Assembly (NCBI GenBank): GCA_024103175.1
Contig: JAGFJE010000572.1
Location: 1 to 38,846 of the forward strand
Length of the DNA: 38,846 nt
From: Phaeodactylibacter sp.
GTDB lineage: Bacteria > Bacteroidota > Bacteroidia > Chitinophagales > Saprospiraceae
Direction: 5' to 3'
Below the pieces are notes generated by a model. It was not told where the DNA came from, searched no databases, and saw nothing but the letters and a program-made list of their open reading frames with translations. Of this stretch, positions 1 to 38,846 are shown piece after piece (the first letter of the stretch is position 1; each line of letters opens with the position of its first letter). The position numbers were made by a program, and so were the translations under genes.

Positions 1-1887
1 CGCCGAGCAGAAGTCCGTGCAGTAGAAGGGGTACACGCCGGGCTTCTCCGGCACCCACTTCAGCGTGCGCGTCTCGCCGGGCATCACCAGCAGCTCGGCC
101 GTGTTGGCGCCGAGCATCGCGAAGCCGTGCGGCACGTCCCAATCCTGCTCGAGGTTGGTGACGTGGAAGTACACCGTGTCGCCTACCATCACGCCTTCGA
201 TGTTGTCCGGCGTGAAGTGCGAACGGATGGAGCTCATCCGGACGCGCACCACGTTGCCGCGGCGCTCGATGCCGGTCTCGCGGGCACTGCGCGCCACCTG
301 TGGGTGCCGATTCTCGGCCAAGGCGTAGAAACGCACCTGATTGTCGCGCACCAGCTTGGCGTCGATCGCATTGGCGTAGTGCGGCTCGCCGATGGTCGGG
401 AAGTCCAGCAGCAGCTGCATCCGCTCGCCGGAGATGTCGTAGAGCTGCGCCGAGTGGGCGAGCTCCGGCCCGGTGGGCAGGTAGCGGTCCTTGGTGATCT
501 TGTTCATGGCGACCATGTACTTGCCCTCCGGCTTGCGGGAGTCGCCGCCGGGGATCATCAGGTGGCCGACGGAGTAGTAACAGGGAACCCTGTCCACCAC
601 TTCCCAGGTGCCGAGCTTCCACTTCACGATCTCGGAAGAGATGAAGAAAGTGGTGTAGGCGTTGCCTTTGGCGTCAAATTCGGTGTGCAAAGGCCCCAGG
701 CCCGGTTCCTTGACCACCCCGGCGACGACCTCGTCAAATTTCAGGACGGGAATGCCGTCGATCTCGGTGTCATAGGCCTTGGCCTCGATGGCCTTCAGCA
801 TCTTGCTGAAGGAGTGTACCGTCAGGTCGGCCGACAGCTTGCCGTTGCCGACGATGTACTCGCCGGTCGGGTCGACGTCTACGCCGTGCGGCGACTTCGG
901 CGTCGGCAGGAAGTAGACCAGCCCCGGGCATTCGGACGGGATGAGCACCTTGACCTTGTCCTTCATCGTGGAGGTGGCCATATGCGTTTTTTCGTTGTAT
1001 ACGTTGTGGGCGTAGGTAGCTGGTACTTCCTTGAATTTGCCCTGCTGAATATACTCTTCGGCCTTCTTCCAGTTGACGGCGGCGATGAAGTCCTTGTCGT
1101 TCTGAGAAGCATTGACCTCCAAGAGCGTGCTCTTTTCCTCCGTATTATAGGAGGTGAAGAACGTCCAGCCGTGAGAAGCGCCTTTGCCGGAGTGGGCCAG
1201 GTCATAGTCAAATGCCGGGAGCAGTACCTGGAAGGCAATATCCATCTCGCCTTCTTCCCCTACCTTGATGAACGTAAGCATTCCTTTGAAGTTCTCTGCG
1301 TAGCTGTCGATAGCCACATCTTTCTGCGGGTAGGGCACGCCGAAGCGGGTGCCGGCCACTACGTACTCCGTATTTTCGGTAGTAAAAGGCGAGCTGTGGT
1401 TGCCGCCGCTGTTGGGGATCTCGATGATCTCCGCCGTCTCGAAGGTAGTCAGGTCGATACGGGCGATGCGGGGCGTGTTGTTGCCGTTGATGAATACCCA
1501 GCGCCCGTCGGTCTCGCCGTTGGTCTGGGAAAGTTCGGGGTGGTGAGCGTCGTCCCAGGGAATAAAACCATGAGAGGTCTGCAGCAGAGGTTTGGTCTCT
1601 TCGTTGAAACCGTACCCTTTTTCCCCGTCTACGGAAAATACCGGGATGACCTTCAGCAGGCGGCCGGAAGGGATGCCGTAAACGCTGAGCTGGCCGCTGA
1701 AGCCGCCGGAGAAGAAGCCGTAGAATTCGTCGTACTCGCCGGGAGCGACGTACACCTGGGAGGCGACGTCGTCAGCCAGGGCGCTGCCCTGATCGCCGCC
1801 GCCCTGCTGGCTGCAGCTGAACAAGGCCAGGCCCAGCCCCAGGAGGAGGAGCATGGAGAAGGAGTGAATGCCTGTTGGAGTTTTCAT
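1..1887 (-). CDS. nosZ: Nitrous-oxide reductase NosZ, clade II type (3' end cut by window edge)
   Basis: Copper enzyme reducing N2O to N2 in the periplasm, the last step of denitrification. 629 residues are visible from ATG at 1887; the frame is still open at base 1. Residues 1-25 form a hydrophobic export signal ending in a lipobox-like LFSC, with no twin-arginine motif, which fits the Sec-exported clade II enzymes of Bacteroidota. The beta-propeller part shows His-containing stretches expected for the CuZ cluster: DDAHH (about 113-116), SPHGVD, GPLHTEFD and GEPHYA. The C-terminal cupredoxin part shows VPHGF and, at the very edge, FYCTDFC, the Cys-x3-Cys of the CuA site. The final His/Met ligands lie beyond the window. 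The gene is divergent from an Rrf2 regulator and has a shared 16-base motif upstream. The nos maturation genes, if present, would lie to the left. Confidence 0.96.
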   Translation of the reverse strand, partial: MKTPTGIHSFSMLLLLGLGLALFSCSQQGGGDQGSALADDVASQVYVAPGEYDEFYGFFSGGFSGQLSVYGIPSGRLLKVIPVFSVDGEKGYGFNEETKPLLQTSHGFIPWDDAHHPELSQTNGETDGRWVFINGNNTPRIARIDLTTFETAEIIEIPNSGGNHSSPFTTENTEYVVAGTRFGVPYPQKDVAIDSYAENFKGMLTFIKVGEEGEMDIAFQVLLPAFDYDLAHSGKGASHGWTFFTSYNTEEKSTLLEVNASQNDKDFIAAVNWKKAEEYIQQGKFKEVPATYAHNVYNEKTHMATSTMKDKVKVLIPSECPGLVYFLPTPKSPHGVDVDPTGEYIVGNGKLSADLTVHSFSKMLKAIEAKAYDTEIDGIPVLKFDEVVAGVVKEPGLGPLHTEFDAKGNAYTTFFISSEIVKWKLGTWEVVDRVPCYYSVGHLMIPGGDSRKPEGKYMVAMNKITKDRYLPTGPELAHSAQLYDISGERMQLLLDFPTIGEPHYANAIDAKLVRDNQVRFYALAENRHPQVARSARETGIERRGNVVRVRMSSIRSHFTPDNIEGVMVGDTVYFHVTNLEQDWDVPHGFAMLGANTAELLVMPGETRTLKWVPEKPGVYPFYCTDFCSA

Positions 1888-1928
1888 AAATGGATGAATT
1901 TTGTTTGCGATGAATAATGTTTATAGTA

Positions 1929-1944
1929 CGGGTTCCAAACAATA
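1929..1944 (+). promoter_or_regulatory. 16-base motif shared with 2669-2684, upstream of nosZ
   Basis: CGGGTTCCAAACAATA occurs here, about 42-57 bases upstream of the nosZ start, and again identically at 2669-2684, about 39-54 bases upstream of the cytochrome c start. Relative to its gene the motif is reversed at nosZ. An exact 16-base match at similar distances from two functionally linked genes suggests a common regulator site. The adjacent Rrf2 protein is the obvious candidate, but that is inference. The rest of the 1888-2232 gap is AT-rich. Confidence 0.45.
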
Positions 1945-2149
1945 AAAGATAAAAAGACTTTTTTATCCTTTATGCAAAGAAAGAAAGCCCTGTTTTTACA
2001 AACAATGACTTTTGTCACCCCACTGGATACGGGTCTTTAATGATGGATTTTATTGTTTGATAATCAATAATTTGTAAAAAATAAAAAGAACCTGAAAAAT
2101 ATTAAAAAAGGCAAATTAAAAAGAAGTGAAGATTTTAATAAAAGATTTT

Positions 2150-2181
2150 TTTGTCTTTTATTTTTTTTTCGCCTACCTTGC
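2150..2181 (+). promoter_or_regulatory. Candidate Bacteroidota promoter for the Rrf2 gene
   Basis: TTTG at 2150-2153 is followed after 20 bases by TACCTTGC at 2174-2181, close to the Bacteroidota -33 TTTG / -7 TAnnTTTG arrangement. Transcription would start near 2188, giving a leader of about 45 bases before the ATG at 2233. Confidence 0.45.
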
Positions 2182-2232
2182 ACAAAAATTGGCTTTCAAC
2201 CAAGATACTCAGAGGATCAAAAACAATAGCCT

Positions 2233-2658
2233 ATGTTTTCCCAGGCGTGTAAATATGCGATACGAGCGGTTCTGTACCTGGCGGTCCACGCCAGTGAAGG
2301 AAAAAAGGCCGGAGTGAAGGAGGTCTCCGCCGCCCTGGATGTACCGAAGTACTTCCTGGCGAAGATCCTGCAGCAGCTCTCGCGCAACCACCTGATCTCT
2401 TCCACCAAGGGGCCGAGCGGGGGGTTTTACCTCAGCGAGCAGAACCGGGAGGCCACGCTCAAAGAGGTGGTGGAATGCATCGACGGGCCGGACGTGTTCA
2501 ACTCCTGCATACTGGGCCTGCCGGTATGTTCTTCGGAGAACCCCTGCCCGTTGCATGTCCAGGCGTTCGCGTACCGCGAAGGCCTGCACTACCAGCTGAA
2601 GCACCAGGCGATTGGCGACCTGGCCAAACGCATTGAACGGGAAGAACAGAAGATATAA
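2233..2658 (+). CDS. Rrf2-family Fe-S transcriptional regulator
   Basis: 141-residue DNA-binding protein. The N-terminal winged helix (about 1-65) has the Rrf2 pattern KYAIRAVLYLA, followed by the wing containing KGPSGGF. Three cysteines at about 92, 99 and 105 (C-x6-C-x5-C) match the [2Fe-2S] ligand cluster of IscR/NsrR-type members, so it probably senses NO, redox state or Fe-S status. It is divergent from nosZ and lies directly upstream of a cytochrome c gene, which favours an NsrR-like nitrogen-oxide role over IscR. No isc genes are nearby. The start is the first ATG of the conserved N-terminus. Confidence 0.9.
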   Translation: MFSQACKYAIRAVLYLAVHASEGKKAGVKEVSAALDVPKYFLAKILQQLSRNHLISSTKGPSGGFYLSEQNREATLKEVVECIDGPDVFNSCILGLPVCSSENPCPLHVQAFAYREGLHYQLKHQAIGDLAKRIEREEQKI

Positions 2659-2668
2659 TTTACAAAAG

Positions 2669-2684
2669 CGGGTTCCAAACAATA
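2669..2684 (+). promoter_or_regulatory. Second copy of the 16-base nosZ motif, upstream of cytochrome c
   Basis: Identical to 1929-1944. It lies in the 64-base gap between the Rrf2 stop and the cytochrome c ATG, so the cytochrome gene may have its own regulated promoter instead of depending on the Rrf2 transcript. Confidence 0.45.
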
Positions 2685-2722
2685 GTATTTCTTAAAGTTC
2701 ATCAACTTGTTAAATCACAGTC

Positions 2723-3202
2723 ATGAAACAATTAGCAGTATTTCTCGCTTTTGCTTTAGTGGTTTTCAGCTACGCCTGCGGCGGTTCGGAAGGCCCATCC
2801 TCTGGCGACAAACCGGCGCCCAAAAGTATGATCGAAGAGCCCGCCGCAGACGATGGCAAGGGCATTGGTGAGGTCAAGGAAGTTTCTCTCAACAGCCCGC
2901 TCAAACCCGGGATGGTGGAAACAGGCAAGGCCATCTACGAGATGAAGTGCGCCGCCTGCCACAAGCTCAACGACCAGCGGGTCGTAGGGCCGGGCTGGAA
3001 AGGCATCACCGAGCGCCGCCAGCCGGAATGGATTATGAACATGACCACCAACGTCGACGTTATGCTGGAACAGGACCCGGCAGCCCGGGAACTCCTCAAG
3101 GAGTGCCTCGTGCGCATGCCCAACCAGAACCTCTCCATCGGCGATGCCCGCGACGTGCTGGAGTTCATGTACGCCAACGACGGCCAGGAGGTCGGGAATT
3201 AA
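2723..3202 (+). CDS. Lipoprotein class I cytochrome c
   Basis: 159 residues. The N-terminal signal ends at a lipobox-like SYAC (Cys19), followed by a flexible acidic/Pro-rich linker to about residue 60, then a single-heme cytochrome domain. The heme site CAACH lies at about 76-80 and a likely axial Met at 132 in RMPNQ. It should be a lipid-anchored periplasmic electron carrier. Its place beside nosZ and behind the Rrf2 gene, with the shared upstream motif, suggests it passes electrons to NosZ. It resembles the small cytochromes of clade II nos clusters, but the exact partner cannot be shown from sequence. Confidence 0.88.
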   Translation: MKQLAVFLAFALVVFSYACGGSEGPSSGDKPAPKSMIEEPAADDGKGIGEVKEVSLNSPLKPGMVETGKAIYEMKCAACHKLNDQRVVGPGWKGITERRQPEWIMNMTTNVDVMLEQDPAARELLKECLVRMPNQNLSIGDARDVLEFMYANDGQEVGN

Positions 3203-3209
3203 TTTGGTT

Positions 3210-3305
3210 GTGGATTATCTCCGGAGCGGAGTTTAGGGGGCTTTTTTCCGGCTGCGGCGTCAGTACGAACTACTGTTCCTCGCCCCGTTGAAAGGGATAA
3301 TCCAC
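3210..3305. repeat. Nested inverted repeat in the gap after cytochrome c
   Basis: GTGGATTATC at 3210-3219 is the exact reverse complement of GATAATCCAC at 3296-3305. The 76 bases between them contain a smaller CTCCGGAGCGGAG palindrome. No T-run follows, so it is not an obvious terminator. It sits immediately left of the heptamer element at 3313-3506; together the two fill most of the 337-base gap. Confidence 0.6.
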
Positions 3306-3312
3306 ACCCCGC

Positions 3313-3506
3313 CTGGACTTTGGACGTGCCTCTGTTTGAAGTCGGAAGTGCGAAGTCGGCCCGTCCTCGTGCCTCAGCCGGGTAAAAAGTCGGAATGGGG
3401 GCCTAAATGGGCGTTCGGCGCTTGTTTTACTCCGTCAGTCGCTTCGCTCGTGTCCGCCTTCCGCCTTCCGATTTCCGACTTCAACGTCAGGCCGTCCAAA
3501 GTCCAG
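3313..3506. repeat. Heptamer-armed inverted-repeat element, copy A
   Basis: The outer ends are a perfect 14-base inverted repeat: CTGGACTTTGGACG at 3313-3326 and its complement at 3493-3506. Inside lie GGAAGTC-type units at 3338-3359 and complementary TTCCGCC/TTCCGAT/TTCCGAC units at 3454-3482. The centre is about 95 bases of unrecognised sequence. Related copies are at 4142-4275, 20704-20764 and 21904-21974. It lies just upstream of the membrane-protein gene at 3540 and would probably be in that gene's leader. Confidence 0.75.
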
Positions 3507-3539
3507 TTAAAGTCCATCTGTTCACGAAAATCTGCGGTT

Positions 3540-4880
3540 ATGCCCAAGGTGTGGTTTCGCGTTGCTCTGGCCAATTTTTTACTGGCTGCCATCATGGGGG
3601 TAATATTGCGGTATGCTTTTGTGGAAGAGCTCAGCTGGCTGAACTTCCGGTTCTTCCTGCACGGGCACTCCCATGTGGCCATGCTGGGCTGGGTATACCT
3701 GGCGCTCTACGCCCTGCTGATGAGCGGCTTCCTGTCGGAAGAACAGCAGCGCTCGAAATTTTACCGGGACGTATTCCTGCTGAGCCAGGCCTCCGTCATC
3801 GGTATGCTCATCGCTTTCCCCATTCAGGGGTATGCGGCCTGGTCCATAGCCTTTAGTACTTTGCACGTACTGGCTTCCTATGCCTTTGCCTGGCGCTTTT
3901 GGAAAGACATTCGCGGGCAAAGCGGCCTGGCGGCCCTCAGCGCGCGGGCGTCCATCCTGTTCATGCTGCTCTCCACGCTGGCCCTTTGGGCCATGATCCC
4001 CATCATGATCTACGGCTACCAGCACAAGGCCGTCTATTACATGACGGTGCAGTTCTACCTGCACTTCCAGTTCAACGGCTGGTTCACCTTCGCCGTGCTG
4101 GGGCTGTTCTTTCAACTGCTGCAAAGCCGGAACGTTGTGGGCTTTGGACAGGCTGTTGGGGAAGGCGGAAGTCGGAAAGCGGAAGGCGGAAGTGGGAAGG
4201 CGGAAGGTGGAAAGCAGACGATGGCTGCTCACTCCCTGCTCCATTCCGATTTCCGACTTCGCACTTCCGACTTTCACCGTATCGCCCGCCTCTTCTTCTG
4301 GCTGCTGGCCGTTTCCTCCTTTTTCACTTACGCCCTGGCAGTGGCCTGGTCCGAGCCTCGCCCCATTGTCTTCGCCACCAACAGCCTGGGGGTGATCATG
4401 CAACTGGCCGCTATGGTATTCTTCGCCCTGCTGGTAATCAAAGCCCACGGGGAGTTGCATCAAAAACTGGGCGGCTGGGGCTTTCTGCTCATCAAGATCG
4501 CCTTCGCCTGCTTCGCGCTGAAGGTGCTGATGCAGGCGGCGGTGGTGATCCCCTACATCGCCACGGTGGCCTACACCATCCGCAATTTTGTCATCGGCTT
4601 CATCCACCTGGTGCTGCTGGGAGTGATCACCCAGTTCATCCTGGGCTACGCCGCCCTCAACGGAGTGCTGCGCCTGGACTCTCGCCTGTCTACGCCGGGC
4701 CTGGGGCTGCTGCTGGCCGGCTTTTTCGGCAGCGAACTGCTGCTCTTTCTGCAGGGGACGATGTTCTGGGGAGCGATGGGGTTTCTGCCTTATTATTATG
4801 AGGGGTTGTTCGGCATTTCGTTGTTGATGCCGGTGGGAGTAGGGATATTGGCCTTTTCATCGATTGCCGAAAAATCCTGA
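3540..4880 (+). CDS. Multi-span membrane protein resembling heme-copper oxidase subunit I
   Basis: 446 residues from ATG 3540, with about ten to twelve hydrophobic spans. His-rich spans recall subunit I of heme-copper/NO reductase-like proteins: HGHSH at about 41-45 inside a helix, His109, and YLHFQFNGW at about 173-181. Full family assignment is not certain. Its position after a cytochrome c next to nosZ suggests a role in respiratory nitrogen-oxide metabolism. I chose 3540 because the frame upstream consists of repeat-element sequence. Oddity: residues about 201-246, between two spans, are encoded by an in-frame copy of the heptamer repeat element and read as a hydrophilic Gly/Lys/Glu then Ser/Asp/Phe segment. 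A strong hairpin follows the stop. Confidence 0.72.
   Translation: MPKVWFRVALANFLLAAIMGVILRYAFVEELSWLNFRFFLHGHSHVAMLGWVYLALYALLMSGFLSEEQQRSKFYRDVFLLSQASVIGMLIAFPIQGYAAWSIAFSTLHVLASYAFAWRFWKDIRGQSGLAALSARASILFMLLSTLALWAMIPIMIYGYQHKAVYYMTVQFYLHFQFNGWFTFAVLGLFFQLLQSRNVVGFGQAVGEGGSRKAEGGSGKAEGGKQTMAAHSLLHSDFRLRTSDFHRIARLFFWLLAVSSFFTYALAVAWSEPRPIVFATNSLGVIMQLAAMVFFALLVIKAHGELHQKLGGWGFLLIKIAFACFALKVLMQAAVVIPYIATVAYTIRNFVIGFIHLVLLGVITQFILGYAALNGVLRLDSRLSTPGLGLLLAGFFGSELLLFLQGTMFWGAMGFLPYYYEGLFGISLLMPVGVGILAFSSIAEKS
4142..4275. repeat. Heptamer-armed element, copy B, inside a coding region
   Basis: The left part begins with CTTTGGACA and runs through GGAAGTC/GGAAAGC/GGAAGGC units to about 4210. The right part (4242-4274) has the complementary TTCCGAT, TTCCGAC and TTCCGACTTT units. 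The same ends and units as the intergenic copies identify it as one family. The reading frame of the host gene stays open across it, adding roughly 45 residues in a loop between membrane spans. Confidence 0.75.
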
Positions 4881-4887
4881 TCAATAG

Positions 4888-4918
4888 ATGAGGCTGCTCT
4901 CAGACAGAGCAGCCTCAT
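4888..4918 (+). terminator. Strong hairpin terminator after the membrane-protein gene
   Basis: ATGAGGCTGCTCT (4888-4900) pairs perfectly with AGAGCAGCCTCAT (4906-4918) around a 5-base loop, 8 bases after the stop at 4880. An A-rich rather than T-rich tract follows on this strand. Confidence 0.75.
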
Positions 4919-4942
4919 AGATAAAATAAAGTAAAAACTGTT

Positions 4943-4957
4943 GGCGGGCCTCCCGCC
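4943..4957. terminator. Short GC hairpin, probable bidirectional terminator
   Basis: GGCGGG and CCCGCC pair around a 3-base loop. GTTTTT follows on the plus strand and AGTTTTTAC follows on the minus strand, so it could end both the gene at 3540-4880 and the convergent gene at 4984-5391. Confidence 0.65.
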
Positions 4958-4983
4958 CAAGTTTTTCTCACAGTATGTCAGTG

Positions 4984-5391
4984 CTACCTCCTGCCCTTGG
5001 GGGGTTCCTTGCCGGCCTTCTTCTGTTTCACCGGTTTTTCCTTATTGCCGTTCTCTTTTGCCCCGGCGGCGCGCTGCTGGCCGTATTCCTTTCTGGTCAG
5101 CCCTTCCTTATTCCTGCCGTAGGCTTTGCCCTTATTTTCTTTCTTTACCTTGTCCTTACTGCCCCGGGCTTTCATTTTTTCTTTGTTCTTTTCGGCCTTG
5201 GCCTGCTCCTCTTTTGCCGCCTTCGCCGGCTTATCCGCTTTTACCTCACTGCTTTTCTGAGGCTTCTCCAAGGTGGTTTCCTGCTTCTCTTTTCTGGAAG
5301 TTTTGTTCACGGCCTGGGCCTGAGCGGCCTGGGCAAAGGCAAACGTCAGGGCGATTGCCAAACAGAGGGAAAGAATTTTCCGGATCTTCAT
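4984..5391 (-). CDS. Small exported lysine/glutamate-rich protein
   Basis: 135 residues from ATG at 5391, chosen because it opens directly into a clean signal peptide (MKIRKILSL..., cleavage near AQAQA). The mature part is almost entirely Lys, Glu, Ala, Gln and Gly, strongly basic, with no cysteines and no recognisable domain; it is probably disordered or helical in the periplasm or outside the cell. Composition alone does not give a function. It is convergent with the 3540-4880 gene and shares a two-way terminator with it. Confidence 0.62.
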   Translation of the reverse strand: MKIRKILSLCLAIALTFAFAQAAQAQAVNKTSRKEKQETTLEKPQKSSEVKADKPAKAAKEEQAKAEKNKEKMKARGSKDKVKKENKGKAYGRNKEGLTRKEYGQQRAAGAKENGNKEKPVKQKKAGKEPPKGRR

Positions 5392-5549
5392 GCTTTTCTG
5401 GATTTTGATTATGCTCTTTTGACCCGGAGAAGAAGGGAAAGTCACTTCAGCGGTACGTTAAGGAATGTTTAATGTTTTATGCCCGCAACGGTTTTTTGTC
5501 CATAACCCTCATTTTCCCTACTTTTATCGGCACTAAAAAATGAGCTGAT

Positions 5550-8500
5550 ATGAATACCATCCGTTTTGCCCTGGCCCTGCTGTTCGCAGCGGCCCTGATG
5601 CTGCCCGGACAGGCACAAAAGAGTAAAAAAAGCGAAGAAGAAGCCCCCAAGCATTATCTCGAAGAGTTGTCCGTTGGAGGGCTGAAGTTCCGGGCCGTCG
5701 GGCCGGCACTAACCTCCGGCCGCATCTCCGACTTTGCCGTTCATCCCGACAACCGCTCGGTGTATTACGTGGCCGTCTCTTCCGGAGGTGTCTGGAAGAC
5801 CGAGAATGCCGGCACCACTTACGAGCCTATTTTTGATGGGGAAGGCTCTTATTCCATCGGTTGTGTAACGATCGACCCCAACAACCCCAACGTCGTCTGG
5901 GTGGGAACAGGGGAGAATAACAACCAACGCTCCGTTGCTTACGGCGATGGCGTCTACAAGTCGGAAGACGGCGGTAAGAGCTGGAAAAATATGGGCCTGA
6001 AAAATTCAGAGCACATTGCCAAGGTCATCGTTGACCCCCGGGATTCCAGGGTGGTATACGTCGCTGCCATCGGCCCGCTGTGGAGCGCCGGCGGCGACCG
6101 GGGTGTGTATAAGACCACCGATGGCGGCCAAAACTGGGAGCCGGCGCTTACCATCGATGAACATACCGGCGTCACCGACCTGGTGATGGACCCCCGCGAC
6201 CCCGATGTACTGTACGCTTCCGCCCACCAGCGCCGCCGCCACGTCTTCACTTATGTGAGCGGAGGCCCGGGCAGCGGCATTTACAAGACTACCGATGGCG
6301 GTAAGAACTGGGAGAAGGCCAATAAGGGGCTTCCTGGCGTTGACCTGGGCCGTATCGGCCTGGCAATCTCCCCCGCCGGCCCGGAGGTGATCTACGCCTG
6401 GGTGGAAGCGGCGCAGGACAAGAGCGGCTTTTACCGCTCCACCAACCGGGGCGCCAGCTGGGAGAAGCGCAGCGGCCACACCACTTCCTCTCATGGCAAC
6501 TATTACGGTGAAATGACGCCCCATCCTACCGACCCGGATGTGGTGTTCACTATGGAAACCCAGATGCACTGGACGGAGGACGGGGGGAAAACCTTCAAAC
6601 CGTTAGGGGAAAAATACAAACACGTGGACAACCACGCCATGTGGATCGACCCGGAGGATCCCAACTACTTCCTGGTGGGGTGTGACGGCGGCATTTACGA
6701 AAGCTTCGACGCCGGCGATACCTGGGCCTACAAGCCCAACCTGCCGGTCACGCAGTTCTACAAGGTGGCGGTCGATAACGCTCTGCCATTCTACAATATC
6801 TACGGCGGCACCCAGGACAATTTCAGCCTGGGCGGCCCGTCCCGCACCCGCAGCGCCAACGGCATTGTCAATTCGGATTGGTTCGTCACCCACGGCGGAG
6901 ACGGCTTCGAGTCGCAGGTAGACCCCCAAAACCCGGACATTGTCTACGCCCAGTCTCAGTACGGCGTGCTGGTGCGCTACGACCGCAAAAGCGGGGAGGA
7001 AACCGGCATACAGCCCAAGCCGGGTGAAGGGGAACCCGCCTTTCGCTGGAACTGGGACGCTCCGCTTGCCATTTCCGAGCACAACCCCACCCGCATCTAC
7101 TTCGCCGCCAATAAGTTGTTCCGCAGCGATAACCGCGGCAATGCCTGGGAGGTGATCAGCCCGGACCTCACCCGGCAGATCGACCGTAATACCCTGCCTG
7201 TCATGGGCCGCGTGCAGAGCATTGATGCGGTGGCCAAGAACGCCTCGACCTCGCCCTACGGGACCATCGTAGCCTTCTCGGAGAGCCCCCTCGATGAGAG
7301 CCTCCTCTACGCCGGCACCGATGACGGCCTGATACAGGTAACGGAAGACGGGGGCGGCAACTGGACGAAAATAGACGTCAACAATATTCCCGGCGCTCCC
7401 GAGCGTACCTATGTGAACTTCCTGCTGGCCTCCCGGCACGACGAGAATGTGGTGTACGCCGCTTTCAACCATCATAAGTACGGCGATTTCAAACCCTATT
7501 TGTACAAGAGCTCCGACAAGGGCCGCACCTGGGAGAGCATCAGCAGCAACCTGCCGGAGCGGGGGTCTGTCTACAGCATTGCCGAAGACCACGAGGCGGC
7601 CGGCCTGCTCTTTGCCGGCACGGAGTTCGGCTGCTTTTTCACCATCGACGGCGGGCAGCACTGGAAACAGCTCAAGGCCGGCCTGCCGGTGATCGCCGTG
7701 CGGGACATGGCCATACAGAAGCGGGAAAACGACCTGGTGCTCGGCACCTTCGGCCGCGGCTTCTACGTTCTGGACGACTACTCCCCCCTGCGCCAGCTGG
7801 CGGAAGAGAACCTTCAGGCGGAAGGCCGCATTTTTCCCGTAAAAGACGGACTGGTGTTCATCGAGAGTGTGCCTCTGGGCCGCAGCGAGAAGGGCTTTCA
7901 GGGCAGCAATTTCTATATGGAGCCCAACCCGCCCATTGGCGCCACTTTCACCTATTACCTCAAAGAGGATATAAAGACCCTGCGGGAGCAGCGCCGTGAG
8001 GAAGAAAAGAAAAAGATCAAGGAGGGGGAGCCGGTCCGGTATCCCACTTACGAGGAATTGCTCGCTGAAGAGAAGGAAGAAGAACCTTACCTGCTCTTTA
8101 CCATCCGGGACGCGGCAGGGGAGGTCGTCCGCAAGCTGAAGGCGGGCGCCGACAAGGGCGTAAAACGCATCACCTGGGACGGCCGCCGGCCTTCGCTGAG
8201 CCCCGTCCGGGAATCGTCCAACCCCAATGAGGATTCCGGCGTGCTGGCCGTCCCCGGGGAGTATACCGTTGCGCTGTCGAAAAGCGTCAACGGAGAGCTT
8301 ACCGAACTTACGGAGCCGATGCCTTTCCTCCTCGAGTCTTTGGGCGATGTCACCCTGCCTGCCAAAGACCGCCCGGCCCTGGCCGCGTTTCACCGCGAGG
8401 CCAGCGAGCTGGACCGGGTGATCGACGGCGCCTCCCGCCGCCTCCGGGAAGTCGGCGAGCGCCTGGATCTCATTGAGAAGGCCGTGGCGGCCACCTCAGT

Positions 8501-8843
8501 GCCGACCGAGGACTTTATGCCTCAGATCCGGGAAATCAGGGAAGAACTGCGGGAGATCCGCCGGGCCATGTACGGCGATAATGTGGCCACTCAGCTCGAC
8601 CAGGACGCCGCCATGGGCATCGCCGACCGGATGGGCTGGGCGGTTTACGAAATGTGGCGCTCCACTTCGGCGCCTACCGAAACGCAGAAGGAAGCCCTGC
8701 GCATCATCAGAAAGGAGCTCGCTCCCCTGGTGCCCCGGATCAACGAACTGGCAGATGTGAAGCTGAAAGCCCTGGAGGAAGCCCTGGAAAAAGCAGGCGC
8801 GCCCTATACGCCGGGGCGGAGGATCGATCTGGGGGGGAGGTAA
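5550..8843 (+). CDS. Exported Asp-box (BNR/sortilin-like) beta-propeller protein
   Basis: 1097 residues. A signal peptide ends near GQAQ (about 23). About ten Asp-box motifs of the form S/T-x-D-x-G-x-x-W follow, for example YKSEDGGKSW, YKTTDGGQNW, YKTTDGGKNW, YESFDAGDTW, YKSSDKGRTW and FTIDGGQHW, spread over residues about 130-720. They indicate two stacked beta-propellers as in the VPS10/sortilin-like 'glycosyl hydrolase' proteins common in Bacteroidota. A charged region with KKIKEG-type helices follows near 810, then an Ig-like section and a long helical C-terminus (about 950-1080) that may form coiled coils. No catalytic residues can be assigned, so enzymatic activity is not claimed. It is a single-gene unit; TACTTTTA at 5519-5526 may be its -7 element. 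Confidence 0.85.
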   Translation: MNTIRFALALLFAAALMLPGQAQKSKKSEEEAPKHYLEELSVGGLKFRAVGPALTSGRISDFAVHPDNRSVYYVAVSSGGVWKTENAGTTYEPIFDGEGSYSIGCVTIDPNNPNVVWVGTGENNNQRSVAYGDGVYKSEDGGKSWKNMGLKNSEHIAKVIVDPRDSRVVYVAAIGPLWSAGGDRGVYKTTDGGQNWEPALTIDEHTGVTDLVMDPRDPDVLYASAHQRRRHVFTYVSGGPGSGIYKTTDGGKNWEKANKGLPGVDLGRIGLAISPAGPEVIYAWVEAAQDKSGFYRSTNRGASWEKRSGHTTSSHGNYYGEMTPHPTDPDVVFTMETQMHWTEDGGKTFKPLGEKYKHVDNHAMWIDPEDPNYFLVGCDGGIYESFDAGDTWAYKPNLPVTQFYKVAVDNALPFYNIYGGTQDNFSLGGPSRTRSANGIVNSDWFVTHGGDGFESQVDPQNPDIVYAQSQYGVLVRYDRKSGEETGIQPKPGEGEPAFRWNWDAPLAISEHNPTRIYFAANKLFRSDNRGNAWEVISPDLTRQIDRNTLPVMGRVQSIDAVAKNASTSPYGTIVAFSESPLDESLLYAGTDDGLIQVTEDGGGNWTKIDVNNIPGAPERTYVNFLLASRHDENVVYAAFNHHKYGDFKPYLYKSSDKGRTWESISSNLPERGSVYSIAEDHEAAGLLFAGTEFGCFFTIDGGQHWKQLKAGLPVIAVRDMAIQKRENDLVLGTFGRGFYVLDDYSPLRQLAEENLQAEGRIFPVKDGLVFIESVPLGRSEKGFQGSNFYMEPNPPIGATFTYYLKEDIKTLREQRREEEKKKIKEGEPVRYPTYEELLAEEKEEEPYLLFTIRDAAGEVVRKLKAGADKGVKRITWDGRRPSLSPVRESSNPNEDSGVLAVPGEYTVALSKSVNGELTELTEPMPFLLESLGDVTLPAKDRPALAAFHREASELDRVIDGASRRLREVGERLDLIEKAVAATSVPTEDFMPQIREIREELREIRRAMYGDNVATQLDQDAAMGIADRMGWAVYEMWRSTSAPTETQKEALRIIRKELAPLVPRINELADVKLKALEEALEKAGAPYTPGRRIDLGGR

Positions 8844-8855
8844 GCTTTCGGAATG

Positions 8856-8906
8856 TGGATCAGATATGCCTGCCCATTTGTAGTTCAAACAGGCATATCT
8901 GATCCA
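8856..8906. repeat. Perfect 17-base inverted repeat
   Basis: TGGATCAGATATGCCTG at 8856-8872 is exactly complementary to 8890-8906 around a 17-base loop, starting 13 bases after the stop of the propeller gene. No T-run follows on the plus strand. It may act as a terminator or RNA stabiliser, or be the trace of a small inserted element. Confidence 0.75.
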
Positions 8907-8965
8907 TAAATAACTTGCCGTTGTTTTTGGATAATCGTATTTTTGGGTACACCATAATATTAGAC

Positions 8966-9226
8966 ATGAATTTATTTCCTAATATAATTTCTGACCCGGA
9001 AATCCTAAATGGCAAACCTTGCATCCGGGATACCCGCATCAGCGTTGAATTGATCATGGACTGGCTGGGTACGGGGGGGACTCCCGAGAGCATAGCGGAA
9101 AAGCATCCAAAGCTTACGAAAGAACTTGTTATGGAGGCAATTCGTTATGCTGCACGTTATTTGATTCTGGCTTTGAGTATACTATCCCATTTATTCTTGT
9201 TGGTGAAAATGAAGGAGGAAAAATAA
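8966..9226 (+). CDS. Orphan DUF433-family protein (antitoxin-like)
   Basis: 86 residues from ATG 8966. The pattern ISDPEILNGKPCIRDTRI followed by LIMDWLGTGGTPESIAEKHP is the DUF433 signature, a small helical DNA-binding fold usually found as the antitoxin next to a DUF5615 PIN-like toxin. Here no toxin gene follows, and the next gene is an exported protein. The last 20 residues are unusually hydrophobic (LILALSILSHLFLLV) and unlike the family, suggesting that the original C-terminus or the toxin junction was lost. Probably a relic or a solitary regulator. Confidence 0.75.
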   Translation: MNLFPNIISDPEILNGKPCIRDTRISVELIMDWLGTGGTPESIAEKHPKLTKELVMEAIRYAARYLILALSILSHLFLLVKMKEEK

Positions 9227-9298
9227 AATTCCGATTGCGGAAATTGTAATTTTTCTGTATCCGGTTTTAATTAGATATTACCAAATCACCCCGACATA

Positions 9299-10186
9299 AT
9301 GTTTAAATTCATCTTACCGTGTCTGCTGTTTTTTACAGCAACCACTCTTTTTGCCCAACAGATTCCCGACACCAGCCGATTTTTCGAGGTCGAAACCCCG
9401 CGTTATCCGGCAGGGGAGGGGCCGGCCGTGATGATCGACGCCGCCCACAACAACTTCCATACCCTCGATGGCAGGTACCGGGCCTTCGGCAACATACTGG
9501 AGGCCGACGGCTATCGCCTGCATTCCAATGAGCAGCCCTTTTCGGAAGAGGCCCTGGAGCGGTGCGGCATCCTGGTGGTCTCCAACCCGTTGCACGCCTC
9601 CAATACGGGCAATTGGGAGTTGCCCACTCCTTCTGCTTTCACTCCGGAGGAGATCGCAGCGGTGGAACAATGGGTAGCCGGCGGCGGCCGCCTTTTCCTG
9701 ATCGCCGACCACATGCCGTTTGCCGGAGCGGCGGAGCAACTGGGCCGGGCTTTCGGCTTTGAGTTCCTTAACGGTTTTGCCATGGACAACCGCCACCGCC
9801 GGATCGAGTATTTCACCCGCCGGCAGGGGCTGTTGCACGACGGGCCGATAACTGAAGGCCTTGATTCCATCGTCACCTTCACCGGCAGCGCCTTCCTCAT
9901 ACCCACGGCCGCCGCTCCGCTGATCAGCCTCGATGAATATTACACCATACTGATGCCCGCCCAGGCGTGGAATTTTACCGATGATACGCCCTTTGTGGCG
10001 GGAGAAGGGTTTTACCAGCTGGCCTTCCGCGATTACGGCAAGGGAAAGGTGGTGGTATCAGGCGAAGCCGCCATGTTTTCGGCTCAGCTGGCGGGCCCCA
10101 ACCGGGCGCCCATGGGGTTGAACAACCCGGCGGCCCGGCACAATGTGGATCTGCTGCGCAATGTGGTGGGGTGGTTGGGGGAGTAG
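9299..10186 (+). CDS. Exported DUF4350/GATase-like protein
   Basis: 295 residues with a signal peptide ending near LFAQQ (about 20). The mature part has an alternating alpha/beta pattern: VMIDAAHNNFHT near 45, GILVVSNPLH near 90, and a glycine-rich turn WVAGGGRLFLIADH near 130-140. This resembles DUF4350 and related ThuA/class I glutamine-amidotransferase-like folds that bind sugars or other small ligands. The region after GKGKVVVSGEAAMF matches the usual end of the fold. Substrate unknown. Its stop codon touches the hairpin at 10187. Confidence 0.65.
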   Translation: MFKFILPCLLFFTATTLFAQQIPDTSRFFEVETPRYPAGEGPAVMIDAAHNNFHTLDGRYRAFGNILEADGYRLHSNEQPFSEEALERCGILVVSNPLHASNTGNWELPTPSAFTPEEIAAVEQWVAGGGRLFLIADHMPFAGAAEQLGRAFGFEFLNGFAMDNRHRRIEYFTRRQGLLHDGPITEGLDSIVTFTGSAFLIPTAAAPLISLDEYYTILMPAQAWNFTDDTPFVAGEGFYQLAFRDYGKGKVVVSGEAAMFSAQLAGPNRAPMGLNNPAARHNVDLLRNVVGWLGE

Positions 10187-10265
10187 TGGTTGATTGGTTG
10201 ACTGGTTGATTGGGTTGATTAGGGAGCGCCACTCAATCAACCAATCAACCAATCAACCAATCAAC
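10187..10265. repeat. Octamer-armed hairpin filling the gap between two convergent stops
   Basis: Left arm 10187-10220 holds four TGGTTGAT-type octamers; right arm 10234-10265 holds four CAATCAAC octamers, complementary with few mismatches over about 32 bases. The loop is about 13 bases. The element starts at the base after one stop codon and ends at the other, so it is probably a two-way terminator built from tandem repeats. Confidence 0.8.
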
Positions 10266-10687
10266 TAAACCTCCCACTCCCTGCTCCTTCGGTAGACGAT
10301 GCCCCGGAAGAGGGCCGCCATTTCTCCCGCATCATTTCTTACTTCCACGCGGTAGTGGCCGATGCGGTGGCCGAGCTGCTCCTCTATGGCGGTGGCCGTG
10401 ATGACATCGCCTTCCCGAAGCGGGGTGATGTGTGAGATGGAGGTATCGATGCTGACGGCGTGGCGCCCCCGGGAGTTGGAAGCGAAGGCCAGGGCGCTGT
10501 CGGCCAGGCTGAAGGTGATGCCGCCGTGGGCGATGCCGAATCCGTTGAGCATTTCCCGGCGGATGGCCATGCGCAGCACGCAATGCCCGGGCTCTACCCT
10601 GAGGCGTTCGATGCCGAGCCACCGGCTGAAAGGGTCATTGTCGTACATTTTGCTGACGATCTGTTGGGCGCTTTCTTCGGTTGTCAT
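10265..10687 (-). CDS. paaI: PaaI-type hotdog acyl-CoA thioesterase
   Basis: 140 residues, normal for PaaI. The hotdog signature is clear: NGFGIAHGGITFSLADSALAFASN (about 49-72), where HGG and the following Asp are the conserved substrate/catalytic region, then the SIDTSISHITPLREGD strand. PaaI hydrolyses aryl-CoA esters that accumulate in phenylacetate breakdown. No other phenylacetate genes are seen here, so it may be a general housekeeping thioesterase. Convergent with the gene at 9299-10186. Confidence 0.88.
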   Translation of the reverse strand: MTTEESAQQIVSKMYDNDPFSRWLGIERLRVEPGHCVLRMAIRREMLNGFGIAHGGITFSLADSALAFASNSRGRHAVSIDTSISHITPLREGDVITATAIEEQLGHRIGHYRVEVRNDAGEMAALFRGIVYRRSREWEV

Positions 10688-10778
10688 TTTTAGCCCAAGG
10701 TATAAAACTTGAAGGCACTCGTGGGTTATCTTTTTGTGAAAAGGCCGGCCGGGCCTCGAATTATCGCGTAATAATCCC

Positions 10779-10786
10779 TATCTTGG
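10779..10786 (+). promoter_or_regulatory. Possible -7 element upstream of the ECF sigma gene
   Basis: TATCTTGG is a one-base variant of TAnnTTTG. It would give a leader of about 170 bases, which is long, so the assignment is weak. Confidence 0.25.
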
Positions 10787-10962
10787 GAGGAAATATAATT
10801 TGGAGGCATTTCAGGCAGCGTATTTCCCTCTAAAGAGGTCTACTAACCAGAGGCAGAGCTGAAAAAGCACCATGCGCGCCTGGCAAATCAAAATGTCCGT
10901 ACTTGTTTACGAACGGGGGAAAACGAAAAATGGTGTAAGCAAGGCGGAGTAACCTTATTCCT

Positions 10963-11499
10963 GTGACGGAAAAGGAACTGATCAAAGGCTGTATCCGCGA
11001 AGACCGGTACCACCAACAGGAATTGTTCAGGCGCTATGCTGGCAAGATGCTAATGGTATGCATGCGCTATGCCCGCCACCAGATGGAGGCAGAAGATATT
11101 CTTCAGGATGCTTTCATCAAGGTTTTCGACAACATCGCCAATTTTGAGTTCAAAGGATCCTTCGAAGGATGGATCCGGCGGATCGTAATAAACACGGCCC
11201 TCAAAAACTATAGTAAAAAGAGTTTCAAAAAGGAGCAGATCGGACTGGAAAATTATCCGGACCTGCCCCTGGAACCCGAAATTTACGCCCACCTGCAGGA
11301 GGAAGAACTGCTCCGCCTGATCGCCCGGCTGCCCGAAGGCTACCGCCTCGTTTTCAACCTCAATGTGATCGAAGGCTACAGCCATAAGGAGATCGCAGAT
11401 ATGCTTGGCGTTCAGGAAAGCACCTCCCGCTCCCAGTTGGTGAAGGCCCGGAAAATGTTACAGGGAATGATTGTTGAGTTGCAAAAGATTGCAGTATGA
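10963..11499 (+). CDS. ECF sigma-70 factor
   Basis: 178 residues. Region 2 (about 15-85) has the FRRYAGKMLMVCMRYARHQ...AEDILQDAFIKVF pattern; region 4 (about 115-170) has LPEGYRLVFNLNVIEGYSHKEIADMLG. No extra domains. The start is taken as GTG at 10963, with a purine-rich AAGGCGGAG about 12 bases upstream, one of few Shine-Dalgarno-like sequences in the window. The stop overlaps the next ATG by 4 bases (ATGA), so the downstream protein is probably translationally coupled and may be its controller. Confidence 0.92.
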   Translation: MTEKELIKGCIREDRYHQQELFRRYAGKMLMVCMRYARHQMEAEDILQDAFIKVFDNIANFEFKGSFEGWIRRIVINTALKNYSKKSFKKEQIGLENYPDLPLEPEIYAHLQEEELLRLIARLPEGYRLVFNLNVIEGYSHKEIADMLGVQESTSRSQLVKARKMLQGMIVELQKIAV

Positions 11500-12824
11500 A
11501 CAAACACCACTCCCTGGATGAGGCGTTTCGGCAGAAGTTGAGGGACTTGGATGCCGGAGCTCCAATGCATCTTTGGGAACAGATCAGCCAGAAGCGCGAC
11601 TGGAAACATCGCGTTCTCAATCAGGCGCGGCAGAAAAAGCCGCTGGCCAGCCTGTTGGCCGCCCTTGTGGTGGTAGGGCTGAGCTGGGTGGTATGGCCTT
11701 ACCATCAGCAACCGGTACTGGAAAGTTTCCCCATCTTCCCCTCCGCACCCACTGCCAGTAATGATAATTTTGCCTCGGAGGAATTACCGGCTATTGCTTC
11801 TAATGCTGGAGCCAAAAAAACTAATGCCGGGGCTCAACCTCCGGCCACTCCTCCGCTCCTCCCTACAGCAACCGCCGTTGCTGTAGCTCATTCCGCAGAA
11901 AAACAGGCCGGGCAACTGACAGCGGCAACACCGCTTTCCCTTGATGAAGCTGCCGCCCCATGGCGGGAAACAACGGCCGCCAACCCTTCGTCGCCTCCCG
12001 TGCGCCCCGTAAGAGAAGAAGCCCTGCCGGCCCTACCCGCTACCCCGGTAAAGGGAGCCTCCATACTGGGGCGTTTGTTCTCTCCAGACCCCAAATGCGC
12101 TACCTTCGGCAATGGCTCCTGGAGTTTCTACCTCGACGCCCTCGTTTCTCCGGACCTCACCTTCCGCCAGTTACAGCCCCGGGACCCGGAGTTTGAGGAG
12201 TATGTCAATACCCGCAAAGAGACTGAGTCGAATATGTATGCCTTCAGCGGCGCCCTGCGCCTCTCCATGGTTTCCGACAACGGGCTGGCCTTTCGCACCG
12301 GCATCAATTATTCCCAGATCAACGAGCGCTTCTCTTACATCAATGGTAGTGAAGAGGTCATCGAGACCATCAACAACTACGACCAGGAGGGGAACATCAT
12401 CAGTACCGACACCATTATAAAGATCGGTACCCGGCGCAAGATCACCCAAAACTACTTCCGCATGCTCGATATTCCCTTCCTGCTGGGGTACGAGCTGACT
12501 TCCAATAAACTCAGGATCTCGGTCAACGGGGGCGCTTACCTCAACCTGCTGTTCCGCCAGAAAGGAGATTTCCTTTCTCCTGATAACCTGCAGCCCGTCC
12601 GCTTCGATTCCGGCGACCCCGACGCCTTTCCCGCCTTTAAACAACAGGCCGGCCTGGGGTGGTATGGCAGCGTTGGCTTTGCTTATCAGGCGGGCCCCAA
12701 CCTGCAGCTCGTCGTAGAACCTCACTTCAAGGTATTTCCAAAATCCATCACCCGTGACCAGTACGGCGTGCAGCAACGCTATACGACCACCGGGCTGTTC
12801 ATCGGCCTGCGGCAGCAGTTGTAA
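11496..12824 (+). CDS. Membrane-anchored sigma-factor partner with C-terminal beta-barrel-like domain
   Basis: 442 residues. A short cytoplasmic helix (1-45) resembles anti-sigma N-termini; one membrane span lies at about 49-69; an Ala/Pro/Thr-rich periplasmic linker runs from about 80 to 190; and about 205-442 alternate polar and hydrophobic residues with aromatic turns like an outer-membrane beta-barrel (repeats around NYFRMLDIPFLLGYEL and FYLDALVSPDLTF). It overlaps the ECF sigma gene by 4 bases. The likely role is binding the sigma factor through the N-terminus, but no classical zinc anti-sigma motif is visible. An inner-membrane span and a barrel-like domain in one chain is unusual. Confidence 0.7.
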   Translation: MNKHHSLDEAFRQKLRDLDAGAPMHLWEQISQKRDWKHRVLNQARQKKPLASLLAALVVVGLSWVVWPYHQQPVLESFPIFPSAPTASNDNFASEELPAIASNAGAKKTNAGAQPPATPPLLPTATAVAVAHSAEKQAGQLTAATPLSLDEAAAPWRETTAANPSSPPVRPVREEALPALPATPVKGASILGRLFSPDPKCATFGNGSWSFYLDALVSPDLTFRQLQPRDPEFEEYVNTRKETESNMYAFSGALRLSMVSDNGLAFRTGINYSQINERFSYINGSEEVIETINNYDQEGNIISTDTIIKIGTRRKITQNYFRMLDIPFLLGYELTSNKLRISVNGGAYLNLLFRQKGDFLSPDNLQPVRFDSGDPDAFPAFKQQAGLGWYGSVGFAYQAGPNLQLVVEPHFKVFPKSITRDQYGVQQRYTTTGLFIGLRQQL

Positions 12825-12939
12825 ATTGCTTTATGGTTTCTTTGTTATATTGGTATACTGCCGCTTATCCTCTTTTCAGGCGCATGGCGCAGCAATATAG
12901 CCCTATAACAATTATAGCCCTATAACCATCCACAGCTCC

Positions 12940-13670
12940 ATGCAACTCAAACGCATACAACATTACCTCCAGCAATACCGCAGATACCTTTCCACCGCCA
13001 AAGCGAAAGAACAACGCCTGTACATCTGGGAGTCCCAGCGCCTCTTCCAGGAAAACTGGGATATGGATGCTGAAGACTGGCCCGCCATGTACGACGGAGC
13101 CCTTCAGAATTCCCGGACCAAACGACTCTGGAAACGGGAAGGGTACGAGCCCAAGCGCATGATGCTGGAACTGGCAAAAATGCAGCTGGATTTCGTCCGC
13201 CACATGTTTTTCGACCTGTTTAACGAGGAGAAGAGCCTGGAGGGCCGGGTAGGGCGCTTCGTCTACTACTGCGATATGCTGTTGCAGGAGTACAAAGACA
13301 AACACCCGCGCTCTATTGACAACAACCACTACCATGATGATGACTATCACATGGTTTCCCTCTATCTGGCTTTCCGGTATCCGGAGCGGTACGCGCTTTA
13401 TGACGCCGGGGCATTCCGGCGCCTGTTGGAAAAACTGGGCAGTGGAGATATCCCCAAGGCCAACGATATGGAGCGGTTCGCCAAAGTGATGAACACCTTA
13501 TATAAGTTCATGCAGAAAGAGGAGGGCCTGCTGGAACTACACCGGAAGCGGTTGGTGGAAGGGGTACATTACACGGGGGAAAGCCTGCTGGTGTTGTATG
13601 ACTTCTACCAGTATTGTACGGACCCCGGGTCTCGGGTCGAGGAGTATGTTGATGAACGGGGGCGGGGGAA

Positions 13671-13674
<4 letters not shown>
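12940..13674 (+). CDS. Hypothetical helical protein, 244 residues
   Basis: No signal peptide or membrane span, so cytoplasmic. Mostly helical and rich in Tyr, Trp, Arg and Glu, with conserved-looking aromatic segments: YIWESQRLFQENWDMDAEDW (about 27-46), MYDGALQNSRTKRLW, and an HYHDDDYHMVS run near 130. The N-terminal WES...FQENWD...M pattern resembles the accessory domain in front of some AAA/McrB-like ATPases, but no ATPase is present here. Function unknown. Its stop codon overlaps that of the convergent ggt gene by two bases. Confidence 0.7.
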
Positions 13675-15380
<1,706 letters not shown>

Positions 15381-15510
15381 GGCCGAAAGGAGTTTTGTTT
15401 TGGGTAAAGCTTTTCACTGCCAAAATTTAGCGATTCTTTCGGGAATATGGCCCATTTTGAAACCCCATCCATTTGGAGAGGGCTTTCAAAAACGATCGTT
15501 TCTTGTTTTG

Positions 15511-15518
15511 TATCTTTG
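15511..15518 (+). promoter_or_regulatory. -7 promoter element of the endonuclease I gene
   Basis: TATCTTTG matches the Bacteroidota -7 consensus exactly. Transcription would start near 15525, leaving a short leader before ATG 15538. No clear -33 TTTG at the right spacing. Confidence 0.55.
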
Positions 15519-15537
15519 CCAGCCATAAACCATTTCC

Positions 15538-16635
15538 ATGCAACGTATACTACTGACGGCCTTTATCTCCTGCGCTCTAATCCTTCCGCCCGCCCGCGCC
15601 CAGTATGAGGCTGTTTTCCCCAACCTCGACGGGCCGGCGCTCATCCAGGCCCTGCAGAATAATTACACGCCGGATCAGGTGCTGCCGTTCGCGAACTCCC
15701 GCGATACCCTCTTTTCCCGGGTAGACGCTCAGAACGACAACCTAACCTGCGTGTACACCGGCTACACCATTTTTCTGGACCCTACCCAGGACCCGACCCA
15801 GGACGCCTTCGCCAAGGGCATCAATACGGAGCACACCTACCCCCGTGCTTTCGGGGCGGGAGAAGAGCCCGCCCTCGCCGATATGCACCACCTTTACCCC
15901 ACCCGGGAGGACGTCAACGCCGCTCGCGCCAACCTGCCGTTTCGGGAGATCCCGGACGGGCAGGCCCAGAGCTGGTATTACCTGGGCCAGCAGCAGAGCA
16001 GCATTCCCGGAAGCAATATTGACCGCTATAGCGAATATACCTCCACCGGCTTTGAGCCTCCCGAGGCCCACAAGGGCGACGTCGCCCGCGCCATGTTCTA
16101 CTTTTACACCATATACCGCGACGAGGCCAATGCCGAAGGCCCCGGCTACTTCGAATCTCAGCGCGAGGACCTTTGCGCGTGGCACTTCGCCGACCCGGTG
16201 GATGACAAGGAATACCAGCGCAGCGAGAAGATCGCCTTCTACCAGGGCAACCCCAATCCGTTCGTGCTGGATTGCACCGTAGCGCAGCGCACCTACTGTA
16301 CGGAGTACACCGAGCCCTGTGATCCGGTGGCCGTGAAGGAGGCTGAGAAAGTTGGAGGGTTGAATCTGGTAGCTGTACCTAATCCTGTGCATACGGAGGC
16401 CCGCCTGCAGTACCACCTGCCGGTGGGCGGAGAAGTGCAACTGCAGGTATACGATGTTGCCGGGCGCCGTATTTTTCACCAGGATCTTGGGTGGCAGCCG
16501 GGCGGGGAGCATAGTTTTCTCTGGAGCGCAGAAAAATTTCGCGGGCCGTTTCTGGTGGCGCGTCTGATGTTGTGGCGCGATGGCCAGGTTGTTACGGACA
16601 GCAGGAAGATCCTTCTGGCGGCCAAGGAAAATTGA
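15538..16635 (+). CDS. Secreted endonuclease I with T9SS C-terminal sorting tail
   Basis: 365 residues. A signal peptide ends near ARAQ (about 22). The nuclease domain (about 60-245) has the endonuclease I (NucM-like, His-Me finger) motifs NTEHTYPRAFG (His99) and ADMHHLYPTREDVNAARANLPF (Asp115, His117, His118, Asn127). The last about 85 residues form a type A T9SS domain: VAVPNPVHTEARLQYHLP, then LQVYDVAGR, then a short terminal strand. The protein should be exported through the type IX system and act on extracellular DNA, for nutrient scavenging or biofilm turnover. Confidence 0.9.
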   Translation: MQRILLTAFISCALILPPARAQYEAVFPNLDGPALIQALQNNYTPDQVLPFANSRDTLFSRVDAQNDNLTCVYTGYTIFLDPTQDPTQDAFAKGINTEHTYPRAFGAGEEPALADMHHLYPTREDVNAARANLPFREIPDGQAQSWYYLGQQQSSIPGSNIDRYSEYTSTGFEPPEAHKGDVARAMFYFYTIYRDEANAEGPGYFESQREDLCAWHFADPVDDKEYQRSEKIAFYQGNPNPFVLDCTVAQRTYCTEYTEPCDPVAVKEAEKVGGLNLVAVPNPVHTEARLQYHLPVGGEVQLQVYDVAGRRIFHQDLGWQPGGEHSFLWSAEKFRGPFLVARLMLWRDGQVVTDSRKILLAAKEN

Positions 16636-16650
16636 GTAAAAATACCTGGT

Positions 16651-16929
16651 ATGTTGAGTAAATTTACTTTTGGCGCTCATTTGGTTAATGCGGCAAAAAC
16701 GCACAATATCATGTTGTGCTATTGGCGGTATAGAGATGACGAGGTCGATTTCGTTTTGGAAAAGGATAAGCAGGTGATTGGTATCGAGGTGAAAAGCGGC
16801 GTCCGGCGGAAAGCCCGTGGAATTGAAGCATTTGCAAAAAAATACAAACCACATAAGACACTGATGGTAGGCTCTGAGGGGCTGCCGTGGCAGGAATTCC
16901 TTAAGATAGACCCCGTAGAATTGTTTTAA
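16651..16929 (+). pseudogene. C-terminal remnant of a DUF4143-family ATPase
   Basis: The 92 residues match only the tail of AAA+DUF4143 proteins (normally about 380 residues): a GAHLVNAAK helix, YWRYRDDEVDFVL, IEVKSG, and the closing LMVGSEGLPWQEFL...PVELF. The EVDFVL...IEVK pair has the PD-(D/E)XK nuclease-like spacing typical of this tail. The ATPase and most of DUF4143 are absent; the upstream neighbour begins 15 bases away and is unrelated. Probably a deletion relic, although the ATG would allow expression. Confidence 0.75.
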
Positions 16930-17047
16930 AAGATAAGTGGTCATCGGGCCAACCCCTCCATTCATCGTTTATTCTTGGCAGCTTGCTGGTTATATCCTTA
17001 TCTTAGCCCAGTTGTTATTTACCCTTTAAAAACCTAAACCACATCAC

Positions 17048-17890
17048 ATGAATTTCTTCGATCGCATGGGGAACGGCTGGAAGTTGGGTATGGCCAGTTT
17101 CGGCATCATTCGCGAGAACCCTACGCTTATGCTCTTCCCGGTCTTGTCCGGGGCTTCCCTTTTGTTCATCTGCCTGACCTTCTTTGGCGGCATTGCCGCC
17201 GTTTTCGGCTTTCAGCTGGATGCCTTTTTCGCCCGGTTTGAAACTGGAGGCGAATGGCTGGCCTATGTGGCCCTGTTCATTTTCTACCTCATTAACTTCA
17301 CAATTGTTGTTTTCTTCAATGTCGGCCTGATCCACTGCACCCGCCTCATCATGGAGGGGCGGGAAGCGAAGGTCGGAGATGGTATTGCGTACAGCATCTC
17401 CCGCATCGAGGCCATCGTCTCCTGGGCATTGCTGGCGGCAACCGTCGGGGTGGTGCTCAAGACCCTGGAAGAGCGGCTGGGATTCATCGGACAGCTCATC
17501 ATCGGCATTGTCGGTATCGTTTGGTCTATTGCCACCTTTTTTGTGGTGCCGGTCGTGGCCTATGAGAACGTTTCGCCCATAGAGGCGGTGAAGCGGTCGG
17601 CCAAAATCATGAAGGAAAAGTGGGGAGAGGCCATTGGCGCGAACTTCAGTTTCGCCCTGTTCTACATCCTGGGCATCGTGGCCATTGTTGTCATCAGCGT
17701 GCTGCTGTTCTTCGTCCACCCGATCGTAGCCGTTATCGCCGGGGTGCTTTCCTTCCTGTTCCTGGCCACTGCCGTATCGGCGGCCAAGACGGTGTTCCTG
17801 GCGGCGATCTACCGCCATGTGAACGGCGAGCCGGTGGAGTATTACGACAGTGAGGTGCTGGACAATGTGTTCGCCCCGAAGAAGAAATGA
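17048..17890 (+). CDS. DUF6159-family integral membrane protein
   Basis: 280 residues with about six hydrophobic segments. The N-terminus (MGNGWKLGMASFGIIRENPTL) and the central VAYENVSPIEAVKRSAKIMKEKWGEAIG stretch are typical of the DUF6159 family, related in pattern to membrane parts of glycerophosphodiester phosphodiesterase-like proteins. Function unknown. A possible -7 element TATCTTAG lies at 16999-17006. The stop codon at 17888-17890 directly abuts the broken CheR-like gene on the other strand. Confidence 0.75.
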   Translation: MNFFDRMGNGWKLGMASFGIIRENPTLMLFPVLSGASLLFICLTFFGGIAAVFGFQLDAFFARFETGGEWLAYVALFIFYLINFTIVVFFNVGLIHCTRLIMEGREAKVGDGIAYSISRIEAIVSWALLAATVGVVLKTLEERLGFIGQLIIGIVGIVWSIATFFVVPVVAYENVSPIEAVKRSAKIMKEKWGEAIGANFSFALFYILGIVAIVVISVLLFFVHPIVAVIAGVLSFLFLATAVSAAKTVFLAAIYRHVNGEPVEYYDSEVLDNVFAPKKK

Positions 17891-18290
17891 TCTTTAACGT
17901 CGGTGGCGGTGATCTCCATGTCCAGGCCGGGGAATTGCTTTTTCAGTTCGAAATGCCAGATCAGGGCCAGGCTATAGGGCTCTTCCCCGGAAGCACATCC
18001 GGCGGACCAGCAGCGGAGCGGTAAGCCTTTTTCCATTGCCTTCCGCGCCAGCCCGGGCAGGAGGGTATCCCTGATGCAGTTGAAAACGCCCCTCCCCCGG
18101 TAAAAGCGGGAGATGGTGATGCGGCAGAAGGCATCGAGCCGATCCCATTCTTCCGGCTGTTCTTCCAGATACCGTCGGTAAGCGTCAAAACCCTCCAGGC
18201 CCAGGTCCCGGATCCGCCTTTTGACCTGCTTACACGGCTGGTTGCGAACCTTGCGGAAGCCGGGCCAGCGCAGGCGGAGGCGGGGCAGGA
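17891..18290 (-). pseudogene. Broken CheR-like SAM methyltransferase gene
   Basis: On the minus strand one frame reads LRLRWPGFRKVRNQPCKQV, then DAFCRITISRFYRGRGVF, then RCWSAGCASGEEPYSLALIW and ITATDV. These are the N-terminal region, the ISRFYR motif and the SAM-binding GCASGEEPYS motif of CheR-type methyltransferases. There is no ATG/GTG/TTG start for the first block; the frame runs back into the heptamer repeat. The homology stops at ATDV (about 17896), after which the frame is only the antisense of the DUF6159 3' end. Both ends are missing, about half the enzyme remains, and it cannot be functional as it stands. Confidence 0.75.
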
Positions 18291-18395
18291 TGATGTTTGA
18301 TGTTTGATGTATGATGTATGATGTTTGATGTGGCTGAAAGGAGCTGCCCTCGTCGGGTACATCAAAAATCGCAAATCAAAAATCAAAAATCAAAG
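18291..18395. repeat. Heptamer-armed imperfect hairpin
   Basis: Left arm 18291-18332 is six TGATGTT/TGATGTA heptamers; right arm 18359-18395 is five ATCAAAA-type heptamers, imperfectly complementary (TTGATTT against TTGATGT). The loop is about 26 bases. It lies between the broken CheR gene and the promoter of the phosphatase gene. Confidence 0.72.
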
Positions 18396-18414
18396 ATTTT
18401 CCCCTGTGCTTCCT

Positions 18415-18422
18415 TAGCTTTG
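18415..18422 (+). promoter_or_regulatory. -7 promoter element of the phosphatase gene
   Basis: TAGCTTTG fits TAnnTTTG and lies 9 bases before ATG 18432, implying a leaderless or nearly leaderless message. It supports that start over alternatives within the repeat upstream. Confidence 0.5.
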
Positions 18423-18431
18423 CAGCAAAAA

Positions 18432-19751
18432 ATGAAGCGGCATCTTTCCTGTCTGGCCTTATACATTCTCTTTTTAACTCCATCCTTCGCCCAGAGATCC
18501 CTCCTGCAGTCCGGGCCCATGCTGGGCTATAATGAGATGCGGGAAGTCCTCCTCTGGGCGCAGACGAAGGAGCCTGCCCGGGTGCAGTTCGCCTACTGGG
18601 TGAAAGAAAAGCCGGCGGAAAAGTTCTTCACCGACGAGAAGGTGACGATGGAAAGCGAGGCCTTCACCGCCAAGCTGCCGGCCGATGAGGTGGAGCCGGG
18701 AACGGACTATGTATATCAGGTGCTGATCAACGGGCAAGCCGTTGAACTGGAATACCCTGCGGAGTTCAAAACCCAGGAACTGTGGCGCTGGCGCTACGAC
18801 CCGCCGGCCTTTACCGTTGCCGTCGGCAGTTGCTCGTACGTCAATGAGGAGGTGTATGACCGCCCCGGGAAGCCCTACGGCAGCGATTTTCAGATATTTA
18901 CCACCATTCACCGCATGCGCCCCGACGCGATGGTCTGGCTGGGGGATAATGTCTACCTGCGGGAAGCCGACTGGTATTCGCGCACGGGCATCATGAAGCG
19001 GTATACCCATACGCGCAGCCTGCCGGAAATGCAGCCCCTGCTGGCCTCCACCCACCACTATGCCATCTGGGATGACCACGATTACGGCCCCAACGATTCG
19101 GACCGCTCCTATATACACAAGGAAACCACCCTGGAGGCTTTCCGCCTGTTCTGGGGCAACCCCACTTTCGGCGTCAACGGGCAAAAGGGCATCACCACGT
19201 TCTTCCAGTACAACGATATCGACTTCTTCCTGCTGGACGACCGCTACTTCCGCAGCCCCAACCGCCTGAAGCACGGCGACAAGACCATGCTGGGCAAAGA
19301 GCAGTTGGAATGGCTCATCGACGCCCTGGCAGCCAGCTACGCCCCTTTCAAAATGGTCTGCATCGGCAATCAGGTGCTCAACCCGGCGAAGGCTTCCGAG
19401 ACCTATGAAAACGTCTTTCCCGAAGAACGGGCTTACTTGCTCAAGCGCATCGAAGAAGAAGGGATTAAAAACGTCATCTTCCTGACCGGCGACCGCCACA
19501 AAAGCGAACTGAGCAAATACGTCAATGCCGAGGACAATACCGTCTACGACCTGACCATTTCCCCCTTCACCGCCGGGGTGAACACCTGGGAAGAAGAAAA
19601 TGAACTGCGGGTAGAGGGCACCGAGGTGGCCGAGCACAACTTCGGCCTGCTGGAATTTTCCGGCCCCCGCACCGAGCGGGTGCTCACCATCCGCGTCTTC
19701 GATGCCGACGGCAATGAGGAGTGGTCGCTGGAGATTCCTTCGGAAAAGTAA
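18432..19751 (+). CDS. Exported PhoD-like alkaline phosphatase/phosphodiesterase
   Basis: 439 residues. The signal peptide ends near PSFAQ. An N-terminal Fn3-like domain (about 22-115) is followed by a metallophosphatase domain. Metal-binding motifs: VAVGSCSY, MVWLGDNVYLREADW, YAIWDDHDYGPNDSD (the PhoD signature) and FLTGDRHKSEL. PhoD enzymes release phosphate from phosphomono- and diesters using Fe/Ca ions. Start chosen at 18432 because the signal peptide begins there and the -7 element is just upstream. Single-gene unit. Confidence 0.88.
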   Translation: MKRHLSCLALYILFLTPSFAQRSLLQSGPMLGYNEMREVLLWAQTKEPARVQFAYWVKEKPAEKFFTDEKVTMESEAFTAKLPADEVEPGTDYVYQVLINGQAVELEYPAEFKTQELWRWRYDPPAFTVAVGSCSYVNEEVYDRPGKPYGSDFQIFTTIHRMRPDAMVWLGDNVYLREADWYSRTGIMKRYTHTRSLPEMQPLLASTHHYAIWDDHDYGPNDSDRSYIHKETTLEAFRLFWGNPTFGVNGQKGITTFFQYNDIDFFLLDDRYFRSPNRLKHGDKTMLGKEQLEWLIDALAASYAPFKMVCIGNQVLNPAKASETYENVFPEERAYLLKRIEEEGIKNVIFLTGDRHKSELSKYVNAEDNTVYDLTISPFTAGVNTWEEENELRVEGTEVAEHNFGLLEFSGPRTERVLTIRVFDADGNEEWSLEIPSEK

Positions 19752-19800
19752 CCTGGTTTTGGACGCTCCAGGTTCAGCTGGCGCACAGCCCTCCAAAACC
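19751..19800. terminator. Overlapping alternative hairpins after the phosphatase gene
   Basis: GGTTTTGGA (19755-19763) pairs with TCCAAAACC (19792-19800). Alternatively ACCTGG (19751-19756) pairs with CCAGGT (19768-19773). The two folds share bases and exclude each other. No T-run follows. The TTTTGGACG core resembles the end of the heptamer element family. Confidence 0.4.
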
Positions 19801-19818
19801 TGATCTGCTATTACTGTT

Positions 19819-19826
19819 TATCTTTG
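19819..19826 (+). promoter_or_regulatory. -7 promoter element of the DUF6503 gene
   Basis: TATCTTTG, an exact consensus match, ends 12 bases before ATG 19839. It rules out the in-frame TTG at 19824, which overlaps the element. Confidence 0.6.
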
Positions 19827-19838
19827 CAAAAAAAGATC

Positions 19839-20624
19839 ATGAAACATTGGCTTTTGGGATTCTGCTGCCTGCTCCTGCTGGCCGGCTGCAGCGCCGAGAA
19901 CAACCGGGAAGCAAAAACGGAAGCTGCAACGGCGGCAGGTGACAAGGCTCAGCAGATCGTCGATGCCGCTATTGCGAAGCACGGCGGCAGCCGGTACGAA
20001 GACAGCAGGGTAACGTTCGAATTCCGGGGCAGGAAGTACATTGCCATCCGGCAGGGGCATAAATTTCAGTACGAGCGCATTTTTACCGATACCACGGGCG
20101 CCGAAGTCCGCGATGTGCTCACCAACGACGGCTTCCACCGGGAGGTGAACGGCCAGCCCGTAGAGCTGAGCGCAAAAGACAGTTCGGCCTATGCCAATTC
20201 CGTCAACTCCGTCATTTACTTCGCGCTTTTGCCTTACTTCCTCAATGACCGGGCCGTGATCAAGGAATACGCCGGTGAGGCCGCCATCAAGGGGAAGCCG
20301 TATCACAAGGTGAAAGTCACCTTCCGGCAGGAAGGAGGAGGCAAGGACTTTGAGGACGAGTACGTGTACTGGTTCCATAAGAACGACTACACGATGGACT
20401 ACCTGGCCTACAACTTCCATACGGATGGGGGCGGCGCCCGCTTCCGGGAAGCCTACCGCATCCGTACTTCCAATGGTGTTCAGTTTGCCGACTACCACAA
20501 CTACCAACCGAAAACGGACAACCGGAACGTGGCGGAGTTTGACTCCCTGTTCGAGAGCGGGGGGCTGGAAAAGGTGTCTGATATCGAGCTGGAGCATGTG
20601 CGGGTGGTGCTGGAGTACTGGTAA
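19839..20624 (+). CDS. DUF6503-family lipoprotein
   Basis: 261 residues from ATG 19839. A short signal ends in LLLAGCS, a good lipobox (Cys18). The mature domain has the DUF6503 features: AIAKHGGSRYEDSRVTFEFR, a central SVNSVIYFALLPYFLNDRAV block, GGGKDFEDEYVYWFHKNDYTMDYLAY, and GGARFREAYRIR. The fold is probably beta-rich, like LolA-type outer-membrane-associated lipoproteins. Function is not known for the family. No operon partner is visible. Confidence 0.8.
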   Translation: MKHWLLGFCCLLLLAGCSAENNREAKTEAATAAGDKAQQIVDAAIAKHGGSRYEDSRVTFEFRGRKYIAIRQGHKFQYERIFTDTTGAEVRDVLTNDGFHREVNGQPVELSAKDSSAYANSVNSVIYFALLPYFLNDRAVIKEYAGEAAIKGKPYHKVKVTFRQEGGGKDFEDEYVYWFHKNDYTMDYLAYNFHTDGGGARFREAYRIRTSNGVQFADYHNYQPKTDNRNVAEFDSLFESGGLEKVSDIELEHVRVVLEYW

Positions 20625-20632
20625 AAACCATT

Positions 20633-20880
20633 GTGTATCAGTGTTTTAGTGTATGGGTGGGCTATCCGTCTAACGTTGGACACTATTGATAGCCAAGATG
20701 TTGCGGAACGTCCCAAGCCATTCCGACTTCCGACTTCCGACTTCCGATTTCCGATTTCCGACTTTGTCCAGCGCTAGAATGGTAGCCTAAGGAGACACAG
20801 AAAATTGAACTATCCCACAGATACACGAATGAGGGCGCTCACTGATACACCACAACACTGATACACCACAACACTGATAC
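20633..20880. repeat. Nested inverted and tandem repeats, including heptamer element copy C
   Basis: Outer pair: GTGTATCAGTGT (20633-20644) against ACACTGATACAC, present in a 16-base tandem ACTGATACACCACAAC at 20841-20880 (2.5 copies). The tandem ends 8 bases before the ATG of the glycosyltransferase. Inside, 20709-20717 (CGTCCCAAG) and 20719-20764 carry the family end followed by six TTCCGAC/TTCCGAT heptamers, in the orientation of a right arm. The matching left arm lies past the glycosyltransferase at 21904-21974. This repeat tract fills the whole 264-base gap. Confidence 0.75.
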
Positions 20881-20888
20881 ACTGAACC

Positions 20889-21884
20889 ATGAAACTCCTC
20901 ATCATCCGTTTTTCTTCAATTGGCGACATCGTGCTGGCCACTCCGGTGATCCGGGCGGTCAAGCAGCAGCTCGGGGCGGAAGTCCATTGCCTGACGAAGC
21001 GGGGTTTTCGCGGTATCCTGGACGCCAACCCATATACCGACAAGGTGTTTGCGATAGAGAAGAAGGTGTCGGAAGTGATGTCGGAACTGAAACAGGAGAA
21101 TTACGATTATATCATCGACCTGCACAACAACCTGCGCTCCGCCCAGGTGAAGTGGGGGTTGAGGGCAAAGGCCTTTTCCTTTGACAAGATCAACTGGGAG
21201 AAGTGGCTTCTGGTAAATCTGAAGGTGGACCGGCTGCCCGATACACACATCGTCCACCGGTATATGGCAACCGCAGAACCGCTGGGCGCGAGCTATGACG
21301 GGCAGGGGCTCGACTATTTCATTCCTCCGGAGGATGAGGTGGCAGTGGGCAACCTGCTGGCTACCAATGTGCTGGCGCCGCAGCAGGAAACCCCGGAGTA
21401 CATCGCTTTTGTTATTGGCGCCGCGCACAATACCAAGCGCCTGCCTGCCGACAAGATCATCTCCATCTGCCGGAAGGTGGAGATGCCTGTCCTTTTGCTG
21501 GGCGGCCCGGGCGAGGAAGAAGAAGGGCGGCAGGTTGCCGATGCTGCCGGAGGCCATGTACTGAATATGTGTGGTAAGTTCAACCTCAGCCAATCCGCCT
21601 CCATCGTCCGGCAGGCTCATAAGGTCATTTCCCACGATACCGGCCTGATGCACATTGCCGCCGCCTTTGGGAAAGACATTGTCTCTGTCTGGGGCAATAC
21701 CATCCCCGAGTTTGGCATGTACCCCTTCTATCCGGACGGTATGGACAGGAACACTACCTTTGAAGTGAAAGGCTTGTCGTGCCGCCCCTGTTCCAAGATC
21801 GGGTTTGAGAAATGCCCGAAGGGGCACTTTCGGTGTATGCGGGAGATCTCGGAGGAGGAGATAGTGAAGGTATTGCAAAAGTGA
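20889..21884 (+). CDS. Glycosyltransferase family 9 (heptosyltransferase-like)
   Basis: 331 residues. The N-terminal MKLLIIRFSSIGDIVLATPVIRAVK is the GT9 signature seen in ADP-heptose:LPS heptosyltransferases. The C-terminal half has PVLLLGGPGEEEEG, the nucleotide-sugar site VISHDTGLMHIAAAFGKDIVSVWGNT, and a Cys-containing GLSCRPCSKIGFEKCPKGHFRCM tail typical of this family. It probably adds a sugar to LPS core or another envelope glycan. It stands alone, outside any LPS cluster, and is bracketed by inverted copies of the heptamer repeat. Confidence 0.88.
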   Translation: MKLLIIRFSSIGDIVLATPVIRAVKQQLGAEVHCLTKRGFRGILDANPYTDKVFAIEKKVSEVMSELKQENYDYIIDLHNNLRSAQVKWGLRAKAFSFDKINWEKWLLVNLKVDRLPDTHIVHRYMATAEPLGASYDGQGLDYFIPPEDEVAVGNLLATNVLAPQQETPEYIAFVIGAAHNTKRLPADKIISICRKVEMPVLLLGGPGEEEEGRQVADAAGGHVLNMCGKFNLSQSASIVRQAHKVISHDTGLMHIAAAFGKDIVSVWGNTIPEFGMYPFYPDGMDRNTTFEVKGLSCRPCSKIGFEKCPKGHFRCMREISEEEIVKVLQK

Positions 21885-21903
21885 GTGAAAGGAAAGTTTT
21901 GAG

Positions 21904-21974
21904 CTTTGGACGTTCCGGGGAATGCTCCGGGAAACAGCCTGTAAGTGGGAAGTCGGAAATCGGAAGTCGGAATT
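21904..21974. repeat. Heptamer-armed element, copy D
   Basis: CTTTGGACG at 21904-21912, then GTTCCGG, a spacer, and GGAAGTC/GGAAATC/GGAAGTC units at 21947-21972. It is inverted relative to copy C (20704-20764), with GGACGTTCC-like sequence shared in opposite orientation, so the glycosyltransferase gene lies between a pair of inverted copies. Confidence 0.7.
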
Positions 21975-22095
21975 TTACCTGGCTAAGGGCAGCGAAGAAA
22001 GGATATCCCCCTCCCTGCCTATCCTCTCCCGTCTTCCATCTCCTGCCCCTTGTGCATCGTACAGAGCCAAAGATTGCCGCCGCCTCGTAAACCGT

Positions 22096-22118
22096 ACACT
22101 GCGTACATCGTACAGTGT
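22096..22118. terminator. Hairpin between convergent genes
   Basis: ACACTG and CAGTGT pair around an 11-base loop that itself contains TAC...GTA. A short TTT follows on the plus strand. It lies just before the stop of the minus-strand hydrolase. The nearby CATCGTACAG at 22054-22063 is repeated within it. Confidence 0.4.
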
Positions 22119-22123
22119 TTCCC

Positions 22124-23689
22124 TCACCGCCCCACCGCCTCCGCTATCGCCATTTCCACGAGTGGTTCCATCATCATATAGCCTTCGAGGGTAGGGTGGA
22201 CTTCGTCCTCCGCCAGGTTGGGAGGGAGCCCGTTCCGTTCATCCTTCATGGCGCTGTGGTAATCCAGGTAAGTACAATCGTTGTCGGCGGCATATTCCTG
22301 CAGTTTGGCGTTGAGGCGGACGATCTTTTCCGCCGGATGCAACCCCGGCGACCAGGGGTAGTCGGCCGCCGGCAATACCGAGGAGATCACTACGCGGATG
22401 CCGTTGGCCTTTGCAATTTCCGCCATGGAAACGATATTGTTGAAAATGTCCTCCAGGGCCATGGGGCCGGTATTGCCGGCGATGTCGTTGGTGCCGGCGA
22501 GGATGACGACGGCAGCGGGCTGTAGTGCCACCACATCCTGCCGGAAGCGGACCAGCATCTGGGAGGTCGTCTGCCCGCCGATCCCCCGGTTTACGTAAGG
22601 CTTTCCGGCGAAGAATTCCGGGTGGATATTGATCCAGCCTTCGGTGATGGAGTTGCCAAAGAAGACGATCCGGTTTTCATTGCCTTTGGGTGGCATCAGC
22701 GTTTGGTTTGCTTCGGAAAATCTTTTCAATCCGCCAAAGTCGGTGCGGAGCATTTCGTCCCAGAACCGGCGCCAGCGCCAGTGCCCTCTGAGGTCCGTCC
22801 TTGCCAGTTCTTCGGGAGTGAGGAGCAGCCCCCGGCTTTGCAGCCATTCCATATATCTGTCTTTCCATAGGTCAACCGGCAGGCCCTGCTCCCGGAGGGC
22901 GAAGCCGTGGCCGCCTTCCGGGTAGATGTGCAGCTCGGCGGGCCGGCCGGCATCGCGCCATTTTTTATGAAGATCGGGATTGCCATCGGCGATGGGGTCG
23001 TCGCCGGCCAGTGACTGGAACAGGGGAGGGGCATCGGCGGGGACACCGTCGCCCATGATGGCGCCGCAGTAGGCGTAGATCAGGGCGATAAAATCCGGGC
23101 GGCTTTCAGGTTCCGCAGTCTGGGCCACGGATGCAATGAGGGTGCCTCCGGCCGAAAAGCCCAGCATGCCGATGCGCTTCGGGTCGATGCCGAACTCATT
23201 GGCGTGCTGCCGGATGTAGCGGACGGCTTCCCGCCCATCGGCTACAGCGAGCGGGACATAGGGGGCGTTGATGGAATCTATTCTGGCGAAATTGCCGGTA
23301 CGCATATCCCTTCCGAGCATAGGGTCAAAATCTTCGGGCGCGTTCACCACCCGGTACTTGAGCACAAAAGCGGTAATGCCTTTCGAATTGAGCCAGCGCG
23401 CCACCTCATGCCCTTCCTTATCGATGGCCAGGCCCCGGAAAGCGCCGCCCGGGCAAACGATCACGGCCGTTTTGTTTTTTAAGGCTTCGGGCTGAAATAT
23501 CGTCAGGGTAGGTTTCGATACATTCCGGACGAAAACCAGGCCCTCTTCCCCGGGGATGGTATCCGGGGTTTCCGGGTATTGCCAGTTTTCCGAACCAGGG
23601 GCGACACCGCCGTAAAGTGAGACGGTGCCCTGCCCGTAAGCGGGGCCGGCCAATAAAACAAGCAGGAGAAGGTCAGCGAGATACCTCAT
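22124..23689 (-). CDS. Fused alpha/beta hydrolase and SGNH esterase
   Basis: 521 residues with a signal peptide ending near AYGQG. Domain 1 (about 25-290) is an alpha/beta hydrolase of the BD-FAE/acetyl-esterase type: oxyanion CPGGAF (79-84), nucleophile GFSAGG (Ser179) and final His261 in GGHGF. Domain 2 (about 335-521) is an SGNH hydrolase: FFGNSITEG (Ser347), RGIGGQT, AGTND (Asn401) and DEVHP (Asp496, His499). Both active sites look complete. Such pairs usually remove acetyl or other ester groups from plant or algal polysaccharides, but no polysaccharide-utilisation genes are near. Export suggests action in the periplasm or at the surface. Confidence 0.88.
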   Translation of the reverse strand: MRYLADLLLLVLLAGPAYGQGTVSLYGGVAPGSENWQYPETPDTIPGEEGLVFVRNVSKPTLTIFQPEALKNKTAVIVCPGGAFRGLAIDKEGHEVARWLNSKGITAFVLKYRVVNAPEDFDPMLGRDMRTGNFARIDSINAPYVPLAVADGREAVRYIRQHANEFGIDPKRIGMLGFSAGGTLIASVAQTAEPESRPDFIALIYAYCGAIMGDGVPADAPPLFQSLAGDDPIADGNPDLHKKWRDAGRPAELHIYPEGGHGFALREQGLPVDLWKDRYMEWLQSRGLLLTPEELARTDLRGHWRWRRFWDEMLRTDFGGLKRFSEANQTLMPPKGNENRIVFFGNSITEGWINIHPEFFAGKPYVNRGIGGQTTSQMLVRFRQDVVALQPAAVVILAGTNDIAGNTGPMALEDIFNNIVSMAEIAKANGIRVVISSVLPAADYPWSPGLHPAEKIVRLNAKLQEYAADNDCTYLDYHSAMKDERNGLPPNLAEDEVHPTLEGYMMMEPLVEMAIAEAVGR

Positions 23690-23755
23690 GGCAAAGAATT
23701 TATCGCGAGGTTGAAAGTAGGAAATATCTGTCTAACTTTTGTGGCTGGCGAAACC

Positions 23756-23821
23756 CATTTGTCGGGGATGCGTAGAATCGTGTAATCGTGTAACACCTCC
23801 AAATCCCCGTTTTGTCAAATG
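23756..23821. repeat. Nested inverted repeat with AATCGTGT octamers
   Basis: CATTTG...CGGGGAT (23756-23769) pairs with ATCCCCG...CAAATG (23803-23821). The loop includes two AATCGTGT octamers. TTTTG follows the inner stem on the plus strand. It lies in the 350-base gap between the divergent hydrolase and PorP genes; the rest of that gap has no gene, only possible promoters (TATCTTGG near 23873 and TATCTTTC at 23993). Confidence 0.6.
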
Positions 23822-23992
23822 GATGGTCAATTTTAACGGAGCGCGGATTGTAGAGTCAAGCCGGAAAATCTATCTTGGGTGCGCGTTTTGAGTGGTGGGG
23901 GAGGTGTAGCCTCGGGGGGCTTATTGAACTTCACGGAGTACCGATTTGCGAAACAGCGCCGGGCGGTTGCCCAAAGTTTTAGAGAAAAAAAC

Positions 23993-24000
23993 TATCTTTC
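23993..24000 (+). promoter_or_regulatory. -7 promoter element of the PorP/SprF gene
   Basis: TATCTTTC differs from TAnnTTTG at the last base and lies 39 bases before ATG 24040. Confidence 0.45.
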
Positions 24001-24039
24001 GGGTTCTCAGATCACCCAAAAGCAGGACCATTAATAAAC

Positions 24040-25128
24040 ATGACTTCTATGAAGCTAATCAAACCTCTACTCTTTTTCCTCTTTACAGCCATATTGGGAA
24101 CACTACAGGCACAGGACATTCATTTCTCTCTGTATAATATGTCACCGCTGACCCTCAACCCTGCCAATACCGGCGCCTTCTTCGGCACCGCGCGGGTAGG
24201 AGGCATTTACCGGGGGCAGTGGTATAATGTTTCCGGTGCGGACGGCTACAAGACCCCTTCCTTTTACGTTGACGCCCCGATCCTTCGTGGTTTCCGTGAT
24301 CAGGACTGGATCGGCGTAGGGGGGATGATATTCAATGATGAGGCCGGGAGAGGCCGGCTGCGCACCAGCGCCACCATGATCTCTGCTTCCTATCACCTGG
24401 GCCTGGGTAAGGACGGCAAATCGGTCCTGACTTTAGGCCTGCAGGGCGGGAACGTTCAACGGCGGTATGATGCGGACAGGCTTACTTTCGGCGATGGCTT
24501 CGGCGGGCCCACTTTGGAATACGATGTCGGGAATTCCGCCGACCCGTTGCGGGGCTCTGGCTCGGATAACGGCGGAAGGGACAAGACGGACTACCTGGAC
24601 TTTGCCGCCGGCCTGCTGTTCCGCAGCCAGGTTGATGAGGGGAGCAATTTTGAACTGGGCGTCGCCGCGGCGCACCTCACCCAGCCAGACTATATCTTTG
24701 GCTCGACACCACAAGGCCAGGGGGATGTCAATTTGGACGGCGCCGAAAAACGCCCCATGCGCATCACCGCCCACACGCGGTATGAATGGGCCCTGACGGA
24801 TCGCTGGTCGGCGGCGCCTACCGCCATGTTCCAGACATCCAAAGGAGCCACGGAGGTGAACCTGCAGGCCTGGGCCGGTTACATGGTCAACCCCGAAATG
24901 CAGGTGAAACTCAATTTCGGCCTGGGCTACCGCTTCGGCGATGCCGGCAAGCTGCTGGTGGGCCTGGACTATAAAGACCTGCGCGTGGCCGCCGCTTACG
25001 ATGTGAACTTCTCCGAACTCAATACGGCGACCAACTACCAGGGTGCTTTCGAGATTGCCGCCTGGTACATCATTAAGATCTATAAAGACCCCGAGGTCAA
25101 GCAGACGATCCTATGCCCGAAGTTCTAA
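24040..25128 (+). CDS. PorP/SprF-family type IX secretion outer-membrane protein
   Basis: 362 residues, signal peptide ending near LQAQD. The mature N-terminus HFSLYNMSPLTLNPANTGAF and the following GGIYRGQWYNV are the PorP/SprF hallmark. The rest is an outer-membrane beta-barrel with many aromatic strand ends and closes with a short C-terminal strand. Members dock or anchor T9SS substrates and gliding adhesins. It is followed 154 bases later by a large OmpA protein, the usual PorP/SprF-PorE arrangement. An alternative ATG at 24049 would shorten it by three residues. Confidence 0.92.
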   Translation: MTSMKLIKPLLFFLFTAILGTLQAQDIHFSLYNMSPLTLNPANTGAFFGTARVGGIYRGQWYNVSGADGYKTPSFYVDAPILRGFRDQDWIGVGGMIFNDEAGRGRLRTSATMISASYHLGLGKDGKSVLTLGLQGGNVQRRYDADRLTFGDGFGGPTLEYDVGNSADPLRGSGSDNGGRDKTDYLDFAAGLLFRSQVDEGSNFELGVAAAHLTQPDYIFGSTPQGQGDVNLDGAEKRPMRITAHTRYEWALTDRWSAAPTAMFQTSKGATEVNLQAWAGYMVNPEMQVKLNFGLGYRFGDAGKLLVGLDYKDLRVAAAYDVNFSELNTATNYQGAFEIAAWYIIKIYKDPEVKQTILCPKF

Positions 25129-25282
25129 TATCGGGTAAGGCTTGGCAAGTTTCTGCCTGAAGGATGGGCTGAGGCAAAACCTGTTAAGCCTGTATGAGGT
25201 TCTTTTAGGGAAACTTAACAAAACATTTAAAAGGAAAACCCGGTTTTTGACGTTGAGAAAACGTGGCCAATTCAAGAAGTCT

Positions 25283-27808
25283 ATGAAAAATATACCGATA
25301 CTCATTCTATTGTTCCTGCTGGGGTGCGGCACGCTAATGGCGCAACCCATCCGGAAGTCTTCCTACGAGCAGACACTGCGGGCCGCCCGCCAGTCTTTCC
25401 AGAACCGCAACTACGTATACGCCCTGGAGCGATACGAGGAAGCCTATGAGGAAAAAGAAGACCGGTCGCTGATCGACACCATCGCCTGGCTCAATTTCCA
25501 GATCCGCGATTACCGGCGCGCTGAGCGTTGGTTCGCCCGCATCCTCCGCCGGGCGGAAGAAGGAGAACTCAACGATTACCGCTTTATCTATGGGCAACTC
25601 CTCAAGATGAACGAAAGCTACGACGAGGCCATCGCCGAGTTTCAGGCGTTCCTCAGCCATTCCAGCAACGACAGCCTCAACACCCTGGCCCGGAATGAAA
25701 TGGCCGGCGCCGAGCTGGCCAAAGAGCTGCCTCAGACGATGAAAGGCGTGGTTGTGGAAAATGCCGGCCGGGACCTCAACTCCAAAATTTCCGAATACTC
25801 GCCGGTTCTGGCCAGCAACGGGCAGGAACTGTACTTCTCCACTTTTGACGCCAATGACGTCATCTACGTCGATGAGAAAAATAAGGACGAGTCCTATGCC
25901 CTGATCTACAAGGCCATGAAGGACGACAACGGCTGGGAAAAGCCGAAAGCCCTGGGCGGAGAGATCAACCGCCCGGAATTCCACAACACCAACGTGGCCC
26001 TGTCGAAAGATGGCCGGACGATGTACTTCACCCGCGCCCAACTGGAAGGCAACGTGCTTTCCGAAAGCAAGATCTACTTCAGCACCGGCGGCAGCGAGGA
26101 CTGGAAAGGGGCGGAGGAGGCGCAGGGCATTAACGGGGATTACCTCGCCAAGCACCCGGCGGTGGGCGAGCTCTTTGGCAAGGAAGTGCTCTTCTTCGTG
26201 TCGGACATGCCGGGCGGTTATGGCGGCTTCGACATCTATTACGCCACCAAAACCGGCGAGGGCGCCTTCAGCGACCCCGTCAACCTCGGTGATGTGATCA
26301 ACACCGTTGGAGACGATGAGACGCCTTACTACCGCGACGGAACCCTCTACTTTAGCTCCACCGGCCATCCCGGCCTGGGCGGCTTCGATATCTTCTACTC
26401 TACCTGGGACGGCACCAGGTGGAGCGAGCCGGAAAATATGGGCCGCGGCTACAATACCAGCGTGGATGACCAGAGCCTCACTCTTGACGAAGAAGGCTAC
26501 TTCGGCATACTGGCCTCCAACCGCCCCGAGGGGCGCTCCGCCTACGGCCGCACCTGCTGCAACGACCTCTATACCGTCAGCATCGCCAAGCTCTACGCCG
26601 ACCTGGTCACCGGCCTGTTCACCATCGGTAAGGACCCGCTGCCCGGAGGCACTGTTTACCTCATCCCGACTCAGGACAACAAGATGGGCACTCCGAATGC
26701 CAAGACCAGCGAAGAAGGCAACCGGTTCGATTTCGACCTGGAACTGGATATGCCCTATATGGTCATCGCCACGCACCCGGATTACTTTCCGGACACCATG
26801 CAGTTCAATACAGTAGGGCTGGCCGAGTCGAAAACCTATCAGCACTTTTTCTACCTGAAACCCAAGCCGAAACTGCCGGAATACGACACCATTACCATCG
26901 AAGAGCCGATCGTTCTGGAAAACATCCTCTACGATTTCGATGATGACCGCATCCGGGAAGAGGCGGAGAGCGACCTGGAGGTTGTTTACGAACTGATGAC
27001 CGAATATCCGGACATGAAGGTCGAGCTCAGTTCTCATACCGACAACCGCGGTAATGACCAATACAACGAAGACCTCTCGCAACGACGCGCCGAATCGGCC
27101 CGCCGCTGGCTGGTCCGTAAGGGCATTTCGCGCGAGCGCATCGAGGCCAAAGGGTACGGCGAGAACCGGCCCCAGACCGTCAATGCCCGGGCGGCGGCCC
27201 TGCATGGCTTCCTGAAGGAAGGCGCTGTGCTGACCAAAGGGTTTATCGATTCCCTGCCGAACGAAGAACAGCAGGAGATCGCCCACGAGCTCAACCGCCG
27301 TACGGAATTCAAGATCCTGGAAGGCCCTACTACCATCACCATTAAGAGCACCCGCTTGCGGAAGAAGGAGACGACGAACCCCGGCCCCGACCGCGAGCGC
27401 CTCATCGGCAGTGAGCAGCCGGACACCAACAAAGTGCACATGTTGTCGTCTCTCTATGGCAAAAAGGACCTCAGGGGCCTGCCCGTGATGAAGTTCAAAA
27501 ACCGGATGGTGGAGCTGGGTACTGTAAAGAAAGGGGAAAAGCGCCGCTTTACCTACGAGTTTTACAACGCCGGCGAGGGCGACCTGACCATTTCCCTCAT
27601 CTCCGCCTGCGATTGCACCACTATCGAGAACGACCCCACCGGCGATACGTTCCCTCCCGGCTATAAGGGCATTATCGAGGCCGTCTTCGACAGCTCGGAG
27701 AAGGACGAAGCGGAAGAGATCGATATCGATATCTTCCTGGAGGAGGCCGATAACGAAGGCATCCCTATCCGGGAGACGGTGCAGTACCGGTTCGATATAA
27801 AGAAGTAA
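25283..27808 (+). CDS. TPR/WD40-like/OmpA protein (PorE-like) with DUF1573-type C-terminus
   Basis: 841 residues from ATG 25283, where a signal peptide begins (MKNIPILILLFLLGCGTLMAQ). Order: TPR-like helices (about 25-155), WD40-like/PD40 propeller with FSTFDAND, YFTRAQLEG, FFVSDMPGGYGGFDIYYA and YFSSTGHPGLGGFDIFYS (about 170-440), a carboxypeptidase-regulatory-like beta domain (about 445-530), OmpA peptidoglycan-binding domain (about 545-635; SSHTDNRGND...LSQRRAES) with an extension, then a DUF1573-like Ig domain (about 735-841) containing ACDC. The first five parts match PorE/SprE-associated OmpA proteins that tie the T9SS barrel to peptidoglycan; the DUF1573 tail is additional. Confidence 0.85.
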   Translation: MKNIPILILLFLLGCGTLMAQPIRKSSYEQTLRAARQSFQNRNYVYALERYEEAYEEKEDRSLIDTIAWLNFQIRDYRRAERWFARILRRAEEGELNDYRFIYGQLLKMNESYDEAIAEFQAFLSHSSNDSLNTLARNEMAGAELAKELPQTMKGVVVENAGRDLNSKISEYSPVLASNGQELYFSTFDANDVIYVDEKNKDESYALIYKAMKDDNGWEKPKALGGEINRPEFHNTNVALSKDGRTMYFTRAQLEGNVLSESKIYFSTGGSEDWKGAEEAQGINGDYLAKHPAVGELFGKEVLFFVSDMPGGYGGFDIYYATKTGEGAFSDPVNLGDVINTVGDDETPYYRDGTLYFSSTGHPGLGGFDIFYSTWDGTRWSEPENMGRGYNTSVDDQSLTLDEEGYFGILASNRPEGRSAYGRTCCNDLYTVSIAKLYADLVTGLFTIGKDPLPGGTVYLIPTQDNKMGTPNAKTSEEGNRFDFDLELDMPYMVIATHPDYFPDTMQFNTVGLAESKTYQHFFYLKPKPKLPEYDTITIEEPIVLENILYDFDDDRIREEAESDLEVVYELMTEYPDMKVELSSHTDNRGNDQYNEDLSQRRAESARRWLVRKGISRERIEAKGYGENRPQTVNARAAALHGFLKEGAVLTKGFIDSLPNEEQQEIAHELNRRTEFKILEGPTTITIKSTRLRKKETTNPGPDRERLIGSEQPDTNKVHMLSSLYGKKDLRGLPVMKFKNRMVELGTVKKGEKRRFTYEFYNAGEGDLTISLISACDCTTIENDPTGDTFPPGYKGIIEAVFDSSEKDEAEEIDIDIFLEEADNEGIPIRETVQYRFDIKK

Positions 27809-27831
27809 TCGGGCCCCGGCCTGAATAATAG

Positions 27832-27920
27832 AACGCGGATGACGCGGATGGCGCGGATTAACGCGGGCCTCCTGAAAAGGATAATCCGCGTTAACCCGCC
27901 TGATCCCCGTCATCCGCGTT
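27832..27920. repeat. Nonamer-armed hairpin upstream of pnuC
   Basis: Left arm 27832-27867 is AACGCGGAT, GACGCGGAT, GGCGCGGAT, TAACGCGGG; right arm 27883-27920 is its imperfect reverse complement, with about five in six positions matching. The loop is about 15 bases. It ends 18 bases before ATG 27939, so it would lie in the pnuC leader if transcribed from upstream. Confidence 0.78.
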
Positions 27921-27938
27921 TCCATTTAACTGCTTTCT

Positions 27939-28562
27939 ATGATCGAAACCATCCTTCGCGAGGCCTTTGCTCTTAGTTGGGTCGACTGGGTGGTGACCGT
28001 TACCGCTCTGATCTATGTAGTGCTGGCGGCCCGCGAAAATGTCTGGTGCTGGTTTTGGGGTATCATCAGCTGCAGCCTCTGGGCCTATGCTTCTTTTGCG
28101 TTCTACGGGTTGTACCTGGATGCGCTGCTGCAGTTGTTCTACGTGGCCATGGCCGTTGTGGGCCTGTATCAGTGGAAGTACGGAGGGCAGGGGGGGGAAG
28201 GGGCGCCCATTACCCGGCTCACCGCTCAGCAGCATGCCTACATCCTGGCCGGCGGCACGGGGGCGGCCCTGTTGTTCGGTTACTTTTTCGACGAATACAC
28301 GCCTGCCGCCGCCACCTACTGGGATTCGTTCACCACCGTTTTTTCCGTTATCGCCACCCTGATTCTTGTCCGCAAAGTGCTGGACAACTGGGCCTACTGG
28401 ATCGGGGTCGACCTCATTTACGTGGGGCTCTACTTCAGCCGGGGCGCTTACCTTTTTGCCCTGGTAATGGTGGTGTATGTGGCCATTGCCACTGTCGCTC
28501 TGGTGAACTGGTCGAAGGAGTATCGTCGCAAAAGTATTTCCGGTACGGGGCCCGGCGGCTGA
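27939..28562 (+). CDS. pnuC: Nicotinamide riboside transporter PnuC
   Basis: 207 residues and seven to eight membrane spans, normal for PnuC. Diagnostic blocks are AARENVWCWFWGIISCSLWAY (about 30-50), the VGLYQWKYGG turn (about 73-82) and the C-terminal WAYWIGVDLIYVGLYFSRGAYLFALV. PnuC imports nicotinamide riboside (related members carry thiamine or riboflavin) for NAD synthesis. No nadR kinase is beside it, and no TPP or NAD riboswitch is recognisable upstream; that space is the nonamer hairpin. Confidence 0.92.
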   Translation: MIETILREAFALSWVDWVVTVTALIYVVLAARENVWCWFWGIISCSLWAYASFAFYGLYLDALLQLFYVAMAVVGLYQWKYGGQGGEGAPITRLTAQQHAYILAGGTGAALLFGYFFDEYTPAAATYWDSFTTVFSVIATLILVRKVLDNWAYWIGVDLIYVGLYFSRGAYLFALVMVVYVAIATVALVNWSKEYRRKSISGTGPGG

Positions 28563-28580
28563 TCAATGCGGCATATTTAC

Positions 28581-28588
28581 TACTTTTG
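28581..28588 (+). promoter_or_regulatory. -7 promoter element of the caspase-TPR gene
   Basis: TACTTTTG fits TAnnTTTG exactly. Transcription would start near 28595, giving a leader of about 50 bases. Confidence 0.45.
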
Positions 28589-28646
28589 AAGCAGCCCTCA
28601 TTTCGAATCGGGGCCTGTCTCAACCACAATTTTTAATGCCCGGGCC

Positions 28647-31046
28647 ATGAGGAAACCGTTTACCGTCGTTTTGCTGCTGCTGGGGCTGGCCGGTTATGGC
28701 CAGAGCCTTACCTTCCAGGCGGAGAGCATCCGAACCTATGCGGTGGTGGTGGGCATTTCCAATTATCAGGATGAGGGCATCGGTGACCTGAGCTATGCTC
28801 ATAAGGATGCAGAGGCCTTTGCGGACTTTCTGAAGTCCAGGGCGGGCGGGGAACTGAGCCGGCGGGAGCTGAAATACCTCGTTAATGAAGAAGCTACCCT
28901 GGCCCGCATTCAGTCTGCCTTGGAATGGCTGGCCAAAAAGGCCGGAGACGGCGACCAGGCCATTTTCTACTTCGCCGGCCACGGAGATGTGGAAACCAAA
29001 AACGGCCAGGAAAAAGGCTATCTGCTGGCCTATGACACGCCTTTCAACAATTACCGCCTGAATGCCGTGGGCCTGGATTACCTCAATGAGCATATCATCA
29101 GGGGCCTGGCCCAAAAAAACGCTAAGGTGGTCATTATTACCGATGCCTGCCATTCGGGGGCGCTGGCCGGGCAGGGTATCGGCGGGCGGCAGGCAACGGC
29201 GGCGGAGATGATGAAACGCTACGCCAATGAGGTCAGGATCATGTCCTGCCAGCCCTATGAACTCTCTCAGGAGAAAAGAGCGCTGGGGGGCGGCCGCGGG
29301 GTATTTTCCTATTATCTGATCCAGGGCCTGAAAGGGCGCGCCAACCAGGGCCCTAAGGATGTGGTGGACCTGTATGAGTTGGAAAACTTCCTCCAGGAAA
29401 AGGTGAGAAAAGAGACCGGAAAGTCTCAGCATCCGGACATTTTCGGTGGCCTGAAAAAAGAGGCGTTATTCTTTATCGATGAAGCCACGCTGGAGGCCAT
29501 GAAAAGCGTGGAGAAAGCAGAAATGGACCGGACCCTGGAAGAGGAGGTCCTTTCCCGGCTGGCGACAAGGGACGGGTACAATAACTATGCCGGTTTTGAT
29601 GACGCACTGAAGAAGGGCAGGCTGCTCAGCCCGGAAGGCCGGGCGGCAGTAGATTACTACGCCCGCCTGTACGCCGACACCAACTTCATCCCGTTGAGAA
29701 GCATCATGGATGAGCGCCTGTCGATAGCCCTGATGGATTCCGTACAACAGGCCCTCAATGCCTACCTGAAGACAGACCCCGGAGAACTGGCTCAAAGGGT
29801 GCAGTACGATGAAAAGTACGGCCGTTTTCCCCGTTACCTGGAAAAAGCCGCAGAAATTTTCGGGCCTCAGGACCCGCGCTACCAACCCACCCTCGCCAAA
29901 CAATACTACTTTGAAGGGCTGGTACTTCGCCTGGAGGCGGAACAGTCCGGTAACCGGGACTCCCTGTTTCGCCTGGCCCTGGAAAAACAGGAAAAAGCGT
30001 TGGGGCAGGAAAGCCGCGCCGCCTATATCCACAATGAGCTGGGCATTTTGCTGCCGGAGCTGGGGGAACCGGAAAACGGTATCGCCCACCTGCAGCAGGC
30101 AATCGGGGTATCGCCCACCTGGGCCATCCCGTACAACAACCTGGCCATTGAGTACAAACGGCAGGGCAGGCTGGAGGAGGCCGAAGAGAATTACCGGAAA
30201 GCCATTGCCCTGAAACCCGATTTCGCTTCCGCCTATTCCAACCTGGGTAATCTCCTGGTGGAGTTGGAGGAATATAGCGCCGCCGATTCCCTGTACCGCA
30301 AGGGTATCGAGCTCGGGCCGGAATACAGGGAAAACTACTTCAACCTGGGGCTTTTGCTCAGCCAGTCGGAGGGGCGGGAAGCCGGAGCGGACAGCCTGTT
30401 CCGGCAGGTGCTCCGGCTCGACCCCAACTATCCGGAGGCTTATTTTGAGCTAGGTAATCTGTACGACTACCTCGGACAGGCGGATTCGGCTGAAGCCTTA
30501 TACCTCCGGGCCATCGGCCTGCGCCCGGATTACGTCGAAGCGCATCAGAACCTCGGCATCCTTTATTATGCTCAGGGACAAATAGGAGAGGCCGAAAGCC
30601 GTTTCCTCGAAGCCGTCCGTTCGGATCCGGCCTATGTTCCCGTTTACGTCAACCTGGGGTTCCTGTACGCCGTTGAAGGGCGGTGGGCGGAAGCGGTGCG
30701 CCTGTTGCAGGAGTCTCCCTTCGATACGGCGGGGCAGGTGCAGGTGTTCCACGAGATCGGTTATGCTGCTTTTCAATCCGAAATGTACGATGAGGCGCTG
30801 CGTGCGTTTGAAGCCGCTGTCGGCCTGGATGCAGCCGAACCGTGGAACCATTACCTGGCCTGTATGTTCTACACCCTTCGGGGGCGGCAGGACGAAGCGC
30901 TCGATGCTTTGCAAACTACCCTGGAAAAGGCGCGGGCCGTCGATGAGGATTACTTTGAAAGGATTAGTACGGATGAAAACCTGGCGCCGCTTCGGGAGAC
31001 GGAGCGGTATCGGGCATTGATGAAGGAATTCTATCCCGGGCGGTAG
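28647..31046 (+). CDS. Exported caspase-like (C14) protease with C-terminal TPR array
   Basis: 799 residues. A signal peptide ends near GYGQS (about 19). The caspase domain (about 28-275) has the start YAVVVGISNYQDEGIGDL, catalytic His112 in FYFAGHGD and Cys168 in ITDACHSG, so the catalytic pair is intact; Asp two residues before the Cys predicts cleavage after basic residues, as in metacaspases. A helical linker (about 280-420) leads to about ten TPR units (about 430-790) of the NLGNLL...A..Y.KGIEL type. The TPRs probably bind a partner. First of three related genes; the next starts 142 bases on with its own promoter. Confidence 0.88.
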   Translation: MRKPFTVVLLLLGLAGYGQSLTFQAESIRTYAVVVGISNYQDEGIGDLSYAHKDAEAFADFLKSRAGGELSRRELKYLVNEEATLARIQSALEWLAKKAGDGDQAIFYFAGHGDVETKNGQEKGYLLAYDTPFNNYRLNAVGLDYLNEHIIRGLAQKNAKVVIITDACHSGALAGQGIGGRQATAAEMMKRYANEVRIMSCQPYELSQEKRALGGGRGVFSYYLIQGLKGRANQGPKDVVDLYELENFLQEKVRKETGKSQHPDIFGGLKKEALFFIDEATLEAMKSVEKAEMDRTLEEEVLSRLATRDGYNNYAGFDDALKKGRLLSPEGRAAVDYYARLYADTNFIPLRSIMDERLSIALMDSVQQALNAYLKTDPGELAQRVQYDEKYGRFPRYLEKAAEIFGPQDPRYQPTLAKQYYFEGLVLRLEAEQSGNRDSLFRLALEKQEKALGQESRAAYIHNELGILLPELGEPENGIAHLQQAIGVSPTWAIPYNNLAIEYKRQGRLEEAEENYRKAIALKPDFASAYSNLGNLLVELEEYSAADSLYRKGIELGPEYRENYFNLGLLLSQSEGREAGADSLFRQVLRLDPNYPEAYFELGNLYDYLGQADSAEALYLRAIGLRPDYVEAHQNLGILYYAQGQIGEAESRFLEAVRSDPAYVPVYVNLGFLYAVEGRWAEAVRLLQESPFDTAGQVQVFHEIGYAAFQSEMYDEALRAFEAAVGLDAAEPWNHYLACMFYTLRGRQDEALDALQTTLEKARAVDEDYFERISTDENLAPLRETERYRALMKEFYPGR

Positions 31047-31131
31047 CCGGAAGGGCGCTGGTGGGTAACCTTAGGGCCGCCCGGCAAATGAACCCCCCGG
31101 AACATTTTCTGAAGGAAAATCCAGAGTTTGC

Positions 31132-31139
31132 TATCTTTA
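31132..31139 (+). promoter_or_regulatory. -7 promoter element of the second caspase gene
   Basis: TATCTTTA, one base off consensus, 50 bases before ATG 31189. It suggests that the caspase/TPR pair downstream can be expressed apart from the first caspase gene. Confidence 0.45.
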
Positions 31140-31188
31140 GTAGTGCATTGGCCATTTTGTTGCGGAGAATAACCTAAAAACTATAGAA

Positions 31189-32517
31189 ATGAAACATCTG
31201 AAACCTTTATTCCTCTTCCTGTCCTTTTCCCTGGGGCTGGAAGCCCAGGGGACGTTTCACCTCATCTACAGCATCGACCAGTACAATCAGGACGTCAACA
31301 AGGGCTGCCAGGTTGATGGTGAAAATATATCCTTTACGCTGGAATTGCTGGCCGAATCTGCCGGTATGCCCGTTAAAAAGTACTCTTACGGCTTCAGCCA
31401 GCAGGATGCTTATAAATTTTTCCAGAATTTCACCTGCGGCGCGGATGACGTTGTCATTTTCTTCTATTCGGGCCATGGTTTCCGTACCGAAGATGACCAG
31501 GTGGCCTGGCCGTTGATGTACTACTGCGTGGAGAACGAGGCGCCTGCCGGAGGCGAGGGCCTGAAGAGCTGTGGCGTGCCCCTCGACTGGGTGCATCAGG
31601 TGCTGATCAATAAAGGGCCGCGGATGTCTCTTACTATTGGCAACAGCTGTAATAATGTGCCGGGAGACGAAAAGGCCAATAAACGGGCACAAGGCCTGAA
31701 AAAAGATAAACCGGACGACGCCACGGAAAAGAAAATGCAGAACCTGGCCCTGCTGACCAGTTTCAGCGGCCATATCATCGCCTCTGGCGCTTCTCCGGGG
31801 CAGTTCGCCTACACCAATGATGAAACGGGCTCCTATTTTGTCAATGAGCTGATGGATGTGATGCTGGACGGGCTTTTCTTCACCGAGCAATCTACTTCCT
31901 GGGCCAGTATACTCAAAAAAACAAGAGATAATGTTCAGAAAAAGAAACCCGATCAGCGCCCTCAGTTTATGATCGTCGCCAACAATAAGCGAATGTATTC
32001 TGAGGGTAGCGACAATTACCAGGGCGATTACGAAGAACTGGGCCTGCATGTGCCCGAGTTCTGGGAGGAAGGCGATGAGCTGTCCTACGATAACATGGAA
32101 TGGGAGGAATTCGACGAAGAAGATTACGCCGAGGAATGGGAAACGGAGTTTGAGCAGGGCGAACTGGAAGAACTGGCCCTGGAAGAGCTGCCCTATATCC
32201 TGCTTCACGCCATGAGAATGGACGACGGGCAGGTCAGCCAGGGTGAATTCGATAAGGTATATTCCAGCTACCACGACGGGATGGAGGATTACGGCTACGG
32301 CCCGGAAACCATTGGCCTCATGTTCGAACTGGCCATTGAGGATTTCAATAGCGATGACCCTGAATTCTTTAATATTTTCCTCGAAGATGCGATCGTGCAG
32401 TTCAGGGAGCATGTCGATCCGGATATCCAGGCCGATATTCTTGCTGTAATTCAGGGCGCCAGCGATAGCCCGGATGCGCCTGATTTCCAGGATTTTGTCG
32501 AGAGTTTAACTTATTAA
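31189..32517 (+). CDS. Second exported caspase-like protein with acidic C-terminus
   Basis: 442 residues. The signal peptide ends near LEAQG. The caspase-like domain (about 22-270) keeps FFYSGHGFR (His96) and a Cys in TIGNSCNN (Cys154), but the usual D-x-C-H-S-G has become N-S-C-N-N, so the acidic S1 residue is missing and specificity or activity may differ. A very acidic stretch follows (about 285-330; WEEFDEEDYAEEW), then a helical region with MDDGQVSQGEFDKV and AIEDFNSDDPEFF that looks EF-hand-like but is not a clear calcium loop. The downstream TPR gene starts after 24 bases, so the two are probably cotranscribed. Confidence 0.8.
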   Translation: MKHLKPLFLFLSFSLGLEAQGTFHLIYSIDQYNQDVNKGCQVDGENISFTLELLAESAGMPVKKYSYGFSQQDAYKFFQNFTCGADDVVIFFYSGHGFRTEDDQVAWPLMYYCVENEAPAGGEGLKSCGVPLDWVHQVLINKGPRMSLTIGNSCNNVPGDEKANKRAQGLKKDKPDDATEKKMQNLALLTSFSGHIIASGASPGQFAYTNDETGSYFVNELMDVMLDGLFFTEQSTSWASILKKTRDNVQKKKPDQRPQFMIVANNKRMYSEGSDNYQGDYEELGLHVPEFWEEGDELSYDNMEWEEFDEEDYAEEWETEFEQGELEELALEELPYILLHAMRMDDGQVSQGEFDKVYSSYHDGMEDYGYGPETIGLMFELAIEDFNSDDPEFFNIFLEDAIVQFREHVDPDIQADILAVIQGASDSPDAPDFQDFVESLTY

Positions 32518-32541
32518 ATACCATCTAAAATCCATTTATTC

Positions 32542-33324
32542 ATGAAGAATTCGCTGCTTCTATTACTGTTGGCATTGCTATTCCAATTCAGCCTGTATGG
32601 ACAGGGCCGCCAACCCTCCACCACCGATAAAACCCCTAAGTTCACCGGCGGGTCTATGGCCATGGTAAAGACCAGGACCAAACCCAAAGACAAAAAGTTG
32701 GGCCTGGGCGCGCCCTTACGCCCGGAGGCCATCGAGAATGAAAACGTGGGCGCCGCCTTTGACACCATGGAGGAAGGCGATTACGATGTAGCCATCGACC
32801 AACTGGATGATTATTCGGAGAGCGACCCCGATGCAGCTTTCGGCCTGGGCTTTGCTTACTATCTGGAGGGGCAAACCGATCAGGCTATCGAAGCCTTCCG
32901 GCAGGTGGCTGTGCTGGACCCGGAGAATACCGAAGCCCTCTATTTTCTGGCCCTGATTTACGAAGAACAGGGCGATTATGAAAAGGCAGAGGGCGCATTG
33001 CTCGACTTGTTGCTCATTGAGCCTATGGATCTATTGGCCTGGTATGAACTGGGGTTCCTGTACCTGGACGCAGGATTTTACCAGGATGCCTTCGACTGTT
33101 TCGAGAACGTCTTGTTCATCGACCCCGAAGATCCGGATGCCCCCTATGAGATTGCCCGCCTCCATGCTATCTCCGGCAATACAGATGAAGCCCTGAATGC
33201 CCTGGAACTGGCCTTTGAGAACGGGTTTTACGATGAAGACTTTGTCAGAGTAGACCCCGATCTGGAAGAGGCCAGAAATACCGCGCGGTTTGCTGAGCTG
33301 ATGGCAATATATTTTCCCGAGTAG
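32542..33324 (+). CDS. Exported TPR protein
   Basis: 260 residues. The signal peptide ends near LYGQG; a basic linker follows (about 22-62), then about four TPR units (about 65-230; GFAYYLEGQTDQAIEAF, ALIYEEQGDYEKAE, LGFLYLDAGFYQDAFDCF). The tail (ALELAFENGFYDEDFVRVDPDLEEAR...RFAELMAIYFP) matches the end of the caspase-TPR protein at 28647-31046 (DEDYFERISTDENLAPLRETERYRALMKEFYP), which shows common descent of the TPR parts. It is probably an adaptor for the two caspase-like proteins. Confidence 0.82.
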   Translation: MKNSLLLLLLALLFQFSLYGQGRQPSTTDKTPKFTGGSMAMVKTRTKPKDKKLGLGAPLRPEAIENENVGAAFDTMEEGDYDVAIDQLDDYSESDPDAAFGLGFAYYLEGQTDQAIEAFRQVAVLDPENTEALYFLALIYEEQGDYEKAEGALLDLLLIEPMDLLAWYELGFLYLDAGFYQDAFDCFENVLFIDPEDPDAPYEIARLHAISGNTDEALNALELAFENGFYDEDFVRVDPDLEEARNTARFAELMAIYFPE

Positions 33325-33357
33325 GGTAAGGCCTATAACATGGGGCAGGAGTTCACT

Positions 33358-33380
33358 GGATTTGGCGTTCGGCCAAATCC
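33358..33380. terminator. Hairpin after the TPR gene
   Basis: GGATTTGGC pairs perfectly with GCCAAATCC around a 5-base GTTCG loop, 34 bases after the stop. No T-run follows, so it is a weak intrinsic terminator or an RNA 3' end stabiliser. Confidence 0.5.
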
Positions 33381-33550
33381 TGCAAACAATATACCCTCCG
33401 AAATGGCGGTGGCAGTAATTAAATTTTCCCTGTTCTTCTGTTTATAGAAAGGACAGCCCCCGGCAGGGTTTCTCCGGCCCGTCGGCCCTCCTGATAATTA
33501 CTCCTTTCTCTTCTTTATAAATCCTTGAAAACAAAGGGTAACCTCTTTTA

Positions 33551-33569
33551 ATTTAGATTCAATCTAAAT
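33551..33569. promoter_or_regulatory. 19-base perfect palindrome upstream of the nqr operon
   Basis: ATTTAGATT-C-AATCTAAAT is a perfect 9+1+9 inverted repeat about 57 bases ahead of the nqr -7 element. Its form resembles operators of metal-dependent DtxR/MntR-type repressors (TTTAG...CTAAA), but the regulator is not identified. The rest of the 390-base gap shows no gene. Confidence 0.5.
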
Positions 33570-33625
33570 AATTTCCTGCTCTGAACATTACCAAAAGCAA
33601 GGTTCTTTTTAAGATAAAAGCTTTA

Positions 33626-33633
33626 TATCTTTG
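33626..33633 (+). promoter_or_regulatory. -7 promoter element of the nqr operon
   Basis: TATCTTTG is an exact match to the Bacteroidota consensus. Start near 33640 gives a leader of about 75 bases before nqrA. Confidence 0.6.
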
Positions 33634-33714
33634 CCGTGTTTTTTGAAAAGCCTATTATACTTGGTTATCATGGGTTTATGCTGTGAAGCCATGTACTAAC
33701 TAACGTCAAAACGA

Positions 33715-35361
33715 ATGAATAGCATAAAGAGCAAGGTTATTTTAATCATCTTTGCCGTGCTTTCAGCCAACGCTGCCTGGGCACAGGCAGAGGGCGGCAG
33801 CTCAGTATCCGGATCCTATCTCGTGTACGGCCTGATCGTCGTAGCCGTACTGGTTTTCTTCATGATCATACTGCAGGTTGCGGACAACCTGATGGTGATC
33901 GAGGCCAAGCAGTCCGGTGCGGACCAGAACGGGGCCAACTTCTCGATCTTCCCCAGATGGAAGGAGATCTTTGCTCCGCGCCTTCCCGAATACCTCCGGG
34001 ACAAGCCCCTGACCGTCTTGCGCCGCGGGCACAACATCAACCTGGAAGGAGAGGCTGAACAAAGGCTGGACGAAAGCGTGCAGGCAAAGGCCTTCGCGGT
34101 GCAGCCGCCCAATTTCCCGGGCATTTCCCCCATTCCCAAGGTGGTGGTGGAAGTGGGCGATGAAGTCAAAGCCGGCGACCACCTTTTCTTTGACAAGAAG
34201 CGCCCGGAGATCATGCACGTCGCGCCGGTAAGCGGCGAAGTCATCGCCATCAACCGCGGCGCCAAGCGTTCCATCTCCGAGGTGGTTATCCTGGCCGATA
34301 AGGATATCAAATACCGCGAGCTGAAGGCTTTCGGCCTGGAAGGAAGCAGCCGGGAAGATCTCGTCAGTTACCTGCTCGATGCCGGCGTATGGCCTCTGAT
34401 CCGCCAGCGCCCATTCGACATCATTCCCGAGCCCGAGGTGGCGCCCCGCGATATTTTCATCTCCACTTTCGATACTGCTCCGCTGGCTCCCAACCTCAAC
34501 TTTGTCATCAATGGTAAGGAGGAAGCCTTCCAGAAAGGCCTGGATGTGCTCGCCAAGCTGACCGACGGCAAGGTTTACCTCGGCCTGGATGGGCGCGGCA
34601 AAGAGCAACCGCATCCGGCATTTGCCGAGGCAAAAGGAGTAGAGATCCATTATTTCCATGGGAAGCACCCGGCGGGAAATGTCGGAGTACAGATCCACCA
34701 CATCCGTCCCATTAGCGCCGGCGATAAGGTCTGGACGCTCGGCGTACAGGAAGTAGTCACCATCGGCCGGTTGTTCACAGAACAGCGGTACAATGCAGAA
34801 CGCATCGTTGCCCTTACCGGCGCTGAACTCAAGGCCGCGAAATACGCGCGCACCTATATTGGGGCCAATGTGGGCGACCTGGTCAAGGACAACCTGGCCA
34901 ATGATCACATCCGCTTAATTTCCGGCGATGTGCTGTCCGGCAAAAAGAAAACAGCAGAAAACTTCCTCAATATCTTCGACGACCAGCTGACGGTGGTCCT
35001 GGAAGGCGATGACTACGAGCTATTCGGCTGGCTGATCCCCGCGCTGAATACGCCCAGCATCTCGCCCTCTCTTCCCTCCTCCTTCTTCCCCGGGATGAAA
35101 AAGCGGGCAGAGACCAATACCCACGGCGAGAAGCGCGCCTTCGTGGTCACGGGTATTTACGAATCCGTGTTGCCTATGGATATCTATCCGCAGGAGTTGA
35201 TGAAGTCCATCCTTATCGGGGATTTTGAAAAGATCGAAGGGCTGGGGATCTATGAACTCAGCGAAGAAGACGTGGCGCTCTGTGAGTTTGCCTGCGTCTC
35301 CAAGCAGCCCGTCCAGCAGATCCTCCGTAAAGGGCTGGATATGATGCGCGAGCAAGTATAA
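33715..35361 (+). CDS. nqrA: Na+-translocating NADH:quinone reductase subunit A with N-terminal membrane extension
   Basis: 548 residues against about 450 for classic NqrA. The NqrA core begins around residue 98 (LTVLRRGHNINLEGEAEQ), with PNFPGISPIPKVVVEVGDEVKAGDHLFFDK, the GKHPAGNVGVQIHHI block and a C-terminal CEFACVSKQPVQQILRKGLDMM. The extra 97 residues contain a signal-like segment (1-24, ending AWAQA) and a membrane span (about 33-56), so this usually peripheral subunit is probably anchored. NqrA forms part of the cytoplasmic, quinone-proximal side of the complex. First gene of nqrABCDE; nqrB follows after 43 bases. Confidence 0.93.
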   Translation: MNSIKSKVILIIFAVLSANAAWAQAEGGSSVSGSYLVYGLIVVAVLVFFMIILQVADNLMVIEAKQSGADQNGANFSIFPRWKEIFAPRLPEYLRDKPLTVLRRGHNINLEGEAEQRLDESVQAKAFAVQPPNFPGISPIPKVVVEVGDEVKAGDHLFFDKKRPEIMHVAPVSGEVIAINRGAKRSISEVVILADKDIKYRELKAFGLEGSSREDLVSYLLDAGVWPLIRQRPFDIIPEPEVAPRDIFISTFDTAPLAPNLNFVINGKEEAFQKGLDVLAKLTDGKVYLGLDGRGKEQPHPAFAEAKGVEIHYFHGKHPAGNVGVQIHHIRPISAGDKVWTLGVQEVVTIGRLFTEQRYNAERIVALTGAELKAAKYARTYIGANVGDLVKDNLANDHIRLISGDVLSGKKKTAENFLNIFDDQLTVVLEGDDYELFGWLIPALNTPSISPSLPSSFFPGMKKRAETNTHGEKRAFVVTGIYESVLPMDIYPQELMKSILIGDFEKIEGLGIYELSEEDVALCEFACVSKQPVQQILRKGLDMMREQV

Positions 35362-35404
35362 ACAAATCTTATTTAAAATAACGATCATCTCACCATATAG
35401 AGAT

Positions 35405-36673
35405 ATGAAAAAAGCATTTTTGAATTTTCTCCACAGAATAGAACCGGATAAGGAAAAATCTCCTTTCCTGCACACCGTGTTTGATGGGTTCTTCACCTTT
35501 GCCTTCACCCCCAATACGGTGACCAAAGGTGGGGTGCACATCCGCGATGGCATGGACCTCAAGCGCCAGATGGTGCAGGTGGTGTTGGCCCTTTCGATCC
35601 TTTATATTTTCGGGATGTACAACATCGGCCACCAGCATTTCATTGCTCTGGGCGAATATCCGGGCTTTTTGCAGGGGTTTCATCTCAAACTGATCTATGG
35701 GCTCATCCAGATCATCCCCATCCTGGTGGTTACTATGGCGGTCGGCCTGGGCATTGAGTTCTACTATGCCTACCGGAAAGGGCACGGTATAGAGGAGGGC
35801 TTCCTTGTTTCCGGCGCCCTGATCCCGCTGATCATGCCTCCGGACATCCCGTTGTGGATCCTGGCGCTCTCCGTTGTTTTTGCCGTAATTGTCGGAAAAG
35901 AGGCCTTTGGAGGAACCGGGATGAATATTCTCAACATCGCCCTGCTGTCCCGGGTCTTTATCTTCTTTGCCTATCCGACCGATATTTCCGGTAATGAGGT
36001 TTGGGTTTCCGGATTGGACAGCGTTGCTGCCGGAGCAGCTGCCGAATACGGCTGGATACACCTCAGCGTGTTCAACCCGCTGTTTGAAGCGCTCAATCTT
36101 TCGGGCTACAACGCGGCCTCAACCGTGGTGGACGGCTACACCGGGGCGACGCCGCTGGGCCTGGCTTTCCAAAGCGGCTGGGAAGCTGTCAAAGAGGTAT
36201 ATACCGACTCCCAGATGTTGTGGGGCGTCATTCCCGGCTCGATCGGCGAAACCAGCAAACCACTGATCATCCTTGGCGCGCTGTATCTGGTAGTGACCAA
36301 GATCGCCGACTGGCGCATCATGTTTTCCATGGTCGTCGGGGCGGCGGCCATGGCCCTGCTGCTCAATGTATGGGGCGCTACGCCTTTCATGCAGGTACCC
36401 TGGTACTATCAGTTCTATATGGGTAGCTTCTGGTTCGCCATGGCTTTCATGGCCACCGACCCGGTAACGGCCAGCGGGACGCAGGCCGGAAAGTGGATCT
36501 ACGGTTTCCTGATCGGCTTCATCGGGATGATCATCCGGGTGATGAACCCCGCCTATCCGGAAGGATGGATGCTGGCGATCCTGTTCATGAACGTGTTTGC
36601 CCCGCTGATCGACTACTATGTTCTGCAGGCCAATATCAACCGCCGGCTCAAGCGGGCCAAGGTGGCTGCTTAA
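35405..36673 (+). CDS. nqrB: NQR subunit B
   Basis: 422 residues and about ten membrane spans. The soluble N-terminus (FLHRIEPD...DGFFTFAFTPNTVTKGGVHIRDGMDLKR) is typical. DGYTGATPLG near residue 243 is the site where FMN is linked covalently to Thr. FGGTGMNILNIALLSRVF and AMAFMATDPVTASGTQAGKWIYG are further conserved blocks. NqrB carries riboflavin and FMN and forms the Na+ path with NqrD/E. The product length is normal. Confidence 0.96.
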   Translation: MKKAFLNFLHRIEPDKEKSPFLHTVFDGFFTFAFTPNTVTKGGVHIRDGMDLKRQMVQVVLALSILYIFGMYNIGHQHFIALGEYPGFLQGFHLKLIYGLIQIIPILVVTMAVGLGIEFYYAYRKGHGIEEGFLVSGALIPLIMPPDIPLWILALSVVFAVIVGKEAFGGTGMNILNIALLSRVFIFFAYPTDISGNEVWVSGLDSVAAGAAAEYGWIHLSVFNPLFEALNLSGYNAASTVVDGYTGATPLGLAFQSGWEAVKEVYTDSQMLWGVIPGSIGETSKPLIILGALYLVVTKIADWRIMFSMVVGAAAMALLLNVWGATPFMQVPWYYQFYMGSFWFAMAFMATDPVTASGTQAGKWIYGFLIGFIGMIIRVMNPAYPEGWMLAILFMNVFAPLIDYYVLQANINRRLKRAKVAA

Positions 36674-36699
36674 TTCATTTTACCGAAAAAATCAGCAAG

Positions 36700-37443
36700 A
36701 TGTATACGACCAGATATGTCATAGGATTCATTCTCATTTTAACGGCCTCGGTCGCTGTCGGGCTGACCGGCCTGCGCGAAGCCACCAAGAACAAGGCGGC
36801 CCAGAATGAGGATATTTTCAATAAGCGGGCGATCCTCTCTGCCGTCGAAAATTACCTGCCGGATGGCAAAAAGGTAAGCGGCCTGGCCGATGAAGAAGTG
36901 AGCCGCATCTTCGCGCAGATGCAACAGCCGGTGCTGGACATGCAGGGCGATACCATCACGGGGGTTCAGGCCGAGGATATCGACATGGCCAAAGAGCGTA
37001 AGAAACCGGAACCGGATCGCCGCCTGCCCCTTTACATTTACGAACACAACGGCGAAAAATTCTACATCCTCTCCGTCCGTGGCAATGGCTTATGGGACGA
37101 GATCTGGGGCAACATCGCCCTGAAAAGCGACGGCAATACCATCGCCGGCGCCGCTTTCGACCACAGGGGAGAAACGCCGGGCCTGGGCGCCGAAATCAAA
37201 GATAATCCCGCTTTCTCCGAACAATTTCAGGGAAAAAAGATCTTTGATGATGGGGCGTATGTTTCGGTAGACGTGGTCAAGCCAGGCGGCACAAAAACCG
37301 AGCATACCGTTGATGGTATTTCCGGCGCTACCGTTACCGGCGACGGCGTTGCGGAAATGCTCTACCGCGGCATCAAATACTATCAACCCTTTTTGGAAGA
37401 AATACGACAATCCTCGGGGACCCAGGGGTTGTTGGTGAAATAA
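36700..37443 (+). CDS. nqrC: NQR subunit C
   Basis: 247 residues from ATG 36700, 26 bases after nqrB. One N-terminal membrane span (YVIGFILILTASVAVGLTGL) and a periplasmic FMN-binding domain: RGNGLWDEIWGNIALK, HRGETPGLGAEI and VDGISGATVTGDGV, in which the Thr of SGAT carries covalent FMN. Starts further upstream lie inside nqrB and are not credible. Confidence 0.96.
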   Translation: MYTTRYVIGFILILTASVAVGLTGLREATKNKAAQNEDIFNKRAILSAVENYLPDGKKVSGLADEEVSRIFAQMQQPVLDMQGDTITGVQAEDIDMAKERKKPEPDRRLPLYIYEHNGEKFYILSVRGNGLWDEIWGNIALKSDGNTIAGAAFDHRGETPGLGAEIKDNPAFSEQFQGKKIFDDGAYVSVDVVKPGGTKTEHTVDGISGATVTGDGVAEMLYRGIKYYQPFLEEIRQSSGTQGLLVK

Positions 37444-37495
37444 ACCGGATTTTCGGCGCCGTCAATGGCGCCTGAAGTATAAAAAAAGAAGAACA

Positions 37496-38206
37496 ATGGC
37501 TGAAACTGCTGTTAAAGAGAAAGAACCTTTATTTCAGTTTGGGAAGAAAGAGCGACAGCTGATCACTGACCCGCTGAACGACAATAACCCGATCACCGTA
37601 CAGGTGTTGGGGATCTGTTCCGCGCTGGCCGTCACCTCCCTGGTCTATCCTTCTTTCGTGATGGCTATCGCCGTGGTTTTCGTGACGGGCTTTTCCAGCC
37701 TGTTCACTTCTCTGCTGCGAAACTACATCCCCAAACAGGTCCGTATGATCGTACAACTCGTCATCATCGCTACCCTTGTGACGGTGGTGGAGTTGACCCT
37801 CAAATACCTCAACTATCCGATCTACAAGCAATTGTCGGTATACATCGGCCTGATCATCACCAACTGTATCGTGATGGGCCGGCTCGAGGCTTTCGCTATG
37901 GCCAACAAACCGTGGCGTTCCTTCCTCGACGGCATCGGCAACGGGCTCGGGTACGGCGCTATCCTGATCGTCGTCGGCATCATCCGGGAGGTCTTCGGCA
38001 AGGGCAGCCTTTTTGCCGGCAGCCCGATCGAGATGAAGATCATCGGCCCCACGGCCGACTACTTCATCAATACCGCTGATAGTGTGTGGTTCGGCTGGTA
38101 CGCCAACAACAACCTGATGGTACTGCCGGCAGCCGCCATGTTCATCATCGGCATCCTGATCTGGGTCCAGCGCAGCTACAACACCAAGCTGGTCGACGTA
38201 TCCTAA
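37496..38206 (+). CDS. nqrD: NQR subunit D
   Basis: 236 residues and six membrane spans. Conserved: DPLNDNNPITVQVLGICSALAVTS, VGLIITNCIVMGRLEAFAM-like block (IGLIITNCIVMGRLEAF), and GIGNGLGYGAILIVVGIIREVFGKGSLF. It is homologous to NqrE and, with it, holds the intramembrane [2Fe-2S] site; the Cys in the ITNCIVMGR segment is one ligand. A soluble N-terminus of about 35 residues. Confidence 0.96.
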   Translation: MAETAVKEKEPLFQFGKKERQLITDPLNDNNPITVQVLGICSALAVTSLVYPSFVMAIAVVFVTGFSSLFTSLLRNYIPKQVRMIVQLVIIATLVTVVELTLKYLNYPIYKQLSVYIGLIITNCIVMGRLEAFAMANKPWRSFLDGIGNGLGYGAILIVVGIIREVFGKGSLFAGSPIEMKIIGPTADYFINTADSVWFGWYANNNLMVLPAAAMFIIGILIWVQRSYNTKLVDVS

Positions 38207-38253
38207 ACCTTTATTTGTTAGTCAACTGACAACAGACAACAAACCATCAAGAC

Positions 38254-38846
38254 ATGGAATTCCTGAATACTTTCATAAAAGCCGCCTTCATCGAGAACCT
38301 GGTACTGGCCTACTTCCTGGGCATGTGTTCTTACCTGGCGGTCTCCAAGAGTGTAAATACCGCCTTCGGCCTCGGGCTGGCGGTGATCTTCGTACTGGGC
38401 ATCACCATGCCGATCAACTGGGTGATCAGCGAGTACCTGTTGAGTGAGAACGGTATTTTTGGCGTCGACCTCACCTTCCTGCGCTTCATCCTGTTCATTG
38501 CCGTAATTGCGTCTATGGTGCAGCTGGTGGAGATGGTGGTGGAAAAGTTCTCACCCGCCCTCTACGCCGCCCTGGGGATCTTCCTCCCACTGATCACGGT
38601 GAACTGCGCCATCCTGGGCGGTTCTCTGTTTATGGTATCGCGGGAGTACAGCTTCAGCAATTCCCTTGCTTTCGGGCTGGGCGGTGGCTTCGGCTGGTTC
38701 CTGGCCATTATCGCCATTGCGGCCATTCGGGAAAAGATACGCTATTCCAACGTGCCGCCCGCGCTGCGCGGCCTGGGTATGGCCTTTATCCTGACCGGGC
38801 TGATGGGCATCGCCTTCATGAGCCTCATGGGGATTGACCCGGCGGC
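38254..38846 (+). CDS. nqrE: NQR subunit E (3' end cut by window edge)
   Basis: About 197 residues are visible from ATG 38254, nearly complete. FIKAAFIENLVLAYFLGMCSYLAVSK is the NqrE start, with a Cys at the Fe-S site, and LPLITVNCAILGGSLFM holds the second half-motif. GFGWFLAIIAIAAIREKIRYSNVP follows. It pairs with NqrD in the membrane. nqrF, which would provide NADH oxidation, is expected just right of the window. Confidence 0.96.
   Translation, partial: MEFLNTFIKAAFIENLVLAYFLGMCSYLAVSKSVNTAFGLGLAVIFVLGITMPINWVISEYLLSENGIFGVDLTFLRFILFIAVIASMVQLVEMVVEKFSPALYAALGIFLPLITVNCAILGGSLFMVSREYSFSNSLAFGLGGGFGWFLAIIAIAAIREKIRYSNVPPALRGLGMAFILTGLMGIAFMSLMGIDPA

Follow-up and report, generated by a model that had tools for sequence, protein, structure and literature searches.

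Exported caspase and TPR genes conserved as a trio in Saprospiraceae suggest an undescribed envelope protease system

Caspases of bacteria have chiefly been discussed as proteases of death or defence that act in the cytoplasm. A locus of Phaeodactylibacter sp. raises the question of what such enzymes could do when they are exported. In the window, i.e., the whole stretch of 38,846 nucleotides analysed here, which is the entire contig C38 of a 7.9-Mb draft genome (G000) with 20 C14 caspase-domain matches genome-wide, three neighbouring genes on the plus strand (28647–33324; hereafter A, B and C) encode a caspase with a TPR array, a divergent second caspase and a stand-alone TPR protein. An initial annotation, whose coordinates and reading frames proved exact, had described them as three consecutive signal-peptide proteins, and open reading frames, Pfam matches and N-termini agree with this description. 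Our analysis suggests that they belong to a hitherto undescribed protease system of the cell envelope and do not encode a cytoplasmic death or defence protease of the usual kind.

Genes A and B are separated by 142 bases and B and C by 24. B may have its own promoter in the first gap, which is long enough for one; the Bacteroidota-type promoter TTTG-N16-22-TAnnTTTG had zero matches within the window. By a simple rule (hydrophobic core plus basic n-region), a signal peptide was called at the N-terminus of A, B and C and of nearly all orthologues. Read by this rule, the N-terminus of each window protein has a short basic stretch and then a hydrophobic core up to a GQ/AQ-type site, e.g., approximately MRKPFTVVLLLLGLAGYGQ in A (28647–28703), and a lipobox Cys is absent from all three signal peptides. 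A C-terminal T9SS sorting domain (Pfam Por_Secre_tail) was not matched in A, B or C, although the window carries T9SS-type genes. Among the other genes of the window, a PorP/SprF gene (24040–25128) adjoins one for a PorE/CHU_0125-like OmpA protein (25142–27808; best match NF052230, below cut-off) with a C-terminal DUF1573/Ig-like domain. The trio itself is flanked by pnuC (27939–28562) and by nqr genes (nqrA at 33715). In the nqrA reading frame (33715–35361), the NqrA match only begins at residue 102. The roughly 100 residues ahead of it form an N-terminal extension that includes a segment resembling a signal peptide as well as another hydrophobic stretch, an unusual feature for the cytoplasmic NqrA. 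A horizontal island was considered and rejected, as the GC content of the trio resembles that of the rest of the window, being slightly lower at 32–34 kb.

Gene A (28647–31046, 799 aa) encodes an exported caspase followed by a long TPR superhelix. Pfam Peptidase_C14 matched residues 30–271 (82 bits, cut-off 21.4), together with many TPRs, and the best named NCBIfam caspase-family match of A, NF047832, scored 81.9 bits (19.6 for B), neither protein reaching its cut-off of 140. The AlphaFold2 model built on the orthologue alignment (pLDDT 80.8) consists of the caspase, a conserved helical linker (29484–29996) and the TPR superhelix (29994–31025), which matches that of OGT (1w3b). The protein ends in NCBIfam NF047558 TPR_END_plus (residues 738–793, 30858–31025; 52 bits, cut-off 32). 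The dyad H112/C168 is invariant among the orthologues. His112 of the AGHGD motif (28980–28982) is conserved in all nine trio-A orthologues and is His in 30/30 aligned A-type rows, and the DAC motif D166-A167-C168 (29142–29150) likewise recurs in all 30. In the metacaspase TbMCA2, Asp95 and Asp211 line the S1 pocket and fit Arg or Lys (PMC4357240, PMC6426788). A keeps both acids, as D54 and D166, the equivalences for A as well as B being taken from motif position.

Gene B (31189–32517, 442 aa) had been annotated as a second, divergent caspase with an acidic tail, and this description held. Peptidase_C14 is its only Pfam match (residues 25–269, 70 bits, cut-off 21.4), and the AlphaFold2 model from the orthologue alignment (pLDDT 76) combines a caspase fold with a helical acidic tail. 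In Foldseek, the nearest solved folds were MALT1 paracaspase and animal caspases (probability 1.00), but at about 14% identity and without Ig or death domains in B. MALT1 is Arg-specific and uses an S1 acid two residues before the catalytic Cys, whereas B has none at this position. The tail (residues 280–442, 32041–32514), helical in the model from residue 315 on, has a pI of 4.05 and a net charge of about –48; it is missing in some orthologues (G252, G002). The dyad is intact, with His96 (YSGHG, 31474–31476) and Cys154 invariant in 13/13 trio-type B proteins.

What sets B apart is its pocket. In N152-S153-C154 (31642–31650), the residue two before the catalytic Cys is N or S in 13/13 trio-type B proteins versus D or E in 31/31 relatives, and the Cys is followed by Asn instead of H/R-S/A-G; the first pocket acid, D43, is retained. 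Because both acids are kept in A and the second is changed in B, A should cut after Arg or Lys and B otherwise. With D43 still present, the shift in B stands as a prediction. Cys113 (31525–31527) and Cys128 (31570–31572), which both occur in 13/13 trio-type B proteins and together in 0/31 relatives, form a candidate disulfide. They are the only candidates left, since Cys40, also considered as a partner, aligns with the S1-pocket Cys92 of TbMCA2. We predict from these residues that B is catalytically active with an altered P1 preference and that a disulfide stabilises it, as suits an exported protein.

Gene C (32542–33324, 260 aa) encodes the exported stand-alone TPR protein, whose Pfam matches are TPRs only. 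A short segment after the signal peptide (F-T-G-G ... D-K-x-x-G-L-G, 32641–32709) recurs in most C orthologues. The annotated likeness between its tail and the end of A is real: NF047558 TPR_END_plus covers residues 200–254 (33139–33303) at 64.7 bits, above the cut-off that A also passes. As the best non-C matches of C, in the window's genome and in relatives, are tails of A-type caspase-TPR proteins, C most likely originated from such a tail.

The proposal of a joint function in the initial annotation depended on conservation of the three genes together in relatives. B alignments were searched against order, phylum and family samples of draft genomes (the family sample being non-exhaustive), and each trio-type locus was read. 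Strong trio-type B occurred as 13 copies in 12 genomes of a single family, Saprospiraceae (G000, G002, G008, G193, G216, G232, G238, G252, G266 with two copies, G822, G847 and G868), among them Phaeodactylibacter sp. mag.14 (G002, same genus), Neolewinella aquimaris (G008), Lewinella sp. JB7 (G216) and N. maritima (G238). The order and phylum samples yielded no trio-type B outside the family, just stand-alone or distant relatives, and B was not found in the 81% complete same-genus genome G001. A lies directly upstream of B on the same strand in all 11 assessable genomes, G868 being left out as its B starts at a contig edge, and C lies directly downstream in 11 of 12 (exception G822); the second B copy of G266 has a different TPR gene downstream. 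Contiguous A-B-C with short gaps was present in nine genomes besides the window, at 26–64% identity to the window proteins. The three-gene order is thus conserved.

In the trees, the trio A proteins form one clade (100/100), which also holds the A of G171 and one G216 paralogue, while the other A-type copy of the window's genome falls outside. Trio-type B is a single clade with a long stem (100/100) against the 31 relatives, most of which are stand-alone exported caspases. A different B-related kind was seen in G023, G956 and G817 (loci L187, L189 and L192) as tandems of two or three short exported caspases. Some of these have altered motifs, e.g., L187:7466–8293, which reads SGPG where the others read SGHG. 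The divergences of A, B and C correlate (r 0.91–0.93), which fits co-inheritance and is also expected from plain vertical descent. G171 carries A-C-D-E-F (D to F are described below) without B, so C tracks A, making A-C the steadier pair and B an optional member.

The initial annotation had read the trio as a set of its own. While the order of the three genes holds, in most relatives they belong to a larger exported cluster that also encodes a CHASE2 protein and an M48-like metalloprotease. Three further genes adjoin the trio in 9 of 12 genomes, in the order A-B-C-D-E-F in six (G008, G216, G232, G266, G193, G847) and rearranged in G238, G252 and G868. D is a CHASE2 membrane protein (95.7 bits). 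E is exported, about 320 aa long and without a match to any known family; a FecR label was dropped, as there was no Pfam FecR match even at E-values up to 1. F, likewise exported and about 540 aa long, carries a signal peptide, an invariant HExxH and a downstream glutamate. It is weakly M48-like, with M48 matches in 4/7 members and one F paralogue passing the M48 cut-off. Often present as well is G, a divergent gene of about 520 aa, exported and, judged by eye, with a barrel-like C-terminus. F-type genes are widespread in the order and, beyond the genomes of this family, were found within the order only. They usually stand beside E, D, G and additional caspases of the A or WD40 type, sometimes also beside ECF sigma factors. 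In two such sister clusters, an ECF sigma factor and a following gene in a putatively anti-sigma-like place stand beside F-/A-type genes (L139:14650–16050, L142:4030–5347). In the window's genus, the trio stands alone, with E, F, G and a further A-type caspase placed on a separate contig (C786 in G000, C602 in G002). On C786 (L129, 1125–13525), G, F and E are followed by an A-type caspase-TPR with a DACR motif, a second F and a WD40-caspase of 1181 aa. A CHASE2 gene was not detectable in the window's genome, so the link to a sensor is not universal.

Since the trio is inherited together across the family, in most cases next to a likely membrane sensor and another exported protease, we read it as an envelope (periplasmic) protease module in which A recruits via its TPRs, B has altered specificity, C acts as adaptor and a sensor is linked in most relatives; we give this reading a probability of roughly 45%. 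For such a module, whose protease activity, contacts, relay, signal and substrates we infer, the TPR superhelix of the orthocaspase A would recruit partners or substrates. B would be a second exported caspase, drawn into the module long ago, with a cleavage preference differing from that of A. Given its changed pocket, the pair could cover two types of cut or form an A-then-B relay, and C, as a detached A-type TPR tail, could serve as a bridging or competing adaptor. The CHASE2 protein D would be the likely sensor. An extracytoplasmic trigger is suggested by the location of the module beside D, the M48-like metalloprotease and the exported E in most relatives, and such a signal might set off processing or clearance of envelope or surface proteins.

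A bolder version of this scheme is a relay outside the cytoplasm in which CHASE2 signals, the Arg/Lys-type A is the initiator, B is the executor acting on envelope proteins and the TPRs hold the components together. If true, this would be a bacterial envelope counterpart of the initiator/executor logic of caspases. Activation of B by A through Lys or Arg in the inter-domain loop of B was considered and finds no support, as K/R is no richer there than in the relatives; the relay hence stays a bare possibility, and an improbable one.

Simple housekeeping or nutritional proteolysis, in which ordinary exported proteases and TPR proteins process or scavenge proteins without sensing or relay, is a doubtful alternative. 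Bacteroidota are well known to export clan CD proteases (gingipain, PMC4357240), C11 clostripains are included in this model and the relatives of B are for the most part exported caspases that stand alone. However, a conserved set of several genes looks regulated when it includes CHASE2 and paired TPR proteins, with ECF sigma factors in sister clusters, and the T9SS tail for delivery to the surface was not matched in A, B or C. Regulated lysis or altruistic death could also start from the envelope, with A and B as triggered executioners that break down proteins there and lyse their own or a neighbouring cell, but this seems rather unlikely. It would fit the caspase fold with intact dyads as well as the many caspases typical of the family, e.g., 28 in Haliscomenobacter according to a 2012 catalogue (PMC3501461), besides the 20 C14 matches in the window's genome. 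A also matches the PADLOC caspase profile, but at the domain level only, and membership in a defence system was rejected on this basis. Furthermore, no toxin, amidase, holin, STAND/NACHT NTPase or antitoxin-like gene was seen with the trio, and its inheritance looks vertical within one family, unlike the patchy spread of defence islands. That B, and perhaps A, is a non-proteolytic pseudo-caspase, i.e., a scaffold or sensor binding peptides in an envelope signalling complex where D senses and the TPRs assemble, would suit the pocket acid kept in 31/31 relatives and lacking in B, the likely gained disulfide and the Asn after the catalytic Cys, but is improbable with His96 and Cys154 invariant in 13/13, as pseudo-orthocaspases are defined by the loss of these residues (PMC6426788).

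How far, then, is the proposed envelope protease module a new system? The initial annotation could not name it, and a search of open-licence papers, which could miss a subscription paper, found none describing this gene set. The components are nonetheless familiar: bacterial caspases that are exported or transmembrane, that bear TPRs or that occur in tandem each appear in the 2012 catalogue (Asplund-Samuelsson, PMC3501461), as do sigma-70/metacaspase operons. With the TPR-bearing orthocaspases and metacaspases (C14B; PMC3501461, PMC6426788), the trio shares the C14 fold, the His/Cys dyad and the TPR fusion, and these proteins likewise have possible signal peptides and are sometimes found several to an operon, also in Bacteroidetes. 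A conserved and exported A-B-C set in which the second caspase has a changed pocket and the TPR protein is free, with CHASE2 and M48-like neighbours, is, however, not among the operons described in the portions of the catalogue used here. The ECF sigma factors in sister clusters of A-/F-type genes recall the operons of sigma-70 and metacaspase genes in Myxococcus and others (PMC3501461), but no sigma gene stands beside the window trio, and CHASE2 and M48-like exported proteins are not in that description.

EACC1 and related conflict systems employ caspases at the membrane (PMC7159879, PMC8195603), and the two-gene EACC1-caspase systems (PMC7159879) similarly place a caspase gene near a membrane component. 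NF047832, the profile for the EACC1-associated caspase (conflict system 4), is the one whose cut-off neither A nor B reaches. The trio differs in being a constant module without diversifying effectors and with both caspases exported; an EACC1 gene with one TM helix was not recognised 5' of the trio, where PnuC is the neighbour in the window and other genes are found in relatives. Gingipains (C25) and fragipain/clostripains (C11) likewise combine a caspase-like fold, export and the Arg/Lys specificity that is predicted here for A. In contrast, A and B belong to another Pfam family (C14 was the sole peptidase family matched, with no Pfam C25 or C11), comprise two linked enzymes with TPR proteins and did not match a T9SS sorting tail.

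The carriers include cultured, testable organisms, namely Neolewinella aquimaris, N. maritima and Lewinella sp. JB7. In this family, a conserved exported caspase pair with complementary predicted specificities and a TPR partner, usually accompanied by a sensor and a metalloprotease, would show that caspase-type signalling or processing takes place in the bacterial envelope.
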